Of a stretch of 64,000 nt of DNA, positions 1 to 64,000 are shown piece after piece. Source of the DNA: Fidelibacterota bacterium. GTDB taxonomy: Bacteria; Fidelibacterota; UBA8477; JABMPR01. The notes beneath the pieces are model-generated. The model worked only from the letters and a program-made list of their open reading frames with translations, was not told the origin of the DNA and ran no database searches. The position numbers were made by a program, and so were the translations under genes. Positions within the stretch are counted from its first letter, which is position 1. Every line of letters starts with the position of its first letter. Location of the stretch: NCBI GenBank assembly GCA_021734325.1, contig JAIPJF010000020.1, positions 1 to 64,000 on the forward strand, in the 5' to 3' direction.

Positions 1-110
1 GCCTTCATTACATTGTTACTATAAATTGGTACTGCAACTGCTGCCAATACACCAATGATCACAATTACGATCATCAGCTCAACTAGTGAAAAACCACTAT
101 TTCTTTTCAT
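1..110 (-). CDS. Type IV prepilin, 3' part cut by window edge
   Basis: The minus strand from 110 encodes a class III prepilin start. A short basic leader MKRNSG is followed by F, the sequence SLVE and a hydrophobic helix (LMIVIVIIGVLAAVAVP). The PilD-type cleavage site lies between G6 and F7, and E11 is the conserved Glu+5. Only 36 residues are inside the window; the globular part lies beyond position 1. A strong Shine-Dalgarno AAGGAGG sits at 126-120, nine bases ahead of the ATG. The gene lies downstream of pilC and pilB on the same strand but has its own long leader with a sigma-54-like promoter. It is therefore probably the major pilin (pilA-like), although a minor pilin or type II pseudopilin cannot be excluded without the C-terminal part. 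Confidence 0.9.
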   Translation of the reverse strand, partial: MKRNSGFSLVELMIVIVIIGVLAAVAVPIYSNNVMK

Positions 111-172
111 CTGTTGTATCCTCCTTAAAGGATTTTTTTCTGTAGTTAAAAACACTTTTATTTTATGCTTCG

Positions 173-196
173 GCAACTCAGGTATTCCCGAGTTGC
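173..196 (-). promoter_or_regulatory. Hairpin in the 5' leader of the pilin mRNA
   Basis: GCAACTC (173-179) and GAGTTGC (190-196) form a perfect 7-bp stem around a 10-nt loop, with a possible GG/CC continuation inside. It lies between the predicted sigma-54 promoter (225-209) and the pilin ribosome binding site, so it would be transcribed in the untranslated leader. A role in transcript stability or translation is a guess. Confidence 0.45.
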
Positions 197-208
197 ACAT
201 TAATATAA

Positions 209-225
209 TTCAAAGGTTGTGCCAA
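209..225 (-). promoter_or_regulatory. Sigma-54-like promoter of the pilin gene
   Basis: Read on the minus strand, 225 to 209 is TTGGCACAACCTTTGAA. It has the -24 GG and the -12 TTG at the spacing of the RpoN consensus TGGCACR-N4-TTGC. The last consensus C is A here, as in three other copies of the pattern in the window. It is about 100 nt upstream of the pilin ATG. Pilin genes in many bacteria are RpoN/PilR dependent, and an NtrC-family activator is encoded at 3414-4799. Confidence 0.6.
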
Positions 226-300
226 AGATGGGTATGTGACGCAAATCACACAAATACAGTTAGATAGCCAGTTAGCTCGAAATTGATATATCTAAAAAGT

Positions 301-348
301 GTCATATATATATACAAAAACCGAACATAAATGTCATATATATATGTC
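301..348. promoter_or_regulatory. Paired AT-rich half-palindromes, candidate activator sites
   Basis: GTCATATATATAT occurs at 301-313 and again at 333-345, offset by 32 bp (about three helical turns). The second copy continues to GTCATATATATATGTC (333-348), one base off a perfect 16-bp palindrome. The nearer copy ends 75 bp upstream of the pilin -24 element, a normal position for a sigma-54 enhancer site. Similar 16-mers occur at 4881, 51102 and 59011. The AT-richness makes chance similarity possible. The rest of the spacer 111-447 shows no gene. Confidence 0.45.
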
Positions 349-447
349 AGCATGTAATTTTATGCATACATCCAGAATGCAATTATTTCAAATCGATTGA
401 ATGAGATCCTTGTAAAAAAAGTATAAAATTACGAGCGTCAGATCAAA

Positions 448-1671
448 TTAATGTATGGCTGTGCTCATCTGGAAAATCGGCAGGTAAAGAGTGACCACAA
501 TGACGGCGATAACAAGGCCAAGACCGCCCATGACGATAGGTTCAATCGTGGCAGAAAGCTTATCAACGGATGTGTTAAAATCAGCCTCGTGGAATTCAGA
601 TATTTTCTCCAGCATGACTGCGAGTGCACCAGATTTTTCACCTACAGATATCATAGAACTGACCATAATGGGGAAGATATTATCATACTTGGCCAACTGC
701 CCACCCAGGCTTCGACCGTGCGCAATCTGGGTCGAAATATCCTCTGTCATTGCCTTGATATAGGTGTTGTCAGATGTATTACCAGCAATTTTAAGGGCAT
801 TAATAAGGGATACTTCAGAGCGTATCAGAACAGCCAGTGTTTTGGCAAATCGGGCGATCATGGATTTGTGGATGATGTGACCTGCTATTGGAACTTTAAA
901 AATATGTTTATCAATGAAAAGTCGACCTTTGGGATTTGCACCAATTGCCTTCATCCCTATCCAAAATCCGCCAATAAAAATCGCTTCAAGGATTAAATGG
1001 GAACTTAAAAAATTACTCATATTGATCATTAATTGTGTGGATGCGGGTAATTCAGCACCAAAACTATCAAAGATATCTGCAAATTTTGGCATGAGACCAA
1101 ACATCACACCACCAAGAACAACGCTGAAAAATATCGCAATAAATTTTGGGTAACTTGTGGCAGAGGACAATCGTTTTCTGACATCATCTTCTTTTTCAAT
1201 ATAAATGGCAATCTGATTCAGGATCCTATCCAGACCACCGCCCATTTCAGCGGCATTCACCATGGAAATAACAAATCCAGGAAAAATGTTCCTGTGTTCA
1301 GCCAGAGCCTCAGAGAATGGGTGACCCGCCTTTACAAAGATAAGAATATCTCCAAGAGCTTTTCTGAAGTTCTTATCCTCAAATTGCAGTTGTACAATGG
1401 ATATGGCATCAACCAACTGAATACCTGCATCAAGCAGAGTGGATAATTCTCTGAAAAGAACGACCTTAAGCGCCGGATCCACCTTGGGTGGAGTGAGATT
1501 TATTTCACTAAGTTTCCAGGCTCGTTTTTTACCACGAATAGGCTCAACAGTGACCGGCTTAAGACCCATTTTGCGTAATTCGGCACTAACTTCCTCACGT
1601 GTATAGCCACCCAGCGTTCCCTCTGTTCGTTTTCCCTTGCGGTCAACAGCGACATATCTGAAGTTACCCAT
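448..1671 (-). CDS. pilC: Type IV pilus inner-membrane platform protein PilC
   Basis: This 407-aa protein has the GspF/PilC architecture: an N-terminal cytosolic domain opening YVAVDRKGKRTEGTL, then two homologous T2SSF domains (about 70-195 and 270-395) with three hydrophobic membrane segments. The last segment is near the C-terminus (LGLVIAVIVVTLYLPIF). PilC sits in the inner membrane and couples the cytoplasmic ATPases to pilin insertion and extraction. The ATG shares one base with the pilB stop (TAATG at 1671), so the two are translationally coupled. Length is normal. No terminator-like hairpin follows the stop at 448. Confidence 0.93.
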   Translation of the reverse strand: MGNFRYVAVDRKGKRTEGTLGGYTREEVSAELRKMGLKPVTVEPIRGKKRAWKLSEINLTPPKVDPALKVVLFRELSTLLDAGIQLVDAISIVQLQFEDKNFRKALGDILIFVKAGHPFSEALAEHRNIFPGFVISMVNAAEMGGGLDRILNQIAIYIEKEDDVRKRLSSATSYPKFIAIFFSVVLGGVMFGLMPKFADIFDSFGAELPASTQLMINMSNFLSSHLILEAIFIGGFWIGMKAIGANPKGRLFIDKHIFKVPIAGHIIHKSMIARFAKTLAVLIRSEVSLINALKIAGNTSDNTYIKAMTEDISTQIAHGRSLGGQLAKYDNIFPIMVSSMISVGEKSGALAVMLEKISEFHEADFNTSVDKLSATIEPIVMGGLGLVIAVIVVTLYLPIFQMSTAIH

Positions 1672-3275
1672 TATGCGACCCTAATGATTTCATCTAATGT
1701 CGTTAGTCCTTTTCTTGCCTGAACAACACCTTCCATAAAGATCGAAATGGTTCCCAATTTCTCAGCGGCGGCTCTTACTTCCATTTCAGAAGCATCTTCA
1801 ATGATTAATTCTTTGATGCTGGGCTCCATAAATAGCATTTCATGAATTCCAAATCGACCCCAATAGCCGGAACCGTTGCATTGACTGCAACCCTTCCCCT
1901 TATAGTAGGTATGTTCCGTGATATCAACTCCCTGACGACTCATGAACATTTTGATATCATCAGAAGGTTGAATCGGTTCACGACAATTGGTACAAATTCT
2001 TCTTACCAGTCTCTGGGCAACAATCACCGATATTGAAGAAACAATAAGATATTTATCGATACCCATGTTTAACAGTCTAATAATAGTTGCCACAGCATTA
2101 TTCGTGTGTAGAGTACTTAATACGAGGTGACCTGTCAAGGCTGCTTTGATAGCGATTTCAGCAGTTTCATAATCCCTGATTTCTCCCACCATGACGATGT
2201 CGGGATCTTGTCGCAGTATAGAACGAAGGGCAGAGGCAAATGTAAGGCCCACACCGGGACGCGCCTGGACCTGATTAATGCCGGCCAGACGGTACTCAAC
2301 TGGATCCTCGACAGTAATTATATTCAATTGTGGGCTATTTACAAAGGTCAGAACTGAATAAAGGGTGGTCGTTTTTCCAGATCCTGTCGGTCCAGTTACC
2401 AGAAGCATCCCATTGGCTGCTTTTGCCTTTTCCTTTAATCGGATGAGTTTATTCGCCTCGATTCCCAGATCATCCAGATTCAGGGAAATTGATCCCTGAT
2501 CCAGAATACGCATAACGATTTTTTCACCATAGATGCCTGGGATCGTGGAACAGCGCACATCAACACTTCGACCCATGATTTTAAATTTTACACGACCATC
2601 CTGGGGAACACGTCGTTCGGCGATATCAAGATCGGCCAATATTTTTATTCTGGCGATCACACCTGATTGCAAGCGTCGATTTGCAGGGGGAAATTCTCTT
2701 AGCACACCATCAATTCGAAATCTGATTCTCAGATCATTTTCTTGTGGTTCAATATGAATATCACTGGCGCGCTCTTGAATCGCTTGCACCAGAAGTGAAT
2801 TGACAAAGACCACAGCCGGAGCATCGGTGGCTTGTGTTCTTAGAATATCAACGCTATCTTCGTCGTACTCCTCTTCTTCATCCAGCTCTTCCTCGACTTC
2901 AACCAAGTCCTGAAGTGTGTCTTCGAAAGCATTTTTATCAGAGAAGATTGTACCAATGGCAAATTCAATGTCGTCTGGATCCGACCAAACAGTCTCAATT
3001 TCCTTGTTGATTTTATTGCGGATGATCTGGACAGCAACCATATCCAGTGGGTCGGCCATGGCGAGAACAACTGTTCCGTCCTCCAATACATCGATTGGTA
3101 CGGCACGATGGAACTGACAAACTTCCTCTGAGACTTGCAATGCAATACTGGTCGCAAAGGAAGCAATCCCCTTTAAGCTGGTTAGCTTAAGCCCGAAATC
3201 CTTATAAATATCCGCAATACCCTCAGCTTGGATTGCTCCGATGGATGGGGCTGCTTCAATTTTTTTTAATTCCAT
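1671..3275 (-). CDS. pilB: Type IV pilus assembly ATPase PilB
   Basis: This 534-aa GspE/PilB hexameric ATPase powers pilus extension. It has an N-terminal MshEN-like domain (about 20-120), a very acidic linker (126-140), then the T2SSE motor. Walker A is GPTGSGKT at 295-302, the Walker B region is QDPDIVMVGEIRD at about 356-368, and a Cys4 zinc site is formed by C428/C431 and C463/C466, as in PilB and GspE. It overlaps pilC by one base. No PilT retraction ATPase is in the window, so motility versus adhesion cannot be judged. No strong Shine-Dalgarno precedes the ATG. Confidence 0.93.
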   Translation of the reverse strand: MELKKIEAAPSIGAIQAEGIADIYKDFGLKLTSLKGIASFATSIALQVSEEVCQFHRAVPIDVLEDGTVVLAMADPLDMVAVQIIRNKINKEIETVWSDPDDIEFAIGTIFSDKNAFEDTLQDLVEVEEELDEEEEYDEDSVDILRTQATDAPAVVFVNSLLVQAIQERASDIHIEPQENDLRIRFRIDGVLREFPPANRRLQSGVIARIKILADLDIAERRVPQDGRVKFKIMGRSVDVRCSTIPGIYGEKIVMRILDQGSISLNLDDLGIEANKLIRLKEKAKAANGMLLVTGPTGSGKTTTLYSVLTFVNSPQLNIITVEDPVEYRLAGINQVQARPGVGLTFASALRSILRQDPDIVMVGEIRDYETAEIAIKAALTGHLVLSTLHTNNAVATIIRLLNMGIDKYLIVSSISVIVAQRLVRRICTNCREPIQPSDDIKMFMSRQGVDITEHTYYKGKGCSQCNGSGYWGRFGIHEMLFMEPSIKELIIEDASEMEVRAAAEKLGTISIFMEGVVQARKGLTTLDEIIRVA

Positions 3276-3309
3276 TTTGGCTTTCGTCAGCTTAGCTAGT
3301 TGTCCCTAA

Positions 3310-3330
3310 TTTAATTGGTGGACAATTAAA
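3310..3330. promoter_or_regulatory. Inverted repeat ahead of pilB
   Basis: TTTAATTG (3310-3317) and CAATTAAA (3323-3330) are perfect inverted arms around GTGGA, 35 bp upstream of the pilB start and about 85 bp beyond the stop of the regulator gene. It could be an operator for the pilBC transcript or a weak AT-rich hairpin. It has no T-run of the kind expected for an intrinsic terminator. Confidence 0.3.
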
Positions 3331-3413
3331 AATATTTTTTAATAAAAATGTAAAGAGATGAATATTATTAGTAAGTTCCCATATCTAAATCAGCTCTCGA
3401 CTCTCGGTTCAAG

Positions 3414-4799
3414 TTAACTCTGTATTCCTAATTGTTTCAACTTTAAATGAAGGTGCTGTCGACTCAAGCCGGCAGCATTGGCGGCTTTACTAATGTTGAG
3501 ATTGCTCTGCTTTAAGAGCGCCTGAAAATAGATTTTCTCGAAATCTTCTTTCGCATCATTGTAATTGCCGACTTCCTGCTCAGAATGAGGGGACATGAAT
3601 CCTCCCCCTGACAGGAGCTGCGTTGGAAGATCAGAAACGCTGATCGTATCGTCTCTGCACATGATCATCGCGTTCTCCAACACATTCACCAGTTCCCTGA
3701 TATTCCCCGGCCAGTGATAGGTATTAAATATCTGCAAGGCTTTTGGTGCAATCCGGGAGACCGTTTTCCCCATGGCTTCAGATAATCTTTTCAAGTGATA
3801 TTCTATGATAACAGGTAAATCTTCCCTGCGATCCCGAAGCGGTGGAATCTGGATATTAAAGACATTTAATCTGAAATAAAGGTCCTCCCGAAAACGTCCA
3901 CTTTTGACCAGGGCCTCCATATTCTGATTTGAGGCAGCAACAACACGGAGGTTCAATTTTATTTCAGTAGGATTTCCAACTCTTCGAATGCTGCTTGTCT
4001 CTAACATGCGTAGCAGTTGTATCTGAAATTCAGGTGTTGTCTCAGTGATCTCATCCAGGAAAATCGTGCCATTATGAGATTCTTCAAAAACTCCGATCTT
4101 CCTCTCATTCGCTCCTGTAAACGATCCCTTCTCATGGCCAAAAAGGGTACTCTCTAGCAATGTACCAGGAATGCTCCCACAGTTGATGGGAATAAACGAC
4201 CCTTCAGAATTCCGACTTTTATTGTGAATAAGTCTGGCGGCAACCTCTTTTCCAGTCCCAGATTCACCGGTCAGAAGAACGGTTGTATTGTAATCAGCTA
4301 CCGTGGTGATTTTTTCAATAATGCGCTGCATTACAGCAGAATGAGCTTCAATATCCAGATAGTCAGTGTGTCGCTTCAGCTCTTTTTTTAGAGCGATATT
4401 CTCACTTCGGATCTGCTTTTCTGAAAGACCTCTGGATATTCTAATCTGAAGTTGATTTAAATCGATGATCGGCTTCGCCAGGTAATCATATGCTCCGTGT
4501 TGGATGCACTTGACAACGATATCTGTGTCTTGAATGGCGCTTACCATGATGACAATAAGTTCTGGGCTGGTTTGTTTAAATTGCTCTAAAAGTTTGAGTC
4601 CGCTGATGCGGGGCATATTGATATCCAGGACTGCCACATCAAAAATTTCTTTTTCGAAATGTTCAATTGCTATCTCAGGTGTGATCGCAGCGGTTACAGC
4701 GTAACCAAGATCACTCAAGTAATTTTCAAAAAGGTGGGTAATGTCCGGTTCATCATCAACGATAAGGATACGGGCTTTAGCTTTGGATTTTGCGCTCAT
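3414..4799 (-). CDS. NtrC-family sigma-54-dependent response regulator
   Basis: This 461-aa regulator has three domains. The receiver domain (about 10-125) has acidic pocket D15/D16, phospho-acceptor D59 and K109. The AAA+ domain (about 150-380) has Walker A GESGTGKE at 178-185, sigma-54 contact loop GSFTGA at 225-230 (the GAFTGA motif with Ser) and Walker B GTIFLDE at 244-250. A C-terminal Fis-type helix-turn-helix (about 430-460) completes it. It would be phosphorylated by a sensor kinase, not encoded nearby, and drive RpoN open-complex formation. Its position beside pilB/pilC suggests a PilR-like role. Sigma-54-like promoters precede the pilin and three distant surface genes in this window. 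A candidate binding site lies 82 bp upstream of its own start, suggesting autoregulation. Confidence 0.93.
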   Translation of the reverse strand: MSAKSKAKARILIVDDEPDITHLFENYLSDLGYAVTAAITPEIAIEHFEKEIFDVAVLDINMPRISGLKLLEQFKQTSPELIVIMVSAIQDTDIVVKCIQHGAYDYLAKPIIDLNQLQIRISRGLSEKQIRSENIALKKELKRHTDYLDIEAHSAVMQRIIEKITTVADYNTTVLLTGESGTGKEVAARLIHNKSRNSEGSFIPINCGSIPGTLLESTLFGHEKGSFTGANERKIGVFEESHNGTIFLDEITETTPEFQIQLLRMLETSSIRRVGNPTEIKLNLRVVAASNQNMEALVKSGRFREDLYFRLNVFNIQIPPLRDRREDLPVIIEYHLKRLSEAMGKTVSRIAPKALQIFNTYHWPGNIRELVNVLENAMIMCRDDTISVSDLPTQLLSGGGFMSPHSEQEVGNYNDAKEDFEKIYFQALLKQSNLNISKAANAAGLSRQHLHLKLKQLGIQS

Positions 4800-4880
4800 A
4801 GATAGTGGTACCTGTTTAAATATTTTTTTGGGTTTGTTCTTTTATCATAGTGTTCAATATAAAGGAAAATTCACCATAGT

Positions 4881-4896
4881 GTAGTAATTATATGAC
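4881..4896. promoter_or_regulatory. Candidate activator site upstream of the NtrC-family gene
   Basis: GTAGTAATTATATGAC at 4881-4896 matches the element at 59011-59026 at 15 of 16 positions. AATTATATG is repeated with an 11-bp period (4886 and 4897), so two half-sites fall on the same helix face. It lies upstream of the start of the response regulator gene (4799, minus). Confidence 0.4.
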
Positions 4897-4947
4897 AATT
4901 ATATGCGTTTATTGATTATTAACTCAACTAGCCGCCGAGGGAGATAT

Positions 4948-4965
4948 GCAGGTGAAAAAACCTGC
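4948..4965 (-). terminator. Hairpin after the SUF operon (weak terminator)
   Basis: GCAGGT (4948-4953) and ACCTGC (4960-4965) form a 6-bp stem with a 6-nt loop, starting 8 nt after the stop of the Rrf2 gene on the minus strand. No clear U-tract follows, so intrinsic termination would be weak. Confidence 0.35.
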
Positions 4966-4973
4966 TGCTTTGT

Positions 4974-5450
4974 CTATTCTTTAGACTTTGAAAGGAGGGG
5001 GTTGGCTGTGAGACAGGTTTCCCACCACCCTAGCCCCTTTGGATCCATGAGGTGCTCCAATGTGGTTTGACTGAGCACATGATCCAGAACAGACTGGATT
5101 GCACACCAGAAGGATCGAACTGTGCAGTGATCAAAGTGAGGACATATTTCACCGTTACCAGAATAGTGATCACAAAATCCGCCGGTGAATAACTTCCCTC
5201 CCAGAACTTCAAAAACATCGCTGAGTTTGATATCCTCGGGTTTCCGGGCCAGCATATATCCACCATCTTTACCCCTGCTGCTGGTAACGAAGCCATTGAT
5301 TCTGAGAATACGAACCAGTTTTGCCGTATTCGAGGATGTGAGCTGTTCGGCCTTACTGATGCTGGAAATACTGCTTCCACCTTTTTCGGTCATGCGGCCA
5401 ATGTGCAGCAGGCATCGGATGCCGTACTCTTCCTGAGCACTAATTTTCAT
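4974..5450 (-). CDS. Rrf2-family (IscR/SufR-like) Fe-S sensing regulator
   Basis: This 158-aa Rrf2 protein starts MKISAQEEYGIRCLLHIG, the typical winged-helix opening, with a recognition helix near 33-50 and the basic wing SSRGKDGGYMLAR (57-69). C93, C103 and C109 are the likely ligands of an Fe-S cluster, so it probably senses Fe-S status or oxidative stress and represses the suf operon. It is the last gene of that operon, with its ATG directly after the sufT stop (TAAATG). IscR and SufR genes are more often promoter-proximal. A distal position still gives feedback, because the regulator is made only after the machinery genes. Confidence 0.88.
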   Translation of the reverse strand: MKISAQEEYGIRCLLHIGRMTEKGGSSISSISKAEQLTSSNTAKLVRILRINGFVTSSRGKDGGYMLARKPEDIKLSDVFEVLGGKLFTGGFCDHYSGNGEICPHFDHCTVRSFWCAIQSVLDHVLSQTTLEHLMDPKGLGWWETCLTANPLLSKSKE

Positions 5451-5786
5451 TTAGAGTAACCCAAGTTGTAGCAATCCAGCTTCAGAAATCATATCTTTAT
5501 GCCATTGGGGCTCCCAGACGACCTCAACGTCTGCAAACTCCAGCTCAGGTACCTCTTGCAGGATCTGCTGTTTGACTGAAATTGGCAACGAACCGGCGAC
5601 TGGGCAATTGGGAGCGGTCAAGGTCATTTTAACATAGCCTTCCAGCTCCTCTGTTACCGTGATATCGTAAATCAGTCCAAGATCATAGATATTCACAGGA
5701 ATTTCCGGGTCATAAATACCCTTTATAACTGAAACGATCTTCTCTTTAATCTCATTCAGGTCGAGTTCAGGCATTTGTTTATTCAT
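5451..5786 (-). CDS. sufT: SUF-associated MIP18/DUF59 protein (SufT-like)
   Basis: This 111-aa MIP18-family (DUF59) protein carries the signature DPEIPVNIYDLGLIY (26-40) and the conserved cysteine C61 in TAPNCPVAG. Members fused to or encoded with SUF operons help maturation and delivery of Fe-S clusters to client proteins. It lies 14 bp after sufU and abuts the Rrf2 gene, inside the operon. The length is normal for a stand-alone SufT-type protein. The symbol rests on this context. Confidence 0.85.
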   Translation of the reverse strand: MNKQMPELDLNEIKEKIVSVIKGIYDPEIPVNIYDLGLIYDITVTEELEGYVKMTLTAPNCPVAGSLPISVKQQILQEVPELEFADVEVVWEPQWHKDMISEAGLLQLGLL

Positions 5787-5800
5787 AGAGCGTCCAAATA

Positions 5801-6253
5801 TTATTCTGTCTTAGCGGTTTCGTTCGTCGTTTCAAGTGCATTGATAAGCGTATGCCAGGATAAAATGGCACACTTCACACGGGCAGGAAATTCCTGAACT
5901 CCGCCAAATACGGCCAATTTTCCAAGATCTTCCAAATCATTGTCGCTCAAGGGCTTACCAGTTACAAGATCGTGAAAACATTCAAAATATTTACGCGTAT
6001 CCTTGATTGATTTGCCTTTAAGAAACTGGGTCATCAAGCTGGCTGATGAAGTAGAAATGGCACAACCACTGCCGATGAATGAGATATCTTCTATCATACC
6101 GTTCTCAATCTTTAGATAGAGTTCCAACTTATCTCCGCACAATGGGTTATGTCCTGTTGCGTGATGTGAGTGAGGAGTCATTTCCCTGAAGTTCCTGGGG
6201 TTCTTATTGTGATCCAGGATCACTTCCTGATATAGTTCTCTTAGTTCAGACAT
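5801..6253 (-). CDS. sufU: SUF sulfur-relay scaffold SufU
   Basis: This 150-aa SufU/IscU-fold protein has the zinc and sulfur-acceptor set C39 (PLCGD), D41, C64 (GSGCAIS) and C128 (ARVKCA). SufU accepts persulfide sulfur from SufS through its zinc-bound cysteine. The insertion between C64 and C128 is that of SufU rather than IscU. The start codon overlaps the sufS stop (TGATG at 6253). It replaces SufE, which is absent, so this is a Gram-positive-type sulfur relay, also common in FCB bacteria. Confidence 0.93.
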   Translation of the reverse strand: MSELRELYQEVILDHNKNPRNFREMTPHSHHATGHNPLCGDKLELYLKIENGMIEDISFIGSGCAISTSSASLMTQFLKGKSIKDTRKYFECFHDLVTGKPLSDNDLEDLGKLAVFGGVQEFPARVKCAILSWHTLINALETTNETAKTE

Positions 6254-7470
6254 CAGCCCATGAGCTCCTTAACTTTTAAAATAGCGCTGCAAATTGAATC
6301 GATCTCAGCTTTGGTATTGTAAAAAGCAAGGGAGACTCTTGTTGTGGCTGGTACTTGATAACATTCCATAACAGGTTGAGTACAGTGATGGCCGGTACGA
6401 ACTGCGACACCCTCCATATCCATAATGGTCCCCACATCATGGGGGTGAATGCCTTCCAATACGAAGGAGATGATACTTCCCTTGTTCCTTGCTTTCCCAA
6501 TAATCCGTAATCCCTCGATCTGCTCAAACTGTTTTGTAGCATATGCGAGCAATTCTCTTTCGTAACGGTCAATGTTTTGAAGCCCCAAAGCAGAAACGTA
6601 GTTTAGCGCCGAGGATAAAGCAATGGCTCCAGAGATATTTGGCGTACCAGCCTCAAATTTATATGGAATCTCATTAAATTCAGTTTTCTCAAAACTGACA
6701 TCTAATATCATATCGCCACCACCCTGGTAAGGACGCATCGATTCAAGAAAAATTTGCTTCGCATAGAGCACACCAATGCCTGTCGGTCCATAGATCTTGT
6801 GACCGGAGAAAACAAAAAAATCACAATCCAGAGCCTGCACATCAATCGGAAAGTGGGCAATAGACTGTGCTCCGTCCACCAGAACTGGGATCCCAAGATC
6901 GTGGGCTCGCTGCACCAGTGTATCAAGCTTGTTTATCGTTCCCAATGAGTTGGACATTTGTGTGATAGCGACCATTTTTACCCGCGAGTTGAGAAGCCTG
7001 GGAACCTGGGAAAAATCCAGATCACCATTCTCAAGAAGAGGGATAATGCTCAATTTAGCCTGGTGTCTTTCAGCAAGGAGTTGCCAGGGGATGATATTCG
7101 AATGATGTTCCATCTCAGAAAGGAGTATCTCATCACCAGCATTAAGCCTTGGTTCCAGATAACTACTGGCAACCAGGTTGATGGCTTCAGTTGCCCCTCT
7201 CACAAACACGATTTCCCGGGCACTTGCAGCTTGAATAAATTTTTGAACAGTTTCCCGGGCACTTTCATACAATTTTGTAGATTCACGGCTCAGGTAGTGT
7301 ACACCCCGATGGATGTTTGCATAATTGTTCGAATAGAGGTCTACAATGCTGTCTATGACAGGTTGTGGCTTTTGTGTTGAGGCTGCGTTGTCAGCATAAA
7401 TCAAGGGCTTTCCGTATATTTCCTTCGATAGTATTGGAAAATCCTTGCGAATTTTTTTAATATCAAACAT
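6253..7470 (-). CDS. sufS: Cysteine desulfurase SufS
   Basis: This group II PLP cysteine desulfurase releases sulfur from L-cysteine for cluster assembly. I place the start at the ATG at 7470, giving 405 aa: MFDIKKIRKDFPIL is the usual N-terminus, an 8-bp ATGTTTGA overlap joins it to the sufD stop, and a GGAGG lies 12 nt upstream. An in-frame ATG at 7503 would add 11 atypical residues. With the chosen start the PLP lysine is K225 (SGHKIYGP) and the active cysteine is C363 (RTGHHCTQP), one residue from the E. coli SufS numbering K226/C364. Confidence 0.94.
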   Translation of the reverse strand: MFDIKKIRKDFPILSKEIYGKPLIYADNAASTQKPQPVIDSIVDLYSNNYANIHRGVHYLSRESTKLYESARETVQKFIQAASAREIVFVRGATEAINLVASSYLEPRLNAGDEILLSEMEHHSNIIPWQLLAERHQAKLSIIPLLENGDLDFSQVPRLLNSRVKMVAITQMSNSLGTINKLDTLVQRAHDLGIPVLVDGAQSIAHFPIDVQALDCDFFVFSGHKIYGPTGIGVLYAKQIFLESMRPYQGGGDMILDVSFEKTEFNEIPYKFEAGTPNISGAIALSSALNYVSALGLQNIDRYERELLAYATKQFEQIEGLRIIGKARNKGSIISFVLEGIHPHDVGTIMDMEGVAVRTGHHCTQPVMECYQVPATTRVSLAFYNTKAEIDSICSAILKVKELMG

Positions 7471-8785
7471 GGAAATTTTGAGCCTCCATGAGTCTAGCCT
7501 CAATTTCTGCCTGAATATATTCCCTCAATGAATCGAGCTTGACCTCCTGTGTGATTTCAGTAGCAAAAGCACGGGTAAGCATGAGGGCGGCATCTTGTTT
7601 TGAAATGCCTCTCGACTGCAGATAAAAAAGCGCATTTTCATCCAATTCACCAATTGTGGCTCCATGAGCGCATTTTACATCATCAGCATGTATCTCGAGT
7701 TGAGGTTTTGTATCAACTCTGGCATCGCGTGAGAGGAGGAGGTTCTTGTTGGATTGTTGGGCATTGGTCTTTTGTGCATGTTCTCTTACCAATACCAAAC
7801 CATTGAAAACACCCCGGGAGTGATCGTTCATGATCCCACGAAAATGCTGGTCACTCATGCAGTTAGGTTGGGCGTGATCCACGTAGGTCCTAATATCCAG
7901 ATGTTGTGATTTATCACCAAGATAAATACCCCTTAGCACCACCTCAGAACCACTTCCTGCAAAATTTATCTCTGTATTTGTTCTTGTGAATCTTGATCCA
8001 AATAAGTATTGGTGATGGTTAAGGGAACCAGCGTCTGCCAGCTGGGCATAGGTATTTGAAAGATGATCCGTCTCATCAGATTCCAGACCAAGTTTGTAGA
8101 TTTCAAGGGCTGCACCTTCATCGATTTGAAAATAATCCGCCGGGATGGTCAGCGCTTTTGTAGCAGTGACAGAAGCAAATTGCTGAATAATTTTTAAGCG
8201 AGAATTTGGGTTTAGATGCACCACATTAATCGGATTCGAAAGTGTGGTCTTCCCAGATTGGGTACCTAGGAACAAAAGATGCAGTGGTTTGGTGATTTCA
8301 ATATTTTTTTGAAGTTCAATGAATAAACCGGTTCTGGCTAGTCCCTGGGTAATGTGTCTAAAAATATTATCGTCGGTCAGCTTGGCATTTTTAATGACTC
8401 TTTCAACCTCATCTTGTGATCCTGGCTCCAAATCCTCAAGAAGGTTGATAGCGATGCCGTCTCTGGCTAAGACTGAAATCTCATCTGATAGTGTTCGGTT
8501 GAAGTGCCCATCAATAAAGACCAGATGGTGGGCATCGGCGAATGCAGCTGTTAATTGTTCGACATCAGCAGGATTGACTTCTGCTTCTGCAGCAAAGCTT
8601 GGCTGGCGATCAAAAACACTTGAAAGGGGAGTATAACGCCATTCCTCATTTTTCCTGGTAGGGAAATTCTCAGTTCGTACTTCAGAGAGGGATCGCTGTC
8701 TGAAATCCTTTGAAAGCACAAAGTCTGAGCCCTTTCTACTTTGGTCCTGGACCCAATCCTTGAAAATATTTAATGTCTCTGTCAC
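7463..8785 (-). CDS. sufD: Fe-S scaffold subunit SufD
   Basis: This 440-aa SufB/SufD-fold protein has the N-terminal helical region with the family motif NEEWRYTPL and a right-handed beta-helix ending in HGATIGELDENALFYLQSRGI, the SufD/SufB C-terminal signature. SufD pairs with SufB and two SufC copies as the cluster-building scaffold. It follows sufC by 14 bp and overlaps sufS by 8 bp. Length and motifs are normal. Confidence 0.93.
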   Translation of the reverse strand: MTETLNIFKDWVQDQSRKGSDFVLSKDFRQRSLSEVRTENFPTRKNEEWRYTPLSSVFDRQPSFAAEAEVNPADVEQLTAAFADAHHLVFIDGHFNRTLSDEISVLARDGIAINLLEDLEPGSQDEVERVIKNAKLTDDNIFRHITQGLARTGLFIELQKNIEITKPLHLLFLGTQSGKTTLSNPINVVHLNPNSRLKIIQQFASVTATKALTIPADYFQIDEGAALEIYKLGLESDETDHLSNTYAQLADAGSLNHHQYLFGSRFTRTNTEINFAGSGSEVVLRGIYLGDKSQHLDIRTYVDHAQPNCMSDQHFRGIMNDHSRGVFNGLVLVREHAQKTNAQQSNKNLLLSRDARVDTKPQLEIHADDVKCAHGATIGELDENALFYLQSRGISKQDAALMLTRAFATEITQEVKLDSLREYIQAEIEARLMEAQNFHV

Positions 8786-8799
8786 GATCGATTCCCCGC

Positions 8800-9558
8800 T
8801 TAAGCCACAGTTTCAGGCTCATTTGTAAGCCAGTCATATCCGCGATCCTCAAGTTCAAGAGCTAATTCTTTTGTCCCAGACTTGATAATCTTGCCATCTG
8901 AAAGGACATGGACAAAATCAGGGACGATGTAATCAAGAAGCCTTTGGTAATGGGTGATGACCACAAAGGCATTGTCCTTCGATCGTAATTTATTCACACC
9001 CCCGGCTACAATCCTCAAGGCATCAATATCCAAGCCGGAATCTGTCTCATCCAGAATTGCCAGTTTTGGATCAAGCACTGCCATCTGGAGGATCTCATTG
9101 CGTTTCTTTTCACCCCCGGAGAAGCCCTGATTAACAGGCCGTCTCAGGAGATCCTCTTTCATCTCCACCAATTGCATCTGCTTTTTGATAAGCTGCAGAA
9201 AATCAATGGCATCGAGTTCTTCTTCCCCTCTGTGCTTGCGGATTTCATTGAGTGCTTTCTTAAGAAAGGAGGTGTTGTTGACACCTGGTATCTCAATAGG
9301 ATACTGGAATGCAAGGAAAATTCCTTCCCGCGCCCTTATCTCTGGAAGCATGTCCAGGAGATCTAGTCCATTATAGCTTGCTGATCCAGATTCTACCTGA
9401 TACCCGCTGCGCCCTGATAAAACATGGGCGAGAGTACTTTTCCCAGACCCATTAGGTCCCATAATAGCATGTATCTCACCTTTATTTACTTCAAGATTCA
9501 GCCCATTGAGAATCGTTTTTCCCTCTGCTGAAACATTTAGATTCTTAATCGATAACAT
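8800..9558 (-). CDS. sufC: Fe-S assembly ATPase SufC
   Basis: This 252-aa ABC ATPase of the SUF complex has Walker A GPNGSGKST at 34-42, a Q-loop in AFQYPIEIPGV, signature FSGGEKKR at 146-153 and Walker B with LAILDETDSGLD starting at 167. The DETDSGLD form is diagnostic of SufC. ATP-driven dimerisation of SufC remodels SufBD and exposes the nascent cluster site. An AGGAG lies 10 nt upstream of the ATG; the gene sits 23 bp after sufB. Confidence 0.96.
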   Translation of the reverse strand: MLSIKNLNVSAEGKTILNGLNLEVNKGEIHAIMGPNGSGKSTLAHVLSGRSGYQVESGSASYNGLDLLDMLPEIRAREGIFLAFQYPIEIPGVNNTSFLKKALNEIRKHRGEEELDAIDFLQLIKKQMQLVEMKEDLLRRPVNQGFSGGEKKRNEILQMAVLDPKLAILDETDSGLDIDALRIVAGGVNKLRSKDNAFVVITHYQRLLDYIVPDFVHVLSDGKIIKSGTKELALELEDRGYDWLTNEPETVA

Positions 9559-9581
9559 TGACTTGCATTCTCCTAAATTCT

Positions 9582-11078
9582 CTAACCTACTGATCCTTCA
9601 AGACTGACTGACATCAGAGCTTGAGCTTCAACGGCAAATTCCATCGGTAATTGCTGAAATACTTCCCTGGCATATCCTGAGACAATCATCCCAACTGCAT
9701 CTTCTGTTGAGATGCCTCTTTGATTGAGGTAGAAGATTTGATCCTCACTCACTTTTGAAGTGGTCGCCTCGTGTTCAACTTGAGCAGAGGGATTCTCAAC
9801 CTCAAGGTAGGGGTAGGTATGGGCGCCACATTGGTCCCCAATGAGCAAGGAATCACATTGAGAGTAATTACGGGCATTTTCAGCTTTCTTGCTGATTTTG
9901 ACCAGTCCCCTGTAGGCATTATTGCTTTTCCCAGCCGAAATGCCTTTGGAAACAATTAAACTTCGGGTGTCATTGCCAAGATGAATCATTTTGGTACCTG
10001 TATCGGCCTGCTGATAATTATTTGTCAGAGCTACAGAATAGAATTCACCTACAGAGTGATCGCCTTTCAAAATACAGCTGGGATATTTCCAGGTAATGGC
10101 TGAACCGGTTTCGACCTGGGTCCATGATATCTTGGAATTCTTCCCGGCGCAGATACCCCGTTTTGTGACAAAATTATAAATTCCTCCAACACCTTCTTTA
10201 TTTCCAGCATACCAGTTCTGAACGGTGGAATACTTAATCTCAGCATCATCCAGGGCGATCAACTCAACAACGGCTGCATGGAGTTGGTTCTCATCACGCA
10301 TTGGAGCTGTACATCCTTCCAGATAGCTGACATAACTGTCTTTGTCTGCAATGATCAGGGTACGCTCAAATTGACCCGTTTTTGAGGCATTGATCCTGAA
10401 ATAGCTTGAAAGCTCCATGGGACATCTCACACCAGGTGGGATATACACGAAGCTGCCGTCACTGAATACGGCGGAATTCAATGTTGCATAAAAATTATCA
10501 GTATATGGGACCACAGTTCCTAAATATTTCTGTACCAGTTCAGGGTGATCCTTGATGGCTTCACTGATGGGACAGAAAATGATTCCCATCTCATTCAGCT
10601 TTCCTTTAAAGGTCGTCGCCACTGAGACACTGTCGATTACAGCATCAACTGCTACGCCAGCAAGCAGCTCGCGCTCTTCGAGAGGTACGCCTAATTTTTC
10701 GAATGTTGCCAGAAGTTCCGGGTCCACCTCATCAAGACTTTTCGGACCGTCTTTCTTCTTAGGGGCTGCATAATAGTAGAGATCATTAAAGTTAACTTCA
10801 GGGTAGGTCAAGTGCGGCCACTTGGGTTCACTCATTTTCAGCCAGTGTCGAAAAGCCTTTAATCGCCACTCCGTCATGAACTCCGGTTCCATTTTCTTGG
10901 CAGAGATCATGCGCACAATTTCTTCGTTCAGTCCCTTGGGGAAATCCTCCATCTCAATATCGGTGACAAACCCGTATTTGTAATCCTGGTCAGCAATCTT
11001 TTGCAGGGCTTTCTGCTCATCACTCCTGGTTTTTTTCTCTTTTTCTTCCAATGCCATTGTGCCTTTTTCTTTCTTCAT
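9582..11078 (-). CDS. sufB: Fe-S scaffold subunit SufB
   Basis: This 498-aa protein is SufB, first gene of the operon. Family motifs include YKYGF near the N-terminus, [36 protein letters not shown] and a C-terminal [22 protein letters not shown] beta-helix end. SufB carries the nascent Fe-S cluster in the SufBC2D complex. The start is uncertain. The ATG at 11078 has only AGGA immediately before it, while the in-frame ATG at 11057 has a purine-rich AAAGG four bases upstream and would remove seven lysine-rich residues. Confidence 0.94.
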
Positions 11079-11097
11079 TCCTGACCAAGTAAAGCAT

Positions 11098-11126
11098 ATT
11101 GTACAAAAAAGTCAAGATTAAATAAA
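11098..11126 (-). promoter_or_regulatory. Candidate promoter of the suf operon
   Basis: On the minus strand a TTTATT hexamer (11126-11121) and TACAAT (11103-11098) are separated by 17 bp, a good -10 with a weak -35. The start point would be about 10-15 nt ahead of the sufB ATG. No clear Rrf2 operator palindrome was seen in 11079-11279, the spacer shared with the divergent carbonic anhydrase gene. Confidence 0.35.
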
Positions 11127-11279
11127 CTGCAATGCTAGTTAGAGTGAAAAAACGCACACGATCATGCCGCCGAGGTGATACATCTCTATAAAAGAAGGTC
11201 TCCCAGGCGGAATCCATTTCTATTTTGTATTCAGACGAGAACGTTTATGTTTTAAGAACCAAATGGAGCAAAGTTTGAA

Positions 11280-11813
11280 ATGATCATAAAAGCATATAAA
11301 GGCATTCTACCAAAGATTCACCCCAAGGCCTGGATTGCAGAAAATGCAGTAATAATCGGTGATGTGGAGATCGGCGCAGGTACAAGTGTCTGGTACAATG
11401 TGGTAGTTCGAGGGGATTTGCACAAAATCAGGGTCGGAGAGAAGGTGAACATTCAGGATGGTGCCATTCTGCATGTGGAGTCAGGTAACGGACCCTGTAT
11501 CGTTGGGGACAGAGTCACAATTGGGCATCAATCAATCGTACATGGCTGTGTTGTTGGGAATGATGCTCTGATAGGTATGGGGGCTACTATCCTAAGCTGG
11601 GCGGAGATTGGGGAAGGAGCTTTGGTAGCTGCTGGAGCACTGGTTAAGGAATTTGAAAAAATTCCAGCGCGAACTCTCTGGGCTGGCGTTCCTGCAAAGC
11701 AGAGATCTCTCGTTGACGATAATATGTTTGATCGCATGAGAGAGGGGTGGCAGCACTATGTTACCTTATCAGAGAATTACAGGAGAGATGATGATTCCTT
11801 ATCAGATCATTGA
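11280..11813 (+). CDS. Gamma-carbonic-anhydrase family protein
   Basis: This 177-aa left-handed beta-helix protein has hexapeptide repeats (IGDVEIGAGTSVWYNVVVRGD and similar). The three histidines expected to bind the metal of gamma carbonic anhydrases are present: H65 (ILHVESG), H83 and H88 (IGHQSIVHG). Members (YrdA/PaaY/CaiE-like) form trimers. Some hydrate CO2 and many have no proven activity. The gene is divergent from sufB and its end overlaps the next gene by 23 bp. Substrate specificity cannot be read from sequence. Confidence 0.85.
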   Translation: MIIKAYKGILPKIHPKAWIAENAVIIGDVEIGAGTSVWYNVVVRGDLHKIRVGEKVNIQDGAILHVESGNGPCIVGDRVTIGHQSIVHGCVVGNDALIGMGATILSWAEIGEGALVAAGALVKEFEKIPARTLWAGVPAKQRSLVDDNMFDRMREGWQHYVTLSENYRRDDDSLSDH

Positions 11814-13095
11814 AAAAAAATCCAGAGGTGATGTCCTTAATGATGGTGAAATACGGGATTTTATCAATGGGTATACCGATGGATCAATTCCTGATTACCA
11901 GATGTCTGCCCTCCTTATGGCTATTTTTATAAGGGGCATGAATACAGACGAAACCTTGTCATTGACCCGGTGCATGTTGGAATCTGGTGAGAGAATGGAT
12001 TTTGGCGCCTTACCCGGTTTTATTGCCGACAAACATAGTACCGGAGGTGTGGGTGACAAGATTTCAATCCTCCTTGCTCCCATTATGGCAGTCCTTGGCG
12101 TTTACATCCCCATGATATCAGGTCGAGGATTGGGTCATAGTGGTGGTACTCTCGATAAACTGGAATCGATTCCAGGATTTAATGTCAATCTCAGTCTGGA
12201 AGAATGGCGCAAGCTTGTCATGGAAGAACATGTAGGCCTAATCGGTCAAACTGGTACCATCTGTCCTGCAGACAAAAAGATTTATTCCCTTCGCGATGTA
12301 ACGGCCACAGTCAGATCTATTCCCCTCATTTCAGCGAGTATCATGAGTAAAAAGATTGCTGAAGGGATTCAGGGTCTGGTCCTGGATGTGAAAACGGGAA
12401 ACGGTGCGTTCATGCAAAGCCTCGATGATTCTCGAACATTAGCAAAGAGTCTGGTACACATTGGTAATGGCTATGGTATCAAAACAACTGCGCTGATAAC
12501 AGACATGAACCAACCCCTTGGAAAGGCTATTGGGAATTGGTTTGAAATAAGAGAATCGGTATTGGGATTGCAGGGAGATGGTCCAGAGGATGTCATGGAA
12601 ATCACATATGCACTCGGGGCAGAGATCCTCCAGATGGCCAACCCTGATCTAAGCAGGGAGGAGGCAATTAAAAGGCAAAAAAAAACCATCAGTGATGGCA
12701 GTGCCTTTGAAAAACTCTTGAAAATTGTGGCCTTGCAGGGGGGGGACCCCAAAGTTTTGGAAAATATGGAAACCTATCCGAAAACCCGCTATCGTGAATC
12801 CATCAAGGCGAACCAATCTGGCTACCTTACTCACATCGATACAATGGCCATGGGCTTTGCTGGTATTCAACTCGGTGCTGGCCGACGGGTAATAAGCGAC
12901 AGGATTGACTATTCAAGCGGTATGTATATACACAAGCGCCTTGGTGAAAAGGTTGATGCGGGAGCGGAAGTCCTTACTTTATACTCTAATGATGAAAATG
13001 CCTTGAAGGAGGTCAAAAAGCAATTATCAACGAGCCTTTCCTTTACCGATTCTCCAGCTGCCATTCCTCCACTTATCGTCGAAAAGATTCAATAG
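11791..13095 (+). CDS. pdp: Pyrimidine-nucleoside / thymidine phosphorylase
   Basis: This 434-aa enzyme belongs to nucleoside phosphorylase family II and splits thymidine, uridine or deoxyuridine with phosphate to free base and (deoxy)ribose 1-phosphate. The signature KHSTGGVGDK lies at 81-90, the dimer-type N-terminal helical domain starts IIEKKSRGD, and the C-terminal alpha/beta domain is complete. AGGAG at 11781-11785 sits five bases before the ATG at 11791, favouring it over in-frame ATGs at 11788 and 11758. Choice between Pdp and DeoA rests on overall similarity to the Firmicutes-type enzyme. Confidence 0.9.
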   Translation: MIPYQIIEKKSRGDVLNDGEIRDFINGYTDGSIPDYQMSALLMAIFIRGMNTDETLSLTRCMLESGERMDFGALPGFIADKHSTGGVGDKISILLAPIMAVLGVYIPMISGRGLGHSGGTLDKLESIPGFNVNLSLEEWRKLVMEEHVGLIGQTGTICPADKKIYSLRDVTATVRSIPLISASIMSKKIAEGIQGLVLDVKTGNGAFMQSLDDSRTLAKSLVHIGNGYGIKTTALITDMNQPLGKAIGNWFEIRESVLGLQGDGPEDVMEITYALGAEILQMANPDLSREEAIKRQKKTISDGSAFEKLLKIVALQGGDPKVLENMETYPKTRYRESIKANQSGYLTHIDTMAMGFAGIQLGAGRRVISDRIDYSSGMYIHKRLGEKVDAGAEVLTLYSNDENALKEVKKQLSTSLSFTDSPAAIPPLIVEKIQ

Positions 13096-13228
13096 CAGCA
13101 AGGTAGACTATCAGGTAAAAGTTCCACAGAATCAATAATCGATCATTTTCAGGTTTGAACCACCGCTCTCATCAGCTATATGTTGCCCTGATGGAATTGA
13201 TGATATTTAAAGGAATGTTTGGTAGAAA

Positions 13229-14812
13229 ATGATTAGTACAAGTAATGTCAGTCTCACCTTCGGGGGACAGAAACTCTTCGAAGATGTTAATATAAAATTC
13301 ACACCGGGTAATTGTTATGGATTGATTGGCGCAAACGGGGCCGGGAAATCTACTTTTCTGAAGTTGTTAGCTGGCGATATTGAACTGCAGAAAGGCAATA
13401 TCAGTATTGGTCCTGGAGAGCGCATGTCCGTGCTGAAACAGGATCAATTCGCTTACGATGACCACACCGTCATGGAAACTGTTTTGATGGGTAATGAGGC
13501 TCTATTTAAAATTATGCAGGACAAAGATGCACTATATATGAAGCCTGATTTCTCAGATGCAGATGGGATGAAAGCTGCTGAGCTGGAAGCTGAATTTGCT
13601 GAGATGAATGGTTGGGAGGCAGAATCTGAAGTTGGTGTTTTACTGGCCGGACTTGGCCTTGATACTTCCTTCTCTGAACGCCCAATGAGTGAATTGAAAG
13701 GTTCAGAAAAAATCAAGGTACTCCTTGCTCAGGCTATCTTTGGAGAGCCAGACATCCTCTTGCTGGATGAACCAACTAACCATCTGGACATCAAAGCAAA
13801 GGATTGGCTGGAACATTTTTTACTTAATTTTAATAATACAGTGATTGTGGTCTCCCACGACAGGCATTTCCTAAACAAGGTATGTACCCAGATAGCGGAT
13901 ATTGATTTTGGTAAAATTACCACCTATGCAGGGAACTATGACTTTTGGCGCCAATCGAGTGAGCTTGCCCAAAATTTAAGAAATAATCAGAATAAGAAGG
14001 CGGAAGAAAAAGCCAAGGAATTAAAGGCGTTTATCGCCCGTTTCTCTGCGAATGCTTCCAAGTCAAAGCAGGCCACCTCTAGGCAGAAACAGTTGGAAAA
14101 ACTTGAATTGATTGATCTCCCACCATCCACGCGAAAATATCCATATATCCATTTCGAACCAGCTCGCGAGTCGGGAAAAGATATCTTAAACGTAGAGTCT
14201 CTTAACAAAACAATTGCTGGCAAACAAATTTTAAAGGATGTCTCTTTTACTCTCAGCAAAGGTGATAAAACCATTTTCATCACTGAGAATGAGCTTGTGA
14301 CAACAACCTTATTTAAGATTCTCGCCGGTGAATTGGAGCCAGATTCTGGAACGGTGAACTGGGGAATTACAACCAGCCAGGCATACTTTCCAAAAGACAA
14401 CGTATCCTATTTTGAATCAGGGGAATACAATCTCATTGAATGGTTAAGACGATATTCTGAAGATCAACACGAACCTTATATCCGCGGGTTGTTGGGTCAA
14501 TTACTGTTTTCAGGGGAGGATGCCTTCAAAAAGACAAACGTCCTGTCGGGAGGCGAGAGGGTCCGATGCATGTTCGCCAGAATGATGGTCTCAGGTGCCA
14601 ATGTGCTCATGTTGGATGGTCCAACCAATCATTTGGATCTTGAAAGTATCACTGCTATCAATGATGCACTTGTCAGGTATAAGGGAAATATTTTATTTAC
14701 ATCCCATGATCATGAATTTAATCAGACGGTGGCTAACCGGGTCATTGATCTTGATGCTCGGGTATTGGATGCGACTTATATAAGTTATGATGAATATCTG
14801 GGTCTGGAATAG
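13229..14812 (+). CDS. ABC-F family ATPase (YbiT/YkpA-like)
   Basis: This 527-aa soluble protein has two ABC domains and no membrane segment. ABC-F proteins act on ribosomes or regulate translation. The first domain is canonical: Walker A GANGAGKST at 34-42, Walker B and catalytic Glu in LLLDEPTNHLD. A linker rich in Lys and Gln follows (about 250-290). The second domain is degenerate: the P-loop region reads ITENELVTTTLF instead of GxxGxGKST, and the Walker B end is LMLDGPTNHLD, Gly in place of the catalytic Glu, while signature LSGGERVR is kept. Related YkpA-type proteins may share part of this degeneracy. It is followed by a convergent flavin reductase gene. Confidence 0.88.
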   Translation: MISTSNVSLTFGGQKLFEDVNIKFTPGNCYGLIGANGAGKSTFLKLLAGDIELQKGNISIGPGERMSVLKQDQFAYDDHTVMETVLMGNEALFKIMQDKDALYMKPDFSDADGMKAAELEAEFAEMNGWEAESEVGVLLAGLGLDTSFSERPMSELKGSEKIKVLLAQAIFGEPDILLLDEPTNHLDIKAKDWLEHFLLNFNNTVIVVSHDRHFLNKVCTQIADIDFGKITTYAGNYDFWRQSSELAQNLRNNQNKKAEEKAKELKAFIARFSANASKSKQATSRQKQLEKLELIDLPPSTRKYPYIHFEPARESGKDILNVESLNKTIAGKQILKDVSFTLSKGDKTIFITENELVTTTLFKILAGELEPDSGTVNWGITTSQAYFPKDNVSYFESGEYNLIEWLRRYSEDQHEPYIRGLLGQLLFSGEDAFKKTNVLSGGERVRCMFARMMVSGANVLMLDGPTNHLDLESITAINDALVRYKGNILFTSHDHEFNQTVANRVIDLDARVLDATYISYDEYLGLE

Positions 14813-14820
14813 ACTGAGCC

Positions 14821-15372
14821 TTAATCCTCAAGGGGTCGGAGACCACCAAATTTTTTTGGTTCAAGTACAAATAATCTGGGAACGAATTTCTCGTTTATAT
14901 GAGTCGCAACAATTTCTCCTGTAAAGATCATGTGATCCCCGCTGCATAGAGAGCCGGACACACAACACTCATAATTCGCGCTTGCTTCACTAAGGAGGAT
15001 ACCGTCAATAACACTAGTTGCCTGAGTGGGGGTATCTAATTCAGCAAGTTTATCTATATCCTGTCCTGAATGTGATCCAAAATATTTCACCTCTGCCGCC
15101 ATCGTTTCCGATGGAACGCAAATGACAAATTCATTCTGCTGCTTGATAAGTTCATAGGTATATCTCTGGAAACCAATGGACACTGCCAGCATGGGCGGAT
15201 CGATGGATGTAAACATCACCCAGGAGGCAGACATTGGATTGACGATCCCGTTGGGACCCTTTACCAGAACGATATGTACTGGTTCCGGATACTTGGCGAT
15301 TCTTGCATCTGAAAAAGGGACATTTTTTTGCATGAGCGCATAATAAGAATTATGATAATAAATGTCATTCAC
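14821..15372 (-). CDS. Flavin-reductase-like (flavoredoxin-type) protein
   Basis: This 183-aa split-barrel FMN-binding protein of the flavin reductase-like family has the typical core PVHIVLVKGPNGIVNPMSASWVMFTSIDPPMLAVSI and the end of a flavoredoxin (SGDHMIFTGEIVATH). It probably binds FMN and handles electrons or reduces flavin with NAD(P)H; the partner is unknown. The gene is divergent from the MarR regulator at 15573 with a palindromic operator candidate between them, so the regulator likely controls it. The start may be the ATG at 15372 or the one at 15333; neither has a clear Shine-Dalgarno. Confidence 0.85.
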   Translation of the reverse strand: MNDIYYHNSYYALMQKNVPFSDARIAKYPEPVHIVLVKGPNGIVNPMSASWVMFTSIDPPMLAVSIGFQRYTYELIKQQNEFVICVPSETMAAEVKYFGSHSGQDIDKLAELDTPTQATSVIDGILLSEASANYECCVSGSLCSGDHMIFTGEIVATHINEKFVPRLFVLEPKKFGGLRPLED

Positions 15373-15477
15373 AAAAAGAATTGATCCAAAATAATGTTGA
15401 AATATTTGGAAAAAAAATGCAAATATTCATTTATTCCAGAAGAAAAATATGGTCTCTTGCATAATCCCACCTAAATT

Positions 15478-15509
15478 ATTGTGGAATAGCAACCATTGGC
15501 TTCCACAAT
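15478..15509. promoter_or_regulatory. Inverted repeat, candidate MarR operator
   Basis: ATTGTGGAA (15478-15486) and TTCCACAAT (15501-15509) are perfect 9-bp inverted arms around a 14-bp spacer. Arm centres are 23 bp apart, about two helical turns. It sits in the 200-bp spacer between the divergent flavin reductase and marR-type genes, where autoregulated MarR proteins typically bind. Confidence 0.55.
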
Positions 15510-15572
15510 GGATGTGACTGCTAAAAGTATTTGATAAACTGAAAGCTCTAAAAGATAAAAGGGGATATCGTA

Positions 15573-16028
15573 ATGGATCTAAAATTGAAACAGCAGGCTA
15601 CAGCAATCACTGAACTGACATTTGATTTGCTTCGTTGCTGCGAGGCAAAAGAGAAGATGTTTGCAAAAGATCATGGTCTAAAGGTAGCAGAATTCAGATG
15701 TTTAAGAATTGTGGAAGCAGGCAAATCATATTCTGTCCAAGAGCTGGCTAGCAGCATGCATCTTTCACCCAGTCGCCTGACACGGATTATTGACGGACTA
15801 TTTGCTGAGAAGCTGGTGGATCGCGTACAGAGTATTGAAGATAGGCGATTTGCAAAGATCAGCCTAACGAACAAGGGACAGACACTGGTCAGCAAGCTGA
15901 AAGAAGAATATGCAGACCTCCATGGTGAAATGTTGAAGGATATTTCAGTGGCAGATCGGGATAAAATTTATGAAGGTATTTCCCTCATGCAAAATCTCGT
16001 AAGCTCATGGTTAGATAGAAACGCTTAG
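15573..16028 (+). CDS. MarR-family transcriptional regulator
   Basis: This 151-aa winged-helix protein has the MarR layout: N-terminal dimer helix, HTH (YSVQELASSMHLSPSRLTRIIDGL, about 51-74), wing with DRRFAKISLTNKG (88-100) and a C-terminal dimer helix. No cysteine arrangement suggests a thiol switch; its ligand is unknown. AAGGGGAT precedes the ATG by seven bases. It is divergent from the flavin reductase gene and followed by a strong terminator, so it is a single-gene transcript. Confidence 0.9.
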   Translation: MDLKLKQQATAITELTFDLLRCCEAKEKMFAKDHGLKVAEFRCLRIVEAGKSYSVQELASSMHLSPSRLTRIIDGLFAEKLVDRVQSIEDRRFAKISLTNKGQTLVSKLKEEYADLHGEMLKDISVADRDKIYEGISLMQNLVSSWLDRNA

Positions 16029-16047
16029 TTTATTCGGACATGATTTT

Positions 16048-16077
16048 AAAAGTCCGGTAATCTGCCGGACTTTTTTA
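16048..16077 (+). terminator. Rho-independent terminator after marR-type gene
   Basis: AAAAGTCCGG and CCGGACTTTT pair around TAATCTG (stem core 16051-16057 with 16065-16071), followed by a run of T to 16076. Confidence 0.9.
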
Positions 16078-16144
16078 TTTTCTGGGATGGACATTTACCA
16101 TAAAAAAGGAACTAGATCGAGTATATGAACATGGAAAGATCTCA

Positions 16145-16606
16145 TTGCTAAAACTGGCCACTCTATGCTATATAAAAGATGGAGATAAAACGCTCATGCT
16201 CCACAGGAACAAGAAGGACCAGGACATGCATCTCGGGAAGTGGAACGGATTGGGTGGCAAAGTAGAGAAGGGGGAGACGCCAGAATCCTGCGCGATACGA
16301 GAGGTCCGTGAAGAGTCTGGATTGATTGTGAATCGCCCGATATTTCGCGGGTTTATTACGTTTCCGAATTTTGACGGCATGAACGATTGGTATGTGTTTG
16401 TCTACCGTTTCGATGATTTTACAGGGGAATTGACCGAATCTTCCGAAGGAGAACTTGAGTGGATTTCAAGTAATCGAATGCCCGAGTTGCCTCTTTGGGA
16501 AGGAGATAGAATTTTTATGAAATGGTTGGATCAGGATAAAATATTTTCAGCAATTTTTAATTATGAGGCTGGAAGACTCCTTGATTGGCGTGTAACCTGG
16601 TATTAA
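16145..16606 (+). CDS. Nudix hydrolase (MutT-like, 8-oxo-dGTP diphosphatase type)
   Basis: This 153-aa Nudix protein has the complete Nudix box GxxxxxExxxxxxxREVxEESGL beginning at GGKVEKGETPE (about 37-60), preceded by ATLCYIKDGDKTLMLHR and WNGLGGK as in MutT/NUDT1-like enzymes that sanitise oxidised nucleotides. The start is a TTG at 16145 with GGAAAG six bases upstream; no in-frame ATG or GTG was seen just upstream, and LKLATLCYI matches the usual family N-terminus. Substrate is inferred from family resemblance. Confidence 0.87.
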   Translation: MLKLATLCYIKDGDKTLMLHRNKKDQDMHLGKWNGLGGKVEKGETPESCAIREVREESGLIVNRPIFRGFITFPNFDGMNDWYVFVYRFDDFTGELTESSEGELEWISSNRMPELPLWEGDRIFMKWLDQDKIFSAIFNYEAGRLLDWRVTWY

Positions 16607-16647
16607 TGTACCATCTATGATGATAATTGATTTAATGGGGAAAGAGA

Positions 16648-18840
16648 ATGTATAAGAAGAACAAAATTTTAATCCAAATAATGATCCTTTTGGGTCTTGT
16701 ATCCCTAGCGTCGGCACAGATAAAATCGATCTCAGGTACCATTCGCAATGCATTGACCCTGGAACCATTACCCTATGCAAATCTGGTTATCAAAGGGACC
16801 TATCTTGGTGGAACGTCTAACGTGGATGGCTACTATTATCTCAGTGGATTGAATCATGATAGTGTGCAGGTTGTATGTACCTACATTGGGTATAATACTA
16901 TTAGTAAAAAGCTTTATTTTGAAAATGAGACCCACATCGTTATCCCAATTTCCATGAATCCTCATACGCTGGGAGGTGAAGAAGTACTGGTTGAGGACAC
17001 CCTTCTGGTAATTCCCGAAATACGTATCGCGACTCAAATTCCCGGACCTGAGATGCCCAAAAATATGGAATTGAAAAGTAGCGAGGTTTTAGAGGACGCC
17101 GGATACTCCTATGAATTGTCAGCACCTATCCGATGGTTGCACCCTACAGGTGAGTTCACCCGGTATATTCTGGATGGCGTACCCGTAGAAAACAGTCGAC
17201 ATCTATATAATGTCTATCCAACGTTTAATCTGGATGCCGTTAAGCATATCGAAAATCATCCCGCAGGAAATATCAAACAGACCAGCACTGACCAGGTAAA
17301 TGCCACTGAGTTGATTTACAAAGAGGGAAATCGGTCTGAGACAGATGTACGAGCAATTCTGGGATTGGTTGAAAGTGGTTTGACGACCTCCGGACCTCAT
17401 GCAGGTGGTGGCTCCTGGTATTTCTCAGCCCGCAGGGTTGATTTTGATGCCCTTTATTCACTGAATACTGCACAGGCTGATAGTGTATACCGGCAGTTTG
17501 CACCGGATTACTATTTCTATGATTTAAATGGGAAGGTCACTTTCGATGTGAGTGACGATACGAAAATATCAGGAAATATGTATCTGACGTTCGATAAATT
17601 GCACTGGCTGGGTGATAATGGGCGAAGTGCACACTCCAGCTGGTACAATGGATTTATATCAAGTCGGATTCAACACCGTTTTACCCCTAGACTTTTATCC
17701 CAAACAAATTTGTACCGAAAGACCTATCACAGTTTTTTACGAGCTGCTAATATCCCTGAGGGCAGATCCACGAATCTGGATGGTGATTTTATTAACTCAC
17801 TGACTACTTTTGGGCTATCATCACAGGCGGATTATTTCCTTGGTGGTAACAATATGGTTTCCTTCGGACTAAGTACAGAGAGGCTGCAGTCTGAGTTGGT
17901 GTTCGTAGACTCTAGCAAGTCAGGTGAGAAAAATGGGTGGATAATAAAGGCAAAAGGTGGGTATCGTTACACCCTGCCGTATAATTTAGCTGCAGATATT
18001 GGTCTTCAGTACATCCTCTCGACCTTTGCGGATAAGTCCGTTTTAAACCCAAGTTTTTTAATTAATTGGGAACCTTCAAACATTTATAGGCTGTATTTCT
18101 CCATGGTTCAATCAAGCCCTCTAATCCTGGAAACGTCCATGTCAAACACACTGACTCAGCCACTGTTTGATATTCTGGTACCAATTGATACTTCAGCAGG
18201 ATCGCCAATACCTGAAATACTTAACATTAGTGTGGGTGGAAGTATGATGCCCATCATTGGCTACGATTTGAGCGCAGAAATATTCTCTGATATTTTAAGT
18301 ACTCCTATCCTGATGGACAGTAGTTGGCAAGGCGATTTCAGTCGTCAAGAAAAATGGCTAATGGCATATGATAAGGGACGGGTAAGTGGTCTCAAGTTCG
18401 CGTTTGAGAAACGTAGCTCTGGAATCAGAAGTCTGCTACAGTACCGGTTCAGCCGGGCGAAATATACAGATATACAGGGGACAGAGGCTCTGATGCCGGG
18501 TCACAGGGAACATGAATTTTATTTCATCCTGGATGGTGATTACGAAGAAAAAATGGGGTACAGGCTCGATTTTACCCTGGCTTCCGGAAAGCGGTATCTC
18601 TCCAATGATGTAAGTTGGGACTGGTCATCGCCCTATCACAGGATCGATGTATCATTTTATCGGGATATCAGTTGGGGTGGTGTTGGTGGTCAGGCGAGTA
18701 TAAGACTCATCAATCTGACAAATAATTCCATTTCAGAGCAGGAGTATGGTGATTCCAGTTGGGTAGTCAATAGTTTACAAGACAGAGCCTTTGTCCTGTT
18801 GCCATTCACCCCGACTTTAAATGTTGAATTTTCCTTCTAG
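16648..18840 (+). CDS. TonB-dependent-receptor-like outer-membrane protein
   Basis: This 730-aa protein has a signal peptide (about 1-23, ending SLASA), a carboxypeptidase-regulatory-like beta-sandwich (ISGTIRNALTLEPLPYANLVIKGT onward, about 27-105), a short plug-like region containing FTRYILDGVPVENSRHLYNVYP, and a long beta-rich barrel ending in the aromatic tail NVEFSF. This layout is typical of FCB SusC/TonB-receptor relatives. The plug is short and I see no clear TonB box, so active uptake is not certain and the substrate is unknown. GGGGAAAG lies six bases before the ATG. Confidence 0.75.
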   Translation: MYKKNKILIQIMILLGLVSLASAQIKSISGTIRNALTLEPLPYANLVIKGTYLGGTSNVDGYYYLSGLNHDSVQVVCTYIGYNTISKKLYFENETHIVIPISMNPHTLGGEEVLVEDTLLVIPEIRIATQIPGPEMPKNMELKSSEVLEDAGYSYELSAPIRWLHPTGEFTRYILDGVPVENSRHLYNVYPTFNLDAVKHIENHPAGNIKQTSTDQVNATELIYKEGNRSETDVRAILGLVESGLTTSGPHAGGGSWYFSARRVDFDALYSLNTAQADSVYRQFAPDYYFYDLNGKVTFDVSDDTKISGNMYLTFDKLHWLGDNGRSAHSSWYNGFISSRIQHRFTPRLLSQTNLYRKTYHSFLRAANIPEGRSTNLDGDFINSLTTFGLSSQADYFLGGNNMVSFGLSTERLQSELVFVDSSKSGEKNGWIIKAKGGYRYTLPYNLAADIGLQYILSTFADKSVLNPSFLINWEPSNIYRLYFSMVQSSPLILETSMSNTLTQPLFDILVPIDTSAGSPIPEILNISVGGSMMPIIGYDLSAEIFSDILSTPILMDSSWQGDFSRQEKWLMAYDKGRVSGLKFAFEKRSSGIRSLLQYRFSRAKYTDIQGTEALMPGHREHEFYFILDGDYEEKMGYRLDFTLASGKRYLSNDVSWDWSSPYHRIDVSFYRDISWGGVGGQASIRLINLTNNSISEQEYGDSSWVVNSLQDRAFVLLPFTPTLNVEFSF

Positions 18841-19322
18841 GGAAGTACAATAAACTTCCAATGTACAATTATCGTTCGGTTTAAATGGAATAGATGATCA
18901 TTGTTTATGTATTTATTAATAGATAATTAATCAACAAGCGAAAATATGACCAGTACTGGAGGGGGGCTGGATATATTTAGAAATTCTTATCGGTATATAG
19001 TACAATTCAAGCAGAATATTTGATGTCTCAATTTATCCGAATCTGCAAGCCTGCCGTGCAGGCTCGCGGACAGACCTGCCTGCGCGAAGCCGGAGTTTCG
19101 CTTCGGCATATGCAGGAGACCTCGTGCATACTTCGCCCCCGACATAAACTCGGGATTTGCAGCAAGCTCAGTAACCATGCACGGGGATGAATGAAAATGA
19201 ATACCGCTACCAGGATCTGTTTCCCGGCGGGTTGATTAGAGCGGAACCCATGGGGAGCTCCATTTGCGAAGAACCTTGGTGAAAATGGATTAATGAAGAG
19301 CAGTTACAAAACCATAATAGGA
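18841..19322. repeat. Noncoding spacer with GC-rich hairpin block
   Basis: No credible gene lies here. The part from about 19045 to 19180 is clearly GC-richer than its flanks and full of short inverted repeats. AGCCTGC/GCAGGCT (19048-19054 with 19058-19064) forms a 7-bp hairpin with a 3-nt loop, CGAAGC/GCTTCG flanks CGGAGTTTC shortly after, and CCTGC/GCAGG motifs recur. A minus-strand open frame through it (18987-19178) has no recognisable domain. It resembles a decayed intergenic repeat or remnant of a small mobile element. Its copy number cannot be judged from one window. Confidence 0.45.
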
Positions 19323-20315
19323 CTAGCCCGGTAGTTTTTCCGGCGTCATCAGCAGGTCTTCCATGAGTTTAAGTTCATCGATACCTGAGATGATAATCGC
19401 GGGATCGGTTTTAAAAAACTTACGATCCAGTTTCCCAGCATATTCAATATTTTTCAGTATGTACTTGATCGTATTCGTTCGGGCGAGTTTTTTGTTGTCC
19501 GAGCGGATAATCGTCCATGGGGCAATAGTACGATTCGTTTCTGAGATCATCTGAAATTTTTTCACCGAATATTGATCCCATAAGTTTTGAGCCTCCATGT
19601 CAACAGGCGATATTTTGTATTGCTTCAAGGGATCAGTTTTTCTGCCTTTAAATCGAGCAAGTTGCACGTCCTTTGACACCGAGAAATAAAACTTATAAAG
19701 CTTAATCCTATCCTTAACCAGCATCTGTTCAAAAAGGGGCACATCCTTAAGAAAGCGTTTGTTCTGTTCGTCCGTACAGAATCCCATGATCGGCTCAACC
19801 ATGGCACGATTATACCAGCTTCTATCAAACAGGACCATTTCTCCCTCAGTTGGAAGATGTTGTATATAACGTTGGAAATACCATTGATTGCGCTCTCTGT
19901 CACTGGGTTTCTCAAGGGCAACGACCCTGGCACCACGAGGATTAAGGTACTCGGTGATCCGTTTTATGGTACCACCTTTTCCCGCTGCATCACGCCCCTC
20001 AAAGATCATAAGTATTTTAAGACCATGTTTCTTTACATGATTCTGAAGTTTGAGTAATTCGATTTGGAGACGTTTTAGTTCGATCTCATAATCCAGGGTT
20101 TTTTTCTCGACGTATATGGCGACGCGACCTTTTGAATCTGTTGCGGTCAAATTCTTTAGAGCTGTTCCCTCGTGCAGATCTCTACCCTTTATCTTTTTAT
20201 TTTTAGTCTTTGAAAGTGAGGGCTTTTTTTTTGTGGAGGCTTTTCCATGATTCACTTCTGATTTATTAACAGCAGATTCCACAAGTGAATTTTTGGATAC
20301 AGGTTTTTTCTCCAT
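19323..20315 (-). CDS. Polyphosphate kinase 2 family protein (copy 1)
   Basis: This 330-aa PPK2 protein uses polyphosphate to phosphorylate nucleotides. It has Walker A GRDAAGKGG at 107-115, the lid region with RGARVVALEKPSDRE, and Walker B DRSWYNR at 164-170 followed by MVEPIMGFC. A long lysine-rich N-terminal tail (1-65) is not part of the fold and differs from the neighbour. The sequence suits class I PPK2 (nucleoside diphosphate kinase direction), but class is inferred. It lies 17 bp after a second ppk2 gene and is almost certainly cotranscribed with it. Confidence 0.9.
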   Translation of the reverse strand: MEKKPVSKNSLVESAVNKSEVNHGKASTKKKPSLSKTKNKKIKGRDLHEGTALKNLTATDSKGRVAIYVEKKTLDYEIELKRLQIELLKLQNHVKKHGLKILMIFEGRDAAGKGGTIKRITEYLNPRGARVVALEKPSDRERNQWYFQRYIQHLPTEGEMVLFDRSWYNRAMVEPIMGFCTDEQNKRFLKDVPLFEQMLVKDRIKLYKFYFSVSKDVQLARFKGRKTDPLKQYKISPVDMEAQNLWDQYSVKKFQMISETNRTIAPWTIIRSDNKKLARTNTIKYILKNIEYAGKLDRKFFKTDPAIIISGIDELKLMEDLLMTPEKLPG

Positions 20316-20332
20316 AGTTCTATTCCTTGTTA

Positions 20333-21307
20333 TTAGCCAATAAATCGACCGTGCTTACGAAGCTGTCGCTTCATCAACCTTAACTCGCGATCGCCACTGA
20401 TGACAACATCATTATTCAACTCGAAATTCAGGGACCTACGACGTCCAATATATTTTACTGAGTTAAGTATTAATTTCATCGTCTCTATCCGGGCCAAGTG
20501 TTTGCTGTCAGACCGGATGATAAACCAGGGAGCTTCTTTGGAATTCGTTTTTTGAAGTAATTTGAATTTTTTTTCCGTGAATTCATCCCAGAGCTCTTGT
20601 GCCTGTAAATCCACCTCACTCAGCTTCCACTGTCGCAAGGGATCATTTTTCCGCCGTTCAAATCTGCGATTCTGCTCCTCTTTTGATACGGAGAAATAGA
20701 TTTTGAGTAATATTGTTTTGCCATCGCTAATAAAATTATGTTCAAAAGAATTAACGGATTTCAAAAACTCCTGGTATTGTTTGTTCGTGCAAAATCCCAT
20801 AACAGGTTCAACCAAAGCCCTGTTATACCAGCTTCTATCGAATATGACTATTTCGCCATCAGCTGGAAATCTTTCGATATACCGCTTCATGTGGAGCTCA
20901 GTCTGTTGACGGTTCGATGGTTTCCCCGGCACTTCCACCCGGTAACGTTTCTCGTTCATATAGCGCGTAATGCGACGAATGGTCCCACCCTTGCCGGAAG
21001 CATCACGTCCATCAAATAGAATAATGACTTTTTTCCCAAGGCGCTCAATGTGTTGCTGTAGTTTAATAAGCTCAGCCTGGTAGGGTTTTAACTCTTCATT
21101 CTGCTGATATTTATCAAGCGCTGCATTGACAATACGTTGTTTTTGTTTCTTCTTTAACGCATCCCGAATCTCTTCAATTCCCGCTCTTCCAGCAGATGAA
21201 TCCATCTGCCTCTCAACCATGTCGAGAACAGATTTAATTGTATCATGGGCCTTTGAATCTGATATGCCTGCTTGATGTTGATCTAAATCTTTATCGTCTG
21301 GGGCCAT
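20333..21307 (-). CDS. Polyphosphate kinase 2 family protein (copy 2)
   Basis: This 324-aa PPK2 protein has Walker A GRDASGKGG at 100-108, lid YRVEVPGKPSNRQQTE and Walker B DRSWYNR at 157-163 followed by ALVEPVMGFC. It has an acidic and helical N-terminal extension (1-75) unlike the lysine-rich one in copy 1. The two core domains are clearly homologous but diverged, so the pair is an old tandem duplication and the copies may differ in nucleotide preference or direction. First gene of the two-gene unit. Confidence 0.9.
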   Translation of the reverse strand: MAPDDKDLDQHQAGISDSKAHDTIKSVLDMVERQMDSSAGRAGIEEIRDALKKKQKQRIVNAALDKYQQNEELKPYQAELIKLQQHIERLGKKVIILFDGRDASGKGGTIRRITRYMNEKRYRVEVPGKPSNRQQTELHMKRYIERFPADGEIVIFDRSWYNRALVEPVMGFCTNKQYQEFLKSVNSFEHNFISDGKTILLKIYFSVSKEEQNRRFERRKNDPLRQWKLSEVDLQAQELWDEFTEKKFKLLQKTNSKEAPWFIIRSDSKHLARIETMKLILNSVKYIGRRRSLNFELNNDVVISGDRELRLMKRQLRKHGRFIG

Positions 21308-21402
21308 TTGAATACTCTGCTTCTAGGACAAACATTCGCTTAAGTCTAATTAATTGGGAACGATTATCGTAAATATTAAGCGTTATAAAAGCTAAATACT
21401 AC

Positions 21403-22182
21403 CTAATTGAACTCGTCAAAAATAATTTTGTATGTAACGTAGGAAATATTCTTTGCTTCTACACCAGCAGGCACCTTGACCTCCACCTTGAATGTGGAAC
21501 CTTCACCAGGGGAGAGAGAGCTCTCACTTACAACACCCGAATAGAAGGAATATGATTCGCCAGAGACAAACGACGAATCCTGAGCAATGATATTTGTCCG
21601 CTTATCGTGAAGGCGAAAACTGACCCTCACAAAGTCTGCCCGTCTGAGGCCCTTGTTTTTTACTTTACCAATGAAAATTCGACTATCAGTGTGTCGCTGA
21701 TCCTCAAAATCACCATCCAGCACGATATCAGCGTGAAGATTGTCAAAAGGTTTCAGTTCCTTAATGTTTTCCTGGTTCAGTGAAAGGGTGCCAATATTTG
21801 TTTGGACAGTAATTTTATCAATATCCTCGGATATTATCTTACCCTGAACAACAGTCCCATTTTTCAAGGTGATTTCACTTATCTTCTCCGGAAAATTGAC
21901 CAGACGTTTGATCTCTTTTCGTATACGTGGAGCACTTAGATCATCATACTCTCGCAATTGCTCCCGCATGTGGTCCATTTCATTCTGAATCTGTCGAACT
22001 TCTTCGCGTAATTCCTGCACAAGCTTATCGCTGTCATCGACTCGAAGTTCTGGTTCAAAAAATTCACGCTTTTCAGCTGGAGTGTTCTGTTTAGGTGCAG
22101 TCCCCTGACTTAGTCCCAAAAAAGGTACCAGTATGCCCAAGAGAACAGCAATAATATGAACTCGAAATTTTAAGATAGTCAT
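21403..22182 (-). CDS. Secreted protein with coiled coil and FxLyD-like domain
   Basis: This 259-aa protein is not assigned to a named family. It has a signal peptide (about 1-26, ending GLSQG), a charged coiled coil (about 45-90), an SH3-like small-beta segment (ITLKNGTVVQGKIISEDIDKITVQTNIGTL, about 100-130) and a C-terminal beta-sandwich resembling FxLyD domains (IFIGKVKNKGLRRADFVRVSFRL onward). It is probably periplasmic. The ATG region overlaps the stop of the HEAT-repeat lipoprotein gene by one base at 22182, so the two are one operon and may form a complex. Confidence 0.6.
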   Translation of the reverse strand: MTILKFRVHIIAVLLGILVPFLGLSQGTAPKQNTPAEKREFFEPELRVDDSDKLVQELREEVRQIQNEMDHMREQLREYDDLSAPRIRKEIKRLVNFPEKISEITLKNGTVVQGKIISEDIDKITVQTNIGTLSLNQENIKELKPFDNLHADIVLDGDFEDQRHTDSRIFIGKVKNKGLRRADFVRVSFRLHDKRTNIIAQDSSFVSGESYSFYSGVVSESSLSPGEGSTFKVEVKVPAGVEAKNISYVTYKIIFDEFN

Positions 22183-23285
22183 TACTCACGCTCCCATGAT
22201 GCCTGGGTTGACCTGGCTACATGCTGCAATTTCTTGGTAAGATCTTCTCTTTCGATATTCTTTACCAAATCACGAATATCAGTATAGAAAATAAAATTGT
22301 CAGGATTGTTTAGAACCTCTATCAGCTGATCAGCAATTTCAGGATCCTTAAATTTTGAAAGCGATACAATAGCCCTTTTTCTGAATCTGCTCGGCATTTG
22401 ATCATCGCCTGCGATCTTAAGCATGGCAATCTTTAACTCAGGATCATCAAAATTTCCAAGAGCTCCAGTGATCGCATCTACCATGGTGTAGTAAGTGTCT
22501 TGCTCATCATGGAGGGCATCGATCAAACTGGCTATGAGGCGGGCGTCCTTCATCTCATCGACGATGGATATGGCATAAGTTTTGACCTGATCCTGTGTCG
22601 CAGGGTTATTCAGCATCTCAGCCAGCAGTCGGGCAACAGCGGGATCGTTTTTTGTAGCCAGGATTTCGATAGCCATATTACGTATGCCCATATCAATTTT
22701 TGGGTTGCTAGCAATGGACATGAGAACTGGAACGATCCGGGCATCATCCATTTTTCCTAGAGTCAGAGTCAGATTCTCCAGAAATGAGGCATAGTCTTCC
22801 TGAGCATCTGCATAGAGTTTCAGGATCACCGCTACGGATCGGGCATCAACCTGATCCTCTATGACGGCAAACATTTCATCCCGAAGTGCAACATAGTTGG
22901 CCCGGCTGGCAGACATGGCCTGGAGAATGGTGCTTGTATTCTCAGGGTCTTTGGTTTTGCTCAGAGCCTGCAAACCAGTCTTAAAAAGGTCGTAATCAAG
23001 GTCTTTGCCATCTTTCAAGGAATTGCGTACTGCCTGCAAACCTATGGGGTCATTGGATTCGATTACTTTTTCAAGCGCGAGTTGACGGACCTCCGCCGGA
23101 ACTGTAGGATCCCGATAATAGGAAATCAAATTGTTCAGGGCTTTCTTTTTGCCATCGCGATAATCGTTGTAACTTTTCTTGACAGTATCCTGAGTCACTG
23201 CACCTGAAGAACCGCATCCAATAAGCAGGAATAGAAAAATCCCTGTACTCAGAATCAAAACACCTTGTTTCAATAATTGCTTCAT
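22182..23285 (-). CDS. HEAT-repeat lipoprotein
   Basis: This protein is an array of about nine HEAT-like helical repeats (alternating DPE/DPA turns such as TKDPENTSTIL, KNDPAVARLLAEML, FKDPEIADQLIEVL) behind a lipoprotein signal peptide with lipobox LIGC. I use the ATG at 23285 (367 aa), which opens MKQLLKQGVLILS, a proper basic n-region. A TTG at 23312 and an ATG at 23297 are alternatives. It is likely anchored in the envelope as a scaffold; the partner may be the secreted protein encoded next to it. Confidence 0.7.
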   Translation of the reverse strand: MKQLLKQGVLILSTGIFLFLLIGCGSSGAVTQDTVKKSYNDYRDGKKKALNNLISYYRDPTVPAEVRQLALEKVIESNDPIGLQAVRNSLKDGKDLDYDLFKTGLQALSKTKDPENTSTILQAMSASRANYVALRDEMFAVIEDQVDARSVAVILKLYADAQEDYASFLENLTLTLGKMDDARIVPVLMSIASNPKIDMGIRNMAIEILATKNDPAVARLLAEMLNNPATQDQVKTYAISIVDEMKDARLIASLIDALHDEQDTYYTMVDAITGALGNFDDPELKIAMLKIAGDDQMPSRFRKRAIVSLSKFKDPEIADQLIEVLNNPDNFIFYTDIRDLVKNIEREDLTKKLQHVARSTQASWERE

Positions 23286-23362
23286 GTTGAAGTCCATCAA
23301 TTTTGAGTTCAATTAAGTCGTAATCATATTTCAAATCAGTTTATCGATAATTCAGCTTGAAG

Positions 23363-24133
23363 TCAAGGTAATTCCCTTTGTTCCAATTGCTTAACAGGCC
23401 ATTGTTTAAGTGATAGATTCAGTCCATCAAAATAGCCGTAGGAAAAATATTTTATAAAATCCCCGATGGTGAGGAAACAATTTTTCCCGAACATTTTTAG
23501 TTTGGGAAAATGGATATGACCCGTAATCATATAGTCAACACCTTCAGCGAATTTATCTTCAGCAAGCGCATAATTCTTCCGGATTTCGTTCAGTAGATAT
23601 TCGGGGGTTTCACCAGAATACGTCTTGCGGCTATGTCTGGAAGCCTTTCTCGCCAGCCAATGTCCAATATTTGGATGAACAAGCCATTTGAAAAACCAGA
23701 TAAAAAATGGATGACGAATAACAGCTTTCAGGCGTTGATAACCAACATCTGTTGCATCGAGACCATCCCCGTGGTGGAAATAAATCCTTTTCCCTCCAAA
23801 TTCTATTATCTGATCATGGAGATAGGTTTTAACGCCTACGGCATGCTTCATGAAATCACCCAGCCAGTAATCGTGATTGCCAGCAAAATAATGAATGTTG
23901 ATGCCGGCCTCTGCAAGTTCATGCATTTTCGAATACACATCGAAATAGCTTTGAGTGACAACAGAGCCATATTCAAAGTAAAAGTCGAACCAGTCTCCTA
24001 CGATAAAGAGGGTCGCCCCTTCTTCCTTGATCTGATCCAGGAGTTTAAATAACTCACGACGTCTTTCCCGCTCGACGTCATCGACTTGAAATCGCAGGTG
24101 AATATCTGATAAAAAATATGCTTTTTCGGTCAT
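23363..24133 (-). CDS. LpxH-like UDP-2,3-diacylglucosamine hydrolase
   Basis: This 256-aa calcineurin-like metallophosphoesterase has all five metal motifs: SDIHL (9-13), GDWFDFYFE (46-54), GNHDYW (85-90), HHGDGLD (120-126) and GHIHFPK near the C-terminus. This pattern and length fit LpxH, which releases lipid X in lipid A synthesis at the inner face of the inner membrane, consistent with a Gram-negative envelope. Bacteroidota-type LpxH homologues look similar. No other lpx genes are nearby, so the substrate is inferred. Confidence 0.8.
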   Translation of the reverse strand: MTEKAYFLSDIHLRFQVDDVERERRRELFKLLDQIKEEGATLFIVGDWFDFYFEYGSVVTQSYFDVYSKMHELAEAGINIHYFAGNHDYWLGDFMKHAVGVKTYLHDQIIEFGGKRIYFHHGDGLDATDVGYQRLKAVIRHPFFIWFFKWLVHPNIGHWLARKASRHSRKTYSGETPEYLLNEIRKNYALAEDKFAEGVDYMITGHIHFPKLKMFGKNCFLTIGDFIKYFSYGYFDGLNLSLKQWPVKQLEQRELP

Positions 24134-24315
24134 GAATTCAAAATAACCGCGATCAGGACTTCTGAAATGCCAAATATGAAATAGGAGAGGAAATAGGTAT
24201 ATTAATAGGTTAGCCCTTTTTACTTAACATTTTGAGCGTTTGACAAGTCTCACACCAAGACTTATCTTGACTGGAATTATTGGAACTTGAGGATGCAATT
24301 GGCATTATTATATTT

Positions 24316-27300
24316 ATGAAATTAAAAAACACAATTACCCGCACCATTCTTTTTTCCCTCTGCCTGCTCTTTCTGTATCCAGGACAGCTCGAGGCAAAAT
24401 TCGGGAAGAACAAGGTTCAATACAAGGGCATGGAATGGTCCTATATTCAAACCACACATTTTGATATCTATTTTTATGAAGGAGGAGAGTCCATTGCCTA
24501 CTATGCCGCTGATGTGGCCGAAAAATCCTATAATCAGATATCTTATCAACTGGACTGGCGTTTAAGTAAAAGAATTTCCATCCTGGTATACAATTCACAC
24601 AATGATTTCCAACAGACCAACGTGACCCTTGGATATCTGCAGGAGGGGATCGGAGGGTTTACCGAGCTATTTAAAAACAGGATCGTGCTCCCCTTTGAGG
24701 GCAGCTATGAGCAATTCAGACATGTGATTCATCATGAGATGACCCATGCGATTGTGAACGATCTTATTTTCGGTGGAAATGTCCAATCCATCGTTTCTGG
24801 AAAAATGCGCGTGGATATTCCCCTCTGGTTGGCTGAAGGCTATGCTGAGTACTCTTCTCTGGATTGGGATTCGCGTGCCGACATGATCATACGCGATGCC
24901 GCCATCAATGGCAATCTACCGCCTGTTCGCTATCTGAATTACTATATGGCATACAAAGGGGGGCAGAGTGTCGTCAGGTATATCGGCGAAACCTTTGGTG
25001 TGGAACGAATTGGTGAGATTTTCCATGAAACCCGTCATTTCAAGGATGTCCCCAAAGCCATTGAGCATACTCTCCGTCTTGATTTAGAGACCTTAACCGA
25101 AAAGTGGCACTTTGCAGTTCGCAAAGATTATTGGCCTGATATCGAAGGTCGTAGCAATCTAGATGATGTCGGGCACCGTCTGACTGATCATAGTAAACTC
25201 CGTAATTATTTTAATGTCAGTCCAGCAGTATCGCCCAATGGTGGCAAGGTCGCCTTTCTGTCTGACCGATCTGGATATGCTGACATTTATGTCATGTCTG
25301 CTGACGATGGTCAGCAGCTGAATAAAATTATTTCAGGTCAGCGAACAGCTGAACTGGAGGAGCTAAAGTGGTTAAGTCCGGGCCTGTCCTGGGCGCCGGA
25401 TAGCAGGCACCTGGTATTTGCCGCCAAATCTGGTGATGAAGATGCTCTCTTTTTTTATGACACGGAAACAGATACCAAACATAGTCGCAAACTTGATCTG
25501 GACGGGATATTCACTGCATCCTGGTCGCCAGACGGAAAGTTTGTAGCTTTTTCCGGACTCAAGAACGGGGCAAGCGATCTCTTTGTTTATTCCATAGAGA
25601 CCAAAGAACTTTCCCAGATAACAGATGATCTGTTCTCAGATACTCGGCCAGCCTGGTCACCAGATGGAACCGAATTGGCCTTTGTCTCAGATCGTGGGGG
25701 ATATTTATTGACAGGAAACATCCATCAAGGTTCACCACAAGCTCGCGAAATTCTGCAAGATCATGATTTTCATTCCACAGATATCTACACAATAAACCTG
25801 AATTCAAGGCAGATTAAACGATTGACCGATAGCCCGGGAAGTGAGGATTCTCCCAGCTATGCCAATACAGTTCCTAAAATTGCATATACATCGGATCGGA
25901 CTGGGATCTGGAATATTTATTTTCAGGATCTTGAGACTGGGCAGGAATCTCCACTGACTGACATTATGACGGGCATTTTTCAGGTTAGTTGGAGCAAGGA
26001 TGATTCACGATTGGTTTTTGCCGGTTATGAAAAAAGCGGTTGGGATATATTTACCATGAACAACCCGCTACAGAGAGAATTGCTGAATAACCCACCAACC
26101 TTGTCAAATTATCTTGAGAGAAAGAATCTTCAGCTGGATCTGACCTATTCGGACAGCTTGCCGGAGCCGGAAAAAATGTTGAAGAGTCCATATGAAACCC
26201 ATGTTTTTGCCTATGGGAATCGTCGCTTCAACGAAGCGGATGTTTCTGCGCCCACTGAACCAATCGTAACTGATGGCAGGGATAGTACGGGAGACTTTGA
26301 GGTAAATAAATATAAAACCCAGTTCACGGTTGACCTGGTTGATGCCCAGGCCGGTTACAGCAATTTTTTCGGGGTTCAGGGGAATGCACTCATGATCTTT
26401 TCAGATATCATGGGGAATCATCGCATTCAATTCGGTTTTGAGCTATACAAGGATCTGGAAAGCTCGGATCTGATTCTTGGTTATGATTATCTGCCGAATC
26501 GAACGAACTATCATCTGCTGGTATTCAATTTTCCAGATCAGTATGTAAGTTATGGTTACAGCTCTTTGAATTTCTGGAATTTCAGGAAATATGGTTCAGC
26601 CTTTGGACTGGATTACCCGTTTTCAAAATACAGTCGTCTTGAAGCCTCTGTAAATTGGTTAAATATTTATCAGGAATTATCCAGGATATCGTATTATACA
26701 GATGTACCGACCCAACATTTCTCAACAAATTCCACCTATATCCTGCCAGAACTGAAATTAAGTTTTGATAATGTACTTTACGGAAGTCTTTATCCTGTCG
26801 ATGGATGGCGAACTGAATTGGGTGTTAGATTTTCACCCTATCTGGAGAATTCAGGGCGCCAGTTTGTCACATTACGTACTGACCTCCGTCGCTATTATAA
26901 ATTCACAAATGAATACTCAATCGCATTAAGATTGTCTGCAGGATCGAGCATGGGAAGAACTCCTGAGAATTTTATGGCCGGTGGAATCGAGAATTGGTTG
27001 AACTACAAGCTTGATGGAAACTACATCGACTATCTGGCGGACTACGAGGACCTTTACTTCTCCGAATATGTGCTACCCGTTCGAGGAGCACCCTATTTCA
27101 GCCATGTGGGTAATCATTATGTGGCCTATAATGCTGAATTCAGGTTTCCATTTATTGAGTATCTCTCTTTGAAATGGCCTGTCAATCTGGTGCTGGGAAA
27201 TGTTCGTGGTGAAGTCTTTAGCGATTGGGTGAAGACCTGGGATCAAAGTCAGATTGAGGGAAGAGGACTTTCAAATATCCTATTCACCAATCAGGATAAC

Positions 27301-27438
27301 GCATATTGGGGGACTGGATTCGGTATGCGAATGAATCTTGGCATTTTTGTTTTGAGATATGACATGGCATTCGATATGTCACAAGCTCTTAGCCTGGATA
27401 ATCGACAAAATATTTGGTCGTTGGGTCTCGATTTTTAA
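24316..27438 (+). CDS. Metalloprotease / PD40 propeller / outer-membrane barrel fusion
   Basis: From the ATG at 24316 this is 1040 aa with signal peptide (1-27). An upstream in-frame TTG (24280) would spoil the signal. The first part (30-270) is a gluzincin-like metallopeptidase: HEMTH at 140-144 and a likely third ligand Glu in WLAEGYAEY (171-179). Then a TolB-like propeller of PD40 repeats (about 300-620; motifs such as SWSPDGKFVAFSG, AWSPDGTELAFVSDRGG). The C-terminal third (about 660-1040) is beta-rich, with SMGRTPENFMAGG and last residues SLGLDF, like a BamA/TamA-type barrel. It probably sits in the outer membrane with peptidase and propeller in the periplasm. Its stop overlaps the mlaE-like ATG. 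Confidence 0.8.
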   Translation: MKLKNTITRTILFSLCLLFLYPGQLEAKFGKNKVQYKGMEWSYIQTTHFDIYFYEGGESIAYYAADVAEKSYNQISYQLDWRLSKRISILVYNSHNDFQQTNVTLGYLQEGIGGFTELFKNRIVLPFEGSYEQFRHVIHHEMTHAIVNDLIFGGNVQSIVSGKMRVDIPLWLAEGYAEYSSLDWDSRADMIIRDAAINGNLPPVRYLNYYMAYKGGQSVVRYIGETFGVERIGEIFHETRHFKDVPKAIEHTLRLDLETLTEKWHFAVRKDYWPDIEGRSNLDDVGHRLTDHSKLRNYFNVSPAVSPNGGKVAFLSDRSGYADIYVMSADDGQQLNKIISGQRTAELEELKWLSPGLSWAPDSRHLVFAAKSGDEDALFFYDTETDTKHSRKLDLDGIFTASWSPDGKFVAFSGLKNGASDLFVYSIETKELSQITDDLFSDTRPAWSPDGTELAFVSDRGGYLLTGNIHQGSPQAREILQDHDFHSTDIYTINLNSRQIKRLTDSPGSEDSPSYANTVPKIAYTSDRTGIWNIYFQDLETGQESPLTDIMTGIFQVSWSKDDSRLVFAGYEKSGWDIFTMNNPLQRELLNNPPTLSNYLERKNLQLDLTYSDSLPEPEKMLKSPYETHVFAYGNRRFNEADVSAPTEPIVTDGRDSTGDFEVNKYKTQFTVDLVDAQAGYSNFFGVQGNALMIFSDIMGNHRIQFGFELYKDLESSDLILGYDYLPNRTNYHLLVFNFPDQYVSYGYSSLNFWNFRKYGSAFGLDYPFSKYSRLEASVNWLNIYQELSRISYYTDVPTQHFSTNSTYILPELKLSFDNVLYGSLYPVDGWRTELGVRFSPYLENSGRQFVTLRTDLRRYYKFTNEYSIALRLSAGSSMGRTPENFMAGGIENWLNYKLDGNYIDYLADYEDLYFSEYVLPVRGAPYFSHVGNHYVAYNAEFRFPFIEYLSLKWPVNLVLGNVRGEVFSDWVKTWDQSQIEGRGLSNILFTNQDNAYWGTGFGMRMNLGIFVLRYDMAFDMSQALSLDNRQNIWSLGLDF

Positions 27439-28211
27439 TGTTGTCCCTGATCCAGACTCTGGGAAAAAAGACCCTTGGGTTGGTCGCCAATATCGGCGAA
27501 ATCTTTATTCTGGTCGGAAAAACAATCAGGTATATCAGATATTTTCATCAGGATCGTATCCTGTATAATGAACAGTTGTACCGCCTTGGCGTAAAAGCCA
27601 TCCCTCTGGTAGCGATTATCGCAGTGTTTGCTGGCGCTGTTGCGGGCTGGCAGGGTGCATACCAGCTTGAAGATACCTTACCACCTCGCTTTTTTGGGCA
27701 GATTGTGGCTATCGGTATCTTGTCTGAAATGGGACCTGTTCTTACTGCCCTGGTTCTGGCAGGCAGGAATGGTTCATCGATCGGTGCTGAAATCGCCACC
27801 ATGAAGGTCACCGAACAGATTGATGCATTGGAGGTTATGGCGATTAATCCCATTCGCCATCTGGTGACCCCCCGTGTCGTTGCCATGGTTATTATGCTAC
27901 CACTACTTGTTGTTGTTGCAGATATCATTGCACTATTCACTGCCGCAATCATCGGAGATCTTTTTTTTAATATCAGCGTACGCATGTTTTTTAATTCCTT
28001 CCAATCGGTTTTTGTATTTTCTGAAGACGTTTTACCCAGTATCATGAAGGCTTTAAGTTTCGGGATTTCTATTGGTTTGATCAGCTGTTGGGTTGGGTTA
28101 AAGGCAACCAGAGGTGCCAGTGGTGTGGGTCGGGCTGCCATACAGGCATTTGTGTTCTCGGCAACGATCATTTTGATTAACGACTATATTGTTGCAACCC
28201 TCGTTTTTTAA
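27438..28211 (+). CDS. MlaE-family ABC transporter permease
   Basis: This 257-aa integral membrane protein has about five to six hydrophobic segments and the MlaE signature (ILSEMGPVLTALVLAGRNGSSIGAEIATMKVTEQIDAL). MlaE is the permease of a phospholipid transport complex between the two membranes. The ATG shares one base with the preceding stop (TAATG at 27438), giving strict coupling to the outer-membrane metalloprotease/barrel gene. Unusually, neither the ATPase (MlaF) nor the MCE-domain protein (MlaD) follows; radA is next. Confidence 0.9.
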   Translation: MLSLIQTLGKKTLGLVANIGEIFILVGKTIRYIRYFHQDRILYNEQLYRLGVKAIPLVAIIAVFAGAVAGWQGAYQLEDTLPPRFFGQIVAIGILSEMGPVLTALVLAGRNGSSIGAEIATMKVTEQIDALEVMAINPIRHLVTPRVVAMVIMLPLLVVVADIIALFTAAIIGDLFFNISVRMFFNSFQSVFVFSEDVLPSIMKALSFGISIGLISCWVGLKATRGASGVGRAAIQAFVFSATIILINDYIVATLVF

Positions 28212-28233
28212 AGAAAGTCAATCATAAAAGTCT

Positions 28234-29577
28234 ATGGCAAAAAGTAAGACAGTCTATGTCTGTGATGAATGTGGTGCTGAACACCCGAAATGGGTTGGTC
28301 GCTGTGGAACCTGTGGCGCCTGGGAGACAGTTAAAGCTTTCAAACATTCACCCTTGAAAGCTGGAAAAGGGTCTTCATCAGTGTTAAAGCCACTCAATCA
28401 GATCGTAAGGCACGGGGACAACAGAATCCCTTCTACTCAGAGTGAATTCGATGCAGTCCTTGGTGGAGGACTGGTCAGAGGAAGCATCATTCTATTTGGT
28501 GGACAACCGGGTATTGGAAAATCAACTCTATTATTGCAGATATCGGGACTTATGGCAACTGCGGGACACAAGATACTTTATTTTTCTGGAGAGGAGAGTG
28601 GCGAGCAACTCGCCATGCGGGCAGACAGATTGGATGTAGGATCAGAAAATCTGATGTTCGCGAATGAATCCATCGTGGAAAGCATGACTCGATCCATAGA
28701 AGAGCAAAGACCTGTTGTGACCATCGTTGATTCAATCCAGACTACTTATTCCGAGAATGGAGAAAACTTGCCGGGGAGCATTACCCAGGTTCGTGATAGT
28801 GCGGCTCAACTCCTCCGGGTAGCCAAGGAATTAAACGTGTGCATCATACTCGTGGGACACATCACAAAAGATGGCTATCTGGCTGGTCCAAAGATGTTGG
28901 AACACCTGGTTGATACTGTGCTCTACCTCGAGGGAGACAGGCAATCTCAAGTGCGTCTTCTGCGGGCAGCTAAAAATCGATTTGGATCGACCAGTGAACT
29001 GGGCGTGTATGAGATGTTGCGGCAAGGCCTGATTCCTGTTGAGAATCCAGCAAAATTATTTTTATCCCAACGTCACAGCGATGTGAGTGGGACTGTTGTG
29101 GTCACCAGCCAGGAGGGAAGTCGGACCTTCTTTCTCGAAGTTCAGGCACTGGTTGGTGGTGCTTCCTATGGTAACCCCCAAAGAAATGTTACAGGATTCG
29201 ATCTGCGACGTCTGCAGATGTTACTCGCCGTTCTGGAACGTCGCATTGGATTCCAGCTTGGCACTCAGGATGTATTCATTAACGTTGTCAGTGGATTAAA
29301 GATCGCTGAGCCGGCTGCTGACCTGGGTGTTGCCATTGCCATCATCTCAAGTTTGAAAAATCAGGTGGTGGATGCGGGTGCTCTCATCATTGGTGAAATT
29401 GGACTTGGTGGCGAGGTTAGAAATGTTGGCATGATCAGACAACGGGTTGAGGAGGCCAAGAAGCTTGGATTTAGCCATGTCATCTTGCCCCAGGGAGATC
29501 ACAAAAACCTAAAGGATATTGGACTTGATATTTCTCCTGTTCGAAGCGTTTCAGAAGCAGTTGATATCGTTTTCTAG
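28234..29577 (+). CDS. radA: DNA repair protein RadA
   Basis: This 447-aa protein has the full RadA architecture: Cys4 zinc finger (C10, C13, C24, C27), RecA-like ATPase with Walker A GGQPGIGKST at 89-98, the RadA-specific KNRFG motif at 247-251 and a C-terminal Lon-like domain without protease activity. RadA promotes branch migration during recombination. It starts 22 bp after the mlaE-like gene. Length and motifs are normal. Confidence 0.96.
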   Translation: MAKSKTVYVCDECGAEHPKWVGRCGTCGAWETVKAFKHSPLKAGKGSSSVLKPLNQIVRHGDNRIPSTQSEFDAVLGGGLVRGSIILFGGQPGIGKSTLLLQISGLMATAGHKILYFSGEESGEQLAMRADRLDVGSENLMFANESIVESMTRSIEEQRPVVTIVDSIQTTYSENGENLPGSITQVRDSAAQLLRVAKELNVCIILVGHITKDGYLAGPKMLEHLVDTVLYLEGDRQSQVRLLRAAKNRFGSTSELGVYEMLRQGLIPVENPAKLFLSQRHSDVSGTVVVTSQEGSRTFFLEVQALVGGASYGNPQRNVTGFDLRRLQMLLAVLERRIGFQLGTQDVFINVVSGLKIAEPAADLGVAIAIISSLKNQVVDAGALIIGEIGLGGEVRNVGMIRQRVEEAKKLGFSHVILPQGDHKNLKDIGLDISPVRSVSEAVDIVF

Positions 29578-29704
29578 ATCAGCAATAATTTTTTTCAATA
29601 TCTTCATGGACAAAGATCAGGCAGCATGTTTCACAGATAGGTCCAACTTTTGCTATCTACTTCAAACGCTTAACAATATTGACCATTAGGGTCTCAGAAA
29701 TTAA

Positions 29705-30841
<1,137 letters not shown>

Positions 30842-30842
30842 G

Positions 30843-31550
30843 ATGAAGATGCCTCTTACTCAAGGGTTGATTGAAGCGAAATTTCTGGCACGTCCAAATC
30901 GATTTTTATCGCAAGTTGAGATTAATGGAGAGGTCCATGATGCCCATGTCCCTGATCCGGGGCGATTGAAGGAGCTGCTGTTTCCCGGTGCCAGGGTTCT
31001 GGTCGAACCAAAATCGGGACCGGAAAGAAAGACCCGGTTTGCCACTGTGATGGTTTATGCCGGGGATGAGCTGGTCTCCATAAATTCCCAATTACCCAAT
31101 CGGTTTGTACGATATTGTCTTGATAGAGAGCTCATTCCCGAGTTTTCCGGTTGGAGTGTAAAAAAACAGGAGTTTACTTTAGGTGCATCCCGCTTTGATT
31201 TTCTTTTGGGAAAGGATGATCGGGAGAAATTACTGGAAGTTAAATCGGCAAGTTTGGTTGAGCAGCATATTGCTCGTTTTCCCGATGCTGTTACTGCTCG
31301 GGGGACGAAGCACATCGAACATCTTGTGGACTCGATGACAGATAAGCGATCAGCCGCCGTCTTGTTTATTGTCCAACGATCTGATGCAGGTTCTTTTGAG
31401 CCTCATTGGGAGAGAGATCCAAAATTTTCCCAGGCCCTGACAACAGCTGTTGCTCAAGGTCTGGAATTATTTGTCTACACCACACTTATACAAAGAGATG
31501 GGATGAGTTTGATGTCGCGAATACCCTATGACCTGGAAAAGCATGGCTAA
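30843..31550 (+). CDS. sfsA: SfsA family protein
   Basis: This 235-aa SfsA protein has the OB-like N-terminal part (FLARPNRFLSQVEINGEVHDAHVPDPGRLKELL) and a nuclease-like core (SRFDFLLG...LLEVKSASLV, with D, E and K). SfsA was named as a sugar fermentation stimulation protein; the molecular role is still unclear, with DNA binding or nuclease activity proposed. I take the ATG at 30843, directly after the tgt stop; a longer frame from 30687 lies inside tgt and is spurious. Its stop overlaps the next ATG by 8 bp (ATGGCTAA). Confidence 0.9.
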   Translation: MKMPLTQGLIEAKFLARPNRFLSQVEINGEVHDAHVPDPGRLKELLFPGARVLVEPKSGPERKTRFATVMVYAGDELVSINSQLPNRFVRYCLDRELIPEFSGWSVKKQEFTLGASRFDFLLGKDDREKLLEVKSASLVEQHIARFPDAVTARGTKHIEHLVDSMTDKRSAAVLFIVQRSDAGSFEPHWERDPKFSQALTTAVAQGLELFVYTTLIQRDGMSLMSRIPYDLEKHG

Positions 31551-33201
31551 ACTGAAACATACAATCGTTCCCCTTTTTGTGCTCTTGCTTGTCTGGACTT
31601 GTGCAAGTGAACGACCGATCACCGGTGGTCCTGTGGATCTAATCCCGCCTCAGGTCGTTTTCAGTACACCAGTAAATGAAACTGTGAATACATCGCGAAA
31701 GACAGATATCTACATCAAGTTCAATGAACAGATGAAGCAATCTACGGTAAAATCTGCGCTGCAAATTTGGCCAAGCCCACCAGGCGAATACGAGATAAAA
31801 ACAGGATGGACCTGGGTGAGGGTAACATTCGAAAAACCTTTATCAGAAAATGAGACCTACCTCTTAACTCTGGATAAATCGGCTCAAGATTTGAGGGGAA
31901 ATGAGCTGGAATCAACTTATGTACTGGCCTTCAGTACTGGTGACAGTCTCAATGCCGGTCACATAAGTGGTCTGATATATGGAGACAAGAGTATCTCCAA
32001 GAATGGAGATTTACTCCTTTATCGGAAATTCGATCTCCCCCTGTCCGAATTAAGATCACAGGTGGCGGATTATGTCTTTCAACCAGATGATCAGGGAAAT
32101 TTTGAATTATCCTACCTGGCTGAACAATCTTACTTGCTTTTTTATCATTGGGACCGGAATCGAAACAAGCGGATTGATGGGGATGATTATTTTGGCAGGC
32201 CAATGCTGGCAAGTGTCCAGGCCCGATCTGACAGCAGTGGCGCCCTGCATAAGATTTGGCCTCAATTGATGCCAATGGAAAAAGTAAGGCTGCTTGGTGT
32301 GAGTGAACTTGGCGAGAATTTTGTCCAAATCAGGACCAATCGACCATGGAATTTGGAAGATATTGATGGATTTTCTTTGTTTGCCAATGACCAAAATATT
32401 CCAGTACTGGGTACAAGTCGGGTTGAAGCGGATGCATTCGCTTTGCAGATAAATCTTGCATCATCCATTGAGGATGGTTCGCAGGTCTGGATCTATAATT
32501 TTTTAGATACCAGTGGATACCGATTGTCATCTGATACATTAATGTTCAAGAGAGCGAAAGACCTGGATACACTATCTTTACTTCCCTTTAATGTTGAATG
32601 GAATAATGTACAGGGTAACAATCTGCCATCGGATTCAAACTCTATTCTTATTAGAGCCAAGCTTCCTTTCTCATTTAAAGCAGATTCCGCATTCCATCTA
32701 TCCGATGTCAAGGTGGACTCCATTCCAATCCAGGGCTCATTGAGGGAACGTTCATCTACAACATGGGAGTTCCTTGCCAAAGATGTGCTTAAGGATGGAA
32801 TAAAGTATAAATGGCAGATTGAGACCAAGTATCTTGAAGCTCCATTGAATGGCTCCAAGCTGGATTCGATAGTAGGAGGGAGCTTAGCTCTTGTCAGTAG
32901 GGATTCATTGGGGGGAATTCGATTGATGCAAATGAGTATCAGAACGCTTGAATGTCGTCTCCTTTCAAAAGATCTGCAATTAAATTTTCGACTTCAACCA
33001 AATACTGCATATGAAATCTCAAATCTACCGGCTCAAAATTATACGCTGGTTGCCTTTCTGGATTCTGATGGGAATGGGAGATATAGTAGCGGTGGTATGG
33101 GGTTGGCTGAGGGGGCGGAACCTTTTTGGATTTATCCAGATGTGATCAAGGTTAGGGCACGCTGGGAAACTGATCTGGGACTCTGGAGATACCGGGAATG
33201 A
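31543..33201 (+). CDS. Ig-like (Big_5) domain lipoprotein, Bacteroidota type
   Basis: This 552-aa protein starts MAKLKHTIVPLFVLLLVWTC, a lipoprotein-like signal with Cys20, followed by ASERPITGGPVDLIPPQ. That cysteine-ITGGP-DxIPP pattern is a hallmark of an FCB-wide Ig-like (SbsA/Big_5) lipoprotein family. The Ig-like domain covers about 30-130 (FNEQMKQSTVKSALQIWPSP...). The rest is beta-rich, with a Ca-binding-like DWDRNRNKRIDGDDY-type loop (WDRNRNKRIDGDD) and a similar DSDGNGRYSSGG near the end. Function is unknown; it is likely envelope-anchored. The 8-bp overlap with sfsA supports the start. Confidence 0.75.
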   Translation: MAKLKHTIVPLFVLLLVWTCASERPITGGPVDLIPPQVVFSTPVNETVNTSRKTDIYIKFNEQMKQSTVKSALQIWPSPPGEYEIKTGWTWVRVTFEKPLSENETYLLTLDKSAQDLRGNELESTYVLAFSTGDSLNAGHISGLIYGDKSISKNGDLLLYRKFDLPLSELRSQVADYVFQPDDQGNFELSYLAEQSYLLFYHWDRNRNKRIDGDDYFGRPMLASVQARSDSSGALHKIWPQLMPMEKVRLLGVSELGENFVQIRTNRPWNLEDIDGFSLFANDQNIPVLGTSRVEADAFALQINLASSIEDGSQVWIYNFLDTSGYRLSSDTLMFKRAKDLDTLSLLPFNVEWNNVQGNNLPSDSNSILIRAKLPFSFKADSAFHLSDVKVDSIPIQGSLRERSSTTWEFLAKDVLKDGIKYKWQIETKYLEAPLNGSKLDSIVGGSLALVSRDSLGGIRLMQMSIRTLECRLLSKDLQLNFRLQPNTAYEISNLPAQNYTLVAFLDSDGNGRYSSGGMGLAEGAEPFWIYPDVIKVRARWETDLGLWRYRE

Positions 33202-33238
33202 TCAGAATAACAATATCTGTGTAATCGGAGCTATAAGA

Positions 33239-34018
33239 ATGACTCAATTTCATAAATATGTGGCTGTGGGAAATGATTTCATCATTTTCAACTGCTGGGA
33301 CTCGTATTTTGAACTGGATCCTGCTCAACTCAGATCACTCTGTGATCGTCGTTTCGGTATTGGAGCCGATGGTGTTATGCTGCTTGGAAATGCCAAGGAT
33401 CACGATTTTCGGATGCATTATTATAACGCTGACGGCTCAAGGGGTGAAATGTGTGGGAATGGGGCAAGAGCACTTACGAAATATGCATTCACACTCGGAA
33501 ATATTCCATCCAGCGGTACATTTTTAGCAGATGATGGTCCACATGAATATCATATCAAAGATGACCAAATAGAAGTTGAAATACTTGTGGACGATGTGTT
33601 GAAGGAATGGGACTTGCCCCTCCCAGGTTCAGCATGCATCAATACTGGTGTTCCTCATCTGATCACCGTAGTTGAAAGTGTTGATACTGTTGAATTGGAT
33701 GCCTTGGGAAGGGAAATGAATTCTCATGCCGCTCATCCAGAGGGAACCAATCTGAATGTGATCGAACGCGTCCGCGATAAGATTCTGGTACGGACCTGGG
33801 AACGGGGGGTCAATATGGAAACCCTGGCATGTGGAACAGGCGCTACTGCTGCGAGTATCTTCGCTAATCAAAGATGGGGAAAATCCTGGCCGATCATTTT
33901 GTCTTTCAAGGGTGGTGATCTGAGGGTAGATTTTCGGAACGATCGGTATTGGCTTAGCGGTAATGCTGAATTAGTTTTTATCGGTCAAATCACGTTATCA
34001 AAAATTCATAGCGAGTAA
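33239..34018 (+). CDS. dapF: Diaminopimelate epimerase
   Basis: This 259-aa DapF interconverts LL- and meso-diaminopimelate for lysine and peptidoglycan synthesis. The two catalytic cysteines are C72 (MCGNGARA) and C198 (ACGTGATAA), each in its canonical motif; the N-terminus HKYVAVGNDFIIFN matches the family. Length is slightly short but complete. It lies 37 bp after the Ig-like lipoprotein gene and 16 bp before manC, so probably cotranscribed. Confidence 0.95.
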   Translation: MTQFHKYVAVGNDFIIFNCWDSYFELDPAQLRSLCDRRFGIGADGVMLLGNAKDHDFRMHYYNADGSRGEMCGNGARALTKYAFTLGNIPSSGTFLADDGPHEYHIKDDQIEVEILVDDVLKEWDLPLPGSACINTGVPHLITVVESVDTVELDALGREMNSHAAHPEGTNLNVIERVRDKILVRTWERGVNMETLACGTGATAASIFANQRWGKSWPIILSFKGGDLRVDFRNDRYWLSGNAELVFIGQITLSKIHSE

Positions 34019-34034
34019 GAGAGTCGAGGTAAAG

Positions 34035-35105
34035 ATGTCATTTTTTGCGGTCATAATGGCTGGAGGTGTCGGTAAACGATTTTGGCCACAGAGTCGGCGG
34101 GCCACACCGAAACAGTTATTAAGCATTGCCGGTAGAGAAAGCATGCTCAGGATGACAGTCGATCGAATTAAAAATTTAACTTCACCCGATCAAATTCTGA
34201 TCATCACGAATTCTGAACAGAAAGCGGGGATACGCAAGGAAATCCCGGAATTACCTGAAATAAATATACTGATCGAACCAGAGGGCAAAAATACTGCTCC
34301 AGCCATTGGGCTGGCGGCAATCGTTGTGCAGAAGCGTGATCCGGATGCCGTCATGGGTATCTTTCCTGCGGATCATTTTATTGATGATATTGAATCCTTT
34401 ACAGGTTTCATGGAGCAGGGAATATCAGTTGCCAGAGAGAAGAAGGGATTGGTCACTTTTGGTGTGATTCCGACACGACCAGCTACTGGTTATGGGTATA
34501 TTCAATATCACGGTAGGGCAAAATCAGACAAACCAGTATATGCAGTGAAGGCTTTTGCAGAAAAACCAGATCTGGTGACGGCCAGTCTGTTTATAAAGAG
34601 TGGTGATTTTCTCTGGAACAGTGGCATTTTCGTCTGGCATGTTGATGCCATTCTCAAGAGTTTTCAACAGTTTCTGCCTGAGATTTGGGACAGTCTTAAA
34701 AATATAAAAGGCGCCATCGATAAGCCGATATGGGATTCCGTCCTTACAGTCGAGTGGGCAACTTTAAGAAGCATTTCCATTGATTATGGGGTCATGGAGA
34801 AAGCTAAAAATGTATTTGTAGTAAAGGTTGATTTTACCTGGAATGATGTCGGATCATGGGATGCAGTTCATGAAATGAGGGAAAAGGACGAAGCAGGGAA
34901 TGTTTCAAAGGGTCATGTCCTCTACCATAATGCAAAAAATAATCTGGTCTATGCGGAGGGGAAGACTGTCGCCATGGTTGGCGTAGAAAATTTGGTTGTT
35001 ATTGATACTGCAGATGCCTTACTGATCATCCCAAGAGGTCAGACCGAAAGTGTGAAGGAATTGGTGGAAGCATTTGAAAAAGAGAAGCGTGATTCACTAT
35101 TGTAG
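34035..35105 (+). CDS. manC: Mannose-1-phosphate guanylyltransferase
   Basis: This 356-aa nucleotidyltransferase makes GDP-mannose from mannose 1-phosphate and GTP. The pyrophosphorylase signature is MAGGVGKRFWPQSR (8-21), with PKQLLSI following, the EPEGKNTAPAIGLAA block, FPADHFI and the sugar-site FAEKPD. It is the short form without the C-terminal phosphomannose isomerase domain of bifunctional ManC/AlgA. GDP-mannose probably feeds surface glycans; no glycosyltransferase is in the window. Confidence 0.92.
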   Translation: MSFFAVIMAGGVGKRFWPQSRRATPKQLLSIAGRESMLRMTVDRIKNLTSPDQILIITNSEQKAGIRKEIPELPEINILIEPEGKNTAPAIGLAAIVVQKRDPDAVMGIFPADHFIDDIESFTGFMEQGISVAREKKGLVTFGVIPTRPATGYGYIQYHGRAKSDKPVYAVKAFAEKPDLVTASLFIKSGDFLWNSGIFVWHVDAILKSFQQFLPEIWDSLKNIKGAIDKPIWDSVLTVEWATLRSISIDYGVMEKAKNVFVVKVDFTWNDVGSWDAVHEMREKDEAGNVSKGHVLYHNAKNNLVYAEGKTVAMVGVENLVVIDTADALLIIPRGQTESVKELVEAFEKEKRDSLL

Positions 35106-35151
35106 CATTGAGCGAGATAAAGTGATCAGAGAACAGATTGGGTAAAATTGA

Positions 35152-35430
35152 ATGAACACAGAACGAATTCGAGAAGAATTTGAATCACTTGCCAAAAGAC
35201 TTGGCTATGATGTACGCTACGAAAAAGGTGACTTCAAGGGTGATGTTTGTAGAATCAAGGAGGAAAAAGTTATTATCATCAATAAGCTTATCCCATACAA
35301 TCACCAGAACTACGCATTCTCAAGAATCTTTGCTGATGAAGATCTTTCCCAGCTGAGTATCCTGCCTGTTTTGCGCGATATGATTGAGGAAGTGAGTGAC
35401 TTAAACGTTCTCGGGGATGTTAATGCTTAA
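35152..35430 (+). CDS. Small conserved-looking protein of unknown function
   Basis: This 92-aa protein is mixed charged and shows no signal peptide or membrane segment. It has an N-terminal helix (MNTERIREEFESLAKRLGY), a short beta stretch (VRYEKGDFKGDVCRIKEEKVIIINK) and a C-terminal helical part. I do not recognise the family. Its stop overlaps the ATG of the GAF-PP2C phosphatase by 8 bp (ATGCTTAA at 35423-35430), so production is coupled to that regulator and a functional link is plausible. Confidence 0.65.
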   Translation: MNTERIREEFESLAKRLGYDVRYEKGDFKGDVCRIKEEKVIIINKLIPYNHQNYAFSRIFADEDLSQLSILPVLRDMIEEVSDLNVLGDVNA

Positions 35431-37387
35431 GCGTGAAGAATTTTTAGTCTCCATTGCACTGGTCATAGTTATCGCAGTGCTTGGCTATCTGGTTAATCAA
35501 TTCCTGGGATTTGGTGAACACCCTATCGTGGCGAACGTTGTATTTGCAACCTTTATCATCAATTTATACAGGCCTTTAAGATCAACTGGCCGTAAGTTGA
35601 TGTTACGCATTGTGGCAGCATCATACTACCAGCGCAATGAACGATTCAGGACCATTCTGGATGAGATCGAGCAGGTGGAAACCTATCGTGAAATGTTGGA
35701 CATGATCCCCAATAGCTTGAAATACCTCTTTGAATCTGACATCGTAGCCCTTTTTGTCCGTCGGAAGGGTATTTTTAAGGTGGAATCCTCCATTGCACCA
35801 AAGCCAATTTATCTGGATGGCCTGATTGTCGATCGTGAGCACAGGATATTGAGAGAGCTTACCGATAATCCCCATCATCTCATCAATGTGAATTATAGTG
35901 TTCACGATCTTCAGACCACGCCAAATATTGTCCCTGCAATGAACTATCGGAATTTTAAACTATTCCGCTGGGCAATTCCCTTGAAGACCAATCATAAACT
36001 TGCCGGATTCATCCTTCTGGATAAAATGCCAATGGATATGCAAGCTCGTAGATCCGGAACGCTCTATAATTTTGTAGTTGATGAGTTAGCTGTACTGTTG
36101 GAAAAACGAAAACTCTACCATCGTATTCAACTTGAGGCAGCCAAACAGGAGGCTCTGAGTCTGATTGCCAGCAAGATGGCAATAACGAGGAATACCACCC
36201 GAATTTTCAACATGTTGTTGGACCAGGTCAATACAATCGTTCCCTTTGATGCCTGTGGTGTGTTTCTTGCATCATCTGAAGGTGTGAATATTGAAAAGTT
36301 TCTCCAGAGAGGATACAATACACGCCGTCTCAATCCACTAAAATTAAAGATTGGGAGAGGTATAGTCGGTCGCTGTATAGCTACTCGAAAACCAGTTTCA
36401 ATCCCAGATGTGAGGAGGGAGAAAGATTATATCTCAGGCAGATCGGATTCACGTTCAGAATTGTGTGTCCCCATTGCAGGTGGTTCACAGATTTACGGTG
36501 CCATGAATCTTGAATCAAATAGGGTTGCTGCATTTAGTGATGATGACCTTGATTTCCTGCAAACGATAGCTACACAAGCAGGTGTTCTTATGGAACGCTA
36601 TAATATTGAGAAACATGTTGATATTCAGAGCGATCTGAGCGACGACATGGACAAAGCGCAAATCATTCAAAGATCCATTCTGCCAGAGACATTACCCATA
36701 CATGACGAGGTTGAATTCACCCTGCGCTATTTGCCCAACAAAAAGATTAGTGGTGATTTTTATGATATATCGAACAAGGCTGAAGATGTCTTTGCCATCG
36801 CCATAGGAGATGTCGTTGGCAAGGGGATTTCAGGTGCTTTGATTATGTCAAACTTTTATGCTGCATATTTAAATGAATCCCAAAAAGGATACCCACTGGC
36901 TACCCTGATTTCCAACCTGAACAAGTATCTTACTGATGATACACAATTAGATGCACAGGTTACCTTCTTTCTGAGCAAGATGGATGTGGATGCTGGCGTG
37001 ATTCGATATGTTAATGCTGGTCACCCTGCCCCCTTGATCATGCATATGGATGGCAGTTTTGAGCGCATGGAGATCGGAGGCCCGCTCCTGGGATTTGATC
37101 CAGAGTTTACCTATGAAATGGGCGAGGTAAAGCTGCAAACAGGTGACTTGATCCTGCTCTATACGGATGGCATCACTGAAACAGTTGGGAAATCCGGTCA
37201 ATTATTTGACGAGAGTGGAGTCATCAACACGATTCAGAAGCATCAGGATAAACCGATTCAGGAAATTGCCCAGGTATTTATGGAGCGGCTAGAGGCATTC
37301 AGTGGTAAACAATCCTTTGAGGATGATCTTACCTTCATCCTGGGGCACTATACTGGAGTACCACCTTCTGGATCAATTGAGTTGTAG
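35423..37387 (+). CDS. Membrane GAF-GAF-PP2C (RsbU/SpoIIE-type) phosphatase
   Basis: This 654-aa protein has an N-terminal membrane segment (about 8-45), two GAF-like domains (about 65-220 and 235-395) and a PP2C-like SpoIIE domain (about 430-645). The metal-binding Asp residues are in SGDFYDI, IGDVVGKG and the C-terminal FEDDLTFI, with the helix YVNAGHPAPL. Such proteins dephosphorylate anti-anti-sigma factors in partner-switching control. The ATG at 35423 is preferred over 35417 because GGGG lies six bases upstream and it gives an 8-bp stop/start overlap. No anti-sigma kinase or STAS protein is nearby. Confidence 0.88.
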   Translation: MLKREEFLVSIALVIVIAVLGYLVNQFLGFGEHPIVANVVFATFIINLYRPLRSTGRKLMLRIVAASYYQRNERFRTILDEIEQVETYREMLDMIPNSLKYLFESDIVALFVRRKGIFKVESSIAPKPIYLDGLIVDREHRILRELTDNPHHLINVNYSVHDLQTTPNIVPAMNYRNFKLFRWAIPLKTNHKLAGFILLDKMPMDMQARRSGTLYNFVVDELAVLLEKRKLYHRIQLEAAKQEALSLIASKMAITRNTTRIFNMLLDQVNTIVPFDACGVFLASSEGVNIEKFLQRGYNTRRLNPLKLKIGRGIVGRCIATRKPVSIPDVRREKDYISGRSDSRSELCVPIAGGSQIYGAMNLESNRVAAFSDDDLDFLQTIATQAGVLMERYNIEKHVDIQSDLSDDMDKAQIIQRSILPETLPIHDEVEFTLRYLPNKKISGDFYDISNKAEDVFAIAIGDVVGKGISGALIMSNFYAAYLNESQKGYPLATLISNLNKYLTDDTQLDAQVTFFLSKMDVDAGVIRYVNAGHPAPLIMHMDGSFERMEIGGPLLGFDPEFTYEMGEVKLQTGDLILLYTDGITETVGKSGQLFDESGVINTIQKHQDKPIQEIAQVFMERLEAFSGKQSFEDDLTFILGHYTGVPPSGSIEL

Positions 37388-37588
37388 CTTTTCCTTTGAA
37401 GTCTATACCTTGATGGCAGAAATGTCTTGCGAATCCTTGATTTTGAGAGATTTTTGGAGGCTTTAAGTTTATAGAAAATATATCATGGACGAATGTTTTG
37501 TCACACTTATCATACCAACACTTTTCATTCCCCTTGGGGGTAATGAATCAACTTTATCTATCCACTTAATTTTATCGAGGAGTTAAGA

Positions 37589-39658
37589 ATGAAAGATTAT
37601 TTGACAAAGGATATTAGAAACGTTGCCATTGTCGGCCACGCTTCATCAGGTAAGACTACCTTGAGTGAAGCGATGTTACATTCAGCAGGTTTGACAACCC
37701 GTATGGGGACCATTGCAGAGGGGAATACAAAATCAGATTACCGCCCTGAAGAAGTTGAGCGTCAGTGTTCAGTGGGGACTTCGCTCCTGGCTATTGAATG
37801 GGCAGATACTAAAATTAACATTCTGGATACTCCTGGTTTTAGTGATTTTATTGGTGATGCGTTAAGCGCCGTTCGCGTGGCTGATACCGGGCTTATCGTC
37901 GTAGATGGGACACATGGACCTGAAATGGGCACTGAGAACATGTGGAATTACTGTCATGAATACCATATTCCCAGAACCTTTGTTGTCACAGGTTTAGATA
38001 AAGAACATTCTGATTTCCTAAAAGCTTTTAATAATCTCAAAGACACATATGGAAATCATGTCACTGCGCTCCAGCTCCCTGTCAATGAGGGACTGGGCTT
38101 TAATAAAATTGTTGACATTATTCGCAAAAAGACACTGGTGTTTGGTGATGCCAAGGGCAAGTTCACCATGGAAGACCTGCCATCTGGAATGGTGGATGAG
38201 GTTGAGACCATGTATACAGAATTGGTTGAGCAGGTTGCAGAATCTGATGAAGCGCTCATGGAAAAGTATTTCGATCAAGGGGAACTTTCAGAAGATGATC
38301 TTCGTCATGGGCTTCGTGAAGCAATTATCCACAAACAAATTTTTCCGGTATTCTGCACGGCATCGATTCCAAATGTAGGTGTATCACGTTTACTGGAACT
38401 GATAGAGAAATATTTTCCATCACCTGCAGATATGCCGGCTGCCGTTGCTATTGATGGTACTCAATTGCATGCAGATGACATAAAAGATACTGCGGCCCTG
38501 ATTTTCAAAACAACCAGTGAGGCCCACGTTGGTGAACTTAGTTTCTTTAGGGTGTACTCTGGTCAGATTACCTCTGGTATGGATTTGGCGAATCCTAACC
38601 GGAGTGGAAACGAGAGACTTGGGCATGTTTATTCTGTAAACGGACATGATCGTGATGAAGTCCACGCCATTAATGCCGGTGATATTGGTGCCACTGTCAA
38701 GTTGAAAATATCACATACAGGAGATACGCTTTCGCATCCAAAAAATCCTGTAACTCTGGCAGCGACGGAATTCCCGAGGCCAAATATTCAATTTGCAATT
38801 GTTTCCAAAGCCAAGGGTGAGGAAGACAAGATCAGTTCAGGTCTTGCTTTGCTTCACGAGGAAGATCCTACACTCCTTTATGAGGTTGATTCTGAACTCC
38901 ATCAAACTGTATTGTCCGGTCAGGGTGAGTTACAGATCAATGTTGCCTTTACCAAATTACAGGAACGTTTCAAGGTCCAGGTTGAATTGGTGGAACCGAA
39001 GATAGCCTATCGTGAAACGATCAAGGACAAGGGAGAAGCTAAATATCGGCATAAAAAGCAATCCGGTGGAGCAGGGCAATTTGCCGAGGTCTGGCTTCGC
39101 GTTGAGCCCCTTCCACGAGGTGAAGGTATCGTTTTCGAGGAAACATTGGTTGGTCAGAATGTCGATCGTGTGTTTGTACCTTCCGTAGAGAAAGGGATTA
39201 TTGCTGCATCAGAAGAAGGCTTTGTCGCTGGTTTTCCCATTGTCGATGTGAAAGCGACTTTTTATGATGGGAAAATGCATCCCGTTGATTCGAAGGATAT
39301 CGCTTTCCAGATTGCCGGGAAAGGCGCTTTCCGCGACGCCTGCAGAGAATCCAAACCTTGTCTGCTTGAGCCCATTTTTGAGGTTGAAATTCGCGTGCCT
39401 GAAGAATATACGGGGGACGTCATGGGTGATCTGACTGCTAAGCGAGGACGAATATTGGGTATGGATGCCGATGGTCACTTTCAACTATTGAAAGCAAAAG
39501 TGCCGCAGGCCAATCTATTCAAATATGCTTCGACCTTACGTTCGCTTACCCAGGGAAAAGCTTCTCATAAGCAGAAATTCTCCCATTATTCAGAGGTTCC
39601 TAAGGAAGAAGAAGGTAAATTGATTGCTGCCCTTGAAGCTGCTAAGAAAGAAGAATAA
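37589..39658 (+). CDS. EF-G-like translational GTPase paralogue
   Basis: This 689-aa protein has the five-domain EF-G layout with P-loop GHASSGKTT at 16-24. Key GTPase motifs differ from canonical EF-G: G3 reads DTPGFSDF (Phe where the catalytic His of DTPGHVDF is expected) and the position of G4 NKxD reads TGLDKEH, losing both Asn and Lys. The segment normally RGITI in switch I reads QCSVGTS. It therefore belongs to the divergent EF-G-like (FusA2-type) group; the canonical fusA is probably elsewhere. Role may be ribosome recycling or stress related, unproven. GAGGAG lies seven bases before the ATG. Confidence 0.87.
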   Translation: MKDYLTKDIRNVAIVGHASSGKTTLSEAMLHSAGLTTRMGTIAEGNTKSDYRPEEVERQCSVGTSLLAIEWADTKINILDTPGFSDFIGDALSAVRVADTGLIVVDGTHGPEMGTENMWNYCHEYHIPRTFVVTGLDKEHSDFLKAFNNLKDTYGNHVTALQLPVNEGLGFNKIVDIIRKKTLVFGDAKGKFTMEDLPSGMVDEVETMYTELVEQVAESDEALMEKYFDQGELSEDDLRHGLREAIIHKQIFPVFCTASIPNVGVSRLLELIEKYFPSPADMPAAVAIDGTQLHADDIKDTAALIFKTTSEAHVGELSFFRVYSGQITSGMDLANPNRSGNERLGHVYSVNGHDRDEVHAINAGDIGATVKLKISHTGDTLSHPKNPVTLAATEFPRPNIQFAIVSKAKGEEDKISSGLALLHEEDPTLLYEVDSELHQTVLSGQGELQINVAFTKLQERFKVQVELVEPKIAYRETIKDKGEAKYRHKKQSGGAGQFAEVWLRVEPLPRGEGIVFEETLVGQNVDRVFVPSVEKGIIAASEEGFVAGFPIVDVKATFYDGKMHPVDSKDIAFQIAGKGAFRDACRESKPCLLEPIFEVEIRVPEEYTGDVMGDLTAKRGRILGMDADGHFQLLKAKVPQANLFKYASTLRSLTQGKASHKQKFSHYSEVPKEEEGKLIAALEAAKKEE

Positions 39659-39666
39659 ATAGGTTA

Positions 39667-39719
39667 AAGCCGGACGCTGAGACAATCCCGTCTGAAGTAT
39701 TGGCCCAAGTGTCCGGCTT
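39667..39719 (+). other. Long-loop inverted repeat after the EF-G-like gene
   Basis: AAGCCGGAC (39667-39675) and GTCCGGCTT (39711-39719) form a perfect 9-bp stem around a 35-nt loop that holds a minor AGAC/GTCT pair. It lies between the EF-G-like stop and the HIT gene. No T-run follows. It may be an attenuator, RNA stability element or operator. Confidence 0.4.
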
Positions 39720-39731
39720 GTACCAGAATAA

Positions 39732-40253
39732 ATGCACCTGAACGATATGACAGATTCTATCAAAATTGAACGATTATGGGCGCCCTGGAGGATGGAATAT
39801 ATCCAGACGATCAAGCAGGATGGGTGCATTTTCTGCGATAAGCCAGCAGAAACTGATGATCGAGGGAATTTGCTGCTTTATCGGGGACAGTATTGTTGCG
39901 TACTCATGAATCTGTACCCCTATAATAATGGTCATCTCCTGATCGCTCCCTACGAGCATAACCACCGCATGGAAGATCTGCCAGTGGAGACGCTCAAGGA
40001 GATTATGCAGTTGAGTCAGATCTGCCTGAAAATCCTGCGATCTGAATTTCGTGCAGAAGGATTCAATCTTGGTCTCAATGAGGGTGAGATTGCCGGAGCT
40101 GGGATTGCCGAGCATGTTCATTTTCATATTGTTCCCCGCTGGGCTGGTGACACGAATTTTATGCCCATAACGGGTCATGCAAAGGTGCTGGTGCAGGGTC
40201 TGAAAGAGTCATATGATGTCCTCAAACCACATTTTAAAAAAATCTCATTGTAG
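39732..40253 (+). CDS. HIT-family hydrolase/phosphorylase (Ap4A-type)
   Basis: This 173-aa HIT protein has the histidine triad HVHFHIV with H128, H130 and H132, and a CxxC zinc half-site (C32, C35). The opening IERLWAPWRMEYI is typical of the bacterial group annotated as diadenosine tetraphosphate phosphorylase-like. It likely hydrolyses or phosphorolyses nucleotide polyphosphates; exact substrate unknown. The start may be 39732 or the ATG at 39747 (MTDSIKIERLW); neither has a strong ribosome binding site. Confidence 0.88.
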   Translation: MHLNDMTDSIKIERLWAPWRMEYIQTIKQDGCIFCDKPAETDDRGNLLLYRGQYCCVLMNLYPYNNGHLLIAPYEHNHRMEDLPVETLKEIMQLSQICLKILRSEFRAEGFNLGLNEGEIAGAGIAEHVHFHIVPRWAGDTNFMPITGHAKVLVQGLKESYDVLKPHFKKISL

Positions 40254-40256
40254 GCA

Positions 40257-40285
40257 TTGACAGCCGATATAGCCTGGATTATCTT
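40257..40285 (+). promoter_or_regulatory. Sigma-70-type promoter of tRNA-Asn
   Basis: TTGACA (40257-40262) and TATCTT (40280-40285) are separated by exactly 17 bp and end 18 nt before the tRNA. It begins four bases after the HIT gene stop. Confidence 0.7.
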
Positions 40286-40303
40286 CGCGGGCTTTTAAAA
40301 CGA

Positions 40304-40375
40304 TCCGGAGTAGCTCAGTGGTAGAGCGAGTGGCTGTTAACCACCAGGTCGGGAGTTCAAATCTCTCCTCCGGAG
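40304..40375 (+). tRNA. tRNA-Asn (anticodon GTT)
   Basis: A full cloverleaf can be folded: acceptor TCCGGAG (40304-40310) with CTCCGGA (40368-40374), D arm GCTC/GAGC, anticodon loop CTGTTAA giving GTT, T arm GGGAG-TTCAAAT-CTCTC, discriminator G at 40375. CCA is not encoded. One A-C mismatch tops the anticodon stem. A strong promoter and a strong terminator flank it. Confidence 0.95.
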
Positions 40376-40380
40376 CATAA

Positions 40381-40416
40381 ATAAAAAGACCTCATCGAAA
40401 GATGGGGTCTTTTTAT
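40381..40416 (+). terminator. Rho-independent terminator of tRNA-Asn
   Basis: A 16-bp stem (40381-40396 with 40401-40416, one G-T pair) with a GAAA tetraloop and U-rich 3' arm lies five bases after the tRNA. Confidence 0.92.
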
Positions 40417-40443
40417 TTATAGTCACTGCGTGACAGATTTGAA

Positions 40444-40531
40444 CGGAGAGGAGTTCACCACGGAGTCCTGACATAGCATGTCGGGACGTAGTTGAGGCTC
40501 ACCGGAAGGGCAGCCAAATCTCTCCTCTCCG
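40444..40531. other. Structured 88-nt element resembling a decayed tRNA
   Basis: CGGAGAGGAG (40444-40453) and CTCCTCTCCG (40522-40531) are perfect 10-bp inverted arms. Inside, GTCCTGACA (40465-40473) and TGTCGGGAC (40479-40487) form a 9-bp hairpin with loop TAGCA, and GGCT/AGCC can close a third small hairpin. The 3' side CAAATCTCTCCT repeats 12 bases of the tRNA-Asn 3' part (40358-40369), and GGAGAGG is a common tRNA-Ser acceptor half. No normal D or T arm can be built, so it is at best a tRNA-derived pseudogene or another structured RNA/repeat. Confidence 0.5.
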
Positions 40532-40754
40532 CATTCGCACACTTTGATAAACTCAGCGTCCAGCTACGGCGGGCCATGCTCCGCAAAATTAGGCCCCCAT
40601 CGGGAAACTTTTTTTATTCAATGAGTGGTTGAGTTGAACGAACGGAGCATTAGCACTGGAGTTCATCTGGAGTGAGTTACCGGCGGTGTTGGCCTGGGCT
40701 CTGTGCATCTTGCCCAAACCTGCTATTAAAAATGAAACACGCTATAAAATTTTG

Positions 40755-40797
40755 TTTACAGTTGTTCTTGTATTCATATATTGTACGAGTGCAATAT
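40755..40797 (+). promoter_or_regulatory. Promoter with overlapping palindrome (PadR operator candidate)
   Basis: TTTACA (40755-40760) and TATATT (40777-40782) are spaced 16 bp. Overlapping the -10, ATATTGTAC (40778-40786) and GTGCAATAT (40789-40797) form a 9-2-9 palindrome with one mismatch pair. A bound PadR dimer would block the promoter of its own gene and of the uvrA-like gene. The spacer 40532-40754 shows no gene. Confidence 0.6.
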
Positions 40798-40813
40798 TAT
40801 TACAGGAGAATAT

Positions 40814-41362
40814 ATGGAAGACAAACAGACTACGATCAGCAACGCAGAAGCAGCCCTCATGGGCTTGCTGGCCGAAAAGCCAAAACATGCCTATCTGCTG
40901 GAGAAGGATGTGGAATACCGGGAAATGCGCACCTGGACAGATTTGTCCATGTCCAATATCTATAAATTGCTGCGCAAGCTGGAGGAAAAGGAACTTGTAA
41001 AGTCACAGACAGAGATCAGTGATGGGAACAGAGTGAGGAAGATCTTCGATCTGACGGAGGCAGGACGGGAGGCCCTTGAGATCAAACTGAGGTCCATGCT
41101 CAGAAAGCCCGAACTTGGCAAGGACCCATTCCACGTTGGAATCTATAATAGTGATCTGCTTCCAGAGATTGAGGTGAGATCCTGCCTGGAGCAGTATCAG
41201 GAAGAAGTGTTGGAGCTTATCGATGGATATGGACGACTGGAAAAATTCCTCATCGACAGTGGGTGCTCAACTGCCAGACTGGCTGTAGCCATTCGGCCCC
41301 GCTATCAGTGGGAGGGTGAGCTCAAATGGCTGAACGAGTATCTGGAGGCCATGAACAAATGA
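40814..41362 (+). CDS. PadR-family transcriptional regulator
   Basis: This 182-aa PadR protein has the N-terminal winged helix (about 8-85: EAALMGLLAEKPKHAYLLEKDVEYREM...MSNIYKLLRKLEEKELVKS) and a C-terminal helical dimer domain (PadR subfamily with Vir_act_alpha_C-like helices). I use the ATG at 40814 because AGGAG is five bases upstream; the frame extends back to 40781 without a better start. PadR proteins usually repress a neighbouring detoxification gene and release DNA on binding a toxic ligand. Here the coupled gene (ATGA overlap at 41359) is a UvrA-like protein. Confidence 0.9.
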   Translation: MEDKQTTISNAEAALMGLLAEKPKHAYLLEKDVEYREMRTWTDLSMSNIYKLLRKLEEKELVKSQTEISDGNRVRKIFDLTEAGREALEIKLRSMLRKPELGKDPFHVGIYNSDLLPEIEVRSCLEQYQEEVLELIDGYGRLEKFLIDSGCSTARLAVAIRPRYQWEGELKWLNEYLEAMNK

Positions 41363-43614
41363 GCAGCTTTATCGAGATCAGGGATGCCCATACCCACAAC
41401 CTGAAGCATGTGGATCTGGATATTCCCAGGGAGAAACTGGTTGTATTTTCAGGTGTCAGTGGCTCAGGAAAATCTTCCCTGGTATTTGATACCCTGTATG
41501 TGGAAGCGCAGCGTCAACTCATTGAGACCTTTTCCACCTTCGCCCGCCGGCGCCTGCCGAAACTCACCCGTCCGAACGTAGAATCGATCCGCAACCTGGG
41601 TACGGGGATCATCATCGATCAGAAACGTCTTGGACGGACACTTCGATCGACTGTTGGCACAGCCACCGAGATCTATACCTATCTACGTCTTCTGTTTTCA
41701 CGTGTCGCGCAACCCTTCGTCGGATTCTCACATGTATACTCGTTCAATCACCCCGATGGAATGTGCCTGGCCTGCAAGGGTCTCGGACGGCGGATCCGCA
41801 TTGATGAGAACCTGATGATGGATCCAGAACTGAGTCTGCGGGAAGGGGGTATCCTGCATCCCGATTACAAGATGGGCGGCTATTATTGGCGAACCTTCAT
41901 CAGCATGGGCTGGTTCAACCCAGACAAAAAGCTTAAGGACTTCAGTGACGAGGAACGCTATCGTCTTTTTTACGAAGAGCATGGTGAGTACGAGATCGAG
42001 CACGGAGGGATCAACGTGTCCAGAAAATGGACCGGACTGATCCGCAGGTTGGAAAGTCATTACATCAACAAAGCCGAGGATGAAGCTCCCGAGACTCGCA
42101 AGGATGCATATCAACGATTTCTGGTTCATACGGATTGTGATGTCTGTGGTGGACGACGGCTCAACGATAAGGTGCTGACCGCAAGGCTGGAAGGCTATAA
42201 CATCGCAGATCTTGCGGAAATGGAATTGACGGACCTGGATTCATTTCTGGCCACACTCGGTGGTGATATCGCAACTCCTCTGGTAGAGAAAATGCGCTCA
42301 GTACTGGGACACCTGATCGATATTGGTGTGGGATACCTGACCCTCTCAAGAGCCGTTGCCACCCTGTCGGGAGGAGAATCACAGCGGGTTAAGATGGCTC
42401 GCCAACTAGATTGTGATCTGACAGGGTTGATGTATGTCCTGGATGAACCTTCCATTGGCCTGCATCCCCGGGATACAGAGAAACTTTTACACCTGCTGTT
42501 CCAACTGCGCGACCAGGGCAACTCTGTGCTGGTCGTCGAGCATGATCCGGCCGTGATCAAAGCTGCGGATTGGGTGGTTGATGTGGGACCCGCGGCTGGA
42601 ACCGGAGGCGGGGAGATCTGTTTCCAGGGTACGGTGCCACAGCTTCAGGTAGCTGAGACCTCGACTGGACGGCTCATCTCTGGGAAAAGAATGAATATTC
42701 GTGGCAGGGAAAGGAAAATCGACAGCTGGTTCAAGATTGAGAATGCCAGCAGTAACAACCTCAGATCGATCAACGTTAATATCCCGCAGAAAGTGCTTTG
42801 CTGTGTAACCGGTGTTGCTGGTAGCGGAAAAAGCACCCTTGTGCATGAAGAGATCCTTAAGCAGTATCCCGCCGTGGTCGTTGACCAATCCCCGGTGGGG
42901 AAAAGTAATCGCTCCAATCCCATGACCTATACAGGCATATTCGATTATGTCCGCACGGCGTTTGCAGTGGCAAACGCCGTGAAGCCGTCGTTGTTCAGCT
43001 TCAACTCGACTGGTGCCTGCCCACAATGCAAGGGACAGGGAAGAGTGAAGGTTGAAATGAATTTTCTGGATGATATCTCTGTCGAGTGTTCTGAATGCAA
43101 AGGTAAGCGTTATCGACCGGAAGTGCTGGAATACAGACTCCAGGGATTGTCCATTCACGATGTCCTGCAACTGACCGTGGAGCAGGCCTTGACTTTCTTC
43201 AGGCAACAAACGATCCGGGACAAGCTGCATCTGCTCAAGCGAGTGGGATTGAATTACCTGCAGCTTGGTCAACCGCTGAGCACAGTCTCTGGCGGTGAGG
43301 CGCAGCGACTCAAACTGGCAGACGAACTGGGCAAGCAGGGGAATCTGTATATTCTGGATGAACCGACCACTGGCTTGCATATGGCCGATATTGAGCGTCT
43401 GATGGAGATCGTACATGAGCTGGTCGACTCAGGTAACAGCGTGATCATCATCGAGCACAACCTGGATGTAATTGCTCAGGCGGACTGGATTATTGATCTC
43501 GGTCCTGAAGGGGGAAAAGGCGGAGGCAGGATCATGGCCACGGGCCGGCCGCTAGAGCTTGCGTCACATACCGAAAGCATCACAGGAGCCTATTTGAAAT
43601 CCCTTCTGAACTGA
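41359..43614 (+). CDS. Short UvrA-like ABC ATPase (UvrA2/DrrC type)
   Basis: This 751-aa protein is a UvrA paralogue, shorter than housekeeping UvrA (about 940 aa). It keeps both ATPase cassettes: Walker A GVSGSGKSS (32-40) and GVAGSGKST, signatures LSGGESQR and VSGGEAQR, Walker B LDEPSIGLH and LDEPTTGLH, and CxxC zinc motifs CLACKG, CDVCGG, CPQCKG and CSECKG. Short UvrA-like proteins include DrrC-type resistance factors against DNA-intercalating drugs. The ATGA overlap with padR suggests ligand-induced expression. GC content by eye is well above most neighbours (about 55-58 percent in sampled stretches), and the pair lies directly behind a tRNA gene, consistent with acquisition. Confidence 0.88.
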   Translation: MSSFIEIRDAHTHNLKHVDLDIPREKLVVFSGVSGSGKSSLVFDTLYVEAQRQLIETFSTFARRRLPKLTRPNVESIRNLGTGIIIDQKRLGRTLRSTVGTATEIYTYLRLLFSRVAQPFVGFSHVYSFNHPDGMCLACKGLGRRIRIDENLMMDPELSLREGGILHPDYKMGGYYWRTFISMGWFNPDKKLKDFSDEERYRLFYEEHGEYEIEHGGINVSRKWTGLIRRLESHYINKAEDEAPETRKDAYQRFLVHTDCDVCGGRRLNDKVLTARLEGYNIADLAEMELTDLDSFLATLGGDIATPLVEKMRSVLGHLIDIGVGYLTLSRAVATLSGGESQRVKMARQLDCDLTGLMYVLDEPSIGLHPRDTEKLLHLLFQLRDQGNSVLVVEHDPAVIKAADWVVDVGPAAGTGGGEICFQGTVPQLQVAETSTGRLISGKRMNIRGRERKIDSWFKIENASSNNLRSINVNIPQKVLCCVTGVAGSGKSTLVHEEILKQYPAVVVDQSPVGKSNRSNPMTYTGIFDYVRTAFAVANAVKPSLFSFNSTGACPQCKGQGRVKVEMNFLDDISVECSECKGKRYRPEVLEYRLQGLSIHDVLQLTVEQALTFFRQQTIRDKLHLLKRVGLNYLQLGQPLSTVSGGEAQRLKLADELGKQGNLYILDEPTTGLHMADIERLMEIVHELVDSGNSVIIIEHNLDVIAQADWIIDLGPEGGKGGGRIMATGRPLELASHTESITGAYLKSLLN

Positions 43615-44131
43615 CGCCAGTATCCGATAAAGCAAGGCATTGAAGTGACAGGAGATTGACCCTGTGGCTCAGCCTGGACAGGCAGGGTAGGATAGAATGT
43701 ACTGCCCTGCCCATCCACACCATCCCCTTAGGGACATGCTCCATGCGCTTAGATTCAGCCTCAATTAAATGGAAGATGGAACCTTACATGTCTGCTCTGA
43801 ATGCCAGAGTGATTTCTACCTGAAGGAACAAATCTCGACAATCAAAGTCCTGGACATCTCGAGGACCTCGATGTCCAGTTCCGTTAGAATATAAATGGAT
43901 CACAATAGGTTACATCTCGATACCCCCCGACTTGAGAGTATTCCATAGTTGGAAGAATTCTCTGTAGACTTATTGTCGATGATCACTCTTAAAAGCATCC
44001 TTCACTCTCTAAAAGCACATAAGCTCAGTTTTTTTGATCTCCCATTGTGTCTTTTTATGATTCAGGGGTTGTTTCTGATGTAAGGATATTATTTTTTCGC
44101 CTTGAATTGTGAGGAGAGATGTACGTTGATT
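43615..44131. other. Noncoding stretch with two inverted repeats
   Basis: No gene is evident after the uvrA-like stop. Two palindromes stand out: GGCAGGG (43681-43687) with CCCTGCC (43705-43711), and CTGGACATC (43850-43858) with GATGTCCAG (43870-43878), a 9-bp stem whose 11-nt loop contains a second small palindrome. Neither is followed by a T-run. They may be remnants at the edge of the inserted cassette. Confidence 0.4.
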
Positions 44132-44147
44132 TTGGCATATAAATTGA
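44132..44147 (+). promoter_or_regulatory. Sigma-54-like promoter of the YCF48-repeat gene
   Basis: TTGGCATATAAATTGA has the -24 GG and -12 TTG at RpoN spacing and lies 98 nt before the ATG at 44246. It matches the giant-adhesin promoter (51338) at 13 of 16 positions, including both boxes. I found no convincing GTCA/TGAC palindrome within 200 bp upstream, unlike the other three. Confidence 0.5.
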
Positions 44148-44245
44148 TAAAATTCTAGTGCTTTGAATTGCATTGACAAGGGACTTCATTTTGGTTGCCG
44201 AGGCATACAAATGAAGTATTAACATATTTATAGAGGATTCAATTC

Positions 44246-46357
44246 ATGAAGAAAATTAGGCCGTTAATGCTGTTCCTGGTTCTAACTAGTACGACCCAAG
44301 CGCAGTGGTCTTGGCAAAACCCCTTACCACAGGGAGATTTTCTTAAATCCGTCCATTCCATCGATCAGAACACTGGCTGGGCCGTAGGCCAAACGGGGAG
44401 AATTCTGAAAACGATAAATGGAGGAGTAGACTGGACACTGCAAACAAGTGGAACGGAAAAGAATCTATTGTCAGTGTATTTCATCGACCAGAATATCGGC
44501 TACGCTGTGGGCTACAACGGAACAATATTGAAGACAAGCAATGGTGGAAGTGACTGGATATCTCAAATAAGCGGTACAGACTCTGAATTGTTATCAGTCC
44601 ATTTCATTGACCAGGACAGGGGCTGGGTAGTTGGCTGGTATGGTACAATTCTGAAGACGAGTAATGGGGGTAGCGATTGGATTTCTCAAACAAGCGGAAC
44701 AGGTGAAAACTTGGAAACTGTCCATTTCATCGATCAAAATATTGGATGGACTGCTGGCTGGAGCGGAACCATTCTCAAGACAACAAATGGTGGAGCAGAT
44801 TGGGCATCACAATTAACTGGTACGGGGAATGATTTGTACTCCATGTATTTTACTAGCCAAGACACTGGCTGGGCTGTTGGATACGAAAGCATACTCAAAA
44901 CAAGCAATGGTGGAACTGACTGGGTAATGCAAATGGGAGCTTGGGACAAAATATTTAAGTCGGTGCGTTTTCTTGATCAAAACCTGGGCTGGGTTGTGGG
45001 TTGGAATGGTACAGTATTAAAGACCACAAACGGAGGAACAGACTGGACAGCTCAAACCAGTAATACCAATTACAATCTAGTTTCTGTCTGTTTTACTGAC
45101 CAAAATAAAGGCTGGGTTGTGGGCGACTATGGGACAATTTTAAATACGACAAATGGGGGAACAAACTGGACAACAAATTCAAGTGGTCCAATCACCTGGT
45201 TGGAAGATGTCCATTTTGAAGATCCGGATTGCGGTTGGGCTGTTGGGCAATCGGGCACAATTTTAAATACGATCGATGGTGGGAAAACCTGGTTGACTCA
45301 GCCGACTGGTACAGATGTTTGGTTGCAGTCAGTCCACTTCGTTGATAAAAATACTGGCTGGGTCGTAGGAGATAGTGGTTCGATATTGCATACAAGCAAT
45401 GGCGGCGAAATCTGGTCAGTTCAATCAAGCGGAACAAATTTCAAATTAGAATCCGTTGATTTCAGAGACGAAAACACCGGTTGGGCTGTTGGCTGGAATG
45501 GTACAATATTAAATACAACCGATGGCGGGGCAAACTGGTATACTCAATCAAGCGGAACCATTAACTTGTTATGGGAGGTTCAGTTCATAGATCAGAATAT
45601 CGGTTGGGCTGTGGGACAATCAGGCACCATATTGAGTACCACGAATGGCGGAGCAAGCTGGATTGCCCAATCAAGTGGAACATCAAATCCTCTGTATTCG
45701 GTCCACTTTATAGATCAAAATAATGGTTGGGCTTCCGGAGGGGCTGGCGCTTACCCCTGGGCAGTCATTTTAAAGACCACAGATGGCGGTGCAAACTGGA
45801 CGTCTCAATCAAGCAGAGGTACAAGCAATTCGCTGCTTTCGATCTACTTCAGTGACGAAAATACCGGCTGGACTGTGGGCGAGTATGGTGTGATGCTAAG
45901 TACTTCGGATGGTGGAACAAACTGGACACCTCAGGCGAGAAGCACGGGCAATTCTTTAAAATCAGTTCACTTCATTGACCAAAATACCGGATGGACTGTG
46001 GGTATGAATGGAACCATATTAGCGACAACAAATGGCGGTGCTGTTTATGTTAAAGATGAGTATGAGCCTACACGTGCAATGGGTTTTCACCTGGCTCAAA
46101 ATTACCCAAATCCATTTAATCCTAGCACCACGGTCAGCTATGATCTGCCCACTTCCGCAGATGTAATACTCATAGTCTATGACATTAGTGGCAGGGCAAT
46201 TGCAGTTCTCGAGAATAGCTACCAACAGGCAGGTACATACTCGATCCGATGGAATGGCGCTAATGATTTGGGCAAATCAGTGAGCGCTGGAATATATTTC
46301 TGTAGGCTCCAGAGTGGTGATTTTAGTAAAACGATCAAGATGTTGTTGGTTAAATGA
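44246..46357 (+). CDS. YCF48-repeat secreted protein with T9SS sorting domain
   Basis: This 703-aa protein has a signal peptide (1-20, MKKIRPLMLFLVLTSTTQAQ), 14 tandem repeats of about 41 residues (roughly 30-600) and a type IX secretion type-A C-terminal domain (about 615-703: NYPNPFNPSTTVSYDL, VYDISGRAIAVL, GIYFCRLQSG, KMLLVK). Each repeat follows SVHFIDQNTGWAVG-GTILKTTNGG-W, the YCF48/BNR-like blade, so a beta-propeller or two stacked propellers are expected. The repeats are visible at DNA level with a period near 123 bp. It would be exported by Sec, passed through T9SS and anchored or released. Ligand unknown. Confidence 0.88.
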   Translation: MKKIRPLMLFLVLTSTTQAQWSWQNPLPQGDFLKSVHSIDQNTGWAVGQTGRILKTINGGVDWTLQTSGTEKNLLSVYFIDQNIGYAVGYNGTILKTSNGGSDWISQISGTDSELLSVHFIDQDRGWVVGWYGTILKTSNGGSDWISQTSGTGENLETVHFIDQNIGWTAGWSGTILKTTNGGADWASQLTGTGNDLYSMYFTSQDTGWAVGYESILKTSNGGTDWVMQMGAWDKIFKSVRFLDQNLGWVVGWNGTVLKTTNGGTDWTAQTSNTNYNLVSVCFTDQNKGWVVGDYGTILNTTNGGTNWTTNSSGPITWLEDVHFEDPDCGWAVGQSGTILNTIDGGKTWLTQPTGTDVWLQSVHFVDKNTGWVVGDSGSILHTSNGGEIWSVQSSGTNFKLESVDFRDENTGWAVGWNGTILNTTDGGANWYTQSSGTINLLWEVQFIDQNIGWAVGQSGTILSTTNGGASWIAQSSGTSNPLYSVHFIDQNNGWASGGAGAYPWAVILKTTDGGANWTSQSSRGTSNSLLSIYFSDENTGWTVGEYGVMLSTSDGGTNWTPQARSTGNSLKSVHFIDQNTGWTVGMNGTILATTNGGAVYVKDEYEPTRAMGFHLAQNYPNPFNPSTTVSYDLPTSADVILIVYDISGRAIAVLENSYQQAGTYSIRWNGANDLGKSVSAGIYFCRLQSGDFSKTIKMLLVK

Positions 46358-46434
46358 GAATCATTCAATCAGAAATCGCGCAATTACTGCGGGGGTATTT
46401 TTAGAATAAGAAGTGCACACAGATTCATGCATTC

Positions 46435-46470
46435 AAGCCCCTGACTTTAAAACTCAGGGGCTTTCATTTT
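46435..46470 (+). terminator. Rho-independent terminator after the YCF48 gene
   Basis: AAGCCCCTGA (46435-46444) and TCAGGGGCTT (46454-46463) form a perfect 10-bp stem with a 9-nt loop, followed by TCATTTTT. The rest of 46358-46633 holds no convincing gene. Confidence 0.8.
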
Positions 46471-46633
46471 TCAGAGGCGATGAGTTCGACATGGATTGCT
46501 CTCGAATGGACAGGGGACATTTCGAACCGAAAATGTTGAATCAAGATTCAATTAATATGGCTTTAGCATTTTACTTCGAACGAATCGGTTTACCTTATTC
46601 ATAATAAGCACCAATTTTTTTGAAGGCACATGC

Positions 46634-47914
46634 ATGCAGAAGTTAACAGGTACTCGATCGACATACTATATCCTCAGTCAGATCCTAATTCTAATTCTAA
46701 TCACTTTAAATGTGTCAGCGCAGAATTATTTCCCTAGTTCTTTCGATGAATCTGATAAATGTGGCCCCTACAATCCAACTCTAGCCCGTGCCTCCCTTTT
46801 GGACCTGGGTAATCACTGGGGGTATGGTTATGATAGCCTTCTTATTGATATGGAGCGATGGTCCTTGAGTCCATATGTCAGTATTGATTCCATTGGTTCA
46901 AGCGTCCAGGGAAGAGCCATATGGGAGCTTTCTATTACTGGTCCTGATTCAAATGCTCTGGGTGAAAAGAAGACGGTATATATCCATGCCCGTACTCATC
47001 CAAATGAAGTACAAGCATGGTGGGTCACTGATGAAATGATTAAGATTCTTTTATCTGAAACAGAATTTGCTCAGGAGCTGCGAAACTCACTCATTTTTCA
47101 TATCGTCCCCATGTACAACCCGGATGGTGTTGAACTGGAATATTATCGGCAAAATGCGAACGGAGTTGATCTGGAAAGCAATTGGTTCGCCCCTCGGCTT
47201 GAGCCAGAGGTCCAGGTGTTAAAATCCCGATTTGAGATGCTTATGAATTCCACATCTCCGATCACTATGGCACTCAATATGCATTCTTCAGTGGATGGGA
47301 GTCGATTCTTCGTTTGCCATGATTCCTCAGGGACTTCTTTTGAGTTTCTTTTGCAAGAGAGATATTTTATTGGCAGCGTTCGTGATGCATTCTCTCAGGG
47401 AATACAGCCCTGGGATTATATGTTGACCTGGATAGGTGGAAACCCGATGAAATATCCTGAATCCTGGTTCTGGCTAAACCACGCTGAGTCTGTCATGGCA
47501 TTAACTTATGAGGATATGAATAACGACTATGCAAGCGCATACGATACAACAGCTTATGCTATCCTGCAGGGCGTTCCAAGCTATCTGTTTCATTATGATA
47601 TCAGTGTAACGATCGATGCAGATTTAAATCGCCCTGATGAAATAACCCTTGAGCAGAATTACCCCAATCCCTTTAACCCAGCAACCACAATCCGTTATTC
47701 TATTCCAAGTTCTTCCTTAGTGACTTTGACCATTCTGGACTTGCAGGGCAGACAGGTCGCAACTTTGAAAAATAAGGCTCAGTCCGAGGGAGCCTATGAG
47801 GTTTATTGGAATGCTGAGGATGATTTGGGGCATGCGATCACTGCAGGAGTATATATTTGCTGCTTAAAGACTGATAATAAAATCGACACACAGAAAATGG
47901 TGTACTTAAAATAA
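46634..47914 (+). CDS. Secreted M14-family zinc carboxypeptidase with T9SS domain
   Basis: This 426-aa protein has a signal peptide (about 1-29), an M14 peptidase domain (about 45-320) and a T9SS type-A sorting domain (about 335-426: NYPNPFNPATTIRYSI). Zinc ligands are H122 and E125 (HPNE) and H217 (NMHSS); the general base is E293 (LTYED). The substrate-binding motif usually GVDLNRNW reads GVDLESNW (177-184), so the Asn-Arg pair that grips the substrate carboxylate is replaced by Glu-Ser. That may mean a different substrate. It is probably exported for peptide degradation at or outside the cell surface. Confidence 0.87.
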   Translation: MQKLTGTRSTYYILSQILILILITLNVSAQNYFPSSFDESDKCGPYNPTLARASLLDLGNHWGYGYDSLLIDMERWSLSPYVSIDSIGSSVQGRAIWELSITGPDSNALGEKKTVYIHARTHPNEVQAWWVTDEMIKILLSETEFAQELRNSLIFHIVPMYNPDGVELEYYRQNANGVDLESNWFAPRLEPEVQVLKSRFEMLMNSTSPITMALNMHSSVDGSRFFVCHDSSGTSFEFLLQERYFIGSVRDAFSQGIQPWDYMLTWIGGNPMKYPESWFWLNHAESVMALTYEDMNNDYASAYDTTAYAILQGVPSYLFHYDISVTIDADLNRPDEITLEQNYPNPFNPATTIRYSIPSSSLVTLTILDLQGRQVATLKNKAQSEGAYEVYWNAEDDLGHAITAGVYICCLKTDNKIDTQKMVYLK

Positions 47915-47945
47915 TTGGGACCAATGTTTCAAATGGAGATTCATT

Positions 47946-48707
47946 ATGTTTTCTAACCCGGTAATTGAAACACAGAAAAATCATGTGACAATCAGGCAGT
48001 TTAATGAGGAACCCATCGAAACAGAGATGCTGGAAGCCATTTTAGAGGCCGGTAGACGGGCCCCCACAAGTAGTAATATGCAAGCATATAGTGTTATAGT
48101 GATCAAAGATCCCCTCGTAAAGAAACGATTATCGATTCTCACAGGGGATCAAAAACATGTGGAAACCTGTCCGGTATTCCTGGCCTTTTGTGCTGACCTG
48201 AACCGATTGCAACAGACCTGTGAAATGCATGATGTTGAGATGACCAATAATCTGGAGACATTCATTATTTCAACCGTTGATGCGGCACTGGTAGGGATGT
48301 CAGTCCAAACTGGAGCGGAATCATTTGGTTTGGGTGCGGTTATGATCGGGGCGATGCGAAACAGTCCCCGTGAGGTCGCAGACCTGCTTGGTTTACCCAG
48401 GGGGGTCTATGTTGTCTATGGCATGTGTCTAGGCTGGCCTGAAAAATCGAGCATTCCTCCCCAAAAACCACGTTTGCCAAAAGAATTGGTTATACACCAT
48501 GAGAAGTATAGTACAAATGATGCAAGCGATCTCATTCATAACTATGATAAACTCCTGGTTAAGCATTATGAGGCTCTGGGGAGAAATTTAAACCCAGCAG
48601 CATGGTCTGGCGTCATTGCTAGAAATCTAGGTCGATCGATTCGGCCTGAGAATTTGGATCTTTTAGGTGAAATGGGTTTCGATATTTGTCGAAAGTCTGA
48701 ATATTGA
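47946..48707 (+). CDS. NfrA-like nitroreductase / FMN oxidoreductase
   Basis: This 253-aa protein belongs to the NADPH-dependent FMN oxidoreductases of the nitroreductase superfamily (NfrA/YcnD/Frp group). Signatures are TIRQFNEEPI (15-24), RRAPTSSNMQAYSVIVI, and AALVGMSVQTGAESFGLGAVMIGAMRN, with FMN-binding Arg/Ser residues near the N-terminus. It likely reduces quinones, nitro compounds or flavin at the expense of NADPH. No signal peptide, so it is cytoplasmic and functionally separate from its secreted neighbours. GGAGA precedes the ATG by nine bases. Confidence 0.9.
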   Translation: MFSNPVIETQKNHVTIRQFNEEPIETEMLEAILEAGRRAPTSSNMQAYSVIVIKDPLVKKRLSILTGDQKHVETCPVFLAFCADLNRLQQTCEMHDVEMTNNLETFIISTVDAALVGMSVQTGAESFGLGAVMIGAMRNSPREVADLLGLPRGVYVVYGMCLGWPEKSSIPPQKPRLPKELVIHHEKYSTNDASDLIHNYDKLLVKHYEALGRNLNPAAWSGVIARNLGRSIRPENLDLLGEMGFDICRKSEY

Positions 48708-48850
48708 CTTTATTAAAAGCATCTGGAGGCCAATTATGCTTGCAATTATTTAGCTAACCGAGGGTCGTTCAAAAAATTAGATTTGGAGTGCACTTCAAAG
48801 GTCACCATCAGGAGAAAACCTGTTCAGCGATTGGAAAACTGGATGATTCC

Positions 48851-49300
48851 ATGAATATTTCTTCATCACTTATCATCAGAAAGAAAATGAGGGGCTTTAC
48901 CCTTGTTGAAATAATCATTTCTATCACGCTGATGGCAATTATTGCATTGGGAACAGCCCAATATATGATATATGCTCGTTGGGACGTAGATCGAGCTATT
49001 CGCCGACAGCTGGCCTGGATAAATATGGCCTCGCGAATGGAGCAGGCTGTAGATTATGGATATTCTACAGTTGCAAGCAGCCTTCCGGAATCATCCAAAT
49101 CTGTAACAATCAGTGGTCTGCAGGCATACCGAACAACCATCGTGACAGCCATTGATGACCCCATTGATGGATATTACCCGACAGATTGGGACCAGCCTGA
49201 CTATTATAAAATTCAAATATATATCTCCTGGTTTACACCTGGAAATGTAAGTGACAGCCTAACCGCCTATCTATCTGATGAAACCAGTTGGGCATACTGA
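48851..49300 (+). CDS. Type IV minor-pilin-like protein (PilV/GspI-like)
   Basis: This 149-aa protein carries a class III prepilin signal: RKKMRG, cleavage before F, then FTLVEIIISITLMAIIALGT with Glu at +5. The leader is 15 residues from the ATG at 48851; the ATG at 48887 (MRGFTLVE) is also possible, while a frame reaching 48788 is unlikely. The soluble part is short, with an acidic beta-rich end. First of three consecutive pilin-like genes (48851-50796); the next starts on its stop (TGATG). These may prime pilus assembly or present an adhesin. Confidence 0.82.
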   Translation: MNISSSLIIRKKMRGFTLVEIIISITLMAIIALGTAQYMIYARWDVDRAIRRQLAWINMASRMEQAVDYGYSTVASSLPESSKSVTISGLQAYRTTIVTAIDDPIDGYYPTDWDQPDYYKIQIYISWFTPGNVSDSLTAYLSDETSWAY

Positions 49301-49800
49301 TGAACACAAGTCGATCAAGGGGAACCACATTACCGGAAATTATGATCGCCATGGTCATCGCCAGTATTGTTGCCATTGGATATGCATCGACGCTTATGTA
49401 CACACAGAATATGTATAATGATACTGTGATTCGCTCTCAAATAAGTCAGGACACCTATATTATTGACCAGTATATCCGGAAAAAACTGACCTTACAAATA
49501 GCTGACTCATTATCGATTTACGCGGATTCGACGGCTGAGAAAGCAGGTACAACATCGAGTTCCGGAACCATATTACGTTCAGTCCGTCCTGGCAGTACCG
49601 TTGACCATGTTGAGGTAATTTCTAATAAATTGGTCTGGGGAGTTGATTCTCTTCTCCACTATCCCATCGACTCAGAGGTCAGCAGTATTCTATTTACCAG
49701 AAGAAATGGATACAGCAAAACCATACTGGACATCTCATTGCAGTTGAGTGAAGGTACTGATAATCTTAGTCTGGATTGGATGATTAGCATAAGAAACTAA
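49300..49800 (+). CDS. Type IV minor-pilin-like protein (PilW-like)
   Basis: This 166-aa protein has prepilin leader MNTSRSRG, cleavage before T, then TTLPEIMIAMVIASIVAIGYAS with Glu at +5; Thr instead of Phe/Met at +1 is unusual but tolerated. The rest has the PilW pattern: a long helix followed by a beta-rich region with comparison-like strands. The ATG at 49300 overlaps the previous stop by one base. Together with its neighbours it resembles a pilV-pilW-pilX minor pilin set, far from pilB and pilC. Confidence 0.8.
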   Translation: MNTSRSRGTTLPEIMIAMVIASIVAIGYASTLMYTQNMYNDTVIRSQISQDTYIIDQYIRKKLTLQIADSLSIYADSTAEKAGTTSSSGTILRSVRPGSTVDHVEVISNKLVWGVDSLLHYPIDSEVSSILFTRRNGYSKTILDISLQLSEGTDNLSLDWMISIRN

Positions 49801-49875
49801 TACATCTATTATCAATAATAGCTTATGTTTACATGTATGTTGAGAAACAGTAATAAGGGGTTGAAAAGTTAATAA

Positions 49876-50796
49876 ATGTATATCGTAGCAATTATGATAA
49901 CTGCTGTTGTCTTCAGTATTACTGGTTTGGGGGTAATGAATCTTGCCTTGCTGGTAAATCTGGATACACAAGCCGCTGTTCAATTCTCGGAGAATCAGAT
50001 CGATCTGGAGTCAGAGGTCAACATCGCTCTCTGGCGACTGAATGCAGGAGATGACACACTTGGCACATACACAAGTGACAATTTTACCAGCACCTTCGAT
50101 TCTGCATCGCTAACGCTCACCCTGTCCATGGCTATTGATGGGGATACGAGTGGCTTTCAATTGCAATTAGAAGAAGATTATCATTTCACGCATGCTTTGG
50201 CTTCCCAGAATAATATCGACACATACAACTACACAATAAATGAGGAGCCTGATCATGAGGTCCGTGAAAAATTTGAATTTCTACCCATCGTTGATGAGGC
50301 TTATTGGCTATCGGTCGCAGACTCGATTTTCACGGACAACAGTAAGACTTTTCATGATTGGGATCTGATTGAAGGAATTTTGGTTTTTACCGGCAATGAT
50401 TTAAAATTTCAAGACATTGATGTTGAGAATACCACCATGGTTTTTACCGGTGATGGGGTCATGGATTTCACAAAAAGCAATACGCTAAAAGCCGCCTATA
50501 ATGATTCAACTATTTATCCGGCTCTTGTATTTACAGACAGTACCTCCTACTTTTTTATCAATGAATGGTTATCATTATATAAGGATCATATCGAAGGGGC
50601 AATATTTTCCTACGGAACTGTTGTGTTAAGAACTGGCGAACTCAGTGGCCCAGTTGTGGGAAATAACATCCTGGTATGGAAGAACATGAATTTTCTGGAT
50701 GATCAGTACCCTCAATACTACGGGTGGCCAGTTGGTTTTGGTGACTTTAAAGACTATGACTGGCCCAAACAAATTGTTCAATGGGAATCATTTTAA
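49876..50796 (+). CDS. PilX-like membrane-anchored pilus-associated protein
   Basis: This 306-aa protein begins with a hydrophobic helix (MYIVAIMITAVVFSITGLGVMNLALLV) like the N-terminus of PilX but lacks the basic leader and the +5 Glu. The in-frame DNA just upstream encodes MLRNSNKGLKS followed by two TAA codons (49837-49875), as if a prepilin leader had been cut off. The soluble part is acidic and beta-rich with VFTGND and VFTGDG motifs. It may be a working membrane protein from 49876 or a damaged pilin gene. Function beyond pilus association is unknown. Confidence 0.65.
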   Translation: MYIVAIMITAVVFSITGLGVMNLALLVNLDTQAAVQFSENQIDLESEVNIALWRLNAGDDTLGTYTSDNFTSTFDSASLTLTLSMAIDGDTSGFQLQLEEDYHFTHALASQNNIDTYNYTINEEPDHEVREKFEFLPIVDEAYWLSVADSIFTDNSKTFHDWDLIEGILVFTGNDLKFQDIDVENTTMVFTGDGVMDFTKSNTLKAAYNDSTIYPALVFTDSTSYFFINEWLSLYKDHIEGAIFSYGTVVLRTGELSGPVVGNNILVWKNMNFLDDQYPQYYGWPVGFGDFKDYDWPKQIVQWESF

Positions 50797-51337
50797 GCAC
50801 GCGCATATAATACAAAGTTTGACACCTGATATTTATCAAGGTTTATCAGTTTATCCACCTTCACACGACCCAGCACCACTTGCCCGGCGGGAAGTATCTA
50901 CAAGGGTAGATGATGAACCTAATCTAAATGAGCAATCCATGCAAATTTTGATGCAGAAGTTGTAAAATTCACGCAATTGAGTCTGAAGAGTTAAGAAAAT
51001 TATCTTTTGAGGTAGGGAGTCAATCCCGGAACTTCAGAAGTTCGAATTACTAGAGCCCACTCAACTGCCTGGTTTCGAAAACCTGTCTACTTACTCCCAA
51101 TGTCACATTAATGTGACGATGATTTGGATGAATTGACAGATTAATATTCTTCTGATTAAATCTCTCTGCTTCATTCTCGCGGGGATTGAGAGCATTGATT
51201 AAAATCAGGCATGTGAATGATACAAGTATGTTAATGTCATTTAAAATAATATATTAACATAGTGAAACGGGAAAAATATGGACCATATTCGAACGGAGAT
51301 TTGCGTCAAAGTCTGAAGCCCAAATCGAAAAATCAAT
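50797..51337. promoter_or_regulatory. Noncoding region with palindromes ahead of the giant adhesin
   Basis: I see no reliable gene. GAACTTC-A-GAAGTTC (51029-51043) is a perfect odd-centred palindrome. GTCACATTAATGTGAC (51102-51117) is a perfect 16-bp palindrome related to the elements at 333, 4881 and 59011. ATGTTAAT (51228-51235) and ATTAACAT (51253-51260) are inverted 8-bp arms. The 16-bp site lies 220 bp upstream of the predicted sigma-54 promoter, within enhancer range. Confidence 0.5.
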
Positions 51338-51353
51338 TTGGCATATATCTTGA
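51338..51353 (+). promoter_or_regulatory. Sigma-54-like promoter of the giant adhesin operon
   Basis: TTGGCATATATCTTGA has -24 GG and -12 TTG at RpoN spacing, 68 nt before the proposed TTG start at 51422. It belongs to the same 16-nt pattern as the sites at 225-209, 44132 and 59104. Confidence 0.55.
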
Positions 51354-51421
51354 CTCTTTTAACAATATGTGGTAATTATATAAGTCAGAATGCCGATAAG
51401 AGTAAACTGAATGGGGTCTGG

Positions 51422-54400
51422 TTGATACTGAGAAAAACAATTTGTGGTAGGAATCAGAATGCCCTGATGCTTTTGGTTCAGCTCGTTTTGTTCTTTTTAT
51501 CAGTTGTTCTGAATGCACAGCCCCTGGGTTACGAACATCGAAAACTGATTACCCTTAACAGCTCACAAATTAGTGGAACGATAGATCATGCCAATTTTCC
51601 GGTCATGATCAAGCTGCTTGATCCGGCATTGAAATCAACCAGCAATGGCGGCGGCGTTGTTAACCCCTCGGGTTATGATATTATTTTTACCCAGTCAGAT
51701 GGATCGACCTTGTTGACCCATGAGTTGCAGAACTATTCAGCGTCTACAGGGGCTCTCCTCTGCTGGGTGAAGATGCCCACGCTGTCTCCAAGTGCTGACA
51801 GTAGTATTTATCTGTACTATGGGAAGACCGGTGTCTATTCGAATCCATCAGATACAGCGACGTGGAATGACAAATATATTGGCGTCTGGCATTTGGAGGA
51901 TCTTACCGATGCCTCCTCGGCGACACACATCCTGACGGACCACAACACGGTTACCAATGCCTCGGGTTATCTAGGCTCTGCTCGTGAATTCAGTGGTGAT
52001 GGCGATGATCTGGAAGACATGGGTGGAGGAACTTATCTTGACAGTCTTAACAATTTAAGTGTCTCCATGTGGGTGAAGGCCAATGCTCTGAATACAGATA
52101 AGGGTCTGTTGTATGGAGGCGATCCTGACGGGGTTGATGCAAGAATCATGATACGACAGGATGCTGCAGGAGAAAAGGGTGGGGGTACAAATATTTACCG
52201 GACTTCGATGCTTACAGGGGTTAACAATAAGCAACGGCATGAATCAAGTGATGGCTCAGCAACAACTAACTGGCAATACCTCACCCTTACACGTACACCG
52301 GGCGATACAACACGTTTTTATATAGATGGAAGCTATGACAATTATTCCTGGGCGGTGCCAAAAACAGGGGCGACGAATAAGAACGATAAGTTGCTCATTG
52401 GAAAAGGATCCAAGGATGGCGCCACAAGTTCCTGGGATGGACTGATCGATGAAGTCCGTATTCTGAGCGATACCTTATCGGCGGCATGGATTGCGACAGA
52501 GTATGCCAATATGTCCTCACCTGCTACATTCCACACAGTATCTGCTGCCAATGAGTTGCCAACACTGACGGATATAGAGACGATTGCCCTGTCCTATCAG
52601 GCAAATGATCCAGCAACCATTATAAGCAATAGTATTATCTGTCATGATTATAGTGAGTTTAGATTGGACAGTGCCAAAATTCAGATCAGTAATAATTATT
52701 TCATCTCCGAAGACACTTTGATCTTTGCTTCACATTACGGTATTTCAGCCACCTGGAATGATGCAAGTGCGATATTAAAACTTACCGGTAATGCAAGTTT
52801 GGCTGATTATAGCCGGGCCCTTCATGAGGTCAAATACTATAACTCCAACTCCATACCTTCTGATTCAACACGTACGATTAGTTTTAGGGTCAGCGATGGT
52901 AATGGTTACAGCTCAGTCATTACTCGGGATATTACCATCGGAGCCACAAATAGTGCACCGACAATGGCCAATATGGAGGGAACAACCCTCGCTTATATTG
53001 ATGGAGATCCCGATACGATTATCACCAGCACACTATCGATCACAGATACGGATGATTTTTATCTGGATACTGCCTGGGTAAGCATTACGAGCAATTTTAT
53101 CAGTGGCGAGGACAAACTCATTTTTACGACTGCCTATGGAATTACCCCGACATGGAGTAGTGTTACAGGCGTATTATTGCTCACTGGGAGTGCATCCCTT
53201 GCAGATTATCAATCTGCTCTGCGAACTGTGACCTATGATAACCTGAACCCTGACCCGAACACTGGCACACGCGTCATTACATTTATGGTAAGTGACGGTG
53301 ATGCCCACAGTAATGCCCTTACGAGATCTCTGAGCGTCACATCTGTAAATGATCCACCTGTGCTGACAAACATGGAAAGTACAGGGATAATTTACAATAC
53401 CGGTGATGGTGCGATAGCCATTACCGACTCTGTAACAATCTTTGATGGGGATGATATAGAACTCGATAGTGCAACTGTGCAGATAAGCTCAAATTACTTT
53501 GTGAACGAAGACAGTCTGGGCTTTGTCCCTATATATGGGCTTACCGGATCCTGGTACAGAGGAGTGGGTAAGCTTGTCATCTCAGGTCTTAAATCGCTTA
53601 GCGCATATCAAACGGCAATTCGAACCATTATCTACGAGAACGTCGCAGCTTCACCCCACACACCAACACGAACGATCACGTTTATGGCTTATGATGCAGA
53701 TTCTCCAAGCACGGGAGTGACAAGGAATATTGCATCGGGCATTCCGGCAACCATATCGGATCTGGATTTGTGGCTGAATTCGAATTCAGGAGTGTATAGT
53801 GATGCGGCAGGAACCGTCGATGCTTTAAATGGAGATCAAGTAGAGGTCTGGAAAGATCAAAGTGGAAACGGAAGGGACTTTATTGCGGGGGTGAAAAACC
53901 CTGTGTGGCGGGAGAGTGTAGCCAGTCTAAATGGGGAAAGTTCTCTGGAATGGACGGTCGCAAATGCCACCATGAATGACGATGATGGAGAGAACTACAT
54001 CAATGGTCTTACGGAATTTACGTCTTTCTTCGTTGTAAAATCAGACCTGACATCAACCGACAAGGGGTTCTGGATCGTCGAAGCCGGGGGAAGGGGGGAT
54101 CGAATATTTTCGATTCGCTATGATGCTGTTGGCGACAACAGCGGTGAATTGAACGTGATCAAGGTGGCCGTTCTGGATGATATTGTAGCAAATGAGATGG
54201 AAAGCAGTACTGAAATGCAGGCGACAATGGCTCAGGTAGTTTGCCTGGACTGGAAGAGTGGAGAGGTTTGGGACCTCTATGTCGATGGCGTCCTAAACAA
54301 TGCATCATTTATTGGCACTCCACCAACGGGTAGCATATCTGGATCAGATAGGATTATCCTGGGTGAGGGGCCAAATGATGAATGGGACGGAATGATAGCA

Positions 54401-57400
54401 GAGGTCATTCATTATGGTAGGCATCTGACTGACAATGAGCGAATAGACATCGAGAATTATATCTCTGACAAATATGCCATTAGTGTACACTTGCTGGAAC
54501 CTGCCATGCCACTGACCGATATCACAGCGGATAATGCGAACGCCACCTATACGACTTTGTCGGGTCCCAGAATAACAGAGGATTTTGCCGGGGAATTGGC
54601 CCTAAACGGGACCATTGTGCTCACAGCACCAAGTGGCTATGAGTGGGATACAGGATCAACCAGCCCAGTAGTTACAGTTCAACAAGCTTATGGTATTTCA
54701 ACAACCTTAAGTGCTTCATTCACGACCCGAACCGATTCGACGATTACCTTTACAATAGATGGTGTATCGACAGCTTCAAGTCAGCCGGGTGAATTGCTAT
54801 TCAGTGATATTCGTATTCGACCAACGACTGGCGTCGTACCGAACAGCGGGAATATCACCAATGTGGGTACAACCGGTCCGAACGGCAATACAAACTATGG
54901 AACAATGACTATGCTCGCAGGTAATCCTGCAACTGTTGTCTACACTCAAGCTCCTGCCAATGGAACGGTAAACGAAATATTAACACCGGAAGTACTGGCA
55001 GAGATTCAGGATAGCAATGGGAATACCATAGAAATAGCTGGCACACCCATAAGTATCACCAGGAGTAGCGGAAGTGGAAACCTTACTGGCACAACTAATT
55101 TGAATACAGATGCCTTTGGGCAGGTTTCATTTAGTGATTTGGTTATCGATGCGGCAGATGATTATGTTCTAACCGCCACCAGCACAGGTTTGACTTCTGC
55201 TATCAGTGATACTTTTTCGATTAGTGTGGCAGGTCAATATACCACTTTCCTGATCCAAAAAGTCAGTGGCGGCAATATTCTTGACCAGACTGCCGGTGTC
55301 GAATTCAGTATTAAAATTTCTGCAGTAGATGGAACATCAACGGCAGATACGAATTTCGCCAGTATCGCGACCATCAGTTCTAATGGATCAATGAGTAACG
55401 GGGTCGGAGAGACACCTGCTTTTACTCGAGGTGTGCTTTCACCCTATACAGTTGCCATTACTAGCATTGGTGATTACACCATCACTGCCACGGATACTTC
55501 AGGAAATATATTTGGCGTCAGCAATACCTTTTCGGTTCAATCAGGACCAGCCAGTGAGGTAATGTCCACCATTACAGCCAGTCCCACGGTTCTGGAGAAT
55601 GATGCTGTCAGTACGGCAACGATCACCGTGCAAATTAAAGATGCTGGAGGAAACAATCACGACACCGGAGGAGAGACAGTTAATCTGGTAACGACGGCTG
55701 GAACGCTGGTGGGAACTGTTGTAGATCACGGGAATGGAACATATACCCAAGCCATAAAATCATCGTCCACGGTTGAACTTGCGACAATAAACGGCGTCCT
55801 CAATGGCAATCCCATGACGGATTATGCCACCGTTCAGTTCAATGCATATACAAATATTTGGGAAAGTGACCCTGGAAGTGCACCATACATAACGAGGTGG
55901 GATACTCTGGTGAACTGGGATGCTGGAGTCCTACCGAATAGTGGTGATGCAGTTCTCATACCAGCAAACCCAACAGACGGAACACGCTATCCGATCATCT
56001 CTATCGATAATCAGCAAATATTATCCTTGACCATCGAAGCGGGTGCTGATGTGACCTTGTCAGGTGGCATCAGCTTTGATGTCCTCGGTGACCTGCTGGG
56101 GGGTGGGGATATAAATGGAAGCACCAGCGACACCCTCCGTGTTGGTGGGGATATGGGTATTGAATCAAGTAATATCAAGTATGTGGAATTCAATGGGAGT
56201 TCCAAGCAATTCATTACCAGTCCTCTGACCTTTACAAATGCAACCATTGACAATACGGCCAATGTTGAAGTGGCGGATAATGTGGAAATTACAGGTACGC
56301 TTACCCTTAGCAATGGGAGCCTGATAATCGAATCTGGAAAATCCTTGAAGGCGAACACGAAGTCAATATTATCCGGGACAATACAGGTTCAACGAGAGAT
56401 CAATGGGAATACTGGCTGGCGTCTTTTAGCATCACCTGTCGTCTCCAATTATGATGATCTTTTCGATAATATTTTCACCCAGGGATACATGGGGTCAGAT
56501 TCTGCCAGTGGGAGTCCTTCTGTTCTTTGGTATGACGAGACCTATGCAGGAACAGATAATCAACGTTGGCGAAAACCAGCAGATTCTTCTGATGCCACCG
56601 TAGCAGGAAGAGGTCTCTTTGTCTATGTATTTGGCTCCATTCCAGGCGAAACGGCTTACTCAGACCCTTTGCCAGTCACGCTCAATGTAACGGGAAACGA
56701 AGCTGATGGAAGTGCAGGCGTATTTGATTTCGGAATCACATACTCTGCCTTAGCCGATACTGGTTGGAATCTCATCGGAAATCCATTTTGTGCCACAATT
56801 AACTGGGATGCTTTGGGCTGGACCAAGACTAATATTGATAATGTGGTCTATGTCTGGGATAACACAGCCAATTCAGGAGCCGGAGCCTACTTAACCTGGA
56901 ATGGTACAAGCGGGTCGCTCGGTAGCGGACTTATACCACCATTCCAGGGTTTTTGGGTTAAAGCAAATGCCAGCGGGCCAGTGCTGAAAGTTCCCTTGAC
57001 TGCGAAAACGGTCGGCGGGGCTTTTTACAAAAAGGCTGAAAGCAATCCCCTGATCATGATGTTGCTGGAGACGGATACTTTGTCGGCGACCACCCATATT
57101 CAGTTTGAAGAAAATGGATCACTAAATAAAGATCCATACGATGCATATTCACTTGTACCACCGTCAGAGACCTATCTGGAACTTTATACAGAAAGCTATG
57201 ATAATAAATTGCTTACGATCCAGAATTTACCCTATCGCTTTGGGCGTCCGATCAGTATTCCGATCTACATTGGGGGTTTTCTCGAGAAAGTGCCTCTTAA
57301 CGGAACGTATAGATTGAGCTGGCCACGAGTCGCTTCGTTGCATCCTGAGTGGAAGATCAGCATAAAAGATATGCAAACGGGACAGGAGGTTGATCTCCTT

Positions 57401-57844
57401 ACCACGACATCTCTTGAATTTGAATATAATGAAAATTTAAGCAAGACTCTGAGTTCGATCACACCTTCTCAAGAACTGACGCGTTCAGCGCCTTTCAAAT
57501 TGTTAAGGAAATCGAGCGCTGAGACACCTCGATTTATCTTAAAGATCGATCCCGGCAATGCCTTCCCTGAGATACCTCGAGACTATAACTTGAGTCAGAA
57601 TTTCCCGAACCCCTTCAATGGTGGTACCACAATAAAGTTCTCACTACCTCTTGAAGATCGGGTCAATCTGGTCGTTTATGACATCGTTGGGCGTGAAGTT
57701 GAAGTGCTCGTTGACAATGAGCATTTTTCGGCAGGTAATTTTAACCGCCATTGGGAAGGAACCGGAAAAAGTAGTGGCATCTATTTTTATCGACTACAAA
57801 TTGGTCCAAGGGTATTTACTAAAAAGATGATATTATTAAGATGA
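51422..57844 (+). CDS. Giant multidomain T9SS surface protein, adhesin candidate
   Basis: About 2140 aa. I propose the TTG at 51422 (GGGG five bases upstream), which gives a signal peptide with basic start and core LMLLVQLVLFFLSVVLNA; the ATG at 51467 would leave no basic n-region. By position: DUF2341-like and LamG/concanavalin-like domains (51530-52530), three about 133-residue cadherin-like repeats (52550-53740, ending in TFMVSDG-type strands), a second LamG-like domain (53760-54490), Ig/invasin-like repeats (54520-55850), a filament-like beta region (55860-57030) and a T9SS type-A sorting domain (57580-57844: NFPNPFNGGTTIKFSL, KKMILLR). Its stop overlaps the next ATG (ATGA at 57841), tying it to the DUF4402 fibre genes. 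Confidence 0.85.
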   Translation: MILRKTICGRNQNALMLLVQLVLFFLSVVLNAQPLGYEHRKLITLNSSQISGTIDHANFPVMIKLLDPALKSTSNGGGVVNPSGYDIIFTQSDGSTLLTHELQNYSASTGALLCWVKMPTLSPSADSSIYLYYGKTGVYSNPSDTATWNDKYIGVWHLEDLTDASSATHILTDHNTVTNASGYLGSAREFSGDGDDLEDMGGGTYLDSLNNLSVSMWVKANALNTDKGLLYGGDPDGVDARIMIRQDAAGEKGGGTNIYRTSMLTGVNNKQRHESSDGSATTNWQYLTLTRTPGDTTRFYIDGSYDNYSWAVPKTGATNKNDKLLIGKGSKDGATSSWDGLIDEVRILSDTLSAAWIATEYANMSSPATFHTVSAANELPTLTDIETIALSYQANDPATIISNSIICHDYSEFRLDSAKIQISNNYFISEDTLIFASHYGISATWNDASAILKLTGNASLADYSRALHEVKYYNSNSIPSDSTRTISFRVSDGNGYSSVITRDITIGATNSAPTMANMEGTTLAYIDGDPDTIITSTLSITDTDDFYLDTAWVSITSNFISGEDKLIFTTAYGITPTWSSVTGVLLLTGSASLADYQSALRTVTYDNLNPDPNTGTRVITFMVSDGDAHSNALTRSLSVTSVNDPPVLTNMESTGIIYNTGDGAIAITDSVTIFDGDDIELDSATVQISSNYFVNEDSLGFVPIYGLTGSWYRGVGKLVISGLKSLSAYQTAIRTIIYENVAASPHTPTRTITFMAYDADSPSTGVTRNIASGIPATISDLDLWLNSNSGVYSDAAGTVDALNGDQVEVWKDQSGNGRDFIAGVKNPVWRESVASLNGESSLEWTVANATMNDDDGENYINGLTEFTSFFVVKSDLTSTDKGFWIVEAGGRGDRIFSIRYDAVGDNSGELNVIKVAVLDDIVANEMESSTEMQATMAQVVCLDWKSGEVWDLYVDGVLNNASFIGTPPTGSISGSDRIILGEGPNDEWDGMIAEVIHYGRHLTDNERIDIENYISDKYAISVHLLEPAMPLTDITADNANATYTTLSGPRITEDFAGELALNGTIVLTAPSGYEWDTGSTSPVVTVQQAYGISTTLSASFTTRTDSTITFTIDGVSTASSQPGELLFSDIRIRPTTGVVPNSGNITNVGTTGPNGNTNYGTMTMLAGNPATVVYTQAPANGTVNEILTPEVLAEIQDSNGNTIEIAGTPISITRSSGSGNLTGTTNLNTDAFGQVSFSDLVIDAADDYVLTATSTGLTSAISDTFSISVAGQYTTFLIQKVSGGNILDQTAGVEFSIKISAVDGTSTADTNFASIATISSNGSMSNGVGETPAFTRGVLSPYTVAITSIGDYTITATDTSGNIFGVSNTFSVQSGPASEVMSTITASPTVLENDAVSTATITVQIKDAGGNNHDTGGETVNLVTTAGTLVGTVVDHGNGTYTQAIKSSSTVELATINGVLNGNPMTDYATVQFNAYTNIWESDPGSAPYITRWDTLVNWDAGVLPNSGDAVLIPANPTDGTRYPIISIDNQQILSLTIEAGADVTLSGGISFDVLGDLLGGGDINGSTSDTLRVGGDMGIESSNIKYVEFNGSSKQFITSPLTFTNATIDNTANVEVADNVEITGTLTLSNGSLIIESGKSLKANTKSILSGTIQVQREINGNTGWRLLASPVVSNYDDLFDNIFTQGYMGSDSASGSPSVLWYDETYAGTDNQRWRKPADSSDATVAGRGLFVYVFGSIPGETAYSDPLPVTLNVTGNEADGSAGVFDFGITYSALADTGWNLIGNPFCATINWDALGWTKTNIDNVVYVWDNTANSGAGAYLTWNGTSGSLGSGLIPPFQGFWVKANASGPVLKVPLTAKTVGGAFYKKAESNPLIMMLLETDTLSATTHIQFEENGSLNKDPYDAYSLVPPSETYLELYTESYDNKLLTIQNLPYRFGRPISIPIYIGGFLEKVPLNGTYRLSWPRVASLHPEWKISIKDMQTGQEVDLLTTTSLEFEYNENLSKTLSSITPSQELTRSAPFKLLRKSSAETPRFILKIDPGNAFPEIPRDYNLSQNFPNPFNGGTTIKFSLPLEDRVNLVVYDIVGREVEVLVDNEHFSAGNFNRHWEGTGKSSGIYFYRLQIGPRVFTKKMILLR

Positions 57845-58338
57845 AAAGATCGAATTTAGCATTATTGGTGATGCTGGTCCTGAGTGGAGCAGTTTTTGGG
57901 CAGGGTGGAAATCCTGAGGTAAAAGTTCGAATTACTGCCACCATTGAAGATTACATCGAAATGATTACGCTCTCCGACATTGATGTAGGGACTGTGGTGG
58001 CAGGGGAGGATTATCTTAGACTGAATGCACGCAATGATCCAGGTGCCGGAATTATAAAAATAAATGGACGTGCGAATGCTTCGGTCCAGATCAATTTTTC
58101 GGCACAGGTTGAAATGATCAATCTGTCAAGCAATACCTCACTGACAGTGAACTATAATGTGAGTGGTAATGGGGAGAATAACCAGTCAGCATCAGATGTA
58201 TTTACCACCAATCCCATGACCGTGGTTCTCAATCACAATGGTGAGTATTATTTATGGATTGGTTGCTCATTCAGTCTGCAGGATCTGGTTCCGGGACAGT
58301 ACGATGGAGATTTTGTGGTTGAGGTGGATTACATTTAA
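57841..58338 (+). CDS. DUF4402-like secreted fibre subunit 1
   Basis: This 165-aa protein has a signal peptide (1-20, ending VFGQ) and one Ig-like beta domain of DUF4402 type: ITATIEDYIEMITLSDIDVGTV opening strand, then GIIKINGRANASVQINF and a C-terminal GQYDGDFVVEVDYI. The final alternating strand with Tyr near the end resembles fimbrial subunits used in donor-strand exchange. ATGA overlap with the giant gene and immediate junction to the next subunit show a common transcript. Family assignment is by eye. Confidence 0.72.
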   Translation: MKRSNLALLVMLVLSGAVFGQGGNPEVKVRITATIEDYIEMITLSDIDVGTVVAGEDYLRLNARNDPGAGIIKINGRANASVQINFSAQVEMINLSSNTSLTVNYNVSGNGENNQSASDVFTTNPMTVVLNHNGEYYLWIGCSFSLQDLVPGQYDGDFVVEVDYI

Positions 58339-58914
58339 ATGAGAACATTTTTATCAGCAACACACCAAATCTTGAGGCATTTATTTTTTATTGCCTGGAT
58401 CATTATGGCTCAATCAACGGGGATAGGCCAAACCATCCAATTTAGTGTGCACGTAGCCAGTTCCCTGGATGCCACCAAGGATCAGGATATGACCTTCGAA
58501 ACGGTGTATGCCGGATCTGGATTAACGCAGATAAATCTGGGTGATGCCGGCATGGGGGTCTTTGCCATTACTGGAAACGAGGAGTTGGATGTCATCGTTG
58601 ACATGTCTGCGCCATCGAATCTTACCAATACAGGAAGCTCCTCTGATGTTATCCCCTTTACCATGCAGTTCGCCTATGCGAATAGGGGAGTAAATGACAT
58701 CAACCAGGCAGTGGTGGTTTCAGGGACCACAGCCCGTTTTCAACTGCGTCAGCGTGAGAGTGGTCCTGCCGGAACGCCTCCAACACCTCCCAGTGCTCAC
58801 CACACCCCAGCTCAGGCAACGGCATATTTATACATTTACGGTTCAATGAATGTCGGTTTAATCTCCCCCGGGGCTTATACGGGGAATGTTGATCTGACAG
58901 TGACCTACGATTGA
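58339..58914 (+). CDS. DUF4402-like secreted fibre subunit 2
   Basis: This 191-aa protein begins directly after the previous stop (TAAATG), has a signal peptide (about 1-31, ending TGIGQ) and a beta domain similar to its neighbours: TFETVYAGSGLTQINLGDAGMGVFAITGNEELDVIVDMS, ending PGAYTGNVDLTVTYD. The closing motif G-Y-G-V-L-V-Y is shared with the 57841 and 59187 products. A Pro/His-rich insertion (GTPPTPPSAHHTPAQ) precedes the last strands. Probably a minor pilin of the same fibre. Confidence 0.7.
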   Translation: MRTFLSATHQILRHLFFIAWIIMAQSTGIGQTIQFSVHVASSLDATKDQDMTFETVYAGSGLTQINLGDAGMGVFAITGNEELDVIVDMSAPSNLTNTGSSSDVIPFTMQFAYANRGVNDINQAVVVSGTTARFQLRQRESGPAGTPPTPPSAHHTPAQATAYLYIYGSMNVGLISPGAYTGNVDLTVTYD

Positions 58915-59010
58915 AAGCCTACTCACCAAATAATTATTCATCCTCAAAGAAACACGTTCTGCCTAAAAGATCATTTGTGTCACATATAGTTGTCAATTAA
59001 TATAGCATGA

Positions 59011-59026
59011 GTAATAATTATATGAC
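59011..59026. promoter_or_regulatory. Candidate activator site ahead of the DUF4402 pilin promoter
   Basis: GTAATAATTATATGAC, 15 of 16 identical to the element upstream of the NtrC-family gene (4881). It ends 77 bp before the sigma-54-like promoter at 59104; the corresponding distance at the pilin is 75 bp. Confidence 0.5.
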
Positions 59027-59103
59027 TGTTATGGATCATGTCCAAATATTTTGCTAATGAGTTAATATAAGTATAAATAGATACTTAAATCAAGATAATG
59101 AAC

Positions 59104-59119
59104 TTGGCACAGCCTTTGA
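59104..59119 (+). promoter_or_regulatory. Sigma-54-like promoter of the DUF4402 subunit gene
   Basis: TTGGCACAGCCTTTGA differs from the type IV pilin site (TTGGCACAACCTTTGA) at one position of 16, although the two lie almost 59 kb apart. The spacer 58915-59144 is otherwise noncoding. Confidence 0.62.
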
Positions 59120-59186
59120 TGTATAGAAGGGCAGATTTGAGAAGATGAAAATGAAACTAGAAATAACGAAAAAAGAGAGAGTCAAA

Positions 59187-59717
59187 ATGAAGAGAACGAT
59201 TTTAATCAGTATTATCATGATCATGTCCTTAATGGGGACAAGTTTACTGGCACAGGAAACAGCGTCAGCTACTGTTGATGCCGTCGTAAATGCAGCTTTA
59301 ACGCTTGCTAATACAGCCACTGTGGATTTTGGAACCATTCCAGCTACCAGCACACCGATTATCGATCCTAAAGGTGCAAGCCATACCGATGTTGGTACCG
59401 GGGTTCAAGTAGGAACTTTTACTGTGACAGGGAATGCCAGTTCACAGATCACTGTGACCTATGATGCTACATCAACATTGGGAAATGGGACAGCGACAAT
59501 GACATTCACCCCTGATCTTGAAGGTCATGCCACGACTCAGGCTTCTGCTGCAAATGTTAACTCTGGATCACAGGTAACCTTGGATGGCTCAGGAAACTTT
59601 CTGTTCTGGTTGGGTGGAAACCTTGGTACTTTATCAAGTCAGGCCACAGGAACATATGCCACTGATAATGCAACCAATGGTGGTGGTGACTGGAATTTGT
59701 ATATCGAGTACAATTGA
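59187..59717 (+). CDS. DUF4402-like fibre subunit 3, likely major pilin
   Basis: This 176-aa protein from the ATG at 59187 has a clean signal peptide (MKRTILISIIMIMSLMGTSLLAQ); an in-frame ATG at 59145 would add 14 charged residues. GAGAGAG lies just upstream. The mature domain is DUF4402-like: ATVDAVVNAALTLANTATVDFGTI, then VGTFTVTGNASSQITVTYD and a C-terminal GGDWNLYIEYN. It has its own sigma-54-like promoter and a strong terminator, so it can be made in excess of the other subunits, as expected of a major fibre subunit. That role is inference. Confidence 0.75.
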   Translation: MKRTILISIIMIMSLMGTSLLAQETASATVDAVVNAALTLANTATVDFGTIPATSTPIIDPKGASHTDVGTGVQVGTFTVTGNASSQITVTYDATSTLGNGTATMTFTPDLEGHATTQASAANVNSGSQVTLDGSGNFLFWLGGNLGTLSSQATGTYATDNATNGGGDWNLYIEYN

Positions 59718-59742
59718 TCAACTAATCAATTTATAACGAATT

Positions 59743-59778
59743 CAAAAGGCCGTAACATTGTATGCGGCCTTTTTTTTT
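59743..59778 (+). terminator. Rho-independent terminator after the DUF4402 subunit
   Basis: AAAAGGCCG (59743-59751) and CGGCCTTTT (59764-59772) form a 9-bp stem with a 12-nt loop followed by a T-run. Read-through would supply the chaperone and usher genes. Confidence 0.92.
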
Positions 59779-59884
59779 TACCCTGCCAAACGATGAATCT
59801 CCATGACATTCAACCATTTTTGAATTAATATGTAGAGATAATCCAATTTAATGAATGTCGACGTACACAAAAGTGAGTGAAACC

Positions 59885-60715
59885 ATGTTTAAAAATCCTA
59901 AAACTTTGATCATTCCGCTGCTAATAATTCTCGGGGTATCTGCTAATGCACAGCTGACGATATCACCGACATCATTATTCATCGATAGTCAGCGAAAATT
60001 TGAAACACTCTTGATCATGAATAGCTCAAATATTGCTCAGGAGGTGAAACTCAGCTGGGAGTTTGGTTATCCGAAAACAGATGAAGCCGGTAATATTTCC
60101 ATCGTTTACCATGATGAGGAACAGGCCAAGCTTCACTCCGCAGCGGATTGGATTCGCGGTTTTCCACGTAATTTTATTTTGGAACCAGGTGCTCGGCAAA
60201 CTATTCGAATCACGGTGAAAGCGCCTCGTAATCTTGAACCAGGTACCTACTGGTCAAGGTTGAAGACCACTTCAAGTGCAGTAAGTCCACCCATCGGAGG
60301 CGAAGCTGGGGGCAACATTTCGGCACAGATAAATTTTCAATTTAATCAGGTGACCTCCATTTTTTATAAAAATGGTCAGTTGAATACAGGATTGGAGATC
60401 ACAGGTTTAAGAAATTCCATTGAGGATCAGCTGGTTCGTATTTTTGCGGAATATAAAAAAACAGGCAATTCTCCATTTCTCGGGACTATGGCAGTAAAAG
60501 TGTTTGATGGCTCTGGTCAGATTTTAAAAAATGATAAAATTTTTGTATCTATTTATTTTGATGGCCTTCGCCGACTGGACCTAGATATCTCTGATCTTCC
60601 AAAAGGAAGCTATGAATATGAAGTCAGCTTCCTGAGTGGCCGTGGCGATATTCCTGATATCAATATCGTACCAGCACCCACTGTATCCACTCGAGGCAGC
60701 TTTACTAAAATTTAA
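59885..60715 (+). CDS. PapD-like periplasmic chaperone
   Basis: This 276-aa protein has a signal peptide (about 1-23 from the ATG at 59885; an ATG at 59855 is also in frame) and two Ig-like domains. The first shows chaperone strands TISPTSLFIDSQRKFETLLIMNSS and the G1-like stretch RGFPRNFILEPGARQTIRITVKAP, matching the PRRFxLxPGxxQTVR pattern of fimbrial chaperones. The second domain (about 155-260) is also beta-rich. It would fold the DUF4402 subunits in the periplasm by donor-strand complementation. The usher-like gene starts with GTG immediately after its stop. Confidence 0.78.
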   Translation: MFKNPKTLIIPLLIILGVSANAQLTISPTSLFIDSQRKFETLLIMNSSNIAQEVKLSWEFGYPKTDEAGNISIVYHDEEQAKLHSAADWIRGFPRNFILEPGARQTIRITVKAPRNLEPGTYWSRLKTTSSAVSPPIGGEAGGNISAQINFQFNQVTSIFYKNGQLNTGLEITGLRNSIEDQLVRIFAEYKKTGNSPFLGTMAVKVFDGSGQILKNDKIFVSIYFDGLRRLDLDISDLPKGSYEYEVSFLSGRGDIPDINIVPAPTVSTRGSFTKI

Positions 60716-63325
60716 GTGAAAAGCTACTGGAATTTAATTCTATTCCTTTTTCTCTTTCAGGTCCTTGCTGGAGCCCCCCTAGTTCAGGAAGATTCGGTAG
60801 CAGCCAGCGGAGAGGAAGAAGAGGTATATCTCTCTTTCCGGTACAAGGGTGTGATCGATGAAATCGTGGTCGCATACTATAAAAATGGCGAGTTCTATTT
60901 TCCACTTACCGAAATCTTCGACTATTGTTACATAAATTATAATCTGGATGCCACATCACTTTCTATCTATGGCTATTTCCTTAATGAGGGAAATCCTTAC
61001 CTCATAGAATTATCGAGTCGTAAAGCAACGATAAAAAACAAGGAAGTAAATTTCACTGCCAATGATTACCTGGTGAAGGAACTTGATTATTACATTACGG
61101 CAGAGCTGCTTAAGAGCATATTTGAACTGGATCTTCAGATCAATCTATCCCGTCTGAGCCTGCGTCTTGTTTCACCAAATGAGCTACCTGTAATAACCCG
61201 CTATACCCGACGTTATCGGGAGCAACTCAGACAGCAGTATGAAAAACAGGCTTCTGAAGAGGATTACGAATTATTGCTTGATCGTGAATATCGAATGCTG
61301 GATGGTGCTCTGATGGATTATTCAGTATATAGCTCAATCTCCGAAACCAATAAATCTGCCAACTTGAACCTCAGTCTAGGTGGCGAAGTATTGTTTGGTG
61401 ATGTACAGGGATCGCTGTTCTCTGAAATAAGTCAAGACACAGGTCGCTTTGGTGCCTCGGATATTCGTTGGCGGTATTCCAATAACTCGCACCCCTCGTA
61501 TTCCACCATAACCCTGGGACAACAAAGTTCAGATGGGCTGATCAGCAAAACTTTTCAAGGTGTTAAAGTCACGAATGAACCTTTGATCCCAAAAAGAAGC
61601 TATGATAGCTATGTAATTGATGGAGACACAGAAGCAGAAGCAGAGGTAGAACTATATCAGGACAATCGTCTGGTAGAAGTGACACAATCGGATGGATCAG
61701 GTTACTATCGATTTGTTGTTCCCTTGAATTATGGTAATTCCAATTTTAAAATCCGAATCTATGGCAAGCAGGGGACAACGCTTGAGTCGGATCGCAACGT
61801 ATTGATCCCGTTTAATTTTTTACCGGTGGGAGAGGTACGATATGAGTTGGCAGCGGGGAGGATTGCAGATGAATTTGTCAATTGGAAAGACCAATTGAAT
61901 GTCACCCAGGGAAACATTGCTATCGGAGTCAACAACTGGTTAACCACTGGTTTAGGTATGGAATATATTGAAGATAATAATAATAATGAGCCAGTGCTTT
62001 ATGCGAAAGTCTCCTCCCGGGTTGCCGGAGATATACTCCTTGGTTTGGATGCAGCTTTCGCCAATTATTACCATTTTAGTATGCGCGGATTTGGACCCAA
62101 TAATACCAATATGTCAATGGATTACAGCTATTTTGTTAAACAGAATCAGTACAATTCACAAAATTATAAACACTTCTTAACGGGCAGCATGTTTTATCCG
62201 TTTGAAGTCGCCAAAATAAAATTTACCGGGAGGGGGAGCGGTACCTGGATCAATCAGACTGGTGAGAACCAATTCAAGCTGACTGCGGACATACATCAGT
62301 ATTATAGAGGTATTCGTATTCGTTATGGAATCCGAGAGAATCGCATAATTGGAGTGACCGAGCAATCAAGTTCAAATGAACTACAGCTTGGAGCTGTGTA
62401 CACTCTGCCACGTATATCAAGTATTCACAAACTCTTAAGAGGTAGCTATTTCAGAACAGATCTGAGTTATAATACGTCAGTTGGCAACTTTGAAGATCTC
62501 AGGCTGCAATATATCAAGCAGTTCAGCAATCGGCTTAAAGCCCAAGTGTTAACGTCCTTCGATTTACATCAAAACACCACTTATTTCGAAGTCGGTGTGA
62601 GTTGGGATTTTGATGCGCTGCGCTCCACATCAACAACAAGAATAATCAGAAGTTCTCCTTCCTTTATTCAAACCCTGAGAGGCTCGGTTGGATTAGATCG
62701 AGAAAATGGAGAATACCTGTGGGACAATAGACAACAGGTCGGGCGAGCTGGCGTGAGTGTAAGAATGTTTGTCGATGAAAACTATTCAGGTTCCTATGAT
62801 GACGGTGAGGAGATCCTTCCCGGAAATGCGATTACGATAGAAAAATCCTCAAGCCGGCAGATCATAAAATCCGGGATCACCCGTTTAACGCAGTTGCAGC
62901 CATATAGACGGTACAATTTTAGAGTAAATGAAGCCCGTATCCAGAACCCCCTGCTGGTAGCAAGCAAAAAGAATTTTTCGGTGGTTACGGATCCCAATCG
63001 CTACAAGCGAGTGGATGTGCCTTTCTTTATGACTGGTGTAATTGATGGTCGGGTTGATCGGCTGAAAGAAGAGACCTATCTTCCAATGGCAGGTTTAAGA
63101 ATTCATATTAAAAGTGAAAACAGCGGCTATGAAGCCACCGTCAGAACCTTTGGCGACGGGTCATTCTACTCAATGGAAATTCCCCCGGGGGATTATGAGG
63201 TCTGGATCGATGATTCCCAGTTGGAATTTCTTCGAATGAGAGCAACACCAGAAAAACTAACCTTTACTGTTGAAGCAAGTCAAGAAGGCGAGTTTGTTGA
63301 AGGCCTTAACTTCGTAATTGAATAA
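60716..63325 (+). CDS. Usher-like outer-membrane assembly protein
   Basis: This 869-aa protein uses a GTG start right after the chaperone stop (TAAGTG), with signal peptide about 1-20. The N-terminal domain (about 35-165) is followed by a long beta-barrel-like region (about 215-660). Within it a plug-like beta-sandwich (about 280-350) has the usher pattern AEVELYQDNRLVEVTQ...GYYRFVVPLNYGNSNFKIRIYG, comparable to the plug of FimD/PapC. The C-terminal part (about 690-869) has SdrD/CarboxypepD-like beta domains (VRMFVDENYSGSYDDGEE). Similarity to ushers is by architecture and order of genes; a full FimD signature is not visible, so a divergent usher or another porin-type assembly platform is possible. 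Confidence 0.65.
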   Translation: MKSYWNLILFLFLFQVLAGAPLVQEDSVAASGEEEEVYLSFRYKGVIDEIVVAYYKNGEFYFPLTEIFDYCYINYNLDATSLSIYGYFLNEGNPYLIELSSRKATIKNKEVNFTANDYLVKELDYYITAELLKSIFELDLQINLSRLSLRLVSPNELPVITRYTRRYREQLRQQYEKQASEEDYELLLDREYRMLDGALMDYSVYSSISETNKSANLNLSLGGEVLFGDVQGSLFSEISQDTGRFGASDIRWRYSNNSHPSYSTITLGQQSSDGLISKTFQGVKVTNEPLIPKRSYDSYVIDGDTEAEAEVELYQDNRLVEVTQSDGSGYYRFVVPLNYGNSNFKIRIYGKQGTTLESDRNVLIPFNFLPVGEVRYELAAGRIADEFVNWKDQLNVTQGNIAIGVNNWLTTGLGMEYIEDNNNNEPVLYAKVSSRVAGDILLGLDAAFANYYHFSMRGFGPNNTNMSMDYSYFVKQNQYNSQNYKHFLTGSMFYPFEVAKIKFTGRGSGTWINQTGENQFKLTADIHQYYRGIRIRYGIRENRIIGVTEQSSSNELQLGAVYTLPRISSIHKLLRGSYFRTDLSYNTSVGNFEDLRLQYIKQFSNRLKAQVLTSFDLHQNTTYFEVGVSWDFDALRSTSTTRIIRSSPSFIQTLRGSVGLDRENGEYLWDNRQQVGRAGVSVRMFVDENYSGSYDDGEEILPGNAITIEKSSSRQIIKSGITRLTQLQPYRRYNFRVNEARIQNPLLVASKKNFSVVTDPNRYKRVDVPFFMTGVIDGRVDRLKEETYLPMAGLRIHIKSENSGYEATVRTFGDGSFYSMEIPPGDYEVWIDDSQLEFLRMRATPEKLTFTVEASQEGEFVEGLNFVIE

Positions 63326-63367
63326 ATCAAGGCACATGAGACAAATGGTAAGCTGCCAACTGCGAAG

Positions 63368-64000
63368 CTAAAACTGCGGAGGTGGGGTCGGTTTATTTTG
63401 CAGGATCGTCTCGATCTTCTCCATTATTTCAGCTGTCAAAGCAGGTACTGCGTCCAATGCTTGTAGATTCTCTTCCAATTGGGAAAGTTTTGATGCACCA
63501 AGTATCACCGTGCTAACATTCGGATTGGCAGCACACCATGCGATGGACATATTGGTGAGTGAATGACCGATATCAGCGGCGATCTTTTGAAGTTCAACAG
63601 CCTTTTTAATGCTTTCCTGCCCTTCCGGTGACTCAAATTTCCTTTTTAACCAACCATAACCAGGAAGATTCACCCTGGCATCGGCAGGAACTCCATTACT
63701 GTATTTTCCAGTCAGTAGCCCCGAGGCCAGGGGGGACCAGATTGTTGTTCCAAGACCGATTTCTGTATAAAGCCGACGAAAATCAGATTCAACTTTGTCC
63801 CGTCGAAACATATTGTATTCAGGTTGCTCCATGGTGGGGGGCACCAAGCCATATTGGCGAGCGAGACCATAGGCTTCCATGATCTGTTGTGCCGTCCACT
63901 CTGAGGTTCCCCAGTAAAGGATTTTACCCTGTGTGATCAGATCATTCATGGCTCGTACTGTCTCTTCAATGGGTGTGGATTCATCTGGACGATGGCAAAA
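63368..64000 (-). CDS. Aldo/keto reductase, 5' end beyond window
   Basis: The minus strand is open from 64000 to the stop at 63368, 210 codons. It begins inside the protein at FCHRPDESTPIEETVRAMNDLI and continues GKILYWGTSEWTAQQIMEAY, QPEYNMFRR and WSPLASGLLTGKY, the pattern of the voltage-gated-potassium-channel beta subunit-like group of aldo/keto reductases (YghZ/YhdN-like). The NADPH-binding end (VILGASKLSQLEENLQALD) is present. The catalytic Tyr and Asp are in the missing N-terminal part. It converges on the usher-like gene and looks unrelated to the fibre locus. Confidence 0.9.
   Translation of the reverse strand, partial: FCHRPDESTPIEETVRAMNDLITQGKILYWGTSEWTAQQIMEAYGLARQYGLVPPTMEQPEYNMFRRDKVESDFRRLYTEIGLGTTIWSPLASGLLTGKYSNGVPADARVNLPGYGWLKRKFESPEGQESIKKAVELQKIAADIGHSLTNMSIAWCAANPNVSTVILGASKLSQLEENLQALDAVPALTAEIMEKIETILQNKPTPPPQF

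Follow-up and report, generated by a model that had tools for sequence, protein, structure and literature searches.

Short non-coding units at tRNA T-loops in a genus of Neomarinimicrobiota, with a probable degenerate copy beside tRNA-Asn

In one genus of Neomarinimicrobiota, small structured elements of a common family lie 3' of numerous tRNA genes; matches to the family were found in this genus and in one further genus of the same order. Its members share an anatomy and a position at tRNAs, their helices covary, they form tandem arrays, and orthologous loci include filled and empty places. We lean toward explaining them as non-coding, T-loop-anchored units that are gained or lost whole while the tRNA stays intact. 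An element at positions 40444..40531 of the window (the whole 64,000-nt stretch of DNA analysed, from a marine bacterium) would then be the right-hand part of a unit set into the tRNA-Asn T-loop between nt 57 and 58, together with the displaced tRNA 3' end. The unit would bring along a fresh 3' end and so leave the host tRNA intact, with the original 3' end pushed behind the core. Repeated filling would give tandem arrays, and units would be inherited at the tRNA locus with fast-diverging hairpins and with gain, exchange or precise loss all possible.

The initial annotation had described this element (+ strand) from its fold and repeats as an 88-nt segment with a perfect 10-bp closing stem, a 9-bp inner hairpin and 12 repeated bases of the tRNA-Asn 3' part, and each of these observations was borne out. 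The closing stem pairs CGGAGAGGAG (40444-40453) with CTCCTCTCCG (40522-40531), the inner hairpin at 40465-40487 has 9-10 pairs including one G-U, and the direct repeat is actually 13 nt long (CAAATCTCTCCTC, 40515-40527 = 40358-40370). The RNA fold of the element reaches -42.9 kcal/mol (z -4.84), which is equalled by 0/200 shuffles, and the DNA fold has a z of -4.14. Read against tRNA-Asn, the element is a split T-arm, with GGAGTTCA at 40450-40457, an insert of ~58 nt and then AATCTCTC, without a mismatch in 16 nt; its 3' side after the insert reads AAATCTCTCC. The register of the 10-bp closing stem, as read from the sequence, is slipped by 2 nt relative to the T-stem. An inverted match to the tRNA-Asn T-arm (40432-40444, 13 nt, 92%) lies directly 5' of the element.

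The tRNA-Asn (GTT) gene itself is intact (40304..40376, + strand; ARAGORN, and Rfam RF00005 at 68.4 bits), and its T-loop is the anchor site. By analogy with a 142-143-nt unit at the same tRNA in a related genome, G009, the window unit would span 156 nt (40360..40515, +) and comprise a tRNA 3'-end replica, a terminator, a spacer hairpin and a structured core. The putative terminator, T1 (40377..40420, no strand assigned), is a strong, symmetrical palindrome that separates tRNA-Asn from the element; it has A-rich/T-rich flanks and 20-nt arms that are 95% complementary (-22.4 kcal/mol, z -8.8), and it is missing from the output of a simple terminator scan. The spacer with hairpin 0 (TGAAC...GTTCA; 40421..40457, +) ends in the T-arm 5' half. 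A degenerate core follows (40458..40515, +; covariance models R1 and R2), in the order CCACGGA, hairpin, GTAG..GAGG, hairpin, GCAGCC. Behind it stands the displaced or duplicated tRNA 3' part, AAATCTCTCCTC (40516..40527, +; direct repeat D2), which holds the T-loop, the T-stem 3' strand and the start of the acceptor strand.

Farther downstream, by eye, a hairpin-like stretch interrupts the acceptor strand before an acceptor-end remnant, CTCCGC (40579-40584; the whole at 40528..40584, +), and resembles inserts at the same point of other copies. A second hairpin family seems to occupy this T-stem/acceptor junction of tRNA 3' copies, for example at window 40528-40578 (by eye; also L052, L058, L042 and L053). 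A degenerate second terminator, T2 (40585..40622, +), aligns with DNA 3' of tRNA-Asn in genome G008, and a partial second unit comes after it (40623..40720, +), in which a spacer hairpin and GGAGTTCATCTGGAGTGAG... core start are recognised by similarity to G009 and by R2. Over 40596-40681 the window is 74% identical to G009.

The covariance-model and genome self-searches that the initial annotation had proposed returned neither a tRNA or Rfam match for the element nor a second copy in its own genome. Rfam 15 at gathering score finds tRNA-Asn alone (40304-40375), the tRNA covariance model has no match on the element at E ≤10, and Rfam below gathering yields nothing convincing there; a DNA search of the own genome with 141 nt spanning the element returned no place other than the query's. 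We therefore rule out a tRNA gene, since RF00005 matches 40304-40375 only, and a known Rfam family, for lack of a gathering-score match. Of the three origins suggested initially, a decayed tRNA is only partly right: of a tRNA the copy retains just the T-arm and a portion of the acceptor 3' strand, and the insert between these parts belongs to a conserved family. An attachment-site by-product comes nearest, given that the 3' side represents the tRNA-Asn 3' end, displaced or duplicated, and that relatives have filled and empty places. The attR of an integrated island was rejected: the gap between the tRNA-Asn end and the 3' copy is only 138 nt, with no listed ORF ≥60 aa overlapping it and no integrase-bearing island between tRNA and copy. 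A small structured RNA, the third suggestion, may apply, as the family helices covary, although the window copy stands behind a terminator-like hairpin.

The family was assembled from tRNA-Asn downstream regions across the genus and a DNA search with one such region. 3' of many tRNAs the last ~17 nt of the tRNA recur, and a ~40-115-nt structured insert precedes this copy; the insert point is the T-loop, nt 57|58 of the tRNA. At its best the common insert reads TTCR-CCGGAG-hairpin 1-GNAGGAAGGCGAGG-hairpin 2-CAGCC-AAT. A complete unit measures ~113-206 nt. It contains a copy of the host tRNA's final ~17 nt, in many cases a terminator, a spacer hairpin that ends in GTTCR, and the conserved core, which has two hairpins and ends in CAGCC or similar. 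In some cores a third hairpin family sits inside the hairpin-1 loop, as seen by eye between G012 and G013 fMet (L113 vs L114). Units stand in tandem in G005, G009 and G020, the last with at least three, each of which has a terminator by eye; the genomes are incomplete and mostly fragmented assemblies, in which tandem repeats may be misassembled.

Two covariance models were built: R1 from 20 sequences, among them the window copy, and R2 from 16 sequences, none from the own genome. At E ≤0.05, R1 gave at least 75 matches in 18/19 genus genomes, the counts being lower bounds from a limited number of scored candidates and the E-values of these home-made models being rough. A same-strand tRNA lies ≤600 nt upstream of 42 of these matches, at 37-302 nt; 7 have less than 600 nt of upstream sequence, and 26 are without a tRNA within 600 nt upstream, several of them sitting in tRNA fragments by eye. 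Outside the training set, 28/57 matches are downstream of a tRNA and 6 of the 57 are not judgeable. In 20/42 cases (one cut by a contig end) the copied 3' half equals the 3' half of the neighbouring tRNA right up to the end. Across 245 genomes of the phylum, R1 at E ≤0.001 with stricter filters matched 19, namely 17/19 of the genus and 2/226 others, both of these from a single genus of the same order. Rfam at gathering score found only tRNAs at 12 loci of better-conserved members, and for one member the matches below gathering were all either antisense to tRNA or at chance level. One core pattern had 0 exact matches in viral contigs and 17 records in genome contigs, 9 of them Neomarinimicrobiota; the other 8 were treated as chance (best R1 score 22.8 bits).

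Split copies of the T-arm were also sought directly, by scanning within 500 nt of the 43 tRNAs of the own genome for each tRNA's own T-arm in two parts of 8+8 nt. At ≤2 mismatches they occur downstream of 9/43 tRNAs and upstream of 0, against 41/1692 for the arms of other tRNAs, and at ≤1 mismatch for 5/43 against 4/1692; at 3 mismatches (15 downstream, 7 upstream, control 260/1692) the test loses force. R1/R2 core matches coincide with 5/9 of these tRNAs (Met, Met, Asn, Lys and Pro-TGG). Of the other four, the copy at tRNA-Pro(GGG) is a complete one in tandem, a different hairpin occupies that at tRNA-Ser(TGA), the first copy at tRNA-Phe has no R1/R2 core match, and one tRNA-Met match looks spurious.

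The window core is found by R1 at 40453-40520 (24.2 bits, this copy being in the R1 training set) and by R2 at 40454-40520 (14.6 bits), the latter a weak score with E 0.24 in 177 kb and 7.5e-4 in a 551-nt stretch; the second, truncated unit is found by R2 at 40661-40720 (13.1 bits). The 177 kb comprise the flanks of all 43 own-genome tRNAs, two GIY-YIG loci and the window. At E ≤10, R2 has 12 distinct matches there, 12/12 downstream of a tRNA on the tRNA's strand, a nearness to tRNAs that is partly given by this choice of DNA. R2 has no other match in the rest of the 64-kb window. This pattern makes it likely that the window copy is a family member, and suggests that it is probably a decayed or degenerate one. 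Its insert lies between the two halves of the tRNA-Asn T-arm, which match with 0 mismatches in 8+8 nt, as in the family.

The initial annotation had held that a lack of expression, of further copies and of structural conservation would refute the element; family copies and covariation were both found. In the 20-sequence alignment, 12/20 pairs show changes on both sides, and 0/500 shuffles do as well. Fitting 92 matches to the model gives 195 both-side cells against 57.4 in shuffles (0/500), in an alignment that leans to the model; in the same 92 rows, the number of pairs with both-side changes (12/13) is not above shuffles (12 vs 10.4, 72/500). The T-stem pairing of the copy is also above chance, with 124/228 against 105.9 (sd 4.7, 0/2000 shuffles; 57/78 matches parsed). 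C-GNA-G triloops are common in cores (24 with stems ≥4; background 1/163 triloops with stems ≥6). Such loops mark very stable single-stranded DNA hairpins and are stable in RNA too, so this excess, counted with different stem limits, does not decide between DNA and RNA.

Covariation this strong raises a reading that we regard as rather unlikely: that the core could be a non-coding RNA under selection, produced either within the tRNA transcription unit or from a promoter of its own, with hairpin 0 or the T-stem copy as its closing helix, and acting perhaps as a tRNA-like decoy or processing element. Conservation of core, spacer and downstream DNA fits such an RNA at tRNA-Ser(GCT) (0.92/0.80/0.65), a second tRNA-Ser locus (0.75/0.36/0.44) and tRNA-Gln (0.71/0.48/0.34), but at Arg (0.55 vs 0.64) and Asn (0.48 vs 0.57) conservation of the core falls below that of the spacer. 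By eye, no terminator was seen between tRNA and core at Ser, Gln and Arg loci of this genus, whereas a terminator-like hairpin stands there at Asn, Met and Pro. Cores also group by locus. Together with the T-stem pairing and the locus conservation this leaves room for an RNA function, although presence varies at orthologous tRNAs. If the core is a selected RNA, it would represent a new family of structured RNAs associated with numerous tRNAs.

One such difference is at tRNA-Ser(GCT), where a 129-130-nt unit is present in G011, G006, G012 and G003 and absent from the orthologous place in G009. The next tRNA gene lies at +173 to +175 in the four unit-bearing genomes and at +45 in G009; leaving the unit out puts it at +44 to +46 in the former. 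Upstream identity is 176-186/200, and the ~45 nt up to the next tRNA match only 29-32/47-49 when joined and 25-27/49-54 as they are. The match after joining thus rests on the spacing and the next tRNA gene, because the intergenic stretch is poorly conserved. Similar shifts are seen at tRNA-Met and tRNA-Pro of the own genome (G000), but broken 3' copies there defeated the automatic joining; it also failed at tRNA-Arg of G000. Some extra units (tRNA-Met, G000 vs G009) have no core in the T-loop. We infer that such places were filled by insertion rather than left empty by loss of an ancestral unit, and that movement would proceed via the T-loop or the 17-26-nt repeats. The filled and empty pairs could also be old arrays with precise loss between repeats.

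A second locus points to exchange between genomes. The tRNA-Asn of G009 carries a unit of ~142-143 nt; against its orthologue in G008 (upstream 184/200), the 90 nt that directly follow the tRNA agree in 57/105 columns as they are and in 71/91 with the unit left out. G009's T2, after the displaced 3' end, is identical at 47/53 positions to the terminator directly 3' of tRNA-Asn in G013, whose own upstream DNA is unrelated (118/234). G009 is also the closest match to the window here, with 78/81 identical positions over 40377-40457, 66/73 in the tRNA-Asn and 30/58 in the interior. The flanks of G009 nevertheless side with G008, its close relative, and not with the distant genome of the window. 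Compared with G008, G009 is 88% identical upstream, 95% in the promoter and 100% in the tRNA 5' part but 56% in T1 and 51% in the spacer; compared with the window it is 73% identical upstream and 85% in the tRNA 5' part but 96% in T1 and 97% in the spacer.

A segment exchange of this kind, broken within the T-arm or close to it, would suit an account without dedicated mobility, in which homologous recombination between the 17-26-nt tRNA 3'-end repeats carries the core as a passenger; we hold this possible, if on the improbable side, and are equally tentative about its route of Campbell-type gain, looping-out loss and unequal crossing-over. The tRNA 3' end does recur as a direct repeat at both edges of a unit, and near-identical tandem units exist (G009 C145, G002 C96). 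Repeats of 17-26 nt are nevertheless short for efficient homologous recombination, and the account leaves unexplained why related cores sit at T-loops of different tRNAs with different flanks. At the other extreme would be a mobile non-coding cassette of ~130 nt, inserted site-specifically into tRNA T-loops, with a tRNA 3'-end replica, single-stranded hairpin recognition and tRNA-anchored arrays, and moved in trans by a putative recombinase, which we find doubtful. Recombination across the repeats is the simplest route and a recombinase in trans the most novel. The nearest neighbour of a core lies at the same tRNA type in another genome for 21/42 cores (3.8 when shuffled) and at a different tRNA type in the same genome for only 2/42. 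Cores thus group by tRNA type, and therefore hopping between tRNAs is not frequent.

As for a mover acting on T-loop-anchored units, no candidate clearly tracks the cores. GIY-YIG was set aside as mover, with a small gene of this type within 1.5 kb of 4/75 cores among the matches listed (5 with a broken one in G003). Y1_Tnp is present in 16/19 genomes without clear tracking of cores, and a Y1 transposase was not found in G003 and G009, both core-bearing (their genomes are incomplete). A serine recombinase at tRNA-Asn was rejected as core source, as the one island end that could be read, in G017, joins the acceptor end and most cores are without such a neighbour gene. Protein genes recurring beside cores are mainly orthologous neighbours, with a few GIY-YIG genes, and unsystematic inspection saw no link of cores to serine recombinases or integron integrases. 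Y1 (RAYT-like) transposase genes do lie beside individual cores in G006 C10 (L169) and G002 C121 (L011, by eye).

Known systems resemble the unit in part. REP/BIME elements are RAYT-mobilised palindromes, which like the unit are short, hairpin-rich, non-coding, vertically inherited and present in many copies per genome; the unit differs in being tied to tRNA T-loops with a tRNA 3' end, and Y1 does not clearly track it. Integron gene cassettes likewise build arrays beside a fixed anchor and have a structured part, but no attC-like sequence was seen in the unit, the integron of the own genome reading CCTAACAA...GTTAGG. An integron cassette was rejected for the element: IntI is elsewhere in the genome, the core model is silent there, and the attC-like repeats differ. 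R1 likewise has no match in the loci of five of the integron integrases, which exceed the cut-off in 11/19 genus genomes. Downstream of the own-genome integrase (G000 C24, L248; 468 bits) come cassette-like genes that carry CCTAACAA/GTTAGG sites. Rickettsia palindromic elements are small palindromic inserts with a preferred site type, known mainly from protein genes; the unit too prefers one type of site but sits in T-loops of tRNA 3' copies. A search of the open-access literature (PubMed Central) found no description of such non-coding units at tRNA T-loops.

Selfish DNA at tRNA genes is known from GIY-YIG homing endonuclease genes of the phage T4 SegB type (PMC13096335). Small GIY-YIG genes stand behind tRNAs here too, but near only 4-5 of the 75 cores among the matches listed, and the window unit, which has no ORF ≥60 aa, was rejected as a homing unit of this kind. 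In the own genome small GIY-YIG genes lie 3' of tRNAs in 5/8 of the GIY-YIG matches listed (L062, L088, L084, L086 and L108), one GIY-YIG gene is 3' of the tmRNA gene, and two GIY-YIG ORFs end, by eye, inside a copied T-arm. Across the genus, a same-strand tRNA is just upstream of 9/30 GIY-YIG loci inspected.

tRNA 3' ends are classic docking sites of large islands, and integration of islands, phages and ICEs is well known to leave partial tRNA genes at attR, in cases described in PMC9897764 together with elements of several kb. The unit shares with these a truncated tRNA 3' copy beside a tRNA that the insert leaves whole and a direct 3'-end repeat, and differs from those cases in being ~113-206 nt long and non-coding, with a conserved core, no integrase and tandem arrays. 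That the copies are merely attR scars of deleted islands, with the hairpins as random intergenic debris, seems to us very improbable. Serine recombinase genes at tRNA-Asn in G011 and G017, and similar DNA in G012, G018 and, behind a tRNA copy, G005 (by eye), speak for scars, but the insert is a covarying family and not debris. Moreover, the G017 island shares only about GGAGC with its right end (by eye) and so joins the acceptor end, not the T-loop.

At these loci the serine recombinase gene abuts tRNA-Asn in G011 (L015, Pfam-checked) and G017 (L012, by eye), its last codons running antisense through the tRNA-Asn 3' end. The similar DNA stands 3' of tRNA-Asn in G012 (L020) and G018 (L023), and behind a copy, not the tRNA, in G005 (L022). 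The G017 island is ~19 kb long and holds type I restriction genes (by eye).

If T-loop-anchored units of ~130 nt do repair the tRNA that they enter, they would indicate how little is needed for tRNA targeting. For annotators, split tRNA fragments call for caution. At tRNA-Pro GGG of the own genome (G000 C1, L103/L030), three degenerate tandem tRNA-Pro copies follow the gene, in which, by eye, a hairpin stands in place of the anticodon arm and, in some copies, a further hairpin splits the acceptor strand.
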